DNA from: Chryseobacterium gleum
GTDB taxonomy: Bacteria; Bacteroidota; Bacteroidia; Flavobacteriales; Schleiferiaceae
Length of the DNA stretch: 48,061 nt
NCBI GenBank assembly: GCA_945883565.1
Contig: CAMCXO010000022.1
Span: forward strand, 1 to 48,061
Reading direction: 5' to 3'
The stretch's first letter is position 1; the number at the start of each line of letters is the position of its first letter. Made by a program: the position numbers and the translations under genes. The notes under the pieces were generated by a model, which saw nothing but the letters and a program-made list of their open reading frames with translations, did not search any database and was not told where the DNA came from. Shown here in pieces: positions 1 through 48,061 of this stretch.

Positions 1-2
1 AA

Positions 3-92
3 CTAAAACCAATAGAATTGCTAAAAGATTCGTACGGAAAGGAAATGGTTATTAGTGAGTTAAACCGAATTAATCACGGGATTTTGGTGTAG
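3..92 (+). CDS. C-terminal end of a DUF2384 (MbcA/ParS/Xre) antitoxin, cut by window edge
   Basis: An open frame enters from the left edge and encodes 29 residues before a TAG stop. The residues run PIELLKDSYGKEMVISELNR and then a short INHGILV tail. This matches the end of the DUF2384 toxin-binding domain of Xre-type antitoxins, which typically reads as a P-lelL...G...V...L.ri..Gi pattern. The next ATG follows the stop directly and begins a RES-type toxin start, which is the usual antitoxin-toxin order. The helix-turn-helix part lies outside the window. The identification rests on family pattern recognition and gene order. Confidence 0.6.
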   Translation, partial: LKPIELLKDSYGKEMVISELNRINHGILV

Positions 93-155
93 ATGAAAGT
101 TTTTAGACTTGCAAGAGAAAAACACGCTACACCATTATCGGGAAAAGGACCACCA
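93..155 (+). pseudogene. RES-domain toxin, N-terminal stub only
   Basis: The ATG follows the antitoxin stop with no gap. The first ~20 residues, MKVFRLAREKHATPLSGKG, fit the start of RES-domain toxins (Tyr/Phe-Arg, then a 'plsGkGa' stretch before the conserved GGRWN). The conserved GGRWN and the rest of the ~150-residue toxin are missing. After about base 150 the frame runs into repeat sequence and then a transposase remnant, giving a chimeric open frame of 152 codons (93-551) that is probably not a functional protein. RES toxins in characterised cases degrade NAD+; this stub cannot do so. The antitoxin may survive without its toxin. Confidence 0.6.
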
Positions 156-312
156 CTGAACCTCATCACAACACAAAATCTCTCCTCCTTTTCAAGGAGG
201 AGTACCCGAAGGGGGAGGTGGTTTCAGCACCAATCATTTACCCGAAGGGGGAGGTGGTTACAGCACCAATCATTTACCCGAAGGGTAGAGACGCAATGCA
301 TTGCGTCTCTAC
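150..312 (+). repeat. REP-type repeat array with 36-bp tandem units and a palindrome
   Basis: Three structures are visible. Bases 182-202 form a hairpin (CTCCTCCTT / AAGGAGGAG arms, 3-base loop). Bases 204-275 are two copies of a 36-bp unit beginning ACCCGAAGGGGGAGGTGGTT that differ at one base, followed by the first 10 bases of a third (276-285). Bases 285-312 are a perfect 28-base palindrome with the arm GTAGAGACGCAATG. Such elements are dispersed in many Bacteroidota genomes and are moved by RAYT transposases. A RAYT remnant begins directly after this array, which fits. Confidence 0.75.
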
Positions 313-314
313 AA

Positions 315-551
315 AACGCCAACGGATCGACATCAAAAAACAAATTTGAACCACAATCCAAAAATCTGGCATCCAGCATTCGTGGTTTTAAAATTGGGGC
401 AACAAAAAATGTCCGATTCATAAATCCCGATTTTGCCTGGCAATCCCGTTACCACGATCATATTATCCGTAACGATGAATCATACCAGCGAATTTCAGAA
501 TACATCATTAATAATCCATTGAATTGGTCATCAGACCAATTTTATTTTTAG
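315..551 (+). pseudogene. REP-associated tyrosine transposase (RAYT), C-terminal remnant
   Basis: The translation of this part contains KNLASSIRGFK, then NPDFAWQSRYHDHIIR and ISEYIINNPLNW. This is the characteristic end of IS200-like (Y1_Tnp) REP-associated transposases: the RGFK helix, the W-x-R-x-Y-x-D-H-I-I catalytic-helix region, and the closing YI.NNP.W. The N-terminal half with the HUH motif is absent, so the product is not active. The reading frame happens to be joined to the RES-toxin stub through the repeat array. The stop is followed at once by the HsdM-like start. Confidence 0.75.
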
Positions 552-555
552 AATT

Positions 556-723
556 ATGTTAGATACACAAACTAAAAGTCGAATAGACGATTGCCGTGAT
601 ATTCTGGTAGGCAAATTACCCGACCCCAAAGCAAAGATTGAGCAAATTACCATTGGCTTGATTTATAAATTCATGGACGATATGGACAAAGAATCCATAG
701 ACTTAGGAGGAACCGCAACGTAG
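556..723 (+). pseudogene. hsdM: Type I restriction-modification methylase (HsdM), first 55 codons only
   Basis: A 55-codon frame starts 5 bases after the transposase remnant. Its residues include RIDDCRDILVGKLPDPKAK and then QITIGLIYKFMDDMDKESI, which match the N-terminal helical domain of type I N6-adenine methylase subunits as I recognise them. A full HsdM is about 500 residues and carries an NPPF motif; none is here. The TAG stop is part of the REP palindrome at 720-747, so the gene was cut by a repeat insertion or by a deletion ending at the repeat. No hsdS or hsdR follows. Confidence 0.65.
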
Positions 724-747
724 AGACGCAATGCATTGCATCTCTAC
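720..747 (+). repeat. Second copy of the 28-bp REP palindrome
   Basis: This copy is identical to the palindrome at 285-312 except for one base in the right arm (CATTGCATCTCTAC instead of CATTGCGTCTCTAC). It supplies the stop codon of the truncated HsdM frame. The two palindromes flank the RAYT remnant and HsdM fragment in direct orientation. Confidence 0.8.
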
Positions 748-927
748 CACGACCACTTTATAATTTAAAACAAAATGGAAACCCACCACTGCGCAAAACC
801 CCGCGCAAATCATGGGCCTCCCTGCCACGCATGCTTAAAAATAAGCAAAAACAGCACCCTGTTAAAGCCCAACAAAAAGTGTTCAGAGAAACACAAAGCA
901 TACCAAGCCCTACCTGCTTGCCGCCTG

Positions 928-1131
928 CTACGAGCCGGGCTTTTTGTCTTCTTTTATCTCTTCGTACTCCACATACTTTCCGCCCCAATCTTTATCGGTT
1001 TCAGATTTATCGGCTTTGTTGGCGTTTGACTTAGATGCACCAAAATTGCCTTTTAGAATAGGGAAAATGAGGGTATTTAACACTCTAAACACCACATAAA
1101 CCAAAAAGGCAATGACAATTAAGCGAATCAA
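928..1131 (-). CDS. DUF4834-like small membrane protein
   Basis: This 67-residue protein has one N-terminal membrane segment (about residues 3-26), a polar Lys/Asn-rich middle, and an acidic tail containing GGKYVEYEEIKE. That layout and the YVEYEEIK ending are what I recall of the DUF4834 family, which is found in Bacteroidota and has no known function. The start is TTG (1131-1129); no ATG is available in frame near the membrane segment. A TATATTTG box, matching the TAnnTTTG promoter element, lies 14 bases upstream. It sits alone between the REP region and an AraC-type regulator on the same strand. Confidence 0.65.
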   Translation of the reverse strand: MIRLIVIAFLVYVVFRVLNTLIFPILKGNFGASKSNANKADKSETDKDWGGKYVEYEEIKEDKKPGS

Positions 1132-1145
1132 GGGCTATTTTTTTG

Positions 1146-1153
1146 CAAATATA
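1146..1153 (-). promoter_or_regulatory. Candidate -7 box (TATATTTG) of the DUF4834 gene
   Basis: On the minus strand the bases read TATATTTG, a perfect match to the Bacteroidota -7 element TAnnTTTG. No clear TTTG is found 19-21 bases upstream, so only half of the promoter is supported. Confidence 0.4.
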
Positions 1154-1230
1154 ATGACCACCAGGGCTGTTTATGGCCGCTTTAAGTGGGTTTTAGGGTT
1201 TGCTTAACAGCTTCATGCCAAGGCTTTGGA

Positions 1231-1800
1231 CTATAAATCTTCCAAAGGAATTCGCCATTTTTGAGGACTTTGAAGAAAAGCCGAAACGGTAAGTCCTGTG
1301 CTTTTTTTAAACTGATTGCTTAAATACTGCACACTGCTATACCCCATTTGATAGGCTATTTCACTAAGTGTGAACTCCTGAGCAATCAGCATTTCTTTTA
1401 TTTTTTCAACTTTTAGTTGTATGAGGTAATGCTCTAGAGTTTGGCCTTTTATGCGCGAAAAGCTGCGGCTCAATTTGTCGTAAGGCACACCGAGTTTATC
1501 GCTTATGTAATCACTGTTTCGTATCAAAGAACTGGCATTGTTTGCATGAAAAATAAGTTCGATGGCGGCCGATTTTATTCTCTCGACCAATATTTGATCG
1601 GCATCTTTTAGAATTTGGAAATCAAGTTTTTTAATCAATAAATCCAATTCGGGCTTTAACTGCCTAGGCAATTTAACGCGTGCATAACCCAATTGCAAGA
1701 TTAACAACTCAGCATTGGGCAACTTGGAAATTTCGCTTTCCAAAAGCCTTAGGCACGAACGGGTTAACATATTGCCCAAATGGTATTCCACCACTTCCAT
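1231..1800 (-). CDS. AraC-family transcriptional regulator
   Basis: The 189-residue protein ends in a typical AraC/XylS DNA-binding domain (about residues 85-185). The second helix-turn-helix is clear, with TLSEIAYQMGYSSVQYLSNQ followed by FKKSTGLTVSAF. The N-terminal part (1-80) is helical and shows no recognisable cupin or PAS sensor, so the ligand is unknown. The ATG is at 1800. It is transcribed in the same direction as dnaE upstream (118 bases away) and the DUF4834 gene downstream. The target genes cannot be inferred from context. Confidence 0.85.
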   Translation of the reverse strand: MEVVEYHLGNMLTRSCLRLLESEISKLPNAELLILQLGYARVKLPRQLKPELDLLIKKLDFQILKDADQILVERIKSAAIELIFHANNASSLIRNSDYISDKLGVPYDKLSRSFSRIKGQTLEHYLIQLKVEKIKEMLIAQEFTLSEIAYQMGYSSVQYLSNQFKKSTGLTVSAFLQSPQKWRIPLEDL

Positions 1801-1918
1801 AAAGCCCGTTTTAGGTTATGCTGTTATGATGCATAAATAAGTCCAACGTTTAATGCATTTCAAAATATAATACTTCCAAGCTGTCTGCAGGTTCTTGCGA
1901 AGTTCCTTGGCATCCAGA

Positions 1919-4900
1919 TCACGACGTGAGCATAAAAGGCACATGCGCCTCTTCTAATTTCTTGAATAAATCGCTTGTTAACCTAAGCTTTAATTGCCCG
2001 CTGTCGGCCAACCGCAGTTCCATTTGGTCGTGAAACAAGCGCAATTCGAGTTCGTGCTTTCCAGATTCGCCTGTCTCCGAAGCATATAAGGTGCTAATCC
2101 ACGATTCAAACGTTTCGGCTTTAAAATCAATAAGGGGCATCATAACCACCAAGCCTTTCACTTGTTTTTCAAGCAATTCGTTTAACAGCAGCATTTTGCT
2201 TACTTTAAATCGAATGCTATGGGTATGCTGCCCTTCTTCTATCTGCTTCAGTTCGCGAACGTCGGCGGTAGCTTTAACCAAAACGGCCAAATCGGGATTA
2301 AAGAAATACTGAAACTTTAGGTATTCTTCGCCCATAAAAAAGAGTTCCATTTGGTCGCTATAATCCTCTATAGTAAGCACGCAATAATCGTTTCCGGCTT
2401 TAGAGGTTCCGCGCTTTACCTGGGTTATCAATCCACCGAAAACGTATTCCTGAGTTCGGTTTTGGGTTAAGGTTTTGAGTTGCTCAAGTTTAATATTGGA
2501 AAAGTGATTGAGCTCGTATTTGAAATCGTCAAGTGGGTGACTCGATAAAAACAGCCCCAAAACGTCTTTCTCGCGCTTTAGGGTTTCTTTTCGGCTCCAT
2601 TCTTCGGCATTTGGCAATTGGGGCTCTGGCAAGCTGCTGCCGGGCATATCGTCAAACAAACTGCCTTGGGCACTTTCTTTTTGATGGCGCAAACTTTGGG
2701 CATAGCGTACAGCCTTTTCTATAAACGGCTTGCCATCTTCTTCCACAAAAAACACCGACCGGCGGCCATTGGTTAGGCTGTCGAAGGCCCCTCCGAAAAT
2801 GAGACTTTGCAGGGTTTGTTTGCTCACAGAACGCGCATCCATGCGGCTTAAAAAATCGAAAAAGCTGGTGAAAAAACCATTTTTTTCGCGTTCGTCGCGT
2901 ATGGCCATGGCCACACCCTGCCCCACCCCATTCATGCCGCTCAGTCCAAAGCGAATTTGGCCCAGTTTGTTTACCGAAAAATCTTCCTGACTTTCGTTCA
3001 CATCGGGCCCCAGCACCTGCAGCCCCATGCGTTTGCACTCTTCCATAAAAAAGCCTAGCTTTTTTATGTCTGTCATATTATGAGAAAGTACTGCAGCCAT
3101 AAACTCGGCCGGATAATGGGCTTTTAAGTAGGCTGTTTGCCAAGCCACTACCGAATAACAAGCCGCATGCGATTTGTTAAAGGCGTATTTGGCGAATTTC
3201 TCCCAATCTTCCCAAATTTTATGGAGGGTTTTTTCGGGATGCCCATTTTTGGTGGCCCCTTCAATAAACTTGGGTTTGAGCTCGTCGAGCTGGGCTTTTA
3301 TTTTTTTACCCATGGCTTTCCGCAGCTTATCGGCCTCACCTCGGGTAAAATCGGCCAAAAGACGGCTAAGCTGCATAACCTGCTCCTGGTAAACGGTTAC
3401 CCCATAGGTTTCTTTTAAAACCTCGGCCATAATGGGCAAATCGTATTGTACCGCTTCTATTCCATTTTTCCGTTTGGCAAAGTCAGGAATGTATTCCATA
3501 GGGCCCGGACGGTAAAGAGCATTCATCGCAATAATGTCTTCAAATACCGTAGGCTTCAGCATACGAAGGTTCTTCTGCATGCCCGGCGATTCAAATTGAA
3601 ACAATGCAGTGGTTTCACCTTTGGCAAAAAGCTCCATGGTTTTGGTGTCGTCTAGCGGAATATCGTCGAGTTTAATTTCAACGTCTTTGGCCTTTTTAAT
3701 GATTTCAATAGCGGTTTTCAAAATACTCAAGGTTCTGAGTCCCAAAAAGTCCATTTTTAATAAACCGGCATCTTCCACCACATAGTTATCAAATTGGGTG
3801 GCCATCAAACTCGAATCTTTTGGCATCATAACCGGAACCAAACTGCTCATATCGGTTGGGGTAATAATAACCCCACAAGCGTGAATGCCGGTGGTTCTCA
3901 AACTGCCTTCAATGCGCATAGCGGCTTTTAGCATTTCACTCCAAGGCGAATTCTGCTTAGCTATTTCGCGCAACTCGGCTATGTTTTTCAGCTGATCGGC
4001 ATTAAAACGCTCTTTTAAAGCCGATTCGTCTAATCCAAAAATGTCCTTTAAACTGGCATTATCCGGAATTAGCTTGGCCAGGCGGTTCACTTCGGTTAAA
4101 TCGAGCGCTTTTACCCTGGAGGCATCCCTAAGGGCGCTTTTGGCTGCCATCGTTCCATAGGTAATGATTTGGGCTACTTGTTCTTTTCCATACTTGTCAA
4201 TTACATACTGAATTACCTTCTCGCGGCCTTCATTGTCAAAATCTATATCAATATCGGGCAGGCTCACCCGGTCGGGATTTAAAAAACGTTCGAAAAGCAA
4301 ACCGTACTTAAGCGGATCCACATTGGTAATGCCGGTGCAATATGCCACCACACTGCCCGCGGCCGAGCCTCTGCCAGGCCCTACCCAAACCCCCATTTCC
4401 CAAGCCTTATTGGTAAAATCCTGTACAATTAGAAAGTAACCGGGATAACCTGTTTTTTCAATAATCGACAACTCAAAGTCTAAGCGCTCTCGAATTTCAT
4501 CGGTTAATTCTTTATAGCGTTTTTTGGCCCCTTCGTATGTTAAATGCCTTAAATAAGCATTTTCGCCTCGTTTGCCCCCATCAAGGGCATCTTCTGCATG
4601 CACAAATGCTTCGGGAATGTCGAAATTGGGGAGCAAAACTGGCCTCTTAAGACTGAACTGCTCCACCTTATCAACCAATTTACCGGTATTCGCCAGAGCT
4701 TGAGGGAGGTCGGCAAATCGTTCGGCCATTTCGGCCTTACTTAAAAAATAATAGTTTTTATTGGGCATCCCAAACCGATAACCCCTGCCACGACCTATGG
4801 GTGTGTTTTGGGTTACCCCATCTTTAACGCAAAGCAAAATATCCTGAGCGTCGGCATCTTCGGGTAAGAGGTAAAAACATTCATTAGCAGCCAAATATTC

Positions 4901-6226
4901 AACTTGGTGGCGTTCACAAAACTCAAGCAGCTTGGTATTTACTACCTCTTCTTCTGGCAAACCATGGCGCTGCAATTCGGCATAAAAATGCTCCCCAAAA
5001 TGGGTTTTCCACCAAACAAAAGCGTCTTCTGCCTGGTGGTCGCCTACGTTTAGCAACAAATGAGGAACCTCACCACCGGTAGAACCGCTTAAAACCGCTA
5101 TACCTTCTTTGTACTTCAATAATACCTCGCGGTCTATACGAGGCACGTAATAAAAGCCTTCAGAAAATGCAATGGAGCTTAATTTCGACAAATTGGCATA
5201 TCCGGTTTTGTTTAAAGCAATAAGCGGAATACGGTAGCCATTGTCTTGCCGGCTGCGGTCGTGCCGATTTTCACAAACATAAGCTTCATACCCAATTATA
5301 GGCTTTATGCCCGCTTTTTCACAGGCATTTACAAAAGAAAAAGCCCCGTACATATTGCCTAAATCGCAAAGTGCCACTGCCTTCATGCCCATGGCTTCGG
5401 CTTGTTTTACCACCGAGTTCACATCGCTGGTACTTTGAAGCACCGAAAACTGACTATGAACGTGCAAGTGCACAAAGGCCTCGGCCAAATGGAGGGCTTC
5501 TTCATTGGCTTCTCGGGCAATAGACACCACTTCGGCAGAAGCTGTCGAAACCTTATGGTCTTTAATGTTTAGCCCTATGGGCGAAAATGGCTTGGGATTT
5601 TCTTTTGAAAATGCTTCGAAAGCTTTGGCATCCAATCCAGCCTTTTCATACTTTATTACACCTATGCGTATTAACTCCAAAAAGCATCGGCCGGTGGCCT
5701 CTACGTCGGCCGCTGCATTGTGGGCAGCCGAAAATCCTTCTCCAAAAAGCTTTTCGTGCAGTTCGCTCAAAGTAGGCCATTTAAACCCGCCTCCTTTTCC
5801 CCCTGGAATTTTGCAATAGTCGGTTGATTCGTCTTTGGTATCAAGATGAGGGATTTTGCCCATTCTCGAGTCTATGCTCAGTCGAAAATGCTCGGCTCCC
5901 AGTATTTTAAGGTCAAATTCCAAATTATGACCTGCCATTAGGCGACAAGCCTCTAAACTTTTTTCGAAATGGCCCAAAACGTCTGCCAAATCAATGCCTT
6001 CCTCCATAGCCCTTTCGGTGGTAATGCCGTGTATCTGGGCGGCATTGTAAGGAATGGTGTAGCCATTGGGTTTTACAATGTGGTTTTGAGCCTCAATTAA
6101 TTCACCCAAATTGCCATGAACCTGCCAGGCCAATTGCACCAAACGAGGCCAGTTATCGCTGTCGCTAAGGGGTTTATTTGGGTCTTTGGGCAAACCGGTG
6201 GTTTCGGTATCGAAAATGATGAACAT
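1919..6226 (-). CDS. dnaE: DNA polymerase III alpha subunit with fused N-terminal 3'-5' exonuclease
   Basis: This is the replicative polymerase catalytic subunit, 1435 residues. Residues 1-190 form a DEDDh exonuclease: DTET (D6, E8), H100-N-x3-D105 and H169 with D174. A PHP domain follows from about 253 (HLHVHSQFSVL). The polymerase core carries GPGRGSAAGS (617-626) and the catalytic PDIDIDFD (657-664), with a third acidic region near KMDFLGL (824-830). A clamp-binding type motif, QGSLF, is at 1187-1191 before the OB-fold tail. Several PHP metal ligands look replaced (TDHG-type site is CDLG at 287-290; NDxHY-type site is NECFY at 448-452), so proofreading probably comes from the fused domain. 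The ATG at 6226 lies 42 bases after nnrDE. Confidence 0.95.
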   Translation of the reverse strand: MFIIFDTETTGLPKDPNKPLSDSDNWPRLVQLAWQVHGNLGELIEAQNHIVKPNGYTIPYNAAQIHGITTERAMEEGIDLADVLGHFEKSLEACRLMAGHNLEFDLKILGAEHFRLSIDSRMGKIPHLDTKDESTDYCKIPGGKGGGFKWPTLSELHEKLFGEGFSAAHNAAADVEATGRCFLELIRIGVIKYEKAGLDAKAFEAFSKENPKPFSPIGLNIKDHKVSTASAEVVSIAREANEEALHLAEAFVHLHVHSQFSVLQSTSDVNSVVKQAEAMGMKAVALCDLGNMYGAFSFVNACEKAGIKPIIGYEAYVCENRHDRSRQDNGYRIPLIALNKTGYANLSKLSSIAFSEGFYYVPRIDREVLLKYKEGIAVLSGSTGGEVPHLLLNVGDHQAEDAFVWWKTHFGEHFYAELQRHGLPEEEVVNTKLLEFCERHQVEYLAANECFYLLPEDADAQDILLCVKDGVTQNTPIGRGRGYRFGMPNKNYYFLSKAEMAERFADLPQALANTGKLVDKVEQFSLKRPVLLPNFDIPEAFVHAEDALDGGKRGENAYLRHLTYEGAKKRYKELTDEIRERLDFELSIIEKTGYPGYFLIVQDFTNKAWEMGVWVGPGRGSAAGSVVAYCTGITNVDPLKYGLLFERFLNPDRVSLPDIDIDFDNEGREKVIQYVIDKYGKEQVAQIITYGTMAAKSALRDASRVKALDLTEVNRLAKLIPDNASLKDIFGLDESALKERFNADQLKNIAELREIAKQNSPWSEMLKAAMRIEGSLRTTGIHACGVIITPTDMSSLVPVMMPKDSSLMATQFDNYVVEDAGLLKMDFLGLRTLSILKTAIEIIKKAKDVEIKLDDIPLDDTKTMELFAKGETTALFQFESPGMQKNLRMLKPTVFEDIIAMNALYRPGPMEYIPDFAKRKNGIEAVQYDLPIMAEVLKETYGVTVYQEQVMQLSRLLADFTRGEADKLRKAMGKKIKAQLDELKPKFIEGATKNGHPEKTLHKIWEDWEKFAKYAFNKSHAACYSVVAWQTAYLKAHYPAEFMAAVLSHNMTDIKKLGFFMEECKRMGLQVLGPDVNESQEDFSVNKLGQIRFGLSGMNGVGQGVAMAIRDEREKNGFFTSFFDFLSRMDARSVSKQTLQSLIFGGAFDSLTNGRRSVFFVEEDGKPFIEKAVRYAQSLRHQKESAQGSLFDDMPGSSLPEPQLPNAEEWSRKETLKREKDVLGLFLSSHPLDDFKYELNHFSNIKLEQLKTLTQNRTQEYVFGGLITQVKRGTSKAGNDYCVLTIEDYSDQMELFFMGEEYLKFQYFFNPDLAVLVKATADVRELKQIEEGQHTHSIRFKVSKMLLLNELLEKQVKGLVVMMPLIDFKAETFESWISTLYASETGESGKHELELRLFHDQMELRLADSGQLKLRLTSDLFKKLEEAHVPFMLTS

Positions 6227-6268
6227 AGCACAATCTGTTTTAAATCATTGAAGATTTGGTTAATAACA

Positions 6269-7747
6269 TTAGGCCTGGTTTTCTAAAACACGAAAGGCCT
6301 GAGGCAGGTAATCAAATAAATCGCTTGCTAACATGGTTTCGGTATGCTGCTTTTGAACGTACAAATCGGCCGACAATCCGTGAACATATACCCCCATACG
6401 GGCCGCCCATTTAGGTTCGTAATGCCTGGCCAGCAAGCCGCCTATTAGCCCGCACAAAACATCCCCACTTCCACCTTTGGCCAAAGCGGCATTGCCGGTG
6501 CTGTTAAACCAAACCTCGCCATCAACCGAGAAAACCGCTGTATAAGCGCCTTTCATAACCAAATTAAGTTGTTCGCTCATCACCCACTGTCTAATGGCTT
6601 CTACTTCTTCGTACGAATCGCAGCCAAACCCAAACAAGCGTTTAAACTCGCCCATATGGGGCGTTAATATGCTGTTTGGCGGAATACCCTTCCATTGCTC
6701 CGGATGGTCGGCCAAATTGTTAAGGGCATCGGCATCCAATACCACTGGATTTGTTTGACGGCTCAGCCATTTCCACAGCTTCTTCGACTGTTCTTCGCTT
6801 CGTCCCAAACCTGGCCCTGCCACCAAAGTATAGTCGGAAATAGAGTAATGATCTAACTTAGATTCTTGAACGCACATGGCCTCGGGCAGTGCTGTTTGAA
6901 TAGATTGCTGTACTTCGACATCAGAAAGCAGGCTTAGTTTGCCGGCTCCTGCCCGCAAAGCCGCTTCTGCACATAGGCGTGCGGCACCCGCCATACCCAA
7001 ACTGCCGGCTAGCAACAAAACGTGACCATAGTTGCCTTTATGTGAAAACCGCAACCGCTTTATTACCCGATGTTTTAACTCATCGGCCCCATAAAATTCA
7101 AATGGGCTGGCACTTTGGCTTATAAAGGTTTTATCGAGCCCTATATCCAAAACTTCGAAACTCTGAGTGGCCCAACCCTGTGCTGGCAAAAAAAAACCAA
7201 GTTTCGGAAACTGAAAACTCAAGGTGTGTCGGGCCATTAACACCTCTCCGAATTCCCCTATGGCATCAGGTAAAAGCCCGGAGGGCACGTCTATGGCCAC
7301 CACCTCGTTTGGCCAATTATTCACCTTTTTAACCACATCCAACATCAGCCCGCTTACTGGCCGTGATTGCCCCAAGCCCAAAATAGCATCCACCACACAT
7401 TCATCCGTTTCGGCTTCCGGCAAATCGGCAGCACTTTCTATCCAATCAAAGTTCACCTTCAAACTGAAGTGCTTGGCCTCAGACGAAAAATCCCTTGCAT
7501 GCTTTACCACCCAAACCCTTACACCTCGTCCGTGCTTTCGCAAAATCTGGGCAATGGCCAAGCCATCTCCACCGTTATTGCCCATGCCGCACAGTATGTA
7601 AAAACGCATAGGTTTAGGCCAAAGGTCCATAAGCTTAAAAGCGGCCGCGCCTGCAGCCCTGCCCATTAAATCTTGCGATTCAATGGCTTCTTGGGCAATG
7701 GTAAACGCATCGGCTTGTTTGGCTTCCTTTGCCAGCAGAATTTTCAT
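6269..7747 (-). CDS. nnrDE: Bifunctional NAD(P)H-hydrate epimerase / ADP-dependent dehydratase
   Basis: This 492-residue enzyme repairs damaged NADH and NADPH hydrates. The N-terminal epimerase domain (1-210) has the NNGGDG motif at 57-62 and the DVPSGL loop at 153-158. The C-terminal dehydratase domain (about 222-492) has AGPGLGR (310-316), TPHMGE (362-367) and the nucleotide-binding GGSGDVLCG (425-433). Full length for the fused form. Its ATG overlaps the stop of coaE by four bases (ATGA), so the two are translationally coupled. It is followed by dnaE. Confidence 0.95.
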   Translation of the reverse strand: MKILLAKEAKQADAFTIAQEAIESQDLMGRAAGAAAFKLMDLWPKPMRFYILCGMGNNGGDGLAIAQILRKHGRGVRVWVVKHARDFSSEAKHFSLKVNFDWIESAADLPEAETDECVVDAILGLGQSRPVSGLMLDVVKKVNNWPNEVVAIDVPSGLLPDAIGEFGEVLMARHTLSFQFPKLGFFLPAQGWATQSFEVLDIGLDKTFISQSASPFEFYGADELKHRVIKRLRFSHKGNYGHVLLLAGSLGMAGAARLCAEAALRAGAGKLSLLSDVEVQQSIQTALPEAMCVQESKLDHYSISDYTLVAGPGLGRSEEQSKKLWKWLSRQTNPVVLDADALNNLADHPEQWKGIPPNSILTPHMGEFKRLFGFGCDSYEEVEAIRQWVMSEQLNLVMKGAYTAVFSVDGEVWFNSTGNAALAKGGSGDVLCGLIGGLLARHYEPKWAARMGVYVHGLSADLYVQKQHTETMLASDLFDYLPQAFRVLENQA

Positions 7748-8328
7748 GGCTTACAACTTTTTAAAATTTCAAAATGCAGTTTCAATACCTGAGGTATCAA
7801 GGCCTCACCTTGGTTCTCTATAACGTAATGGGCCAATGCGCGTTTTTGCTCATCGTTCCATTGCTTTTCCAATCTGCTTTTAATTTCATTTAACGACCAA
7901 CCATTTCGCGCCATCACCCTTTTTATGCGCAAGGCCTCTGGGGCCACCACCAAAATATTGAAATCCATCTTTTTATAACTCCCTGTTTCAAACAATATGG
8001 CAGCCTCTTTTAGTACATACGCCCCCGATTGACGCTCAGCCCAAGACTTAAAATCAAGGGCCACTTCGCGATGAATCAAACCGTTTAAAGCCTCCAGTTT
8101 CTCTTGCGACCCAAACACCAGACCTGCCAGTTTCTTGGTATTCACTCGCCCATTATCAAACACCTCATCGCCCATCAAACTCCTGAGTTGAATGGCCACC
8201 TCTTCTTTTTCATACAAGGCCTTGGCCCTTTCGTCGGCATAGTACACCGCCACACCCAAGGCTTCAAAAATCAAAGCCACAGTCGATTTGCCACTGCCCA
8301 TTCCACCTGTTAAACCGCCGTATTTCAT
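7744..8328 (-). CDS. coaE: Dephospho-CoA kinase
   Basis: CoaE catalyses the last step of coenzyme A synthesis, phosphorylating the 3'-hydroxyl of dephospho-CoA with ATP. The P-loop GGMGSGKST is at residues 8-16, followed by a YADERAK segment (normally D-A-D), the lid region, and a C-terminal RxxxQW-type helix (SRLEKQW). I chose the ATG at 8328 because it gives the family start (MKYGGLTGG) and forms an ATGA overlap with the ybbR stop. An upstream ATG at 8334 would add two residues. Length 194 residues, normal for the family. It sits between ybbR and nnrDE in a coupled operon. Confidence 0.95.
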   Translation of the reverse strand: MKYGGLTGGMGSGKSTVALIFEALGVAVYYADERAKALYEKEEVAIQLRSLMGDEVFDNGRVNTKKLAGLVFGSQEKLEALNGLIHREVALDFKSWAERQSGAYVLKEAAILFETGSYKKMDFNILVVAPEALRIKRVMARNGWSLNEIKSRLEKQWNDEQKRALAHYVIENQGEALIPQVLKLHFEILKSCKP

Positions 8329-9251
8329 AACCATTGTATACCTTCAACTTCATGGGGGTCTATCCATGTAAACCGCGGGGTTAAACCAGCCTCGCACTCA
8401 ATACGCACGGGAAAAACGCCTTTATGCCCTTCTTTAGCGTATATACGCACCTTAAATGGCATTGTTTCAAGTTCTGGGCTCAAACGCACATCACCCACCC
8501 ATTGCACTTTCACTTTCGAAGGCAAAATCTGGGTTTTGAGCCCCTTAAAGCCCACAGCTTCTACCTCAACCTCCCTTTCAAAACTCCGCATTTGCACCAC
8601 TTCTACTTCAGCCAACAAGTCCGAAGCATCCATCCAATAGGCTTCATTAGCCGAAGCTTTGGCCTTAAATCGAAGCTTGTGCTTGCCGGCCCCCGGCCAA
8701 GAATCTAAAGGTTTAAGCTCCAACATAACAGGCTCTTTTGCCGCACCTTTCAATCCCACCAAACTGCGTTCTGTCCAGTTTAACCAGTTCAACTCAAAGC
8801 CGGCCGGCATCCAGTTGCTTCCCACCTCTAAACATGGCTTCCAACTTAACGACTGCCAGTTGGGCAAGAAAACCACCTCATCTTCTGGCAACTCCTGAAG
8901 TCTGAGCCGTTTGCCCCATTGTGCGTCCCATTGCACACGCAAATCACGGATTTTCAAATAAAAGCCCGCATCCGCCTCTTCAGCCCCTTCCATCCATTGC
9001 GCCAAATTCACTTCAATTTTCCTATTGGGCCACAGCCAAGCCCTTAACAAATCGTATCCCCTACCCTCCAGTTTTAGCACCACTTTACGCGGCCAGGCCG
9101 ACCAATTTTCGGTGCCCACGGGCAAATCTTGGTAAACCAAATCAAAGCCCAGATCTAAACGCATTCCATCGGTGCTCAAACGCATACTCAACCATAACAC
9201 CATGGCAATCAACAAGGCCATTACAGCCGGATATTTTTTCAAAGTGCCCAT
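8325..9251 (-). CDS. YbbR-like domain membrane-anchored protein
   Basis: The 308-residue protein has an uncleaved N-terminal membrane anchor (about residues 6-26, ending LWLSMRLS) and an extracytoplasmic part with weak beta-rich repeats like those of YbbR/CdaR proteins. In Firmicutes, CdaR modulates the c-di-AMP cyclase; whether this holds here is unknown, because no cyclase gene is in the window. In Bacteroidota a ybbR gene is commonly next to coaE, as here, and the stop overlaps the coaE start by four bases. It is unusually rich in Trp. It is the first gene of the minus-strand operon. Confidence 0.75.
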   Translation of the reverse strand: MGTLKKYPAVMALLIAMVLWLSMRLSTDGMRLDLGFDLVYQDLPVGTENWSAWPRKVVLKLEGRGYDLLRAWLWPNRKIEVNLAQWMEGAEEADAGFYLKIRDLRVQWDAQWGKRLRLQELPEDEVVFLPNWQSLSWKPCLEVGSNWMPAGFELNWLNWTERSLVGLKGAAKEPVMLELKPLDSWPGAGKHKLRFKAKASANEAYWMDASDLLAEVEVVQMRSFEREVEVEAVGFKGLKTQILPSKVKVQWVGDVRLSPELETMPFKVRIYAKEGHKGVFPVRIECEAGLTPRFTWIDPHEVEGIQWL

Positions 9252-9594
9252 AAACCGCTTCTAAGTTACACCGATGTACCCTTGACTATTATCCGAATTT
9301 CGAATAATTATTCACCTTTTTGGGCGTGTTGCCCTTCGGCCAAACGGGCTTTTCGCTCCAAGTCCTCAATGCCCGGCCATAGGCCCAAACCGGGCATTTG
9401 CGGGCTTTCCGCTACAATCCCTCACGCAAACAAATTCATTATGAATACCAATCACCCAAACAAAAACCCTTTGCAAAAACCCATGGCCTTTTGTATTCGA
9501 AATAACCCTAATCAAACACCTAAATACAACCGCTCCTGAAGTAACTTTAACATGCGGCGGCTACGCCTTCCTTATTAACCTCAGCTTTCAAAAC
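9252..9594. other. Divergent intergenic region with a structured GC-rich repeat
   Basis: No convincing gene is seen in these 343 bases between two divergent transcription units. Bases 9321-9427 are G+C-rich and highly structured. A 9-bp hairpin has arms AATGCCCGG (9368-9376) and CCGGGCATT (9390-9398). Two imperfect direct copies of a 22-base motif beginning GGGCTTT (9346 and 9402) flank it, and a small GGGC/GCCC hairpin lies at the left. From memory, similar stretches ('ttcgggtcgggctttccgct') recur between genes in Bacteroidota genomes. Any promoters for ybbR and the DUF294 gene must also lie here, but I cannot identify them with confidence. Confidence 0.5.
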
Positions 9595-11472
9595 ATGGCC
9601 GTAGATAATACCACAAACCCGGTGGCCCAGCGCATTGCCGATTTTTTAGGCCTTCATCCCCCTTTCAATCTGCTTCAAAACACCGAGCGCTTCAAATTGG
9701 CCTTAAAATGCAAGGTAGATTATGCGCCTTCTGGTCAGCAACTGTTTACCGAAGGACAAAATTGCTTGCCTCATTTGTATGTACTGCGTTCGGGTTCAGT
9801 CGAAATTTACCACAGCTTCGAAGGCATGTTAGATTTATGCGACGAGGGCGATGTGTTTGGGGCCAGAGGTTTGGTAAGTGGCATGCACTACTTGGCATCG
9901 GCCAAAGTGCGCGAAGCCGCTGTGCTTTATGTTTTCGAGCTCGAACCTATTAAAAACTTCATGGCCCAAAATGGCCAATTTGCCTGGTTTTTTCTCGAAG
10001 GACTGGCAGGTGGCAAGTACAAAGACGGGCGACAAACCCGGGCCATTCTCCCCGGCACGGCTTTGGCCAAGCCCTACGATTTTACCCACCAGCCTAAAGC
10101 CTTAACCCTAGGGCCCGAATCCAAAATTTGTGAAGCGGCCATCGAAATGTCGGCCCTCAATGCCAGTGCTTTGGTGGTAACAAACCGCCATAAAGCACCT
10201 ATTGGCATAGTAACCGACCGCGATTTGAGGCGAAAAGTGGCCACCGGCCTTTTTGGTATTCACGAACCCATCACCCAAATCATGAGTCAACCGGTGTTTT
10301 GTATGCCTACCGGACTTACCGAATCAGACTATTTAAGCGCATTGCTCGAAAAGGGATTTCGGCATTTGTGCATCACCCACAATGGAGAAACAAGTGGAAA
10401 TGTGGAATTCGTCCTTTCAGAGCACGACTTGTTGGTAAGCGGCAGCGACAATCCTGCCGTATTGCTTCGAAGAATTCAACGCTGTCAAACCATTTGGCAA
10501 CTATCAGAAACGGCTCTGCATATGCGCCAATGGTCACAACATCAATTACAATCTGGCCTAAAAATAAGACTGTTAAACCGATATGCCGGCATTTTACGCG
10601 ATGCTTTGGTTAGGCAATGCATTAAGGTGGCCATAGAAGAAACAGGTGGGCCACCATCGGCTTTTGCCTGGCTCGAATTGGGCTCTTACGCCCGTTGCGA
10701 ACAAATTTTGGCCACCGACCAAGACCATGCACTGGTTTATGAAGGCCACTCCAATCAAAATCAAAACTATTTCATTGCCTTGGCCAAAAGCGTTGAAAGC
10801 AAATTAGAAGCCTGTGGCTACAGCCTTGATCAAGCCGGCGTTCATGCTTCCAATGCGCCATATTGTTTAGAAATGAATGCGTTTAAAAACAAGCTCAAGA
10901 ATTGGTTTCAACAACCCGATGGACAAAATATTCTGGAAGCCACCATTTTGCTCGATTTCAGACCAATATACGGAGAGCCATCTCTGGGTGAGGAGCTCGA
11001 GGGCTTCATTCAAGCAAACAAAAGTGCGCTGTTCATGCGGTTGTTGGCGGCCGATTGCCTGCGAACGCCCCCTCCAATGGGCTTCTTTAAAAACCTGATT
11101 CTTGAAAAAGACGGAAGCCATAAAGACGCTTTCGACCTTAAACTGCGAAGCCTCTTGCCCTTTACCGATATCGCCAGGCTGTTGGCAATTGAACACAGTA
11201 TGGTCGAAAAATCAACGGTGCTTAGGTATAAGGCCCTGGAAATGGCCCTCCCCCAACAATCCGAAATGTTGGCTCAGGCCGCTGAGGCCGTCGAACTTCT
11301 CCTGTCCCTTCGTTTTGAAAGTGGATTGAAAAACAACGACGACGGCCGCTATGTGCCCATCGAGCAAATCGACAAATTGAAAAGGCAAATGCTCCGAAAC
11401 GCATTTACCACATTAAGCGACTTACAGCTTTACATCAAACAAGCCTATCAAACCGATTTACTTCGCGCATGA
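9595..11472 (+). CDS. cNMP-binding / CBS-pair / DUF294 nucleotidyltransferase-like protein
   Basis: The 625-residue cytoplasmic protein has three recognisable parts. Residues ~30-125 form a cyclic-nucleotide-binding beta-barrel (FTEGQNCLPHLYVLRSGSVE). Residues ~160-285 are a CBS pair (SALVVTNRHKAPIGIVTDRD). Residues ~300-440 are a DUF294 putative nucleotidyltransferase domain with GSYARCEQ and the acidic TDQDHAL; a DUF294_C domain (470-615) closes it. The family resembles GlnD-type uridylyltransferases but its substrate is unproven. It overlaps the exonuclease gene downstream by four bases (ATGA), a pairing seen in many bacteria, often near acetate transport genes, though none is here. Confidence 0.9.
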   Translation: MAVDNTTNPVAQRIADFLGLHPPFNLLQNTERFKLALKCKVDYAPSGQQLFTEGQNCLPHLYVLRSGSVEIYHSFEGMLDLCDEGDVFGARGLVSGMHYLASAKVREAAVLYVFELEPIKNFMAQNGQFAWFFLEGLAGGKYKDGRQTRAILPGTALAKPYDFTHQPKALTLGPESKICEAAIEMSALNASALVVTNRHKAPIGIVTDRDLRRKVATGLFGIHEPITQIMSQPVFCMPTGLTESDYLSALLEKGFRHLCITHNGETSGNVEFVLSEHDLLVSGSDNPAVLLRRIQRCQTIWQLSETALHMRQWSQHQLQSGLKIRLLNRYAGILRDALVRQCIKVAIEETGGPPSAFAWLELGSYARCEQILATDQDHALVYEGHSNQNQNYFIALAKSVESKLEACGYSLDQAGVHASNAPYCLEMNAFKNKLKNWFQQPDGQNILEATILLDFRPIYGEPSLGEELEGFIQANKSALFMRLLAADCLRTPPPMGFFKNLILEKDGSHKDAFDLKLRSLLPFTDIARLLAIEHSMVEKSTVLRYKALEMALPQQSEMLAQAAEAVELLLSLRFESGLKNNDDGRYVPIEQIDKLKRQMLRNAFTTLSDLQLYIKQAYQTDLLRA

Positions 11473-12047
11473 GTCTTCTGCGAAATACCGTATGGATGCA
11501 GCGAAAACGCTTAAAAAATGGCAAGGGCCCTTTTATGGCGCTAGATCTGGAAACAACCGGCTTAGACCCCAAAACCGACCGAATAGTAGAAGCCGGCTGG
11601 CTTTCGTTTAATGAGGAAGGCATAAACATAGAAAACGCCTTTTTTAGCCGAATTCATCAAACCCAGTACAGTAAGTCGGCCATTGCCATTCACGAAATCA
11701 GGCCTTTCGACACCGAAAATGGAATAAGTGAAGCCGAACTTCTGCAGCAATTTATGACCAATCCGCCTGGGACCATTTGGGTGGGTCATAACGTTCAATT
11801 TGATTTGGCCATGTTGAAAGCGGTATCCAAACGTCTAAAACGCCCTTGGACAAAGGTTCGTTATGTCGACACCTTGGCCATAGCCATCGCTCAAGCTCGA
11901 AATCCTTTTTATACCCAAAATGAAGATTTGGATCTGTCCTTGTCTGCCCTTTGCAAAAAAGCCGGCATTCTGGAGGAAGCCAACCACAACGCTTTAAGCG
12001 ACGCCCTCGCCTCGGCCTTGCTTTTTTTGAGCATGAGATTAAAATAG
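11469..12047 (+). CDS. DnaQ-like 3'-5' exonuclease
   Basis: This 192-residue protein is a DEDDh exonuclease. Exo I is ALDLETTGLDP (D26, E28), Exo II is VGHNVQFDLAML (D112), and Exo III has H173 and D178 in NHNALSDA. It is translationally coupled to the cNMP/CBS/DUF294 gene, so the two probably act together, in an unknown role. The genome also has a separate exonuclease fused to dnaE, so this one is unlikely to be the replicative proofreader. Confidence 0.9.
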   Translation: MSLLRNTVWMQRKRLKNGKGPFMALDLETTGLDPKTDRIVEAGWLSFNEEGINIENAFFSRIHQTQYSKSAIAIHEIRPFDTENGISEAELLQQFMTNPPGTIWVGHNVQFDLAMLKAVSKRLKRPWTKVRYVDTLAIAIAQARNPFYTQNEDLDLSLSALCKKAGILEEANHNALSDALASALLFLSMRLK

Positions 12048-12139
12048 GCGTGCAAAAAGAATCAAAAACACGCAGAATGCTTAAGCCTCAAACTTAAATC
12101 CTACAGAAAACTCCATCGTTTGTTCCATACTTTCGCAAC

Positions 12140-12667
12140 ATGCGGTTGCCAATAGCGTTGTTTTGTTTGTGGATTTTAAGCATTCCAATTTGGCTCGAAA
12201 AAATCTATAAACCACAGGCCGAAAAACAATTTAGAAGAGCGCTAAAAAGGCAATATGCCCTAAATATCTCCACCAACCCTCTTCACTTAATAAAACATCA
12301 TGCGCTTAATGCGCATGAATTTAACTGGATACATGACGACGAATTCCGCTACCGAGGCAGTTTGTACGATGTGCTTTCGGTTGAAAAAAAGGGCGATACG
12401 CTTGTTTATACCACCTGGTGGGATGCCAAAGAAAATCAATACCAACAGGCTATAAAACGGCTTGCGCAATCCTATACCTCTCAACTGCCTTTGCATCAAC
12501 AGCATCAAGAACGCTTTCAACTTTGGTTAAAAAGCCTTTTTGTTTTTGAGCAGCCGACGGCAGATTTCACCTTCTATTCAACTAGACTTAAGACTTCTCA
12601 CAATATCAAAGGCTTTTTATTAACAGGCCATTCAAGGCATCCCATCAAGCCACCAATTAGAGTTTAA
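12140..12667 (+). CDS. Hypothetical protein with N-terminal membrane segment
   Basis: I do not recognise a family in these 175 residues. The N-terminus (about 2-19, ending SIPIWLEK) is hydrophobic and could be a signal anchor. The remainder is basic, rich in Gln, His and Lys, and has no cysteine pairs or catalytic motif I can name. A TACTTTCG sequence, one mismatch from the TAnnTTTG promoter box, ends 4 bases before the ATG, so the mRNA may be leaderless. The frame ends 65 bases before the TonB receptor start on the same strand. Confidence 0.6.
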   Translation: MRLPIALFCLWILSIPIWLEKIYKPQAEKQFRRALKRQYALNISTNPLHLIKHHALNAHEFNWIHDDEFRYRGSLYDVLSVEKKGDTLVYTTWWDAKENQYQQAIKRLAQSYTSQLPLHQQHQERFQLWLKSLFVFEQPTADFTFYSTRLKTSHNIKGFLLTGHSRHPIKPPIRV

Positions 12668-12732
12668 ACATCCGGATTATCAAATTGACCCAAAGGGTCT
12701 ATAACCAATTGTTTAAACCCAAATCCTTCAAA

Positions 12733-15141
12733 ATGAAAAAACTTTTAGGAGCTGGTCTCCTATGGCTGTTCCCTATTATTATGCACGGCCAAAATCTGAG
12801 TATTGTAGATGCAAAAACCGAACAACCACTTAGCAGAGTGGTGGTTTTAAGCGAAAACCCTCTGCGTATGCAAACCAGCAATGTCAATGGACAAATTAAT
12901 CTCGACGATTTTAAAAACCTGGAGCGCATTCAATTTCGGTTAATGGGATACAAAACGGCTGTTTACAGCTACCAAAAACTAACCGAAATGGGATATAGAG
13001 TAACCCTAACACCCGTTCTTTTGGCCTTAGAACCTGTGGTGGTATCGGCCAACCGCTGGGCACAGGCCCAAAACGAAGTGCCTTTTAAAATTAAGGCCAT
13101 CAATGCTTCCGAAATCCAACTTCAAGCCCCTCAAACAGCGGCCGATTTGCTCGGACAAAGCAGCGAAGTATTCATTCAAAAAAGTCAGCAAGGCGGCGGC
13201 AGCCCAATGCTCCGTGGTTTTGCCACCAACCGCTTGCTTATTTCGGTGGATGGGGTACGTATGAACACCGCCATTTTTCGCTCAGGCAATTTGCAAAACA
13301 TCATTTCTCTCGATCCATTCGCCATTGAACGCACCGAAGTGCTTTTTGGCCCAGGTTCGGTTATGTATGGCAGCGACGCCCTGGGCGGGGTAATGGCATT
13401 TTACACTCTATTGCCCGAATTTGCATTAAACGACAGCATTCAGCAACATTATGGGGCCGCTTCTCGTTTTTCAACCGCCAACAACGAAAGCGCTTTCCAC
13501 TTTCACTCTAAATTGGGATGGAAAAAATGGGGCCTGGTGTTGAGCGCTTCACACACCACTTTTGGCGATTTGCGCATGGGAAGCCAAGGGCCTAACGAAT
13601 ACCTTCGGCCTTGGTATGTGCAACGCATCGGGCAACAAGACCAAATGGTAAGCAACCCCAATCCGCAGGTGCAATCCCCAAGTGGATATTCTCAAGACAA
13701 CCTACTGGCTAAATTGGCATACAAACCCAGCCGCCAAATTGAATTACAATACGCTTTTCACTACTCCAGCACCAGCAGCTACGACCGCTACGACCGTTTG
13801 TTGATGACACGAAATGGTTTGCCCAGAAGCGCCGAATGGCGATATGGCCCCCAAGTTTGGAATATGAACCATCTTCAGCTTAAACACTTTGCCCAAAGTG
13901 GCGCTTACGATGCCCTCAACCTAAGTTTGGCCCATCAGTATTTTGAAGAAAGTAGAATTGACCGGAATTTTGGAGGCGATCTTCAAAGAACCCGCCTCGA
14001 AAAAGTAAATGCCTACGCCTTAAACCTCGATTTGAACAAGGCTTTTGGCAATGGCCATAATTTGTTTTACGGGGCCGAATGGGTATTTAACGAAGTGCAA
14101 TCAAGCGGTTCAGATTTCGACCTTCCAACAAACGAAACGCAAATCGGACCAAGCCGCTATCCACAATCCGATTGGTATTCTTATGCCGTTTTTGCATCCT
14201 GGCAAAAAAACTACAACGAGAGCTTCAATGTGCATGCAGGCATACGCTACAACGCTTTTGGCTTAAATGCCGATTTTTCCAACAACCTTCCATTTTACCC
14301 CTTCCCCTTCCAAACAGCCGAGCTAAACCGTTCGGCCCTAACCGGAAGTCTGGGCTTTGAATGGCAACCTAACGAAAACTGGAACCTTAGCGCGCATGCC
14401 TCTTCCGGTTTTAGGAGCCCCAATGTAGACGACTTAGGCAAGATTTTCGATTCCGAGCCGGGCAATGTGGTGGTGCCAAATCCCGATTTAAAACCGGAAT
14501 ATGCCTACACGGCCGAAATCGACATAAGTAGGCGGTTTGGTCAAGCCATTCACTTAGATGTAGTAGCTTATTACACCCATTTGCAAGATGCCTTGGTAAG
14601 ACGTGATTCTTATTTAAACGGGGTCGACAGCCTTTTATATGATGGCGAATGGAGCGATGTCCAATCTATTCAAAATGCCGCCTTCGCCAGGGTTTATGGG
14701 CTAGAAGCCAAATTAGAGGCCGCTATAAACAAAAAGTGGTTATTCAGCTCTACGTTCAGCTATCAAATTGGAGAAGAGGAGCTCGACAATGGGAGTTTGG
14801 CCCCTTTGCGTCATGCGGCTCCTGCTTTTGGCAGAATTGGTTTGCGCTATCGAAACAAAGGGATTACCCTCGATTTTTATACCCTCTACAGCTTTGAAAA
14901 GGGCTATCTCAACATGCCACCTGAAGAAATAGAAAAGCCCCATTTATACGCCCTCGATGCCCAAGACCGACCATACAGCCCTGGCTGGTATACCCTTAAC
15001 CTTAAAACCCGAATGACATTAAACGAGCATGTTTCTTTAACCGCCGGAGTTGAAAACCTTTCCGATCAACGCTACCGCCCCTATTCATCTGGTCTTAGCG
15101 CGCCGGGACGAAATTTTGTTTTCGGTATTCAATGGCAATAA
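12733..15141 (+). CDS. TonB-dependent outer-membrane receptor, heme/hemoglobin-receptor-like
   Basis: The mature protein imports a ligand across the outer membrane using TonB energy. I place the start at the ATG at 12733, which gives a clean signal peptide (MKKLLGAGLLWLFPIIMHG-Q); the frame extends 16 codons further upstream without one. A carboxypeptidase-regulatory-like domain (about 20-95) is followed by a plug with GGSPMLRGFATNRLLISVDG and a 22-strand barrel ending in an aromatic residue region (FVFGIQWQ). FRSPN followed by NPDLKPE resembles the FRAP/NPDL signature of heme receptors, so heme or hemoglobin is a reasonable but unproven ligand. About 802 residues. A terminator follows. Confidence 0.88.
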   Translation: MKKLLGAGLLWLFPIIMHGQNLSIVDAKTEQPLSRVVVLSENPLRMQTSNVNGQINLDDFKNLERIQFRLMGYKTAVYSYQKLTEMGYRVTLTPVLLALEPVVVSANRWAQAQNEVPFKIKAINASEIQLQAPQTAADLLGQSSEVFIQKSQQGGGSPMLRGFATNRLLISVDGVRMNTAIFRSGNLQNIISLDPFAIERTEVLFGPGSVMYGSDALGGVMAFYTLLPEFALNDSIQQHYGAASRFSTANNESAFHFHSKLGWKKWGLVLSASHTTFGDLRMGSQGPNEYLRPWYVQRIGQQDQMVSNPNPQVQSPSGYSQDNLLAKLAYKPSRQIELQYAFHYSSTSSYDRYDRLLMTRNGLPRSAEWRYGPQVWNMNHLQLKHFAQSGAYDALNLSLAHQYFEESRIDRNFGGDLQRTRLEKVNAYALNLDLNKAFGNGHNLFYGAEWVFNEVQSSGSDFDLPTNETQIGPSRYPQSDWYSYAVFASWQKNYNESFNVHAGIRYNAFGLNADFSNNLPFYPFPFQTAELNRSALTGSLGFEWQPNENWNLSAHASSGFRSPNVDDLGKIFDSEPGNVVVPNPDLKPEYAYTAEIDISRRFGQAIHLDVVAYYTHLQDALVRRDSYLNGVDSLLYDGEWSDVQSIQNAAFARVYGLEAKLEAAINKKWLFSSTFSYQIGEEELDNGSLAPLRHAAPAFGRIGLRYRNKGITLDFYTLYSFEKGYLNMPPEEIEKPHLYALDAQDRPYSPGWYTLNLKTRMTLNEHVSLTAGVENLSDQRYRPYSSGLSAPGRNFVFGIQWQ

Positions 15142-15165
15142 TCTAGCTCCACATTTAAAATTAAT

Positions 15166-15188
15166 AGCCGCAGAAGTGCGGCTTTTTT
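15166..15188 (+). terminator. Rho-independent terminator after the TonB receptor
   Basis: A 7-bp stem (AGCCGCA / TGCGGCT) with a GAAG loop is followed by six T residues, 24 bases after the receptor stop. Confidence 0.85.
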
Positions 15189-15276
15189 ATTTTCTATTCC
15201 CGCACATCAGCGCCAATTTAAATGACTTAATAATGTTTTTAAAATTCACTTTAAACCCACTGTCTACCTCGCTAAC

Positions 15277-15306
15277 AAAAAAAAAGCCGCTCCTAAGGAA
15301 CGGCTT
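15277..15306 (-). terminator. Rho-independent terminator after rpsP
   Basis: On the minus strand an AAGCCG...CGGCTT hairpin with an extended inner TCC/GGA stem is followed by a run of nine T residues, 21 bases after the rpsP stop. It makes rpsP monocistronic: no rimM gene follows. Confidence 0.85.
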
Positions 15307-15327
15307 CCATTTTTTATAAGATCTGAT

Positions 15328-15858
15328 TTATTCGGCTGCTGGGGTCTCTTCTGCTGAATCAACTGCTGGCTGGGCTTCGGCCGCCGCTTTGGCAGCTGCT
15401 TCTTCGGCCTTAGCACGTATGGCGGCTTCGCGCTCCTGATTCTTCGCCAATTCGGCCTCAACCCTTTGCTTTTCTCTATCCATCTTGGCCTTGCTCAAAC
15501 TTTCAGACTTACCCGAAATTTTCGCTCCTTTTTCTTCTAACCATTTATCGAAGCGCTCTTCAACCTGTTCAGGTGTTAAGGCCCCTTTCTTCACCCCATC
15601 TATGAGGTGCTTCTTCAACAAAACCCCTTTGTAAGAAAGTATGGCTTTACATGTATCTGAAGGTTGTGCCCCGTTTTGAATCCAACGCAAAGCTGCATCG
15701 AAATCTAAATCTATGGTAGCAGGATTGGTATTGGGGTTATACTGTCCGATTTTTTCAATAAATCGACCATCGCGGCGCGAACGGCTATCGGCAGCTACAA
15801 TGGTAAAGATAGGTTTGCCTTTGCGGCCGTGACGTTGAAGACGGATTTTTACCGGCAT
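15328..15858 (-). CDS. rpsP: 30S ribosomal protein S16 with long C-terminal extension
   Basis: S16 is a primary component of the small ribosomal subunit. The conserved core is at the N-terminus: VKIRLQRHGRKGKPIFTIV, then RDGRFIEKIGQYNPNTNP. The core is about 80 residues, as in other bacteria. Here the protein runs to 176 residues because of an Ala/Glu/Lys-rich tail (about 105-176) that looks like an alpha-helix or coiled region; such tails are common in Bacteroidota S16. It is preceded by a well-formed promoter and closed by a terminator. Confidence 0.95.
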   Translation of the reverse strand: MPVKIRLQRHGRKGKPIFTIVAADSRSRRDGRFIEKIGQYNPNTNPATIDLDFDAALRWIQNGAQPSDTCKAILSYKGVLLKKHLIDGVKKGALTPEQVEERFDKWLEEKGAKISGKSESLSKAKMDREKQRVEAELAKNQEREAAIRAKAEEAAAKAAAEAQPAVDSAEETPAAE

Positions 15859-15915
15859 AATTGAGTGGTTTTAAAAGGGTCCTAAACCCCGTTCACAAAA
15901 TGTTAAATTGGGCCG

Positions 15916-15946
15916 CGAAGATATACCATTCCATACTTCCTACAAA
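15916..15946 (-). promoter_or_regulatory. Bacteroidota-type promoter of rpsP
   Basis: Read on the minus strand: TTTG, a 19-base spacer, then TATCTTCG. The first box and the spacer fit the primary sigma factor consensus exactly (TTTG-N19-TAnnTTTG) and the second box has one mismatch. It lies about 57 bases upstream of the rpsP ATG and no other gene lies between. Confidence 0.65.
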
Positions 15947-15982
15947 CCCCTTCTCAATAAAATTAAACCTAGAGAATTAAAC

Positions 15983-17146
15983 CTATTTAAATGGGTTCGA
16001 AAACTTCTCGTCAGTTAAAAAGCTGTCATCGCTTAATGTGTGCAAAAAAGCAACCAAATCGTTTATCTGCTTGGCTTTTAACCCCAATTTAATGGGTACT
16101 TCTTGTTCGTCGTGAAGCAAATGGTCAAGTGCCGGCCCGAATTTTATACCGGAATTGTAATGCTCCACCACTTCATGCAGGGTTTCAAACCTACCATCAT
16201 GCATATAGGGACCGCCAATTGCCACCTCGCTTAAAGAAGGCGACTTAAACACCCGGGTTTCACCGGCGTCCAATCCGTTGCTTCTGGCCATCTGATCTAA
16301 AGTGAAGGCCGGGGCCTGATGGCAATCGTTGCAGCCTGCGCCTCCCATAAAAACAGGGGTCATAAACAAACGCTTGCCCTCGTTTTCTTCCGGACTAAAA
16401 TTTGAAAATGGATCAGTTAACCCCAAACCGGGTTTAAACGGGTCATACACCCCTTCAAAACCCTTATCAAATTTAGAGCGTACCGAAACCATACTCCTTA
16501 TAAACTGTGCCATAGCTAAGGCCATGCGTTCAGAAGTTACCTCCGCACTTCCAAAGGCGAATTCAAAAAATGGCGGATAATAATCGGTTTGAGAAAGCTT
16601 TCCCTCCAAGGCCTCTAACCCTCCATGTTCGGCTGTAAATCCCATTTCAAGCGCATCCTGTATAGGATGAAGAACTTGAACTTCCAAACTCTCAGCCCTT
16701 CGGTCCCAAAACTGAAACCCCGCTGCATAAAACCGACCATTAACCAAGCGCATAGAATGCATGCCCGTTTTACCCCCTTCAAAACCCCGGCTAAATTGAG
16801 CAGAATCGGTAAAGCCTAAAGCCTGCTTGTGGCAAGAAGCGCAACTTATGGTATTGTTTAGACTCAAAAGAGAATCGTAAAACAACACCCTCCCCAACAA
16901 TGCCTGTTTGTTGTTTATAACATTGTTGGCCGGCTCGTTGTCGGTGTTTAATGCCCGCGTAAAATGAACGGGATAGTCTATTTGAGCATAATTTGGAATG
17001 GATTGCAAATCGAAAGAAAACCGATTCGCCCAAGACCAATTGCCTGGTTTACTTACCTCATCTTTCTTACAACCCCAAGCTAAAGCACCCAAAATCAAAC
17101 CCAACAGCAACCTTTTGTTAATCTTTCTTTCGGTTTTATTAGCCAT
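15983..17146 (-). CDS. Di-heme cytochrome c peroxidase lipoprotein (CcpA/MauG family)
   Basis: A 387-residue periplasmic or surface lipoprotein. A signal peptide ends in a lipobox, ALAWG-C26. Two heme c attachment sites are visible: CASCH (102-106) and CNDCH (272-276). The family reduces hydrogen peroxide to water with electrons from cytochrome c, or acts as a MauG-type oxidoreductase; the sequence alone does not decide between them. Full length for the family. It stands alone, divergent from a type IX cargo gene, with 124 bases to rpsP. Confidence 0.9.
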   Translation of the reverse strand: MANKTERKINKRLLLGLILGALAWGCKKDEVSKPGNWSWANRFSFDLQSIPNYAQIDYPVHFTRALNTDNEPANNVINNKQALLGRVLFYDSLLSLNNTISCASCHKQALGFTDSAQFSRGFEGGKTGMHSMRLVNGRFYAAGFQFWDRRAESLEVQVLHPIQDALEMGFTAEHGGLEALEGKLSQTDYYPPFFEFAFGSAEVTSERMALAMAQFIRSMVSVRSKFDKGFEGVYDPFKPGLGLTDPFSNFSPEENEGKRLFMTPVFMGGAGCNDCHQAPAFTLDQMARSNGLDAGETRVFKSPSLSEVAIGGPYMHDGRFETLHEVVEHYNSGIKFGPALDHLLHDEQEVPIKLGLKAKQINDLVAFLHTLSDDSFLTDEKFSNPFK

Positions 17147-17182
17147 TCTCCAAATATAAATCCGTCTAAGTATTTTTGAAAC

Positions 17183-17190
17183 TAAGTTTG
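17183..17190 (+). promoter_or_regulatory. Candidate -7 box (TAAGTTTG) upstream of the type A cargo gene
   Basis: TAAGTTTG matches TAnnTTTG exactly and lies 56 bases before the ATG at 17247 in the divergent region. No matching TTTG is found 19-21 bases upstream. Confidence 0.35.
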
Positions 17191-17246
17191 TGCAAACCTT
17201 TAAAAGTTCCGACTTCGCTAATTATTAAACGCTTAAACACCTTTTT

Positions 17247-18131
17247 ATGAAAAGCCTTATTCATAACCAAAAATTAGCCAAATACAGCGGAGTGGCCGCT
17301 GCCTTGCTTAGCCAAACCGATTTAAGCAGCCAAATCCTCTACACAAATGTAAATCCAGATCTAGTGCTTACTGGCCCCAGCACGGCTGAACCCTTTGCTT
17401 TCGCACATTTCGACCTCAACCAAGATGGCCAAATGGACTTTACCGTTCTTAATATGAAAATGGATTACGGCAGCTACGGGCAAATAATTGGCGTAGGGGT
17501 AGGTTATTACAACAACTACAGCGCAGGCTTAAGCAGCCCCAGCAATGCCATAGTTGGCAATGCCGTGGCCACTTCATATGGTTCATACTCAAGCAATGTG
17601 GCCGCCAAGCTCAACAATGGGGTAAACATAAACGCCCAACAAGATTTTATAGGCTACGGCTACATGGCCATTAACAATTTTGGCACGCCCAATCCCATTA
17701 TGGAATGGAGTGGCGGGGTAACCGAAAAATTTGTTGGACTCAAACTTCGTTTAAACAACAACGACCATTACGGTTGGGCCCGCTTTAGTGTTTCGTCCAA
17801 TTTCGATACTGTCATACTTCACGACATGGCAGTAAATCTCACCCCCAATCAAGGCATCCAAACCGGCCAAACCATGCGAACCATTAATGAACTGAAAGAA
17901 AAATCTTCGGTTCAAATGCATGGAAGTGTTTTGGAAATTAAAACCGATGTTGATTTTTCGGATTTCCTTCTAACCATAAAGAATATGAATGGGCAGCTGC
18001 TTCAACAAGAAGACTTAAAGGCCGGGCAAACCCATCGATTAAATCTCGAACATTTACCCGAAGGTTATTATTTGGTTTCCATTCACAACCGCCAGTTAAT
18101 CATCAGTCAAAAACTGTTGCTCAACCACTAA
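17247..18131 (+). CDS. Type IX secretion cargo protein, type A sorting domain
   Basis: The 294-residue protein has an atypical N-terminus (KYSGVAAALLSQTDLSSQ) that may serve as a signal. A beta-rich extracellular body, with a DLNQDGQMDFTV stretch resembling a Ca-binding loop, occupies about 40-210. The last ~75 residues carry the type A sorting signal: ...LLQQEDL...LPEGYYLVSI...SQKLLL. The type IX system would move it across the outer membrane. The function is unknown. It reads in the same direction as the NlpC/P60 lipoprotein 27 bases downstream. Confidence 0.75.
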   Translation: MKSLIHNQKLAKYSGVAAALLSQTDLSSQILYTNVNPDLVLTGPSTAEPFAFAHFDLNQDGQMDFTVLNMKMDYGSYGQIIGVGVGYYNNYSAGLSSPSNAIVGNAVATSYGSYSSNVAAKLNNGVNINAQQDFIGYGYMAINNFGTPNPIMEWSGGVTEKFVGLKLRLNNNDHYGWARFSVSSNFDTVILHDMAVNLTPNQGIQTGQTMRTINELKEKSSVQMHGSVLEIKTDVDFSDFLLTIKNMNGQLLQQEDLKAGQTHRLNLEHLPEGYYLVSIHNRQLIISQKLLLNH

Positions 18132-18158
18132 GCATTTGGTAATTCGACCTAAAAACCC

Positions 18159-18758
18159 ATGATGGATTTAAAAAAAATAAACCACCATTTAATCCCCTTT
18201 TGGATTTTTAGTGCTCTTCTTTTTTCTTGCTCCTCTAAGAAAAACCTTGGCCACGCCAAACCCCACCCTCTGCCGAAATACGAATGGCAAGAAAACGACT
18301 CCAATAAGCCGGACATTCGCACCAAAGGCGAAAAAAAAGAGGTGATTATCCGCCACCACGATGACCGCTCCGGTTCCGAAAGCCGCAACCGAGAACTCGA
18401 AGCCTATCTAGAAAATTGGATTGGAACCCCACATAAAATGGGCGGTAAAACCAAAAAAGGCACGGATTGCTCAGGCTTTGTAGGTGTGGTTTACACAGAA
18501 TTCTACAACAGCCCTTTTCAAGGAAGAAGCTCTGCCGATTTGTACCAAGAAGTTGACCCGATAGAAAAACATGACCTGAAACTGGGCGACTTGGTTTTCT
18601 TTAAGGTTCGCGGCAAACAAATAGACCATGTTGGCATTTATTTACGCGATGGACAATTTATTCACGCAAGCTCCAGCAAAGGGGTAATGGTAAGCCGCCT
18701 CGACGAAGCCTATTGGACCCGCACCTACTTTAGGGGCGGACGAAAACGCAAGCCATAA
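18159..18758 (+). CDS. NlpC/P60 family (C40) peptidoglycan endopeptidase lipoprotein
   Basis: A 199-residue lipoprotein with a lipobox (ALLFS-C24). The C40 catalytic domain occupies about 75-195: the catalytic Cys is C104 in TDCSGFVGVVY, the catalytic His is H157 in DHVGIYL, and H169 (FIHAS) is the third polar position. The family cleaves the peptide stem of peptidoglycan, usually between D-Glu and the diamino acid. The Lys/Glu-rich linker (30-75) spaces it from the membrane. Two ATGs open the frame; the first is used here. Confidence 0.9.
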   Translation: MMDLKKINHHLIPFWIFSALLFSCSSKKNLGHAKPHPLPKYEWQENDSNKPDIRTKGEKKEVIIRHHDDRSGSESRNRELEAYLENWIGTPHKMGGKTKKGTDCSGFVGVVYTEFYNSPFQGRSSADLYQEVDPIEKHDLKLGDLVFFKVRGKQIDHVGIYLRDGQFIHASSSKGVMVSRLDEAYWTRTYFRGGRKRKP

Positions 18759-18906
18759 AAAACTGTTTTTAAAGGCGACCTACCCTAAAACAAACCCAAT
18801 TTCTAAACAAAATTTTAGAGCTTTTATTGAGTTTATTTCACTCTGAATTCCAAGCAAAATCAAACATTTTCAACAACTTTGGGTTAAAATTAAAAAGCAA
18901 TAGGCT

Positions 18907-20622
18907 ATGCATCTAAAAGGCCATTTAGCAGCCTTAACTCTTCTGTTTGGCGTGCATCTAAGCCAAGCCCAAATAGGCAATTTTGTTTGCGACACCACAG
19001 GCAACTGGCTGCTTTTTGCCAATTACGATGGTGGCGAACTCAACATTATAGTCGACGAAAACATCCCCAATCTTAAAATTGGCATTTGCACCTACGAACC
19101 GGTAAACGTCACCTTCGGCGGGGCCTTTGTGGGCAACATCACCCAAGTAAACTATGCCGGATTTAATTCTGCACAAGGCAATAACAACTGCGGCTTTCCT
19201 ATAATAACCTCAAGCTTTTCCGGCATAAATCCCTCTATTTTAACCATCGAAACAACCCCTCCGGTAAACATTATTAGTCCACCAAATCCAAACTTCTTTA
19301 ATCAGCCCAACGGCAACAATTCCGGTGTTGTGTGTTTGGCCGATTGCGATCTAAGCACCTACCAAGGCGGCTGCAATACCGCCGACCAAGTACTCGATGT
19401 ATTTCAAAACCGTTTCGGAGGCAGCTTAAGAGGCGTGAGTGTTCAGTATTGCTGCTGGCAATTTAGCACACCTTACCGAATAAGCGCTTTAAAAGGAAAT
19501 TGCTGCAATGCCGGAGGCAGCGCTTTTGCCTCTATTCAATACCCATCCTCCCCTATTTGCATAGGTGCTACAAGTGCTCCTATTTTACCTACCTTCCAAG
19601 GCAATGCCGCCGGTACATTTTATGCCAATCCCCCCGGGCTCAGCATTAACCCAACTACTGGCGCAATAATCCCTGCAAACAGCAGCACCGGAACCTACGA
19701 AGTGGTTTACGCTTTAAACCTTAACTGCACCAATTATTTCTACCGCGACACCATTACACTTTTAGGAGGAGGAAGCTTGAACACCATTTCAGACAGCGCG
19801 TGCAGCGCATATACCACACCATGGGGAGAAATTCTAACCCAAAGCGGCACCTATTTCGATACCTTAAGTACCTCAAGCGGCTGCGACAGTATTATTCAAC
19901 TCAACCTTAACATAACCGGCCCGGTTGTGCTCCCCATCACCACCATAAACAGCTGCACTCCTTATACAGCCTCTTGGGGACAAACCTATTTCCAAAGTGG
20001 TATTTATACCGACACACTAAGAAGCGCCAATGCTTGCGATACCATTTCAAGCCTTCAACTTAATGTTATAAGCCCAATAAGCCGACAAATACTCGCAGTT
20101 GGCGATAGCCTGTGTGCCCAAAATTCTAGTTTCGAAATTATCCCCTCCAGCGGATTGCAAACGGTGGTTTGGAACTTCAACGACCCCAACAGCGGCCAAA
20201 ACAACCAGGCATTCGGCCCAAGCATTAGCCGCAGCTTTAGTGCTCCTGGCATTTATACCATTCAAGCCTATATAAACGACAGCTGCCAAACCGATACCCT
20301 AAATTACACAGCCAATATTTTAGATTGCACTGATTCGGTAGTAAACTGCCGCCTTTACATACCAAACGCTTTCAGCCCCAATGCCGACAACATAAACGAT
20401 AACTTCAACATTCAAAGCAACTGCCCCTTAGAGTTTTATCAATGCACCATTTACAACCGATGGGGACAAGCCGTATTTCAAACCCAACAACCCGAAACAC
20501 CTTGGAACGGCACCCACCAAGGCCAAAATTGCGCCCCCGGCGTTTACCCCTACCAAATAACCTATAAATACAAAACAAAACGCCGCCTCACCCAAAGAGG
20601 CCTCATAACCCTGTTCAGATAA
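18907..20622 (+). CDS. Type IX secretion cargo, type B (CHU_C-like) sorting domain, surface protein
   Basis: A 571-residue secreted protein with a signal peptide (HLKGHLAALTLLFGVHLSQA). Cys-rich stretches occupy about 20-215. Two copies of a cell-surface repeat follow (CSAYTTPWGEILTQSGTYFD and CTPYTASWGQTYFQSGIYTD). An Ig/PKD-like domain (385-470) comes next, and then a type B sorting domain beginning PNAFSPNADNINDNF, with IYNRWGQAVF and a final RGLITLFR. It is a putative adhesin or surface-layer protein; the binding partner is unknown. A 148-base gap with no recognised signal precedes it. Confidence 0.85.
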   Translation: MHLKGHLAALTLLFGVHLSQAQIGNFVCDTTGNWLLFANYDGGELNIIVDENIPNLKIGICTYEPVNVTFGGAFVGNITQVNYAGFNSAQGNNNCGFPIITSSFSGINPSILTIETTPPVNIISPPNPNFFNQPNGNNSGVVCLADCDLSTYQGGCNTADQVLDVFQNRFGGSLRGVSVQYCCWQFSTPYRISALKGNCCNAGGSAFASIQYPSSPICIGATSAPILPTFQGNAAGTFYANPPGLSINPTTGAIIPANSSTGTYEVVYALNLNCTNYFYRDTITLLGGGSLNTISDSACSAYTTPWGEILTQSGTYFDTLSTSSGCDSIIQLNLNITGPVVLPITTINSCTPYTASWGQTYFQSGIYTDTLRSANACDTISSLQLNVISPISRQILAVGDSLCAQNSSFEIIPSSGLQTVVWNFNDPNSGQNNQAFGPSISRSFSAPGIYTIQAYINDSCQTDTLNYTANILDCTDSVVNCRLYIPNAFSPNADNINDNFNIQSNCPLEFYQCTIYNRWGQAVFQTQQPETPWNGTHQGQNCAPGVYPYQITYKYKTKRRLTQRGLITLFR

Positions 20623-20695
20623 ACCAGCCCGCGTTTCACACGATTGTTAACCATTGGCCGCCCCTTTAACCGCATTACAACCCACAGTTATAGCC

Positions 20696-20731
20696 AAAAA
20701 AAAGCATGCCTCACCAAAGGGTGGGCATGCT
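20696..20731 (-). terminator. Rho-independent terminator after the DUF2911 gene
   Basis: On the minus strand, AGCATGCC/GGCATGCT arms continue into a CACC/GGTG inner stem with one bulge and a 4-base loop, followed by a run of T residues. It lies 21 bases after the DUF2911 stop. It may also block reading from the convergent cargo gene, but there is no T-run on the plus strand. Confidence 0.85.
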
Positions 20732-20751
20732 GATTTGTGCTCAGTCAATAT

Positions 20752-21603
20752 TTATTTCCAGGCGGCCATTTCTTTGCGCAAACCTTCTCCGTATGCAAAG
20801 GGTTTGCCCTCGGCTTTAGCCTGCTCTTCGCCCATGGCAATTGACTTTTCGGCCGATTGAATGGCTTCGGGTTTGCGCTTTAAAGCCAACAATATTTCGG
20901 CCTTAATCCAATGGTTGTACCAATTGTCGGGCTTTAGGCTTATCGATTTTTCAATATGCTCAAGGGCCTTAGCTTGGTTATAACCTTCTTCGAGGTAATA
21001 GCTCGCAGCACTGCGGTAAACGCGCCAGTTGCCGGCATCGGTTTCGAGGGCCTTGGCAATATTGGCTTCTGCAAGCTTGCGCACTTCCATACTAATGGGT
21101 ATAGCTACTGAAGTATTTTCCCATTTAATAACCAAATGGGCACTGTTTGGGCTAATGTTCTCTACTTCAATAGTCAACGTTTCTATGCTTCGTCCGGTGG
21201 CGGTAGGCTTAACCTCCAAACGCAAAGCGTCTTGGGCAGCATCATATCCATCGGTTCCCCATATTTCGGTATTGCGGTTTAAAATAATGGTCCAGCTTTT
21301 TTCGCCAGGAATGCTGAAAAGCGAATAGGTACCTGCTTTTAAAGGAGTTTTGTTAAGGTTAACATCGGTCGAAAAGGTAATGGCTGTGGCTTTGTTGGCC
21401 CCTGTACGCCACAATTGACCGAAAGGCACCAAATCGCCGAATACTTTACGGCCTTTTGCGGATGGCCGCGAATAGGCAATCTGAATGTCGGTTAAGCCCA
21501 CCTTTTGCGAAACCGAAGCCATGGGGCTAGGCGCAGGAAGCTCCTGTGCATGAGTAGTAGCGGCCAAAGCCAATCCTAATGTTAGGAGAAGTGTTTTTTT
21601 CAT
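20752..21603 (-). CDS. DUF2911 domain protein, secreted, with TPR-like tail
   Basis: I place the start at the ATG at 21603, which gives a normal signal peptide (KKTLLLTLGLALAATTHA-Q); an upstream ATG at 21654 adds 17 non-signal residues. The DUF2911 domain (about 25-180) is recognised by SVSQKVGLTDIQIAYSRPSA, LWRTGANKATAITFS and LKAGTYSLFSIPG. A helical tail with TPR-like spacing (EEGYNQAKALEHIEKSISL) follows. The family is common in Bacteroidota as a secreted protein of unknown function. It is alone, with a terminator after it. Confidence 0.85.
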   Translation of the reverse strand: MKKTLLLTLGLALAATTHAQELPAPSPMASVSQKVGLTDIQIAYSRPSAKGRKVFGDLVPFGQLWRTGANKATAITFSTDVNLNKTPLKAGTYSLFSIPGEKSWTIILNRNTEIWGTDGYDAAQDALRLEVKPTATGRSIETLTIEVENISPNSAHLVIKWENTSVAIPISMEVRKLAEANIAKALETDAGNWRVYRSAASYYLEEGYNQAKALEHIEKSISLKPDNWYNHWIKAEILLALKRKPEAIQSAEKSIAMGEEQAKAEGKPFAYGEGLRKEMAAWK

Positions 21604-21829
21604 GTTAGAACATTGTTTAAGCAAATGAACACAAATTTGAGCGGTTTTGTGCAAAGACCTTCAACAACCACTTGGGCTGTTTAAGTTTTTGAAAGTTTTA
21701 TTCTTTAATATACATCATAAAATGAGGTTTTTATATGCATTATTAATTTTCTGTGAAACTTTTTTGTCTTAAAGCATGAACAAAATAAGCGGCTTTTTCC
21801 TTTTCAGTCAAACTAAACACATTTTCAAT

Positions 21830-22816
21830 ATGCGCACATTTTCTTTTGGCTTTAAAGCCATGTTGCTAGCCTTCGGTTTGGCAGCTGTTTCGTTTGCTTG
21901 TAGCAAAGACGACGACGACGACAACAACACACCGGCCACACCAACCATTTCTCAAAAGGCCGCCCAAGATGCCGATTTATCGGTTTTTGTTCAGGTTCTG
22001 GAAGCAACCGGTTTAACAGCCACTTTAAACGACAACAGCTCTAAGTTTACCGTATTTGCGCCTACCAATGCCGCTTTCACCCAATTGCTAACCGATTTAG
22101 GTGTCGCCAATCTTACCGAATTGGTGGCCGCTGTGGGCATTGATGCCGTTCGCGAAATTGTAAAATACCACGTAATCGGAGCCGAAGTTCGCAGCAGTGC
22201 TGTAACCACCGGTTATGTGAACACTTTGGGTGTTAGCTCTACCAACCACAACCTCAGCATGTTTATTGACGCAAGCAATGGGGTGAAATTGAACAACAAA
22301 GCCACTGTAACAACAGTTGATATCTTAGCAAGCAATGGGGTGATTCACAAAATTGACAAAGTTTTGTTGTTGCCTACCATCCTAGATTTGGTAGCTGCCA
22401 ATTCTAACTACAGCTCTTTGGCTGCCGCTGTAACAGCCGCCGCTCCCAATATCGCCGCTTCTTTGGCCGATAACTCGGTTAAATTAACCTTGTTTGCGCC
22501 AACCAATGCCGCTTTCAGCGCCGCTTTAACAGCCTTAAACTTTAGCAGCCTTCAAGAATTGGTAACCACTTTGGGTGTTCCACAGGTAAGCAACATTTTA
22601 CTATACCACGGCTTAAACAGCCAGGTTCGCGCTGCCCAAGTAACCGCCGGTATTAAACCAACTTTATTGCCTAACGCCAACATTACCATTCAAATAAACG
22701 GAAGTACCGTTGAAATTTTAGATGGAGCTGGTCGCTTATCACAAGTAACAGCCACCGACATTCAGGCAGTAAATGGGGTAATACACAGCATCAACGGTGT
22801 ATTATTACCTCAGTAA
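21830..22816 (+). CDS. Fasciclin-domain lipoprotein (two FAS1 domains)
   Basis: I prefer the ATG at 21830, which gives a lipoprotein signal ending VSFA-C; the frame is open 18 codons upstream without a better signal. An Asp/Asn spacer (SKDDDDDNN) follows the lipid-anchor Cys. Two FAS1 domains are visible, each with TVFAPTNAAF or TLFAPTNAAF (H1 region) and a YH motif (KYHVIGAEVR, LYHGLNSQVR) and ending IHKIDKVLLLP or IHSINGVLLPQ. FAS1 domains mediate adhesion. A strong terminator follows. Confidence 0.92.
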   Translation: MRTFSFGFKAMLLAFGLAAVSFACSKDDDDDNNTPATPTISQKAAQDADLSVFVQVLEATGLTATLNDNSSKFTVFAPTNAAFTQLLTDLGVANLTELVAAVGIDAVREIVKYHVIGAEVRSSAVTTGYVNTLGVSSTNHNLSMFIDASNGVKLNNKATVTTVDILASNGVIHKIDKVLLLPTILDLVAANSNYSSLAAAVTAAAPNIAASLADNSVKLTLFAPTNAAFSAALTALNFSSLQELVTTLGVPQVSNILLYHGLNSQVRAAQVTAGIKPTLLPNANITIQINGSTVEILDGAGRLSQVTATDIQAVNGVIHSINGVLLPQ

Positions 22817-22838
22817 AGTCCAGTCTTCAAAACCAAGA

Positions 22839-22863
22839 AAAGCCCCCTTTTGGGGGCTTTTTT
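22839..22863 (+). terminator. Rho-independent terminator after the fasciclin gene
   Basis: A perfect 9-bp stem (AAAGCCCCC / GGGGGCTTT) with a TTTT loop, continuing into a T-run, 22 bases past the stop. Confidence 0.9.
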
Positions 22864-22912
22864 ATTTAAAAATAAAAGCTTATAATTGAATGATCGTTTT
22901 ACCAATAGCCTG

Positions 22913-23071
22913 ATGCCCTTAAAGGTCGAAATGTACGAGCATATTAAAAACCACATTTTGGAGAAGGTAGGTTTGGAACGCTTCGAAACTCTGGATGACT
23001 TCGATTTATGTATGCTGCTAGATGGGTACAGTGAACAAGAAGTGGTGGAGTTGCGAAAACTGTACTTCTAA
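22913..23071 (+). CDS. Small acidic hypothetical protein
   Basis: A 52-residue frame (from ATG 22913; a TTG nine codons upstream and a later ATG at 22931 are alternatives). It encodes a soluble helical peptide containing YEHIKNHILEKVGLERFE and YSEQEVVELRKLYF. I do not recognise a family. Support for its being real is the gene-like composition, a compact position just after a terminator and a same-strand neighbour 59 bases later; the evidence is modest. Confidence 0.45.
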   Translation: MPLKVEMYEHIKNHILEKVGLERFETLDDFDLCMLLDGYSEQEVVELRKLYF

Positions 23072-23094
23072 TGCCGTTTTGAACCTTTGGGCTT

Positions 23095-23102
23095 TACCTT
23101 TG
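23095..23102 (+). promoter_or_regulatory. Candidate -7 box (TACCTTTG) before the 171-residue membrane protein
   Basis: TACCTTTG matches TAnnTTTG exactly, 28 bases upstream of the ATG at 23131. A TTTG is 13 bases upstream, too near for the usual spacing, so the promoter is only partly supported. Confidence 0.3.
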
Positions 23103-23130
23103 CCTTCCCTATTAAGGTATTGGGCCATTT

Positions 23131-23646
23131 ATGATTAACAAAATAGTTCGCTTGGGCTTAACCGCTCTTTTGTTTTTGTGGAGCATCCAACAGTTCTGGA
23201 TATCTAATATTGGCAATGGCATTTTATTGGTTCTACTGTCGGGACTGGTGCTTTTAACCTACTTTAGAAACGAGCGCATTTTACTGGCATTTTGGTATTT
23301 GCGTAAAAACGATATGGCCAAAACACGCAAAATGCTGGCTGGCATAAAACAACCCGAACAATCGTTGCTAAAAGGTCAACTGGCCTATTACTATTTTTTA
23401 AATGGTTTAATAGAATCGCAAACCCAATTGGGCAAAGCGGAAACCTTTCTACGCAAAGCCCTTTCCACCGGTTTAAGAATGAAACACGATCAGGCCATGG
23501 CGAAATTGAGTTTGGCCGGCATTGCGGTTAGTAAGCGTAGGAAGCGCGAAGCCACAGCCTTATTAACCGAAGTGAAAAAATTAGACGATAAGGGCATGCT
23601 CAACGAGCAAGTGAAGTTCATAAAAGAGCAAATGAAGCGCATTTAA
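23131..23646 (+). CDS. Hypothetical membrane protein with TPR-like helical domain
   Basis: Two N-terminal membrane segments (about 7-23 and 28-45) are followed by a soluble helical region (60-171) with TPR-like spacing, for example GKAETFLRKALSTGLRM and AMAKLSLAGIAVSKRRKREA. No enzymatic motif is seen. The stop is separated by only 3 bases from the GTG start of the hydrolase downstream, so the two are probably co-transcribed. Confidence 0.65.
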   Translation: MINKIVRLGLTALLFLWSIQQFWISNIGNGILLVLLSGLVLLTYFRNERILLAFWYLRKNDMAKTRKMLAGIKQPEQSLLKGQLAYYYFLNGLIESQTQLGKAETFLRKALSTGLRMKHDQAMAKLSLAGIAVSKRRKREATALLTEVKKLDDKGMLNEQVKFIKEQMKRI

Positions 23647-23649
23647 CTG

Positions 23650-24306
23650 GTGAACACGCTCGTTTTTTTTCATGGAATGGGCGGCAACAGCGACCGATTA
23701 AAGCGTATTTTACCCGAAAATTGGGAGGTTTTTGAACCCAAATGGCCCACTCCAGCCTCAGGCGATACCTTGGCCAGCTATGTAAACAAAGCTTTAAAAC
23801 CATTAAGCCATAAACCTCAGGCTTTTTTAGGCTATTCGTTTGGGGCTTTAATGGCCTTAGAAGCCCATAAAAGCTACCCCTCTACCCGCTTGCTACTGCT
23901 GTCGTGTGCGGTTCAGGCTCACGAACAGCCATGGGCTTACGACCTGCTTAGAAAAACCCGATTGCTACACTTTTTGCCCGACCATTTGGTGTGGCAAACG
24001 GTTAAAACCTTTAGTTTTTTAGCACCGTCAAACGAAAGAAGACGGTATAAAATGTTTTTAGATAAAACCCCTTCGGCATTGTATGCCTGGGCGCTACGTA
24101 TGCAGTTAGAAACCCAATTAGAAGTGCCCCACTACATTTGGCGCTTACATGGCTTACACGATACCGTTTTTCCTAAGCGCTACATTCACAACACCCAATG
24201 GACAGAAGGCGGGCATTTATTGCTCGAAACCCGAACAGAAGCAGTGGCCAATTGGCTAAACGAAGGTTTAAAACGTCCCTTGCCGGAAGCTTTGCATTTA
24301 ACGTAA
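23650..24306 (+). CDS. Alpha/beta-hydrolase fold protein
   Basis: A 218-residue soluble protein with the N-terminal beta-strand and oxyanion region LVFFHGMGGNSDR and a nucleophile elbow, GYSFGALMALEAH (Ser in G-x-S-x-G). A late His is expected near TEGGHLLLETRTEA and the acid in LHGLHDTVFP, so the catalytic triad looks complete. The start is GTG at 23650; no ATG is near. The substrate is unknown. Length is short but within the range of small esterase-like hydrolases. Confidence 0.8.
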   Translation: MNTLVFFHGMGGNSDRLKRILPENWEVFEPKWPTPASGDTLASYVNKALKPLSHKPQAFLGYSFGALMALEAHKSYPSTRLLLLSCAVQAHEQPWAYDLLRKTRLLHFLPDHLVWQTVKTFSFLAPSNERRRYKMFLDKTPSALYAWALRMQLETQLEVPHYIWRLHGLHDTVFPKRYIHNTQWTEGGHLLLETRTEAVANWLNEGLKRPLPEALHLT

Positions 24307-24338
24307 AAAGCAAAAAACCCAAATAAGGACGTTGCTCC

Positions 24339-24902
24339 TTGTTTATCCACACTCGTCACCAATCATTTCGAAAGCCAAACCGCTTTTACTTCTTTTGTGG
24401 TGTGAATACAAAAAACACAGGCCATCAAGCCGTATGGCAAAAACAGGGCAATAAGCTTCAATGGGTTTTAAACCAAAAAGTGTTGGCCACCATGTTTGTG
24501 GCCTATGGGGTACCAAAGGCATTTGAAGTAGAAGGCTTGCTTTTCACCATCCATCGAAATTTTTGGGGCAATAAAATACGTTTCAACGCCAACCTGCAAT
24601 GGTGGCAGCTCAAAACAGGCTTTTGGAATTCTGAATATGAAATTTCGAATAATCAGGGCCGCGAAGTGTTTATTGGCCAACTGGTAACCAAAGTTTCGGG
24701 CGAGGTTTCGTTTTTAATAAGAAACAAGGGCCGCGACATTATGCGTCATATGATTAAAATTCAGTACAGCAGCCAATATGACCCGCTTATCTACACAGAA
24801 TATGAAGTCAGCGAGTACAGCAATAGATTGGCTTGCATAAGTATGTCTATTTTATACACGTATTTGAGCGCTTCAGACGGTAATGCGCTTATTGTAGCCT
24901 AA
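24339..24902 (+). CDS. Hypothetical protein of unknown family
   Basis: The open frame from TTG at 24339 encodes 187 residues; an ATG occurs only at 24492, and a GTG in frame at 24402 is another option, so the start is uncertain. The protein is rich in Trp, Phe and Tyr and beta-type (FHRNFWGNK-like pattern, YEISNNQGREVFIGQLVTK), which reminds me of the Tubby/LURP-one fold, but this is only an impression. It lies 15 bases before the M50 protease gene on the same strand. Confidence 0.5.
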   Translation: MFIHTRHQSFRKPNRFYFFCGVNTKNTGHQAVWQKQGNKLQWVLNQKVLATMFVAYGVPKAFEVEGLLFTIHRNFWGNKIRFNANLQWWQLKTGFWNSEYEISNNQGREVFIGQLVTKVSGEVSFLIRNKGRDIMRHMIKIQYSSQYDPLIYTEYEVSEYSNRLACISMSILYTYLSASDGNALIVA

Positions 24903-24917
24903 AGCAAAAATCTTGAA

Positions 24918-25781
24918 ATGAAAAAGACCATTAAAAACCGATTGTTTTTCACTTTGGGCCTGCTTGGCTCGGGCTTTTTGGGCTATATGTTTACTTCTTG
25001 GCTTATTAAAAGCCTCGGCTCACCAGAAGCTTTTGCCAACAAACCTTCGATATTCATTATTGTCCTGTCTTTTATAACAGCCATTTTAGCGGGTTTATTT
25101 CTGCATGAGTTTGGGCATTATTTAATGGGACGGCTGTTTGGCCTTAAGCTGTACTACTTTGCTTTTGGCCCATTTTCGTTTTACCGAAAAAGTGGAAATG
25201 AACCTTTAAGGTTTCAGTGGAACCGCAACTTGGCTGCTTATGGCGGTATGGTGGCCATGTTACCCAAACCCGAACAAAAGGGCCTGTTTAAATCGTATGC
25301 TTGGTTTGTGGCCGGCGGCCCTTTAATGAGCTTATTGAGTCTTTTCATTTTTTACTTTCTATACCATAGGCATGGGAATGGCCCTTTAGAGCTGTTTTTA
25401 CTTATGATGTCGCTATTGGGTTTTGCTACTTTTTTGGCTACCACCATTCCGTCCAGAAGCAATGGCATGCTAACCGACCGCAAAAAGTTACAGCGCTTGT
25501 TAAAGGGGGGTATGGAGGCGGAAAATGAATTGATTCTTTTTGAAGAACTGGCCAAAGCAGCGGTTAATGAGGATTATAGGCTATTAGACGATAGCCGTTT
25601 ACAGATTTTAAACCGCGATCCAGAAGCCGGCATACAAGTAGTAGCCCTATTGCTTAGGGCTTTTAAAGCGCGTGCAGAAGGCGATTTGGATAAGTTCGAA
25701 AACATGAAATTGGAAATCAGTGCCTTTAGCGAGCAGATAAACGTAAAACCTTACCTTGAAACCCTAAACAAACCAGTCTAA
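24918..25781 (+). CDS. M50-like membrane metallopeptidase
   Basis: A 287-residue integral membrane protein with the zinc-binding motif HEFGH at 63-67 inside a transmembrane helix, as in site-2-type proteases. Other membrane segments are near 10-30, 45-62, 120-145 and 150-175. The typical second zinc ligand of the family (an NPDG-like site) is not evident, and the family of this kind is annotated only as M50-like. It sits 2 bases upstream of the ABC ATPase, suggesting one unit with the ABC permease-peptidase fusion. Confidence 0.75.
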   Translation: MKKTIKNRLFFTLGLLGSGFLGYMFTSWLIKSLGSPEAFANKPSIFIIVLSFITAILAGLFLHEFGHYLMGRLFGLKLYYFAFGPFSFYRKSGNEPLRFQWNRNLAAYGGMVAMLPKPEQKGLFKSYAWFVAGGPLMSLLSLFIFYFLYHRHGNGPLELFLLMMSLLGFATFLATTIPSRSNGMLTDRKKLQRLLKGGMEAENELILFEELAKAAVNEDYRLLDDSRLQILNRDPEAGIQVVALLLRAFKARAEGDLDKFENMKLEISAFSEQINVKPYLETLNKPV

Positions 25782-25783
25782 AC

Positions 25784-26656
25784 ATGGAGCTCATTATAGA
25801 AAATTTAGAAAAGCGGTATCCAAATGGGGTACACGCCTTAAAGCAGGTAAACTTGCATATTAAGCCCGGTATGTTCGGCTTACTGGGGCCCAATGGAGCG
25901 GGCAAGTCATCTTTAATGCGCACCTTAGCCACTTTACAAGAAGCCGATTCGGGAACCGCCTTTTTGGGCGGAGTAGACGTGTTGAAACAAAAGCACGATA
26001 TTCGTAAGTTATTGGGCTATTTGCCTCAGGAGTTTGGCGTATATCCCCGGGTATCGGCCCTGGAGCTGCTAAACCATTTGGCCCTTTTAAAAGGCTTTCA
26101 TCAAGCTCGCGAAAGACGCGAAATGGTAGAATTCCTGCTTCAAAAAGTAAATTTATGGGAACACAGACGAAAAGCCGTAAAAAGTTACAGCGGAGGTATG
26201 CGACAACGTTTTGGAATTGCCCAGTGTTTAATTGGCGATCCGCAACTGGTAATTGTAGACGAGCCAACGGCCGGCCTGGATCCAGGCGAACGCAACCGTT
26301 TTTATAACATCTTAAGCGAAATTGGTGAAAATGTTATCGTCATTCTTTCTACACATATTGTGCAGGATGTGCGTGAATTGTGTCAAAATATGGCGGTTAT
26401 GAATCACGGCGAAGTTCTGTTTAACGGCACCACCCAAGAAGCGCTTGAACTTATAAAGGGAAAGGTGTGGGAAAAACATATCCCCAAAAACGAGTTAGAA
26501 GCTTACACCAACCGTTTTTCTGTGATTTCTAACAAACGCGTGGCCGGTCAGCCGCTTATTCATGTGTTTTCTGAAGACGTTCCAGATACAGGATTTGTTT
26601 TGGCCGAAGAAAACTTAGAGGACGTGTTTTTTGCCAAGATTAACAACCTTATATAA
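25784..26656 (+). CDS. ABC transporter ATP-binding protein
   Basis: A 290-residue ATPase. Walker A is GPNGAGKSS (35-43), the signature YSGGMRQRF is at 135-143, and Walker B VDEPTAGLDP at 158-167. The C-terminal ~70 residues are the extension found in export-type (CcmA/NatA-like) ATPases. Its ATG is 3 bases past the M50 stop, and the permease-peptidase gene begins 13 bases later, so this ATPase probably drives that permease. Confidence 0.92.
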   Translation: MELIIENLEKRYPNGVHALKQVNLHIKPGMFGLLGPNGAGKSSLMRTLATLQEADSGTAFLGGVDVLKQKHDIRKLLGYLPQEFGVYPRVSALELLNHLALLKGFHQARERREMVEFLLQKVNLWEHRRKAVKSYSGGMRQRFGIAQCLIGDPQLVIVDEPTAGLDPGERNRFYNILSEIGENVIVILSTHIVQDVRELCQNMAVMNHGEVLFNGTTQEALELIKGKVWEKHIPKNELEAYTNRFSVISNKRVAGQPLIHVFSEDVPDTGFVLAEENLEDVFFAKINNLI

Positions 26657-26668
26657 CGCCAATTCGCT

Positions 26669-29600
26669 ATGTGGTTATTCTTTAAATACGAGCTCAAAGC
26701 TTGGCTAAAAGCGCCTTTACCTTGGATTTTATTGCTCATAAACAGCCTTTTGGTAATGGGGGCTGTAAGCAGCGACAATATCCAAATTGGTGGCGGAATT
26801 GGTTCGGTACTCAAAAATGCCCCTTCGGTGGTTCAAACGTTTTATGCCGTGTTTTCGGTTTTGGGCCTTTTAATAACCACGGCATTTATGAATGGCACCG
26901 CACTGCGCGACTTTGAAAGTGGCATGGAAAGCCTGGTGTTTGCTAGCCCTATCAAAAAGTATTCATACTTTTTTGGAAAGTTCCTTGGTGGTTATTTGGT
27001 GTCGCTTATTCCCTTGTTTGGGGTTTCTATTGGGGTATTAATAGGCCCCTTAATGCCTTGGGCCCCTGCCGAACGCTATGGCGACGTTTTGGCCTTAGGC
27101 CATTGGCAAGGCATTTTGCATTTTGCCCTTCCCAACACCCTATTTGGCGGGGTTTTGATGTTTGCCTTGGCCATGAAATACCGAAGTGCTATGGTTTCTT
27201 GGATAGGGGCCATGCTCATTTTAGTGCTCTTGAGCATTTCGGGTGGACTATCATCAGAACTCGAAAACGAAAGCTTCGGCAGTCTGCTCGATCCTTTTGG
27301 GTCGAATGCCATGGAAGTAGTGGGGAAATACCGAACGGTTGATGAACAAAATGCCTCAGGAGTTCCGCTCACTGGCGACTTTATGCTTAACCGGCTAATA
27401 TGGACAGGCATTTCGTTGCTGTTGTTAGGGTTTTTGTATACCCGTTTTACAATGGGAATGAGCGAAAGCAAACAAAAGAAACCCAAAACAAAATCGAAAG
27501 CAGCCGACCAACCTTCTGTTACAAATTACATACCCAAAAGGCCAGAATCGGCTGATGGATTTGTATGGTCGAGCTTTTGGCAAATTCTGAAGTTCGAATA
27601 CAAATCGGTTGTACGACATCCTACTTTTATAATTCTACTGGTTTTAGGTGCCATTAATTTAATAACCAGTCTGGTGTTTTTTACCGATGGCTATGGTTTG
27701 AAGTCGCTGCCTGTTACCTACAAAGTAATTGACAGCATACAGGGCAGCTTTTATTTGTTTTTAATTGCCATCATCGTGTTTTACTCCGGAGCCTTGGTTT
27801 GGAAAGAACGCGATGCCCATATAGATGAAATTAAAGATGTTACACCTTTTGCAAGCGGAATGTACTTTTCCGCTAAAATTCTGGCTCTAATTGGCGCCGT
27901 GGCATCGGTTTTGGCTCTTAACTCGGTTATTGGCATGTTAAGCCAAATTTTCAGGGGCTTCTTCGACCTTAAACCAGAGGTGTATTTCTTGAATTTATTG
28001 GTTATGGACCTCTTAAAGATGGGCCATTTAATTGTGCTTTCGGTTTTTTTCCATTATTTGTTAAACAACCGCTACCTAGCCTACTTTGTATTTATACTGG
28101 TGATTGTACTCAACACCTTTATATGGAATTTGCTCGAAATTGACAGCAATATGCTCAGCTTCGGAGCCACTTCGAGCTTGGTTTACAGCGATATGAATGG
28201 ATACGGCCCATATGTTTCAAGCCGTTTTTGGTTCCATTTGTATTGGTTCTTGTTTTGTGTTCTATTGGCCTATGCAGCCTATGGCTTTTTCATTCGTGGA
28301 CGCGAAACGGGCTTCAAATTTAGAGCCCGAATGTTCTCTTCTCGAATGCGGGAATTAAGGCCGCAATGGTTGGTGGTGCTCTTGCTCTTTTTGGGAACCG
28401 CCAGCTTTGTGTACTATAACACCCAGATATTGAACGATTACGAAGGGCCGAAAGAAGCTGAGAAAATGCAAAAAGACTACGAGCTCACGTACAAGAAATA
28501 CGAGTCGTTGCCCAAATTGAAATACACCGACGTAAACTTCGATTTAGACTTATACCCCGAAAGACGCGATTTACACGCCAAAGTCGAGCTTATGGCCTAC
28601 AATCCACATGCATTCAACTTGAAAGAAGTTCATTTCACATTGCCAAGCTTTTCAGACAGTGTAATTATTCATGTAGAACAGGCCAAAATGGAAAAGCGCG
28701 ACGACAGATTGCAGTACCGCATTTTTAAGTTCGAACCACCTCTGAAACCAGGCGATACGGTGCGAATTCAAATAGAAAACTACGTTATAACCAAAGGGTT
28801 TGAAAACCGGGTAAGCAATACATCCATAACACAAAACGGCAGTTTTTTTAACCATGCCGATATTATTCCGGCTATGGGCTATGAAGAGGCTTATGAAATT
28901 TCGGATAAGAACAAGCGCAAAAAGCTTGGATTGCCCGTTCGTAGGCGCATGCCCAAATTAAACGAAAACGATAGCCTCAGCCGGAATGTGAATTACATTG
29001 GAGGCGATTGGGTTAATATGCGCACCCGCATAAGCACCAGCGCAGGGCAAACGGCTGTAGCCCCAGGAAGCCTGATTCAATCAAAAACCGAAAATGGACG
29101 CAGTTATTTCGAATATGAGCTCGACCATAAGGCTGTTATGTTCTTTTCATTTATTTCGGCTAAATACGAAGTAGCGCGCGAAAAATGGAATGGAATAGAT
29201 CTGGAGGTATACTACATAGCCGACCATGCATACAATGTAAAGAATATGCTGGAAAGTATGCAGAAATCGCTGGCTTACTATACCGAAAACTTTGGTCCTT
29301 ACAAACACAAACAAGCCCGAATTATCGAATTCCCGCGGTACAACAGCTTTGCGCAAGCTTTTGCCGGAACCATGCCATACAGCGAAAGCATAGGGTTTAT
29401 ATACGACTTACGAGATGTAAAAGAAAGCGATATCGACATGGTATTTTATGTGGTTGCCCACGAAATGGGCCATCAATGGTGGGCCCATCAGTTAATTGGC
29501 GCACGCATGCAAGGCTCCGAAATGCTAAGCGAAACCTTTGCTCAGTACAGTGCCCTTATGGTAATGGAAAAAACCTATGGGCGCGACCGAATGAAGAAGT

Positions 29601-30241
29601 TTTTAAAATACGAAATGGATGAATACCTAAGTGGCCGAAGCAGCGAGTTTATAGCCGAGAGGCCAATGATTGGGGTTGAAAGCCAAGGGTATATACATTA
29701 CAGAAAAGGCAGTGTGGTGATGTATTATTTAAAGGAAATGATTGGCGAGCAAGCCGTAAACCAAGCCCTTCGTTCTTTGATCGACAGCTTTGGCTATGCC
29801 AATGCCCCATTCCCTACATCGCTCGACGCTTTACGCGCTTTTAGAAGCGTTACCCCCGATAGCTTGCAATACGTAGTAACCGATTTGTTTGAAGACATAA
29901 CCCTTTTTAACAACCGTATAGAAGAGGTTAAATACGAAGCGGTAAATGATGGATATCGGGTTCGTTTTACCACCCTGAGCGAGAAATTTAAAGCCGACAG
30001 CCTGGGCACTGAACAAACTGTAGCGCTTTCTGACTACATAGATGTGGCCGTTTTTGCTGCCGCCGATGAAAAGAAGGAACTAGGCAAGCCCCTTGCTTAT
30101 AAAAGGGTGAAAATTGATAAAGCTCGGAACGAATACGAATTTTGGGTAAAAGACAAACCGAAGTTTGTAGGCATCGACCCTTACAATTACCTCATAGATC
30201 GCGTTCCCGACGACAACATAAAGCCCATAAGTGGTTTATAA
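26669..30241 (+). CDS. ABC-2-type permease fused to M1-family aminopeptidase domain
   Basis: A 1190-residue membrane protein. The N-terminal half has two sets of ABC-2-type membrane segments (about 15-270 and 300-570), each with ~6 helices. A beta-rich M1 N-terminal domain comes next, and then the zinc site HEMGHQWWAH (931-940) with the downstream Glu (E955) in the LSETFAQYS helix. Such fusions are known in Bacteroidota; the substrate transported and the peptide processed are unknown. It follows the ATPase and is followed after ~26 bases by a strong hairpin. Confidence 0.88.
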   Translation: MWLFFKYELKAWLKAPLPWILLLINSLLVMGAVSSDNIQIGGGIGSVLKNAPSVVQTFYAVFSVLGLLITTAFMNGTALRDFESGMESLVFASPIKKYSYFFGKFLGGYLVSLIPLFGVSIGVLIGPLMPWAPAERYGDVLALGHWQGILHFALPNTLFGGVLMFALAMKYRSAMVSWIGAMLILVLLSISGGLSSELENESFGSLLDPFGSNAMEVVGKYRTVDEQNASGVPLTGDFMLNRLIWTGISLLLLGFLYTRFTMGMSESKQKKPKTKSKAADQPSVTNYIPKRPESADGFVWSSFWQILKFEYKSVVRHPTFIILLVLGAINLITSLVFFTDGYGLKSLPVTYKVIDSIQGSFYLFLIAIIVFYSGALVWKERDAHIDEIKDVTPFASGMYFSAKILALIGAVASVLALNSVIGMLSQIFRGFFDLKPEVYFLNLLVMDLLKMGHLIVLSVFFHYLLNNRYLAYFVFILVIVLNTFIWNLLEIDSNMLSFGATSSLVYSDMNGYGPYVSSRFWFHLYWFLFCVLLAYAAYGFFIRGRETGFKFRARMFSSRMRELRPQWLVVLLLFLGTASFVYYNTQILNDYEGPKEAEKMQKDYELTYKKYESLPKLKYTDVNFDLDLYPERRDLHAKVELMAYNPHAFNLKEVHFTLPSFSDSVIIHVEQAKMEKRDDRLQYRIFKFEPPLKPGDTVRIQIENYVITKGFENRVSNTSITQNGSFFNHADIIPAMGYEEAYEISDKNKRKKLGLPVRRRMPKLNENDSLSRNVNYIGGDWVNMRTRISTSAGQTAVAPGSLIQSKTENGRSYFEYELDHKAVMFFSFISAKYEVAREKWNGIDLEVYYIADHAYNVKNMLESMQKSLAYYTENFGPYKHKQARIIEFPRYNSFAQAFAGTMPYSESIGFIYDLRDVKESDIDMVFYVVAHEMGHQWWAHQLIGARMQGSEMLSETFAQYSALMVMEKTYGRDRMKKFLKYEMDEYLSGRSSEFIAERPMIGVESQGYIHYRKGSVVMYYLKEMIGEQAVNQALRSLIDSFGYANAPFPTSLDALRAFRSVTPDSLQYVVTDLFEDITLFNNRIEEVKYEAVNDGYRVRFTTLSEKFKADSLGTEQTVALSDYIDVAVFAAADEKKELGKPLAYKRVKIDKARNEYEFWVKDKPKFVGIDPYNYLIDRVPDDNIKPISGL

Positions 30242-30267
30242 AACCAATGGGTGAAATCTAGATGCCA

Positions 30268-30314
30268 AGGGCGGCGGGCCCCAAAGCTTGACAGGCTTTG
30301 AAGCCCGTCGCCCT
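30268..30314 (+). other. Strong stem-loop between the ABC-M1 gene and purM
   Basis: Arms AGGGCGGCGGGC (30268-30279) and GCCCGTCGCCCT (30303-30314) pair over 12 positions with one G-T wobble. An inner AAAGC/GCTTT stem (30283-30287, 30295-30299) extends it. There is no T-run, so it does not look like a normal intrinsic terminator. It overlaps the region just upstream of a purM -7 box (30315-30322). Confidence 0.6.
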
Positions 30315-30322
30315 TATCTTTG
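30315..30322 (+). promoter_or_regulatory. Candidate purM -7 box (TATCTTTG), leaderless start
   Basis: TATCTTTG matches TAnnTTTG perfectly and ends 4 bases before the purM ATG. Initiation about 5-6 bases downstream would place the 5' end at or next to the ATG. No -33 box has the right spacing (nearest TTG is 24 bases away). Confidence 0.45.
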
Positions 30323-30326
30323 CCAC

Positions 30327-31490
30327 ATGAGCCAACGTTATGCAGGTCGAGGGGTGTCTTCGCAAAAAGAAGAGGTACACAAGGCCATTGCCCATTTAGA
30401 TAAAGGGTTGTTTCCAAAAGCATTCTGTAAAATAGTACCCGATTACCTTACCAACAGCCAAGAACACTGTTTGGTTATGCATGCCGACGGGGCAGGCACC
30501 AAATCTTCTTTGGCCTACATCTATTGGCGAGAAACCGGCGATTTATCGGTTTGGAAAGGCATTGCTCAGGATGCTTTGATTATGAATTTAGACGATTTGC
30601 TCTGCGTTGGCGCCACAGGTCCTATTTTGCTAAGCTCTACCATTGGCCGAAATAAGCGCTTAATTCCTGGCGAGGTGATAGAAGCCTTAATAAGTGGTAC
30701 CCAATCGTTGATAGAAGAATTGGCTCAATGGGGGATTGACTTAGTGCTTACCGGTGGTGAAACGGCCGACTTGGGCGACCTGGTACGCACTGTGGTGGTA
30801 GACAGTACCGTTACCACCCGAATGCGAAGAGATGAGGTTATTGACAATGCCTACATTCAATCAGGCGATGTTATTGTAGGGCTAGCCAGTTTCGGACAAG
30901 CAAAATACGAACACGCTTACAATGGCGGAATGGGCTCTAATGGGCTCACCAGTGCAAGACATGATGTGTTTCACAATACTTTAGCCAACCTATACCCGGA
31001 AAGTTTCGATCCTGGCTTACCGCTCGATTTGGTATATACAGGTGCTTTAAGTCTAACAGAAATGGTACCCGGAACCAATCGAAACGCCGGACAATTGGTT
31101 TTATCGCCTACGCGTACCTATGCCCCCATTCTGTTTGAAGTGCTCAAGCGCTTTAGAAAAAACATACATGGACTGGTGCATTGTAGTGGAGGCGGACAAA
31201 CCAAGGTTTTACATTTTATTGACCAATTGCATGTAATAAAAGACCATTTGTTCGATTTGCCCCCATTGTTTAAAATGATTCACGAACAAAGTGGTACAGA
31301 GTGGCGCGAAATGTACCAGGTTTTTAACATGGGGCACAGAATGGAAGTGTATTGCAAACCCGATGTAGCCGAAGATGTTATGGCCATCTCTAAAAGCTTC
31401 GGCGTTGAAGCCCAAATAATAGGAAGGGTTGAAGCCGGTTCACACAAGCTAACCATTTCTTCGCCTCAGGGCAATTTTATTTATCCTTAA
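30327..31490 (+). CDS. purM: Phosphoribosylformylglycinamidine cyclo-ligase (AIR synthase)
   Basis: PurM closes the imidazole ring in step 5 of purine synthesis using ATP. I use the ATG at 30327 ([17 protein letters not shown]); the longer frame from 30288 adds residues unlike the family. Recognisable parts are [16 protein letters not shown] (ATP/FGAM loop region), [26 protein letters not shown] and [17 protein letters not shown]. The 387-residue length is above the ~345 of E. coli PurM but normal for the Bacteroidota branch as I know it. It is the first gene of purM-prfA-pyrF, each 5 bases apart. Confidence 0.9.
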
Positions 31491-31495
31491 AGTAC

Positions 31496-32590
31496 ATGGC
31501 AGAAAACGATGCATTACTCGAAAAACTCGAGCAACTGAGACAACGCTACAACGAAGTAAACGACCTCATTGTACAACCCGATATTATTCAAGACCAAGCC
31601 CGCTACATCCGCCTTAACCGCGAGTATAAAGAGCTGAAAGAACTTGTTGATGCAACCGACCGCTACATTAAGCTCAAGACCAATTTGGAAGATGCCAAGC
31701 AGGTTCTCGATTTCGAAAAAGACCCCGAACTTAAAGAATTGGCCAGAGCTGAACTAGACGAAGGCGAAGTGGCCATGGAAAAGCTGGTAGCCGACATTAG
31801 GCAAATGCTGATTCCAAAAGACCCGGAAGACGCCCGTTTTGCGGTTTTGGAAATTAGGGGAGGAACCGGTGGCGATGAAGCCGCCATTTTTGCAGGCGAC
31901 CTTTGGCGCATGTATCAGCGCTACTGCGATTCAAGGGGATGGCGTAGTCAAATTGTTGATTTTAGCGAAGGCACCGCCGGTGGTTACAAAGAAATCATTA
32001 TGGCGGTTCAGGCCGAAGGCGCTTATGGGGTTTTAAAATTCGAATCTGGGGTGCATCGGGTGCAAAGAGTGCCCGATACCGAAACCCAGGGAAGGGTTCA
32101 TACCTCGGCAGCCACAGTGGCAGTTATGCCCGAAGCCGACGAAGTAGACATAGACATCCACCCCAGCGAATTAGAATGGCAAACCGCGCGTTCGAGCGGT
32201 GCCGGCGGACAAAATGTAAACAAAGTAGAAACCAAAGTTCAACTTACCCACAAGCCTTCGGGCATTGTAATTGTTTGCCAGGTAGAACGTTCGCAATTGG
32301 GCAACAAGGAGCGCGCCTTGCAAATGTTGCGCACCAGGCTCTACGAAGAAGAGTTAAACAAGCGCAATCAAGCCATTGCCGCCAAACGCAAAACATTGGT
32401 AAGCACAGGCGATAGATCGGCCAAAATTCGTACCTATAACTACCCCCAAGGCCGGGTTACAGACCACCGTATAGGGTTTACGGTTTACAATCTCCCCGAC
32501 GTTATGAATGGCCATATTCAATCTTTTATCGATGAACTTCAAACAGCCGAAAATGCTGAACGATTAAAAGAAGGAACCGATAATCAATAG
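31496..32590 (+). CDS. prfA: Peptide chain release factor 1
   Basis: RF1 ends translation at UAA and UAG. The 364-residue protein has the GGQ peptidyl-hydrolysis motif at 237-239 ([14 protein letters not shown]) and a PDT tripeptide (193-195) at the position of the RF1 codon-recognition PxT, which separates it from RF2 (SPF). The ATG is 5 bases after the purM stop and the pyrF ATG is 5 bases after its own, so the three genes probably form one operon. Confidence 0.96.
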
Positions 32591-32595
32591 GCAAG

Positions 32596-33402
32596 ATGAC
32601 TTTAGAACAACTCGTCGATTTTATTAAAAGCCAAAAAAGTATGCTGTGTGTGGGTCTCGATCCAGATCCCGGCAAAATGCCTGAAGGCTTAAATCCACAA
32701 CAGCTTTATACGTTCCTGTCTCAAATCGTAGAAGCCACCGCGCCATACTGTGTGGCATTTAAGCCAAATTTGGCCTTTTTCGAATCGATGGGTCCCGATG
32801 GCATGCTCCAATTTGAACAGTTGGTGCACCATATAGCCATTCATCACCCCCGACATTTAATAATAGCCGATGCCAAAAGGGGCGACATTGGCAATACTTC
32901 GGCGCATTATGCCCAAACGTTTTTTCAAACCTATCCCTGCCATGCCATAACCGTGGCTCCTTATATGGGCCACGACAGCATTCAACCTTTTCTTGAGTTT
33001 AAAAACCACTGGACCATTCTTTTGGCCTTAACCTCCAATGCCGGATCGGCAGATTTCCAGCGCATTGCTGATCAAAACGGAATTCCTTTTTATTTAAGGG
33101 TGATGAATCAAGCGACTGAATGGGCAAGTCCAGAGCAACTGATGTTTGTGGTGGGCGCCACCCATCCACAAGAATTGGCCGAATTGCGTCGCTTGTTTCC
33201 CCAATATTTCTTTTTGGTGCCAGGGGTTGGAGCCCAAGGCGGAACGGTGCAATCGGTTTGCAAGGCCGGAATGAATGCAAATGGTGGACTGCTTATTAAC
33301 GCATCCAGAAGCATTTTATACGCTTCTTCTAAAAGCGATTTTGCTATGGCTGCGGCCAAGGTTGCCCACCAAATGCAGCAAGAAATGTCTCAGTTTCTTT
33401 AA
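32596..33402 (+). CDS. pyrF: Orotidine 5'-phosphate decarboxylase
   Basis: PyrF makes UMP from OMP. The catalytic cluster DAKRGDIGNT (92-101; D92, K94, D97) is intact, and the phosphate-binding end has VPGVGAQGG. At 268 residues it belongs to the longer type 2 form common in Bacteroidota and Actinobacteria. It is the last gene of the purM-prfA-pyrF group and converges with hutH 13 bases away. Confidence 0.95.
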   Translation: MTLEQLVDFIKSQKSMLCVGLDPDPGKMPEGLNPQQLYTFLSQIVEATAPYCVAFKPNLAFFESMGPDGMLQFEQLVHHIAIHHPRHLIIADAKRGDIGNTSAHYAQTFFQTYPCHAITVAPYMGHDSIQPFLEFKNHWTILLALTSNAGSADFQRIADQNGIPFYLRVMNQATEWASPEQLMFVVGATHPQELAELRRLFPQYFFLVPGVGAQGGTVQSVCKAGMNANGGLLINASRSILYASSKSDFAMAAAKVAHQMQQEMSQFL

Positions 33403-33415
33403 AAGCAGGCCTGCA

Positions 33416-34930
33416 TTAAAAATCCAATAAAGAAGGTTCTAAATACTGAGCATCTAAAAAAGCCCTCGCGGCCACCAAATCGTGGTGAAGCACGCGGTCT
33501 TCTTTTATAGGCTTCACATATTCTCTAAAGGTCTCAAGCCAATTATCCAATTCGTTCGAACTCTTGGCGTTGTTTAGCCATAGGGCTTGAGAAGCGTTAA
33601 TTAGTTCAATGGCCAGAATGTCGTAAACATTGTCGCATAACTGGAGCAAACGGGTAGCGGCATTAGCGCCCATACTTACATGGTCTTCTTGGTTATTAGA
33701 CGATGGAATGCTGTCGGCAGAAGCCGGGCTGCACAGCTGTTTGTTTTTGCTGGCAATTGATGCAGCGGTGTATTGGGCAATCATTAATCCTGAATTTAGG
33801 CCCGGTTCCTGAGTTAAAAAGGGTTTTAAACCCCGCTGACCGCTTATGAGCTGAAAAATACGCCTCTCTGAAATATTGCCCCATTCCGAAATAGCAAGGG
33901 CCAAATAATCGAAGGCCATGGCCAAAGGCTGTCCATGAAAATTCCCACCACTTAAAATGGTTTCGCCGGGAAAAATGGTTGGATTGTCGGTAACCGAATT
34001 AATTTCAGCTTCTAAAATAGACTGAACATGTTTCAGAACTTCATGGCTGGCGCCATGAACTTGTGGAATACATCTAAACGAATAAGGGTCTTGAACATGC
34101 TTTTTGGGTCCATTAAAACGATCACTGTCTTGCAGGTGCGTTCGAATTCGCTTGGCCACTTTGGCTTGCCCTTTTTGCAGTCTAATTTCGTGTAAACGTG
34201 CATCAAATGGTTCTGGTCTAGCGTCGAAAGCGTCTATCGAAAGGGCGGCAATTTTGTCGGCCAAGGCCGAAATGCGAAAAGCCTGAACTAAGGCATAGGC
34301 GCCGCAAGAAGTCATAAATTGGGTGCCGTTTAGCAAGGCCAGCCCTTCTTTGGCCTGTAAACTTAAGGGTTGCCAGTTTTGAGGACCCAATACCTCAGTG
34401 GCATTTACCACTTTTTCATTATGCCACAATTCGCCTTCGCCCAATAAAGGCAAACACAAATGGGCCAAAGGGGCTAAATCGCCCGAAGCTCCTAAAGAAC
34501 CAAAGGCATACACTACCGGAAAATACCCTCGGTTGTGCAAGTCAATTAGCTTATTAACCGTTTCAGTTTGAACACCGGAATAGCCTTTGGCCAAAGCATG
34601 GGCTTTAAACCAAAGCATCAGGGCACTAATGATGGGGGGCATTTTTTCGCCGGCTCCCACTGCATGCGAGCGTACCAGATTTTCTTGTAGGGTTTGAAGA
34701 TTGTGGCTCGAAATTCTGGTCTCGCACAAAGAACCGAAACCGGTATTAATGCCGTAAACCGGCTGTTTTTGCTCGAGCAAAAAAGCATCCATCCAGCTTT
34801 TGCCTGTTTCGATGGCTTGGGCAGATGGCTCACTCAAAGCCAAATGTGGAGATTGATGCAGATAGTTATAAACCAGAGCGAGGCTTAGGTTGATGTGGGG
34901 GTCGATAGACAAAATGGGGGTAGCATTCAT
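33416..34930 (-). CDS. hutH: Histidine ammonia-lyase
   Basis: HutH deaminates histidine to urocanate. The MIO-forming ASG triad is at 148-150 (LGASGDLAPLAHL). The catalytic Tyr is in PVYGINTGFG (Y59). The selectivity pair is Ser-His at 88-89 (VRSHAVGAG), as in histidine ammonia-lyases, and not His-Leu or Phe-Leu as in Tyr- or Phe-lyases. At 504 residues it is full length. No other hut gene lies nearby, so downstream enzymes must be encoded elsewhere. A weak TTG-N21-CAATTTCG promoter ends 5 bases before the ATG. Confidence 0.93.
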   Translation of the reverse strand: MNATPILSIDPHINLSLALVYNYLHQSPHLALSEPSAQAIETGKSWMDAFLLEQKQPVYGINTGFGSLCETRISSHNLQTLQENLVRSHAVGAGEKMPPIISALMLWFKAHALAKGYSGVQTETVNKLIDLHNRGYFPVVYAFGSLGASGDLAPLAHLCLPLLGEGELWHNEKVVNATEVLGPQNWQPLSLQAKEGLALLNGTQFMTSCGAYALVQAFRISALADKIAALSIDAFDARPEPFDARLHEIRLQKGQAKVAKRIRTHLQDSDRFNGPKKHVQDPYSFRCIPQVHGASHEVLKHVQSILEAEINSVTDNPTIFPGETILSGGNFHGQPLAMAFDYLALAISEWGNISERRIFQLISGQRGLKPFLTQEPGLNSGLMIAQYTAASIASKNKQLCSPASADSIPSSNNQEDHVSMGANAATRLLQLCDNVYDILAIELINASQALWLNNAKSSNELDNWLETFREYVKPIKEDRVLHHDLVAARAFLDAQYLEPSLLDF

Positions 34931-34958
34931 GCGCCCGAAATTGCCACATTTCTGTTAC

Positions 34959-35957
34959 TTATTCCAAGTTTAAATTTCCAAATATGTGCTCGGACAAAAG
35001 CTCTCGGGTTTTATTTGGAAAATATATACGGTTGGGCATGGGGTCGTTTACCCATTTTTGCAAGATTTCTATAGAATTCTTATCCAATTTCCAAATAACC
35101 AGTTGGTTCATTTCGGCCAAAGCGGCCGCATTGCAATACTGCTCGTACTGTCCTTTTATTGGAACCACACACAGTTTCTTGCCTAAAAACAGGGCTTCGG
35201 CCGGCGATTCGAAGCCCGCACTGCTTAGCAAGCCTTTTCCACTGCTCATGCTTTTGGCAAAGCCCAGGCTGCTGATGGGCTTAAAATGTACATGGCCCAT
35301 TTGCCTTTCCCTTTTGGTTTGTTTGCTAAATACTTCCCAATTGGTTTGGGGTATTTTACTCAAAATCTCATTTAAATACTCGTCGCCATAAGCCGGCAAA
35401 TACACGGTAAAATGGTTGGATTCATGTGACACACTAAGCTCTCGTATTTCTTTGCGTATTACCGGTTCAAAAATGTGGCGGTCGTAAGGCTTAAAATGAA
35501 ATCCAATGCCTTGGCTGCATGGGGCATAATGGCGCAGTATACCCTCGCCAATTAAAGAGGGCCATTTGGGACGGGGAACGCGCTTGGAACGAAAAGCAGC
35601 TTGGTGCCCAAGGGCGAAACAGGGTTTTCCTTTTAGTTTACAGGCCCAGGCCGTTATAAATTCAAAGTCATTAATAATGAGGTCGAAATCGTGTATAGGG
35701 AAAGCCTTTATTTCGTTAAAAATGCGCAGCAAGTTGTTTTTCAAAATGGTTTTGGAATAGCTCAACCCGCCTTTCTTGTTGTAAATAAAGGTGAGTCCCC
35801 GGCTGCGGTAATCCACTTTGAAGGGCAATTCCACTTGGCTTTGGTCGCCACTCAATAATATCTTTAAATCGCCAAATTCCTGTAAAATGGGCACAATTTC
35901 CAATGCCCGGGCCACGTGCCCGTTGCCTGTGCCCTGAATGGCATATAAAATTCTCAA
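34959..35957 (-). CDS. Glycosyltransferase-like protein
   Basis: The protein has a GT-B-like fold, with IQGTGNGHVARALEIVPIL at the start and a C-terminal acceptor/donor-type region (SSAGFESPAEALFLGKKLCV) and an EQYCNAAALAEMN helix resembling the MurG/UGT nucleotide-sugar site. I favour the TTG at 35957, giving MRILYAIQGTGNGH; the frame extends to a GTG at 35981 inside the upstream gene. The sugar donor and acceptor are unknown. It overlaps or abuts the LpxH-like phosphoesterase gene, so both may act in cell-envelope glycolipid metabolism. Confidence 0.75.
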   Translation of the reverse strand: MRILYAIQGTGNGHVARALEIVPILQEFGDLKILLSGDQSQVELPFKVDYRSRGLTFIYNKKGGLSYSKTILKNNLLRIFNEIKAFPIHDFDLIINDFEFITAWACKLKGKPCFALGHQAAFRSKRVPRPKWPSLIGEGILRHYAPCSQGIGFHFKPYDRHIFEPVIRKEIRELSVSHESNHFTVYLPAYGDEYLNEILSKIPQTNWEVFSKQTKRERQMGHVHFKPISSLGFAKSMSSGKGLLSSAGFESPAEALFLGKKLCVVPIKGQYEQYCNAAALAEMNQLVIWKLDKNSIEILQKWVNDPMPNRIYFPNKTRELLSEHIFGNLNLE

Positions 35958-35961
35958 AGGC

Positions 35962-36810
35962 TTAGTCGGCTTGTAACCCACTGTCGGTTACCTTTTTAAT
36001 AAGACCCATTAAATCAAGTTCCATGGGTTCGTTTTCTTCTTCCTGCTTTTCGTCTTCTAAATCGTAAGCATTGGGGTTGTACTGAAACAGCGACCAACTG
36101 CCTTCCATGTATTCGAGGGCGGTTAGGTTTTCTACCCAATCGCCTGAATTCATATACATGGTGCTACCATTCTGGTTCTCTACTTTGCGCATTTGCGGCT
36201 GGTGAATATGACCGCAAATAACAAAGTCATAACCATTATCAATGGCCAATTCGGCTGCGGTTTCTTCGAAATCCGAAATATAGCTAACGGCTTTTTTTAC
36301 GCTGTTTTTTATTTTTTTCGACAAAGAGTATTTTTCCCTTCCCATTCTCTCCAACCACCAATTCATGAAACGGTTAATTAAGATGAGTAAATCATAACCC
36401 CATCCACCCAATTTGGCAATCCATTTGGCATTTTGAATAGAGGCATCGAAAATATCGCCATGAAACAACCAACATTTTTGACCATCCAGCTCCAAAACCA
36501 GTTTGTCGGCCAAATAAAAGCTTCCCATTTCGAAATCGGTAAACTTGCGAAGCAGCTCATCGTGGTTTCCGGTGAGGTAATAAACCTTGGTGCCCTTGCT
36601 TACATGGTTTAGAATTTGTTTGAGAACCTTTAAATGGGGCTTAGGGAAATAGCGCTTTCTAAACTGCCAAATGTCGATGATGTCGCCATTTAAAACCAGC
36701 ACATCGGTTTCCAAGTGCTTTAAGTAGCGAACAAGTTCTTTGGCGTGGCAGCCATAGGTTCCGAGGTGAACATCCGAAATCACCGCCACCTCTACTTTGC
36801 GTTTCTCCAT
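35962..36810 (-). CDS. LpxH-like UDP-2,3-diacylglucosamine diphosphatase / metallophosphoesterase
   Basis: The 282-residue protein has the calcineurin-like metal-binding set: SDVHLG (D13, H15), NGDIIDIWQ (D43), GNHDELLRK (81-89) and CGHIHQPQM (199-207). LpxH splits UDP-2,3-diacylglucosamine in lipid A synthesis; this Bacteroidota relative is likely but not certain to do the same. An acidic C-terminal tail (250-282) is extra. It is co-directional with the downstream glycosyltransferase, whose start lies at its stop codon. Confidence 0.8.
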   Translation of the reverse strand: MEKRKVEVAVISDVHLGTYGCHAKELVRYLKHLETDVLVLNGDIIDIWQFRKRYFPKPHLKVLKQILNHVSKGTKVYYLTGNHDELLRKFTDFEMGSFYLADKLVLELDGQKCWLFHGDIFDASIQNAKWIAKLGGWGYDLLILINRFMNWWLERMGREKYSLSKKIKNSVKKAVSYISDFEETAAELAIDNGYDFVICGHIHQPQMRKVENQNGSTMYMNSGDWVENLTALEYMEGSWSLFQYNPNAYDLEDEKQEEENEPMELDLMGLIKKVTDSGLQAD

Positions 36811-36982
36811 AAATCTCGCAATGTTGCGTATAAAAGCCGATTGCTTTCTTTACACAATGTTAAGAAATTGAAAACTAAACTTTAACACAGGAGGCAATTT
36901 CTTATGCACAATGCTTTCATTCTGGTTAAGTTAATAAAAATTTGCTCTAACTTTATATATCCATTACCCCACCCTTTACAAT

Positions 36983-37345
36983 ATGCCCTCTCAAAAACAG
37001 GAAAAAGGTTTTAAAGCCGAAAACTTAGCCCGTGGGTATTTAGAGCTGAGCGGGTACGAAATTTTGGCTCAAAACTGGCGTCATGGCCACTTAGAAGTAG
37101 ACCTTGTGGCCCGCATTGCCAACGAATTGGTGGTGGTAGAAGTAAAATCCCGAAAGGCTTGGTTTATAGAGAATGAGACCGACTTATTGCCCTTTAATAA
37201 GCAGCGCGCTTTGGCCGAAGCAGCCGAGGCATACTTAATGGAAAACCACTTAGACCTTGATGTACGCTTTGATTTGATGGTGGTTTTGGGAGACGAAAAC
37301 CATCAAATTAAACATCTTACACATGCCTTTTTCCCTGAATTTTAA
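36983..37345 (+). CDS. yraN: YraN/UPF0102 family endonuclease-like protein
   Basis: A 120-residue member of the UPF0102 family with a restriction-endonuclease-like core. The nuclease pattern appears as HLEVDLVARIANELVVVEVK with E38-x-D40 and E53-x-K55. The role is unclear in general. It is divergent from the LpxH-like gene (172-base gap) and is followed 28 bases later by the pseudouridine synthase gene. Confidence 0.9.
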   Translation: MPSQKQEKGFKAENLARGYLELSGYEILAQNWRHGHLEVDLVARIANELVVVEVKSRKAWFIENETDLLPFNKQRALAEAAEAYLMENHLDLDVRFDLMVVLGDENHQIKHLTHAFFPEF

Positions 37346-37373
37346 TGCCTCTTTATAGAACTACCTTTGCAAA

Positions 37374-38765
37374 ATGGAAAATAACCGGCGCGATCGCAAG
37401 GGGCAGGGCCCCAAATCTCCTCATAACAAACCGAATAGGTCGTCAAACAAGCCAACGAACAGCACTTCAAATTTCCGTTCCAAAGGCGCAAGCGACTCTG
37501 GATTTCGTTCGGAAAGGCCCCATTCGAATTCTGATTCGCCCCGCTTTCCACAAAGTAACCGCAACGAATCAACTTACGGAAACCGTACGTCAAGAAGTCA
37601 AGGCACTGACGATAAACCGAGGCCTCAATCCGATTCGCGTCGTGAAGAGTTCAAACCGGAAAAACCCAAACCGTCTTTCGATTCACCTCGTCATTCAAAA
37701 AACAACCGAGGCGAATCGTCTTACGAAAACCGCAATGCCCGCGACTACGAAAGGCCAAAAGGAAGACAAGATTCCGATTTTCCCAAAAAAGATGGATATC
37801 AATCGGATTATAACCGTAACGACGAACGGAATACCGAACGGCCTTCTTACCAAGAAAACCGAGGTCCGGCAGCCAAACCAAAAGTAGGAGGGGTTGGCGG
37901 ATTTAAATCTGCGGTTCCCGGCCAGTCGTATAAACCCAAAACGGGCGATTATCCAGCCGGAAAAAGGCCTTATCCAGCCGGAAAAAGGCCTTATCCGGGC
38001 AAATATGCCGGGGCTAAAACAGAGTATTCGGGCCGAAACAAAGCCAAAGACGATGGCGATGGCATGCGATTAAACCGTTTCATTGCCCATGCGGGTATTT
38101 GTTCTCGTCGCGAAGCCGACGATTTTATTAAAGCCGGTTTGGTTAGTGTAAACAAAAAGGTGGTGACCGAAATGGGCTACAAAGTGCAGCCCAACGATGA
38201 AATTCGCTACAATGGCACTTTGCTCAAAAGCGAAAAGCGGGTTTATATTCTCTTAAATAAACCCAAGGGCTTTATTAGCACCACCGACGACCCTAAAGCC
38301 CGTAAAACGGTTATGGATTTGGTAAAAGGTGCTTGCCGCGAGCGCATTTTTCCGGTTGGCCGACTTGATAGAATTACAACAGGGGTGTTGTTGTTTACCA
38401 ACGACGGTGCCATAGCCGATAAGCTTTTACACCCTTCGAGAGGCGCCAAAAAAGTGTACGAAGCCGTGCTCGATAAACCCCTGGCCAAAACCGATATGAT
38501 TAAAATTGCCGAAGGAGTGGTTTTAGAAGATGGGCCTGCCCCCGTTGATGCTATTGCATACGTTGAAAGCAAGGACCGTCGGCATATTGGTCTCGAATTG
38601 CATATTGGCCGCAACCGCGTGGTAAGGCGCATTTTTGAAAGCCTTGGCTACGAAGTTACCAAACTCGATAGGGTTTCGTTTGCGGGACTTACCAAAAAGA
38701 ATCTTGCGAGAGGGCAATGGCGCTTTCTCAACGAGCAGGAAGTGAACTATTTGCGAATGCGCTAA
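37374..38765 (+). CDS. rluB: RsuA/RluB-type pseudouridine synthase with long low-complexity N-terminus
   Basis: The C-terminal half is a normal rRNA pseudouridine synthase. An S4 RNA-binding domain begins at about 231 (MRLNRFIAHAGICSRREADD), and the catalytic motif GRLDRITTGVLLFTND has the nucleophile D332. RluB modifies 23S rRNA position 2605 (E. coli numbering); the exact target here is inferred from similarity. Residues 1-230 are Ser/Arg/Asn/Lys-rich and predicted disordered, ending in near-perfect YPAGKRPYPAGKRPYPGK repeats. Such extensions occur in Bacteroidota RluB proteins. It precedes the AsmA-like gene by 33 bases. Confidence 0.9.
   Translation: MENNRRDRKGQGPKSPHNKPNRSSNKPTNSTSNFRSKGASDSGFRSERPHSNSDSPRFPQSNRNESTYGNRTSRSQGTDDKPRPQSDSRREEFKPEKPKPSFDSPRHSKNNRGESSYENRNARDYERPKGRQDSDFPKKDGYQSDYNRNDERNTERPSYQENRGPAAKPKVGGVGGFKSAVPGQSYKPKTGDYPAGKRPYPAGKRPYPGKYAGAKTEYSGRNKAKDDGDGMRLNRFIAHAGICSRREADDFIKAGLVSVNKKVVTEMGYKVQPNDEIRYNGTLLKSEKRVYILLNKPKGFISTTDDPKARKTVMDLVKGACRERIFPVGRLDRITTGVLLFTNDGAIADKLLHPSRGAKKVYEAVLDKPLAKTDMIKIAEGVVLEDGPAPVDAIAYVESKDRRHIGLELHIGRNRVVRRIFESLGYEVTKLDRVSFAGLTKKNLARGQWRFLNEQEVNYLRMR
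37950..37991 (+). repeat. 21-bp tandem repeat inside rluB
   Basis: Two adjacent copies of a 21-base unit (TATCCAGCCGGAAAAAGGCCT) encode the YPAGKRP repeat of the low-complexity tail. The copies appear identical. Confidence 0.7.
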
Positions 38766-38798
38766 CAACACTTTAGAGGCCAATGCGTTGAAGTAAAG

Positions 38799-41117
38799 AT
38801 GAAATCCGTTCTTCGCCGCCTTTTGTTTTTTGCGTTAGGTGGCCTTTTAGCCTTGGCCTTGCTTTTTGTTTACGCCTTTGTAAAGCGCGACGCTTTATTA
38901 AAAGCCATTTTAGCCCAATGGAATGAAGAACTTAACATACAAGTTAAAACCGAACGCATTGGTCTCGAGTTTTCAGCCTTCCCTCAGTTAACCGTTACCC
39001 TTCAACCTTTTTTTGTAGCCTCGGCCTTTAATGCCGAAGATACCCTCTTGTATGCCTCGGTTGTAAAAGCCAAAGTGCCCCTATTGGCTTGGCTAAAGTC
39101 GAACTACACCATTAAGTCTATCAGCGCTGAACAAGGCGTGGTTCATATAAAATACGATCTTAACGGCAAAGCCAACTTCGAGCTTTTGCCTAAATCCACT
39201 AAGCCTTCTCCCATAATAAATCTGCAAAATTTAGAACTTCAAAATTTTGTTTTCAGCTATACCAATCCTTTAAATAAGCAATTTGTAAAAGGAAACCTAT
39301 CGAGCCTCAACCTCAAAGGCCAGGTGGTTTCGATGGAAGATTTAAGCGTAACCACTGAAGCCAAGATTTGGGCGCTAAATTTTGATGGAAATACATTAAA
39401 AGACTTACCTATTAAAAGCAAGGCCCATTACTATAAAGAACTTTGGGAAATTTGGGTACAAAGCTCTGGAATGTTCGAAGCCGAATATGTTCAAAAGCCC
39501 AAGGGCTCTCATTTAACTGCAACGATTTTTAAGGTAGAAAGGCTTTTAAACCAGCCAATAGCGGCCAAAATTCTGAAGCCTCATCTTAAACACGCCAAAG
39601 GCGCTTTGGATGTAAAACTCGTAATAGATGAAAACCTAAATGAACTGGAGGGCGAAGTAAACTGTAAAGAATTAATACTAGAACTAGATAAACAGCAGCC
39701 GTTTAAGGCCATGGGCCGAATACAATTTCATAAATTAAAGAAAGATATACAATTAACTTTCAACCAATTCACCCTTGAACAAAGCGGCAATTCCGCCATT
39801 TGTACGGGTCAGTATTTGTACCAAAAGCTGCCCGAGTTAAACCTTCAGGCCGAAATTCAAATAAAGAACTGGGCCTTTCTCCAAACGAACTTCCCCGATT
39901 TAGATTTCCAGATAACCAAAGGTGAAGCATTTGCCGAGGTTCAATACAACGGTCCCGTTCAAAAAGCCTCTGATTTTAAAAATGCCAAAGTGGTTTTGGA
40001 TGTCAAAGGTTTGGATATTGCCGGGCATACCCGAATTACCGATTTAAACGGAAGATGCCTATGGCAAAACAAGCGAGTAGACTTAGAAAACATTCTCGCT
40101 AAAGTGGACAATCACGAAATGTTTGTACAAGGCTATGGCGATTTCAACGGACCAAAACCCGATTGGAACCTCAAGATTCGTTCTTCAACTTTATCGTTCT
40201 TCCAAACCCCATCCGCATCGGCTTCGCCAAACTCAAGACTTTTGAGCATCCCACCCCTCAACGCCCATGTGATATTTGAAGTAGATGCCTTAAAACTGGG
40301 TAAGATGGTTTGGGAAGAAGTGCGTTTTGCTGCCGATTTGCAGGAAGGAAATTTAAAAGTTGAACGGTTTTTTGGCAGGGCTTTTGGCGGAAACATTTCC
40401 GGAAGCGCATCGCTAAACGCAAATTTGGAAGGATTTGATATGCAAGTACACGCAGAACTTCAAAACATTGGCATGAAGGCCATGATGAAGGGCTTCGAAA
40501 ATTTTGGGCAAAACACTTTGGTACACGAACAACTTGAAGGACAACTAAGCGGCAAATTGGAAGTTAAGGGGATGGTTACGCCTCAAGGAGCACTCAGCTT
40601 AAGTTCGCTTTACGCGAAAGCCGATTGTTTATTAGAAAACGGTCGCTTAATCCGATTTTCACCTTTGCAAAGTTTATCGGCGGTAGCCGATGAAAAAGCC
40701 CTTAACGATTTAAGGTTAGAAAAACACCACCAGGTTATTGAAATAGCCCATAATAAATTGATTATTCCGAGCACCCAGATTAAAACCAATGCCTTCGAAA
40801 TGCTTATAGAAGGCGAACACGGGTTCGATTCGTATATCGACTATCGGGTGGTGATGCCGATTCAAGATTTAATCACCAAAAAACGAAAGCGAAGCCATGA
40901 ATTTGATGCTTGGTTGGTTGAAGCCCAAACCCGAAAACGCCCCAATTTGCATATTCAAATAAAGGGTTCGATGGATGCCCCACAAATTGAACTCGATAAA
41001 ACAGGGCTCAAAGAATCGCTTAGGCAAGAATGGAAAGAGCAGTTCAAAAAAGAAGAGAAAAGAGATTCCATTAAACGCCCGGCTTTTGAATATGAATGGG
41101 AAGAAGATGGCGGATAG
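38799..41117 (+). CDS. AsmA-like outer-membrane biogenesis protein
   Basis: A 772-residue protein with one N-terminal membrane segment (about 8-28: LLFFALGGLLALALLFVYAF). A long periplasmic beta-rich region follows, with a C-terminal domain containing IDYRVVMPIQDL, which resembles AsmA C-terminal domains. AsmA-like proteins are thought to form lipid-transport bridges. A charged 50-residue tail (REEKRDSIKR-type) is unusual. A bidirectional terminator follows. Confidence 0.8.
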   Translation: MKSVLRRLLFFALGGLLALALLFVYAFVKRDALLKAILAQWNEELNIQVKTERIGLEFSAFPQLTVTLQPFFVASAFNAEDTLLYASVVKAKVPLLAWLKSNYTIKSISAEQGVVHIKYDLNGKANFELLPKSTKPSPIINLQNLELQNFVFSYTNPLNKQFVKGNLSSLNLKGQVVSMEDLSVTTEAKIWALNFDGNTLKDLPIKSKAHYYKELWEIWVQSSGMFEAEYVQKPKGSHLTATIFKVERLLNQPIAAKILKPHLKHAKGALDVKLVIDENLNELEGEVNCKELILELDKQQPFKAMGRIQFHKLKKDIQLTFNQFTLEQSGNSAICTGQYLYQKLPELNLQAEIQIKNWAFLQTNFPDLDFQITKGEAFAEVQYNGPVQKASDFKNAKVVLDVKGLDIAGHTRITDLNGRCLWQNKRVDLENILAKVDNHEMFVQGYGDFNGPKPDWNLKIRSSTLSFFQTPSASASPNSRLLSIPPLNAHVIFEVDALKLGKMVWEEVRFAADLQEGNLKVERFFGRAFGGNISGSASLNANLEGFDMQVHAELQNIGMKAMMKGFENFGQNTLVHEQLEGQLSGKLEVKGMVTPQGALSLSSLYAKADCLLENGRLIRFSPLQSLSAVADEKALNDLRLEKHHQVIEIAHNKLIIPSTQIKTNAFEMLIEGEHGFDSYIDYRVVMPIQDLITKKRKRSHEFDAWLVEAQTRKRPNLHIQIKGSMDAPQIELDKTGLKESLRQEWKEQFKKEEKRDSIKRPAFEYEWEEDGG

Positions 41118-41122
41118 TTAAA

Positions 41123-41152
41123 TAAAAAAAGCGCCTTAATGGGCGCTTTTCA
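41123..41152. terminator. Bidirectional terminator between the AsmA-like gene and the DEAD-box helicase
   Basis: AAAAGCGCC / GGCGCTTTT arms with a short TTAATG loop. A-run and T-run flank both sides, so it can serve both convergent genes. Confidence 0.85.
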
Positions 41153-41163
41153 TTTAGAAAATA

Positions 41164-42606
41164 TCAGCGTTTTACCTCCCAACGCTTAGGTTGACGAGGC
41201 TTTTTAGACCATTTTTCGGCAAAAGGCAATTTCCCTTTGGCCGGTGGAACTTCTTTTTTGTTGTCGCGGGGTTTGGCGGCAAAGTTGTCGTTTAAATCGC
41301 GGCCGCTCGACACTTTAATTTTTTCCATTTCGTGGGCCAACACTTTAGCCAACAGCTCCTCTTTGCTCAAAGCCGAAAAAAGCACCTCGGTTTGTTCCAT
41401 CAATTCGGGTGCTACTTTGCCTTTGGTTTTTTGTTCCAATAAGGTTTTGCACCATTTCTCGATACGCAAAGAAGTAATGTCTTCGGCCTTTGGAACCAAT
41501 ACTTTGGCGAAATTGATGCCTAAAGTGCGTTCAATCCTTTGAATGAGGTATCGGTCGCTTTTGCGAACAAACGCGATGGAAACCCCCTTCTTCCCTGCCC
41601 TTGCGGTACGTCCGCTGCGGTGGGTATAGTAGGCCAAATCATCGGGCAAACTAAAGTGAAACACATGGGTAAGATCTTGAACATCTATTCCCCTTGCGGC
41701 CACATCGGTGGCGATTAACACCTGTAAATCGTGTTTTTTGAAAATGCGCATTACCCTATCGCGCTGGGCTTGAGAAAGGTCGCCATGCAAAGCGTCGGCC
41801 CTGTAGCCGTGCGAGATGAGCTTTTCAGACAAATCTTGCGTATCGCGCTTGGTTCTGCAAAACACAATGCCGCGCATATCAGGATGAAGTTCCAAAAAGC
41901 GCATTAAGGCTTCGGGCTTATCCGGAACGTTTACCTCGGCATATTGGTGCTCGATGTTGGTATTTACCACTTCACCCGATTTGGCCTTGGCCTGAACCGG
42001 ATTGTCCATGTACCGCTTTACAATACTGCGGATGTTATCGGGCATAGTGGCCGAAAACAACCAAGTGTTTTTGTCTTCAGGGGTATGTTGAAGAATGTTT
42101 TCCAGTTCGTCCTGAAAGCCCATATCGAGCATTACATCGGCCTCGTCTAAAACCAAAGTTTTTACTTGATTAAGCTTAATGGCTTTTCGGTCGAGCAAGT
42201 CGATAAGACGGCCGGGCGTGGCAATAATAATGTGTTGCGGTGCGGAGCGAAGGGCGTTTATTTGGTTCATGATGTTTGCCCCTCCATAAACAGCCAAAAC
42301 GTTTATTTTAGGCAAGAACTTACTGAAAAGCTCGAGTTGCGAAGCAATTTGCTGTCCCAATTCGCGGGTAGGCGCCAGAACCAAAGCCTGGGTAGCCGCT
42401 AAAGTTGGGTTTAAATTTTCGAGCAGTGGCAATCCAAATGCGGCCGTTTTTCCGGTTCCGGTTTGAGCTAAGCCAATAAAATCGCTGCTGCCATCGAGCA
42501 ACAAAGGAATGGCTTGTTGTTGAATTTCGGTTGGGCTTTCAAAGCCTAAGTCGCTGAGAGCTTTCAGTATAGGTTCTGACAGCCCCAATTGTTTAAATAA
42601 AACCAA
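41164..42606 (-). CDS. deaD: DEAD-box ATP-dependent RNA helicase
   Basis: A 480-residue RNA helicase. The Q motif region (FESPTEIQQQAIP) is at 22-34. Motif I is AQTGTGKT (47-54), motif II DEAD (154-157), motif III is SAT (LFSATMP) and the C-terminal helicase domain has ATDVAARGID and HRSGRTARAGK. A basic C-terminal tail (about 430-480) may bind RNA. The start is TTG (42606); no ATG is near the family start MxFKQLGLSE. The gene symbol is chosen by similarity; csdA/deaD or rhlE-like naming cannot be separated here. Confidence 0.92.
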   Translation of the reverse strand: MVLFKQLGLSEPILKALSDLGFESPTEIQQQAIPLLLDGSSDFIGLAQTGTGKTAAFGLPLLENLNPTLAATQALVLAPTRELGQQIASQLELFSKFLPKINVLAVYGGANIMNQINALRSAPQHIIIATPGRLIDLLDRKAIKLNQVKTLVLDEADVMLDMGFQDELENILQHTPEDKNTWLFSATMPDNIRSIVKRYMDNPVQAKAKSGEVVNTNIEHQYAEVNVPDKPEALMRFLELHPDMRGIVFCRTKRDTQDLSEKLISHGYRADALHGDLSQAQRDRVMRIFKKHDLQVLIATDVAARGIDVQDLTHVFHFSLPDDLAYYTHRSGRTARAGKKGVSIAFVRKSDRYLIQRIERTLGINFAKVLVPKAEDITSLRIEKWCKTLLEQKTKGKVAPELMEQTEVLFSALSKEELLAKVLAHEMEKIKVSSGRDLNDNFAAKPRDNKKEVPPAKGKLPFAEKWSKKPRQPKRWEVKR

Positions 42607-42690
42607 GAAGTTGGTGGGTTTAAAATGAGCCGCAAAGGTCGGCTAAATAATTGAATTTCAATGTTAAAAATTAATTACCGCCAAAACGGC

Positions 42691-42885
42691 TCAACCAATA
42701 AGGCCTTTGGCAATTAAATAAGGCACAATTAGCCAAAGCAAGCCCTTCACCAAAAAGAACATAAACAAACCCAAGGCCACTTTCCAACCTGCTTTTTGAA
42801 CCAAACCTTTAAAGCCTTCCTCTTTCAATACCTTCTTATAAGCTTTAAAACCTCGAATATGGGCCGGGGCAGCGCTTGGTTGCAT
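42691..42885 (-). CDS. Small hypothetical membrane protein
   Basis: A 64-residue frame with an ATG at 42885. The first half is basic (AYKKVLKEEGFKGLVQKAG), and the second is a membrane segment (about 37-60: GLFMFFLVKGLLWLIVPYLI). I know no named family. A strong promoter with a 20-base spacer lies directly upstream, which supports it as a real gene. It is transcribed away from the mechanosensitive-channel gene. Confidence 0.65.
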   Translation of the reverse strand: MQPSAAPAHIRGFKAYKKVLKEEGFKGLVQKAGWKVALGLFMFFLVKGLLWLIVPYLIAKGLIG

Positions 42886-42904
42886 TGTTTAGAATGATTT
42901 TAAA

Positions 42905-42936
42905 CAAAAGTATAACCCAAAGACATTCTGGCCAAA
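42905..42936 (-). promoter_or_regulatory. Bacteroidota-type promoter of the small membrane protein
   Basis: On the minus strand: TTTG, a 20-base spacer, then TACTTTTG. Both boxes match the consensus exactly. The -7 box ends about 19 bases before the ATG at 42885. Confidence 0.7.
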
Positions 42937-42983
42937 ACCTCGGAGGCCAAAGGGTGTTAAATTTTTCTTTTCAGGCTTAGCCT

Positions 42984-42991
42984 TAGTTTTG
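42984..42991 (+). promoter_or_regulatory. Candidate -7 box (TAGTTTTG) of the mechanosensitive channel gene
   Basis: TAGTTTTG matches TAnnTTTG and ends 4 bases before the ATG at 42996, the same distance as in purM. No TTTG box is seen upstream at the normal spacing. Confidence 0.4.
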
Positions 42992-42995
42992 CAGC

Positions 42996-44282
42996 ATGTT
43001 AAATGAGTTACTTACCAGTTATAAAATTGGACATTGGGCACAAAACCTCGTAGAAAAATGGGAAATTTCTGAACCTTGGATGAACAGGGCCACCATTGCC
43101 CTCGATTTATTGCTTTTGCTCATCATTAGCCTTGTGGTAGACTGGATAGCGAGAAAAGCCATTATGTATGTGGTGCACCGCATAATTCGAAATACCAAAA
43201 ACGAATGGGACGATGTTTTTTATGAAAAGCGGGTTTTTAATGGACTGGCCCATATTCTTCCGGCCCTCATTATAGACTATTCGGCCGAATTAATACTGGC
43301 AGACTTCGAAAGCATACATACCATTATTTCGAAACTGGTGGCCATTTACATTATTGTGATTTTGGTGGCAGTGGTAAACAGAGTGCTCAAAGCCTTGCTT
43401 CACATAAGTCAGCAGTATAACTATTTTGAAGGCAAACCTGTGGTGAGTTTCATTCAGCTGTTTAGCATTGGCAATTATATGCTTGGCTTTATTCTGATTT
43501 TGGCCCATTTGGTTGGTCGTAATCCATTAACCTTTATAGGCGCCTTTGGAGCCAGTGCAGCCGTTTTGTTGCTCATTTTCCGCGATACGATTTTAGGGCT
43601 GGTAGCCAGTATTCAGGTTTCGATGAACGATATGGTTAGAATTGGCGACTGGATTAGCATGGATAAATACGGGGCTGACGGCGATGTAATAGAAATAAAC
43701 TTAACCACAGTGAAAGTGCGTAATTGGGACAAAACCATTACCACCGTTCCAACCTATGCGGTGGTGAGCGATTCGTTTAAAAACTGGAGGGGTATGCAGG
43801 CCATGGGTGTTAGACGAATAAAGCGCAGCCTTTTGATAGACCTTAAAACCATAAAGTTTGTAGACGATCGGCTTTTGGCAAAGCTTCAAAAGTACCAGCT
43901 TATTACCGAATATGTTAACGAAAGACAGACCGAAATAGAGTTGTATAACCTAAGTACCGGTGCCGACCGAAGCGAAATAATAAATGGAAGAAACATGACC
44001 AATGTGGGGGTGTTTAGGCAATACGCCATGAATTATCTCCTAAACCACCCCAAAGTGGCCCATGACGAAATATTAATGGTGAGGCATCTTCAACCAACTG
44101 AAACCGGTTTGCCTGTGGAGGTGTATTGTTTTAGCCGCGATATTGTTTGGGTGAACTACGAAAACATTCAAGCCGATATTTTCGATCATTTGTTGGCGGC
44201 CATGAAACATTTTGAACTGGAAATTTACCAGGCTCCAAGTGGGGCCGATTTTTCGCGAGCTCTGTCTAAACATGAGGCCTAA
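42996..44282 (+). CDS. MscS-family mechanosensitive ion channel (YbdG-like)
   Basis: A 428-residue inner-membrane channel. Five membrane segments are visible (about 30-50, 78-95, 105-130, 150-175 and 182-205), the last being the pore helix region GAFGASAAVLLLIFRDTILG, followed by the beta domain (SIQVSMNDMVRIGDWI). Size and layout match YbdG of E. coli, which responds to osmotic downshift. It is the last chromosomal-core gene before the accessory island on the right. Confidence 0.9.
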   Translation: MLNELLTSYKIGHWAQNLVEKWEISEPWMNRATIALDLLLLLIISLVVDWIARKAIMYVVHRIIRNTKNEWDDVFYEKRVFNGLAHILPALIIDYSAELILADFESIHTIISKLVAIYIIVILVAVVNRVLKALLHISQQYNYFEGKPVVSFIQLFSIGNYMLGFILILAHLVGRNPLTFIGAFGASAAVLLLIFRDTILGLVASIQVSMNDMVRIGDWISMDKYGADGDVIEINLTTVKVRNWDKTITTVPTYAVVSDSFKNWRGMQAMGVRRIKRSLLIDLKTIKFVDDRLLAKLQKYQLITEYVNERQTEIELYNLSTGADRSEIINGRNMTNVGVFRQYAMNYLLNHPKVAHDEILMVRHLQPTETGLPVEVYCFSRDIVWVNYENIQADIFDHLLAAMKHFELEIYQAPSGADFSRALSKHEA

Positions 44283-44422
44283 TGCTTTTTTAATCCAAAC
44301 ATTTAGATGCCCCCATCTGGGGTTTAATGGGTTCGTGAAATTCTTATCCTTGATTTATTCTTGTGGGCTGGGGTTTGCGCTGTAAATGCTTGGCGTCTAG
44401 AATTTATGTGTTTTCAAATGAC

Positions 44423-44809
44423 CTAATCAGGCGTCTGTGGGCTTTTTGTTTTAATTGCAGGTGCGTTTTGGCTGCTTACTCGTTTTACAGATATGTCAAA
44501 CGGTGTGATGATTAGCAGTCTGCCTTGTTCCAATGGCTTTTCAAATTCGGGTTCTAATTTTTCTTTAAGACCTCTTGCCAATGCCAAAATGTTGGGCTGT
44601 TTGCCTTTGAGCAGATAATGCAATACATCTTTTTCTATTTGACTGTGAAAACCACTGATAACACAAATGCCCTTTTCTCTTTGCTCTATTGCCCAGTCAT
44701 AGCATTTCAACACCACCGAAGCAGGAACTTGTCGGCTGCATAAAAAAGCTGTTTTGGGCAGCATCAGCAGTTCTTTGTTCCCTATTTGTTCTTTTATCTC
44801 CTGTAGCAT
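44423..44809 (-). CDS. DprA-like Rossmann-fold protein, C-terminus shortened
   Basis: The start is placed at ATG 44809 (MLQEIKEQIGNKELLMLPKT); a TTG 6 codons upstream also exists. The protein resembles the DprA/SMF Rossmann fold: KTAFLCSRQVPASVVLKCYD, then GICVISGFHSQIEKDVLHYL, then ILALARGL and LLIITPFD. It ends PAIKTKSPQTPD, whereas relatives I recall continue ~60 residues further, so the C-terminus is probably truncated. Such 'DNA-binding protein' genes are common in mobile and defence islands, with unknown role. Fragments of the same gene occur twice upstream. Confidence 0.6.
   Translation of the reverse strand: MLQEIKEQIGNKELLMLPKTAFLCSRQVPASVVLKCYDWAIEQREKGICVISGFHSQIEKDVLHYLLKGKQPNILALARGLKEKLEPEFEKPLEQGRLLIITPFDISVKRVSSQNAPAIKTKSPQTPD
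44680..44762 (-). repeat. Copy 1 of the DprA-like recombination stretch
   Basis: This part of the intact DprA-like gene encodes the AFLCSRQVPASVVLKCYDWA region. It shares 73 of 74 bases with copy 2 (46452-46525, aligned to 44689-44762) and 44 of 46 bases with copy 3 (47452-47497, aligned to 44680-44725). Confidence 0.8.
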
Positions 44810-44832
44810 CTTCTTCTTTATTTGCAATTATT

Positions 44833-44932
44833 ACTTGGACACAATGTCCAAGCTCTTGTCCAAGTTCATCTCTAAAAGAAACTTTAGTACCTATAACTTG
44901 GACACTTTGTCCAAGTTATTGTCCAAGTTCAT
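44833..44932 (-). repeat. 63-bp tandem repeat with two near-palindromes
   Basis: On the minus strand two copies of a unit that begins ATGAACTTGGACAA start 63 bases apart (44932 and 44869). Each contains a palindrome: CTTGGACA-CTT-TGTCCAAG (44897-44915, extendable to 11-bp arms with TAA/TTA at 44894-44918) and CTTGGACA-CAA-TGTCCAAG (44834-44852). The region lies between the stop of the deaminase fusion and the DprA-like start. A short open frame in it is interrupted by stops. It looks like a paired operator or a recombination remnant. Confidence 0.65.
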
Positions 44933-44936
44933 TATC

Positions 44937-46436
44937 TCATTCATTTACAGTGTATTTATAGTTAGGAGAGTTAGCATCTTCTCCATTATCCCGAATTAAA
45001 CCAAGCTCTTTCATAGCAACAAGATGTCTTTGAGCAGTTTTATATCCAATATCAAAATGAGCAGAATATTCTCTTGTACTAGCTTCATTAACACTTTTTA
45101 GCCATTCATAACCTCTTAGTTGAGCTTCATTCAATTTTGTAACATTTGGATGAATGCTCACTTTCTTAACAGCTTCCATTGTTTTAGGAAAAGTAAGTGT
45201 AAGCAGAGGCTCTTCATAAACATATTCTGGAAAAGGCAAACCATATTTTTCATTCAATGATTTTAGAGATGCCATGCCTAATCCAGTTTCCTCTATGTAT
45301 TCCATTTTGTTGAAAACAAGTGATATTACAGGGTTTCTGCTGTAAGAGGGAGCTTTGAAGGCATTCAATTGTTCTAAAGTAATAGTTGAAGGTGGGGCTC
45401 CTGGACTTTTAATTACAATTGAATCATCATCAATTTTAATAGTATTTTTTGAGCCTTCAATGGAGTAATCTCTGTGGACAATAGCATTAATGACAGCTTC
45501 ACGAAGAACACTTAATGGAAAAGCTTCCTTTTCTGATCTTTTAAATGATGATGTATCCTTTTCTTGAGCCAAAACTCTTTTCAACCAGTCTTGCACTAAA
45601 TCGGGTACTAAAACCAAAGCTTGGTCAAAACTCTCCGGTTTGAATTCATAATTGCCCAATTTTGCAGTGCACTTCAAGGCTGCTCCTTTAAACGCTAATC
45701 GTGGCTCCATACCAAATAGCAAAATGCCATAACCGTTGGGTTTAAAGGTGTTGGTTGTTTTATCCAAACTCAACACACCCATATCTATCAAATATTCTTT
45801 GAATTCGGGTTGCTCAATCTTATAAGGTAATTTTGCTTCATTAATAAATTTTTGAAGAGCCTCATCAGATAGTTTATCAAATGAAGCATTGGCAATTGGT
45901 TGCTCAATAGATGTGGTATAATCTTCTGTTTCGGCTTTACGCTTTCTTTCCAATGCCTGTTTTAAAAATGCTTTGTTCTCTGTTTCTATCTGCTTTTGCA
46001 GGTCACGGTCAAACATTCTCACTTCCACAAAGTGTCTTTTCAAATGCTCTATTCCTTTGGTAGAAACGGTTGGGTCTGGGTCAATAATTCCAACATAAAC
46101 TGTTTTAATTCTGGCATTGGTTGTTCTGCGGCAACAAGGTACTTTAGGCGGATTGCGTTCTACACAAGGTTCAAGGGTGGTAAATAGAACGCAATTATCT
46201 AATTTTTCATGTCCCAGCTTTCTTTCCAATAAGGTAAATTCTGCGTGGTCGCCTTCTCGTAATTCGCCACGGTGTGCTTGAATAACCTTTCCATCAGGAA
46301 AAACCACTACCGCCCCAACTTTGGGTGGCACTTTACCATCAGGCCTTGGCTCATTTTTACTCTTATTCATTTCAGCAATGGCCAATTCCATATAAGGTCT
46401 GGGGTTAAATATTTTATCTTCTTTCTTCTTTGCCAT
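44937..46436 (-). CDS. RibD-like deaminase fused to a RecG-like GHKL ATPase and winged helix
   Basis: A 499-residue three-part fusion. Residues 1-165 form a deaminase domain with PKVGAVVVFPDGKVI, the zinc-site HAE (64-66) and EPC...PCC (C91 and C101/C102, with the RibD-like 9-residue insertion). Residues 170-420 match the C-terminal part of AlbA_2/RecG-like ATP-binding proteins: the N-box REAVINAIVHRDYS (312-325), IDDDSIVIKSPGAPPS (335-350) and NPVISLVFNKMEYIEETGLG (368-387). Residues 430-499 are a winged helix. The target nucleotide or nucleic acid is unknown; a defence role is plausible from context only. Confidence 0.8.
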   Translation of the reverse strand: MAKKKEDKIFNPRPYMELAIAEMNKSKNEPRPDGKVPPKVGAVVVFPDGKVIQAHRGELREGDHAEFTLLERKLGHEKLDNCVLFTTLEPCVERNPPKVPCCRRTTNARIKTVYVGIIDPDPTVSTKGIEHLKRHFVEVRMFDRDLQKQIETENKAFLKQALERKRKAETEDYTTSIEQPIANASFDKLSDEALQKFINEAKLPYKIEQPEFKEYLIDMGVLSLDKTTNTFKPNGYGILLFGMEPRLAFKGAALKCTAKLGNYEFKPESFDQALVLVPDLVQDWLKRVLAQEKDTSSFKRSEKEAFPLSVLREAVINAIVHRDYSIEGSKNTIKIDDDSIVIKSPGAPPSTITLEQLNAFKAPSYSRNPVISLVFNKMEYIEETGLGMASLKSLNEKYGLPFPEYVYEEPLLTLTFPKTMEAVKKVSIHPNVTKLNEAQLRGYEWLKSVNEASTREYSAHFDIGYKTAQRHLVAMKELGLIRDNGEDANSPNYKYTVNE

Positions 46437-46563
46437 AGTTGTCTAATTTATTTGCCCAGTCATAGCATTTCAACACCACCGAAGTAGGAACTTGTCGGCT
46501 GCATAAAAAAGCTGTTTTGGGCAGCTTTATCAGGTCAGTATTGCCAAGGCTTTCTTTTATCAT
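46414..46563 (-). pseudogene. DprA-like gene, N-terminal fragment (copy 2)
   Basis: The ATG at 46563 overlaps the Fic stop by four bases. It encodes MIKESLGNTDLIKLPKT, then AFLCSRQVPTSVVLKCYDWA, then a short tail read out of frame into the start of the deaminase-fusion gene (49 residues in total). The last third of the DprA-like protein is missing. The first ~12 codons differ clearly from the intact gene, so this is a related gene and not a simple duplication. Confidence 0.7.
46452..46525 (-). repeat. Copy 2 of the DprA-like recombination stretch
   Basis: These 74 bases match copy 1 with one mismatch. The match ends abruptly on both sides: upstream the DprA-like codons are diverged, and downstream the sequence becomes the 5' end of the deaminase-fusion gene. 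Confidence 0.8.
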
Positions 46564-47438
46564 TCTTCGTAATAATAGGAGTAGTCAATGCCTTTCATAA
46601 ATAGTTCTCGGTCATTTATTTTACTGGTAAGTGCTTTGGCTATAAGTTGAGCCAAAACTGAATAATCAACAGTACTTATAATCATAGCATTCATGTAATT
46701 CTCTTTACTGATTTTACTCCAATCCACACATTTTTTCAGTTCTTTTTTTAGTATCAAATCCAGCCAAACCCTGGTGCTTCTACCATTGCCCTCCATAAAG
46801 GGATGTGCCTTGTTCATAGCTGCATACTTTTGAATAATTTCATCAAAAATTTTTTGTGGCATAACATCTATTTGTTGCAACGTACTTTTTAAGTGCTGGG
46901 CATATACAAACTGATAGCCTCCTTTTGAAATGCTTTTTTCCCTGATTTGCCCTGCAAAATCATATAAGCCTCCAAACAGATAAGCGTGTATTTGTTGTAA
47001 ACCCTTGGTTGTGCCTACTTCAAATTCGTTTATCAAATTGCTTTCAAAAAGGGTATAGGCTTTCTTCTTGCTTTGCCCGTCTATACTGGTATCGCTGTAT
47101 AAAAACCAATCCAAAAACTTAGTTGCTTTGTTGTTGGGGAAATTTTTGGATAGCTCAATAATTCCCTCGCTATCCAACATATCAGTTTTGTATTTTTTGC
47201 CGTCAGCCGCAGTAAGTTTCAGTTGGGTAGTGGCACTAACCAACTCACTATTTTCCTTTTTCAGTTTGGCTTTCAGATATTTCCAATAGTTGCGGGTTTT
47301 GGCGTAGTCGGGTTCTTCGTTTAGCACACCTACAATATCCAACACGCTAAACCACCACTTGGAATGTTCGTCATCCCAAACGGCACGGACTTCTCGGTCG
47401 TTAAAAAAGCGTATGGATATTTTTAGCCGCTCCTTCAT
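46560..47438 (-). CDS. Bro-N domain / Fic domain fusion protein
   Basis: A 292-residue protein. Residues 1-120 resemble the Bro-N/KilA-like region of phage anti-repressors and RhuM-type proteins: VRAVWDDEHSKWWFSVLDIV and DMLDSEGIIELSKNFPN. Residues 125-290 are a Fic domain with the active-site motif HPFMEGNGRSTR (212-223) and the typical upstream helix LQQIHAYLFGGLYDFAG. Fic proteins transfer AMP or other nucleotide parts to targets. The (S/T)xxxE(G/N) inhibitory helix is not obvious, and no separate antitoxin gene lies nearby. Bro-N/Fic fusions are often found in mobile islands. Confidence 0.85.
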   Translation of the reverse strand: MKERLKISIRFFNDREVRAVWDDEHSKWWFSVLDIVGVLNEEPDYAKTRNYWKYLKAKLKKENSELVSATTQLKLTAADGKKYKTDMLDSEGIIELSKNFPNNKATKFLDWFLYSDTSIDGQSKKKAYTLFESNLINEFEVGTTKGLQQIHAYLFGGLYDFAGQIREKSISKGGYQFVYAQHLKSTLQQIDVMPQKIFDEIIQKYAAMNKAHPFMEGNGRSTRVWLDLILKKELKKCVDWSKISKENYMNAMIISTVDYSVLAQLIAKALTSKINDRELFMKGIDYSYYYEE

Positions 47439-47439
47439 T

Positions 47440-47497
47440 TTTTGTTTTCTATTTGCTCTATTGCCCAGTCATAGCATTTCAATGCCACCGAAGCAGG
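47440..47497 (-). pseudogene. DprA-like gene, internal fragment (copy 3)
   Basis: The minus strand encodes PASVALKCYDWAIEQIENKK followed by a stop that overlaps the ATG of the Fic gene. Only the central DprA-like stretch remains; the N-terminal codons are missing and the sequence upstream is the broken PLD-type gene. The 46-base core (47452-47497) shows two mismatches to copy 1. Confidence 0.7.
47452..47497 (-). repeat. Copy 3 of the DprA-like recombination stretch
   Basis: 44 of 46 bases match copy 1 (44680-44725), with two differences (AATGCC for AACACC). Homology begins exactly where the PLD-type gene breaks off. Confidence 0.75.
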
Positions 47498-47923
47498 TGT
47501 AACGCAAATGCAATTTCACAACTACTTTCTTGTCCTTCATTTGTTGGCTCAACTTCCGCAATGCTTTTTCGTCTGCTTCGGTGTGCCAATTGTCAACTGG
47601 TCTTTAAACTCTTGTGCAAGTCGTTTTTTAAGTTTTACTGCTTCGGCTTGGTCGATGATGTGGTCATCGTCTTTTGAAAAGTAGTCACGTAAAATGTCTA
47701 TTGGCATTTTTTGCATACCAACAAGCAGTCGGCAAATGCGGTGAACATCGTCCTTGCCTTCAACAACAGTCGCACCCGATAAGCTGTCGATTTTGTCTGC
47801 AACTTCTTTCCAACCTCTCAGGTTAAAATACCCCACACAAAAGTCTGTCCGCTGTGATAGTTCAAGCGTTTCATTCAGTCCTTTGGTCAAGTGATTCTCT
47901 ATATTATCATAAATCTTTGGCAT
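47469..47923 (-). pseudogene. PLD-type / helicase-associated protein, N-terminal part, frameshifted and truncated
   Basis: The ATG at 47923 opens a 124-residue frame (47549-47923) with NIENHLTKGLNETLELSQRT, then DFCVGYFNLRGWKEVADKID and a run ending AEAVKLKKRLAQEFKDQLT. From memory this resembles the start of large phospholipase-D-like, helicase-linked defence proteins. After the LTIG codons the frame shifts: the next frame reads TEADEKALRKLSQQMKDKKV before the sequence meets copy 3 of the DprA-like stretch at 47497. The PLD HxK motif, expected further along, is missing. It is therefore a remnant. Confidence 0.55.
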
Positions 47924-48061
47924 TGTCTCACAATATAATTTTAGTAGGTTAAAATAAAGAAAATAACCCTGTCAATTTTACTCGTTACTGTATTTGTGCG
48001 TTGTCGAAAAAATAGCTCTTTGGCTTTTGCCGAAGGTTTGGCTTGTGCGGTGGGGGCAAAA

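Follow-up and report, generated by a model that had tools for sequence, protein, structure and literature searches.

Probable successive entry of cargo genes at a DprA-like gene in a decayed restriction-modification-like operon

We found that the array of cargo genes and partial DprA-like copies in the window (the whole stretch of 48,061 nucleotides that was analyzed) is what remains of a mobile restriction-modification-like operon, comprising a PLD/SNF2 helicase as its first gene, an Eco57I/type IIG-like enzyme and a DprA-like gene, and that the junction at which the Eco57I-like tail meets the DprA-like gene is a slot for cargo. The array probably arose by successive insertions into this slot, each anchored by homology in the DprA-like gene and joined illegitimately upstream. 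A previous, sequence-only reading had proposed that foreign genes entered stepwise and left partial DprA-like copies behind; this is very likely, since locus L021 carries the fic junction without the deaminase, and loci L017 and L108 carry the deaminase without fic. That reading had recognized neither the decayed operon nor the apparently mosaic nature of its final DprA-like gene.

Results

The three copies of a DprA-like stretch described in the sequence-only reading were all recovered in direct orientation (Table 1). Its identity counts were confirmed: the best ungapped 74-mer of copies 1 and 2 matched at 73/74 bases and the best 46-mer of copies 1 and 3 at 44/46, while only 18/30 bases matched immediately upstream of the 74-mer in copies 1 and 2. 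A 36-base core pattern, allowing up to 3 mismatches, had three matches in the window and a mean of 0.00 in 100 shuffles. Gene conversion between copies 1 and 2 was considered as a source of the 73/74 identity and is not claimed, because copy 1 is nearly as close to the DprA-like gene of locus L018 (58/60 bases over codons 18 to 37, against 59/60 with copy 2). Codons are numbered throughout according to this 153-aa L018 gene.

Pfam and PADLOC upheld the Fic, deaminase-fusion and DprA-like identities given earlier. The DprA-like gene, previously called almost complete, itself lacks its 3′ end, aligning to residues 2 to 115 of its L018 relative. The PLD-type gene is broken, as had been reported, and was more precisely identified as the start of a PLD/SNF2 helicase, covering roughly 140 of its ~1150 codons. 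The open reading frame of this fragment ends at 47549, homology continues to base 47499, abutting copy 3, and 138 bases separate the helicase start from the contig end. In L086 and L020, an intact relative corresponds to PADLOC C3a139 HKD+Snf2 (4.5e-51). The ancestral operon survives in the window only as the helicase fragment and the DprA-like gene, and the Eco57I-like gene is gone.

Table 1. Coordinates of the features of the array within the window
Feature	Position	Strand	Basis
PLD/SNF2 helicase fragment, ~first 140 of ~1150 codons	47499..47923	(-)	tblastn with L108 helicase
Copy 3, DprA-like codons ~26-42	47445..47497	(-)	sequence comparison
Fic gene with Bro-N domain, cargo 1, 292 aa	46560..47438	(-)	Pfam Fic 1e-12, Bro-N 1.6e-6
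Copy 2, DprA-like codons 1-37	about 46452-46563	(-)	start codon overlaps fic stop (ATGA)
Deaminase fused to HATPase_c_4, cargo 2, 499 aa	44937..46436	(-)	Pfam
Spacer, deaminase to DprA-like gene, two palindromes TTGGACA...TGTCCAA	44829..44932	(-)	DNA fold z = -5.83
DprA-like gene, 3′-truncated, apparently mosaic, contains copy 1 (44689-44798)	44423..44827	(-)	
Part of repeated border stretch, upstream of operon, cut by contig end	48015..48061	(.)	

The Fic protein matched PADLOC candidate PDC-S04 (7.4e-159), and its translation contains HPFMEGNGR, which we take to be the Fic motif. The second cargo protein is a dCMP/APOBEC-type deaminase (dCMP_cyt_deam_1 3.7e-11, Inv-AAD 1.9e-11, HATPase_c_4 6.2e-16) with a weak helix-turn-helix match at its C terminus (Pfam HTH_5, E 0.26). 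A spacer similar to the palindromic one in the window is also carried by L017 and L108. Parts of a 441-base border stretch of L021 have 9 matches in the genome of the window, counting the one in the window itself, and L020 and L021 carry a related stretch on the upstream side of the helicase. Rfam gave nothing at gathering scores for window positions 40000 to 48061.

The operon of helicase, Eco57I/type IIG-like enzyme and DprA-like gene occurs in several phyla. At L108, the first two genes are both intact according to Pfam and PADLOC, and the Eco57I-like protein matches PADLOC REase_MTase_IIG PDLC03628 over nearly its full length (1.7e-274). Across 51 loci with an Eco57I tail upstream of a DprA-like gene, the gap between them was at most 60 bases in 10 and exceeded 250 bases in 39. 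Slot size ranged from 0 to 6.4 kb, which does not fit an ancient gene order conserved without size change. The occupants among those scanned include Gabija, DarTG, Fic, RhuM and Schlafen-type genes, and several match uncharacterized PADLOC candidates (PDC-S04, the window gene; PDC-S05; and PDC-S13). Cargo varied at this one junction, and the neighboring junction was steadier: among 20 loci with both the helicase and the Eco57I-like gene measurable, which were read by hand with L021, L037, L069 and L082 dropped as collapsed, the slot exceeded 250 bases in 15, and the gap from helicase to Eco57I-like gene did so in 5.

The insertion zone extends into the tail of the upstream Eco57I-like gene. 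Duplicated pieces of this tail lie beside cargo in L036, L045, L055, L057 and L082, a mirror image of the DprA-like scars. Of the 39 loci whose slot exceeds 250 bases, 8 had a duplicated piece of either edge, so that insertion leaving no visible scar is the commoner case, which weighs against the favored model. Other direct repeats were common, a further point against it, with 84 pairs away from the slot edges and 20 touching them, some of the latter being repeats near a gene rather than gene pieces.

We screened 85 DprA-like loci (70 plus 15 more), selected through the DprA-like gene. The order scar, cargo, DprA-like gene was present in 5 genomes, including that of the window with its two scars. 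The conserved core is thus not confined to intact DprA-like genes, partial copies being present in four other genomes. The scar in L021 spans codons 1 to 42 and is followed by fic, those in L017 (codons 1 to 27) and L108 (codons 1 to 35, then TAG) are followed by the deaminase, and that in L027 (codons 1 to ~33, with a frameshift) precedes DarTG. Left breakpoints accordingly fall at codon 27 (L017), ~33 (L027), 35/37 (L108 and window copy 2) and 42 (window copy 3 and L021), rather than at a single crossover point of the integron type. The join between fic and its scar occupies the same place in window copy 3 and in L021. The scar junctions vary and lie ~6 to 23 bases before the cargo start, or ~45 in L027. 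At L026, a degenerate copy with an internal deletion lies downstream instead, which counts against the insertion model.

Each scar was then compared with all 85 DprA-like genes by counting matching bases. For all five testable scars, some foreign intact genes matched better than the adjoining copy, strongly so in three: the own copy was beaten by 29 foreign genes in L027 (64 versus at best 89 of 99 bases), 17 in L017 (60 versus 77 of 81), 14 in L108 (81 versus 100 of 105), 7/84 for window copy 2 (96 versus 104 of 111) and 4/84 in L021 (114 versus 120 of 126). Window copy 3, beaten by 1 foreign gene (50 versus 51 of 54), was uninformative. The closeness of the scars to foreign genes argues against local tandem duplication as their source, least clearly for L021, where the own copy nearly equals the best foreign match, a point that also counts against insertion.

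A rather unlikely alternative is that whole units of cargo plus DprA-like gene were stacked in tandem by single-crossover homologous recombination and that the upstream copies were later deleted at their 3′ ends. The donor would be circular or concatemeric, and a crossover in the DprA-like gene would initially yield complete tandem copies. Frameshifts or stops in the scars of L027 and L108, the internal deletion in the L026 copy and the apparent exchange of arms between lineages are consistent with such decay. However, 0/85 screened loci had two complete copies around a cargo gene, and two junctions recur, that of fic at the same place in the window and L021 and that of the deaminase in the window and L108, where the positions differ by no more than two codons; recurring junctions are not expected from repeated random decay unless they were inherited.

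A mosaic pattern is apparent in the last DprA-like gene at three loci (window, L017 and L108), where the first ~17 codons are of a deaminase-linked type and the remainder resembles another lineage, in the window apparently that of L018. Third-position identity to the L018-type group over codons 1 to 17, 18 to 105 and 106 to 153 was.44/.81/.54 for the window (the last value from 20 codons),.37/.82/.70 for L017 and.41/.77/.48 for L108. The corresponding values for outgroups were.52/.63/.47 (L031),.36/.46/.46 (L033),.18/.53/.36 (L046),.48/.55/.40 (L029) and.53/.54/.44 (L039). With contrasts picked after the values had been seen, Fisher p values were 0.0009 (window), 0.0002 (L017) and 0.0004 (L108), and 0.31 (L031), 0.87 (L033) and 0.02 (L046) for outgroups. 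Two observations count against a mosaic, namely, that outgroup L046 has some of the same codon contrast and that the middle of the DprA-like gene is its most conserved part. Between the window and L108, the deaminase body (only 32 to 70% identical) is less alike than its arms, that is, the scar (~80%) and the C terminus, spacer and DprA-like gene to codon ~105 (79 to 91%). Taken as mosaics, the three genes would provide indirect, sequence-based evidence for a homologous crossover on one side. In L108, foreign sequence also makes up the 3′ end of the gene, so a second exchange would be needed there, and in L027 the whole downstream DprA-like gene differs, which counts against a simple model.

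The DprA-like protein of the window matched Pfam PF02481 only at E 0.0075 and PADLOC PsyrA at 5.4e-9; the DprA-like Pfam score lies below the cut-off (26.7 versus 29.6 bits). An AlphaFold2 model of the L018 protein (pLDDT 94.8) has a predicted DprA Rossmann-type fold, with ShosA and DprA as top Foldseek matches. No match to the DprA-like protein was found among 72,556 plasmid or 50,697 phage records (E 1e-5). IMG/VR yielded two loci with the gene, L106 and L107; in L106 its neighbors are tail-type genes, and no Eco57I-like gene was recognized by eye in the ORF list. Searching 98 genomes from the order of G528 and 9 from its family added no further findings.

We see only a small chance that each cargo has the DprA-like protein as its antitoxin or partner, in the manner of ShosTA/PsyrTA, and that the array is a series of toxin-antitoxin-like pairs with decayed partners. 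ShosA is the best fold match (E 8.1e-9), the L086 protein matches PADLOC PsyrA (4.5e-11), and, of 64 loci with an upstream gene, 22 have a DprA-like start that overlaps the stop of that gene (gap -4 or -1). Yet in 10/51 loci the DprA-like gene lies within 60 bases of the Eco57I-like tail, and elsewhere it comes after unrelated cargo that has a partner of its own (DarTG, Gabija). Still less probable is the specific acquisition site suggested by the sequence-only reading, at which a recombinase would recognize the 46- to 74-base core and insert cargo as in an integron: the core is strongly conserved and the scar ends fall at most ~45 bases apart, but coding sequence accounts for the conservation, the breakpoints vary between codons 27 and 42 so that no specific site is seen, the right mosaic join lies near codon 17 and not at a scar end, the insertion zone includes the Eco57I tail, and no recombinase or integrase was recognized by eye in the ORF lists of scar-bearing loci.

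We found no two strains of which one carried a cassette and the other lacked it at a given position, which also counts against the insertion model. Border searches for empty sites hit 0/15 genomes (L017) and 1/86 (L020) besides the query, the single hit covering only 84 bases. Four congeners share the MscS neighbor, but other genes surround it, so an empty site is not definable. Direct repeats around whole modules (L017, L020, L023 and L054) were not relied on as target duplications: the L020 repeat occurs a third time at another position in that genome, part of the L017 repeat recurs elsewhere in its genome, and the L023 repeat adjoins an apparent transposase ORF, as judged by eye.

Discussion

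In the successive-insertion model that we favor, the slot would have taken up cargo at least twice. The incoming DNA, a cargo gene with a DprA-like gene or its 5′ end, would most likely pair with the conserved stretch of the resident DprA-like gene (codons ~18 to 105), so that the right side is exchanged by homologous crossover. The left end of the incoming DNA would be attached by illegitimate recombination within codons 27 to 42 of the resident gene, whose 5′ end would thereby be left as a scar before the cargo. We infer that fic entered first and the deaminase second. Once two copies were present, they could serve as homology arms for the gain, loss or swap of cassettes. A later deletion would account for the loss of the Eco57I-like gene together with most of the helicase and the beginning of copy 3; the 3′ end of the last DprA-like gene would also have been lost.

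DprA proteins interact with RecA in competent bacteria. An improbable extension of the model is that this short DprA-like gene, placed at the 3′ end of a mobile restriction operon, serves across phyla as an integron-like platform that needs no recombinase: cells would stack and swap unrelated anti-phage cassettes using its conserved middle as the homology arm, and its protein might promote pairing between incoming DNA and its own gene.

The nesting of genes is of a known kind, and defense genes nested in restriction operons have already been used to find anti-phage systems. What is unusual here is the visibility of the entry route, which is rarely seen. Scars, an apparently mosaic anchor gene and a junction common to unrelated bacteria make this route testable, in that alleles on either side of each cargo gene can be scored as resident or donor. 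The slot also provides a search handle for candidate defense genes, with the Eco57I tail on one side and the DprA-like start on the other.

Among known systems, the ShosTA/PsyrTA antitoxins and bacterial DprA resemble the DprA-like protein in predicted fold, which matches ShosA and DprA of Helicobacter, Streptococcus and Rhodopseudomonas, whereas the gene here encodes only ~153 aa in one domain, with 15 to 20% sequence identity to the top 14 matches. Type IIG restriction-modification systems (PADLOC REase_MTase_IIG) are matched over nearly the whole length of the L108 Eco57I-like protein; unlike in those systems, the enzyme is joined here to a PLD/SNF2 helicase and a DprA-like gene, and its gene is missing in the window. 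DprA has 0 occurrences in the main text of PMC12839542, which was checked for this operon. Defense genes embedded in restriction-modification operons are described in PMC12255303, for example, DarTG2 between hsdS and hsdR; a preprint by Payne et al. (2024) is cited there and in PMC12629846. As in these examples, unrelated defense genes occupy a preferred gene junction, and DarTG occurs in both; here, however, the host is a helicase, type IIG-like and DprA-like operon, and junction scars suggest the entry route. A parallel in mechanism is offered by the type VI effector-immunity arrays of Vibrio cholerae, for which PMC5361080 proposes homology-facilitated illegitimate recombination and beside which it mentions orphan Rhs regions. 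In those arrays, too, modules are added successively at one place, with a shared anchor and a broken piece of the displaced gene retained. In contrast to those arrays, the anchor here is the DprA-like gene of a restriction-type operon, the cargo consists of anti-phage and toxin-antitoxin-type genes, and the right-hand exchange inside the anchor is apparently visible as a mosaic gene.

The window array and its intact relatives

The identities that the sequence-only reading gave for the three DprA-like repeats (73 of 74 bases between copies 1 and 2; 44 of 46 between copies 1 and 3) were reproduced by direct comparison, and a pattern search against shuffled sequence showed that the repeats are not due to chance. 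Elsewhere in the window's own genome the core has no credible match: the three strong ones all lie in the window, and the next has an E value of 0.18. Palindromes like the pair behind the deaminase, a possible operator, are present in L017 and L108 and recognizable in L031 (L numbers denote loci carrying a DprA-like gene).

Thermaurantimonas aggregans (L020), of the same family as the window, carries the operon intact. Its 274-aa gene appears to correspond to KilA-N in L108, where Pfam assigns the same genes (PLDc_2 plus SNF2/Helicase_C, KilA-N, and Eco57I/MmeI methylase) and PADLOC identifies the Eco57I-like protein as type IIG (1.7e-274). Because helicase homology in the window ends near codon 140 and runs directly into copy 3, the window holds a decayed remnant of such an operon. 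In L021, as in the window, the restriction core was lost in parallel and the cargo, the inserted unrelated gene, was kept. Parts of the L021 border stretch have nine matches in the window's genome, including the window itself, whose contig ends inside the stretch.

AlphaFold2 gave a confident single-domain model of the DprA-like protein (pLDDT 94.8), with ShosA and bacterial DprA as the best solved-structure matches. Genome searches from family to phylum showed a rare, scattered occurrence. The DNA core was matched in 3 of 88 family genomes, strongly in the window's own and G060 and over 24 bases only in G067; at order, class and phylum level the protein was found in 2, 12 and 17 of 395 genomes, respectively, own genome counted each time. 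A genome-contig scan yielded 69 loci, mostly Bacteroidota going by record names; the others are Planctomycetes/Brocadia, delta-proteobacterial, Ignavibacteria/Chlorobiota and a few other MAGs, whose names may mislead. Two IMG/VR contigs (L106, L107) carry a DprA-like gene with about 50% identity, in L106 among tail-type genes and beside a dUTPase-like ORF (names by eye).

The slot and its cargo

The Eco57I-like protein closes with a conserved tail (FTHEELDFIINYDIKYRMGKEL...), and we compared the slot between this tail and the DprA-like start in 85 loci: 69 from the scan, the window and 15 further, with duplicate names (L129 = L017, L130 = L027, L113 = L071, L118 = L079) counted once. The tail lies upstream on the same strand in 51 of these 85 loci, which were selected via the DprA-like gene and whose contigs often end within the operon. 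The frequent position after the Eco57I-like gene suggests that the short DprA-like form is part of the restriction operon and not tied to any one cargo. In 22 of the 64 loci having an upstream gene, the DprA-like start overlaps the end of that gene by 4 bases or 1 base. The tail-to-DprA-like gap was at most 60 bases in 10 loci, 73 to 146 in 2 and more than 250 in 39, two of which (L019, L062) had no nameable forward gene in the slot. As a control, both junctions were compared in the 20 loci where they are measurable, four collapsed loci being left out: the slot exceeded 250 bases in 15 of them, the helicase/Eco57I-like interval in 5.

Cargo from tail-bearing loci and seven hand-added loci, the window among the latter, was grouped by similarity, using simple ORF picks and family scans of selected members. 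The groups included Bro-N/Fic (13 proteins, 12 loci), AlbA_2/HATPase_c_4 (8) and GIY-YIG-type (4, from hand-added loci), besides three Y1-transposase-like ORFs, two RhuM, two YhcG/DUF1016 proteins and singletons. PADLOC detected Gabija in the L046 slot (GajA 5.8e-170, GajB 1.1e-127), DarTG in L027, PDC-S05 in L030 and PDC-S13 in L048, and had no match for the L110 and L060 cargo proteins. Pfam found HTH plus an IrrE-type peptidase (L036), PIN (L065), RhuM (L030), Fic (L112), AlbA_2 plus HATPase_c_4 (L035) and YhcG plus Y1 transposase (L055).

Scars and their origin

Truncated 5' copies of the DprA-like gene (scars) stand immediately before cargo in the window, L021, L017, L027 and L108. Each of them except window copy 3, whose start is lost, still has the usual start codon, which overlaps or adjoins the stop of the preceding gene; L026 has a degenerate copy on the downstream side instead. 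The join to fic is at an identical position in the window and L021. The L017 and window deaminases share 93% protein identity, and a small deletion at a later time may therefore explain the shorter L017 scar. Pieces of the Eco57I tail (36 to 87 bases, 80 to 86% identity) are repeated beside cargo in L036, L045, L055, L057 and L082, as if cargo had inserted within the tail and taken over its last codons; duplications thus occur at both slot edges. Repeats are not limited to the slot, as 84 other pairs lie away from its edges (655 kb compared).

A local duplicate should match its neighbouring copy best, and each scar was ranked against all 85 DprA-like genes. For window copy 2, 7 of the 84 foreign genes outscored the own copy; the corresponding numbers were 4 for L021, 17 for L017, 29 for L027 and 14 for L108, and for window copy 3 the count was 1, which is uninformative. 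The better match to some foreign genes than to the own copy is clear in L017, L027 and L108 and modest in L021. The DprA-like gene behind the deaminase looks like a mosaic: at third positions it is similar to the L018 group over codons 18-105 but not over 1-17 (Fisher tests, contrasts picked after the values were seen). The 3' end is L018-like in L017, not in L108, and codons 106-153 versus 1-105 of these two genes differ (p 1.7e-5 in the same tests). The region of codons 106-115 is a second recombination-prone edge in several loci. Window and L108 are more alike in the two arms than in the cargo between them. Scar ranking, mosaic gene and similar arms therefore indicate homologous exchange inside the conserved stretch, with different 5' parts and cargo carried along.

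Features of the window and related loci (codons numbered on the 153-aa DprA-like gene of L018)
Locus	Positions	Feature
Window	minus strand, in order	Helicase fragment, copy 3, fic, copy 2, deaminase fusion, palindromic spacer, DprA-like gene with copy 1
Window	44829-44932	Two strong palindromes, TTGGACA...TGTCCAA, deaminase/DprA-like interval
L017; L027; L108		Scar ends: codon 27; ~33 (frameshift); 35, then TAG
Window copy 2; window copy 3 and L021		Scar ends: codon 37; 42
Window; L108; L034	44423-44480; 12255-12719; 	DprA-like 3' end exchanged or lost near codons 106-115
L020		PLD/SNF2 helicase 1150 aa; 274-aa gene; 1136-aa gene with Eco57I-type tail; DprA-like 153 aa
L055; L057; L069	6564-7274; 9157-9927; 3380-4150	Y1-transposase-like slot ORFs ending in Eco57I-type tail (Pfam Y1_Tnp in L055; L057, L069 by similarity)
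L055; L045; L036; L057; L082	6454-8302; 2520-4038;;; 	Eco57I tail repeats beside or at 3' ends of cargo ORFs
L021	8389-8989	Deletion joining helicase start to Eco57I C-terminal part, collapsing both genes
Window; L021; L020	48015-48061; 8018-8500; 1771-2230	Repeated stretch bordering the operon upstream
L017	7495-7727 and 10520-10753	Direct repeats (235 bp, 91% identity) enclosing the entire module
L054	6324-6831 and 10531-10978	Module-flanking direct repeats, duplicated 3' part of upstream gene (glycosyltransferase-like by eye)

Mechanism and comparison with known systems

The simplest account of the array is a right-hand homology anchor with a left-hand illegitimate join: incoming DNA would anchor by homology within the DprA-like gene on its right side, and its left end would be joined illegitimately inside the resident DprA-like gene. 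A two-step course, in which full tandem copies formed first and decayed afterwards, is a less likely alternative; none of the 85 loci has two full DprA-like copies around cargo. The differing breakpoints make a site-specific insertion system unlikely.

For defence genes nested within restriction operons, other authors cite a preprint by Payne et al. We found no description of DprA-like scars or of this operon's slot, a weak negative given partial sources with few subscription papers or preprints among them. Such nesting itself is already established (PMC12255303, PMC12629846). A mechanism of the anchor-and-join type has been proposed for the arrays of type VI immunity genes in Vibrio cholerae (PMC5361080); PMC3240628 concerns E. 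coli during conjugation.
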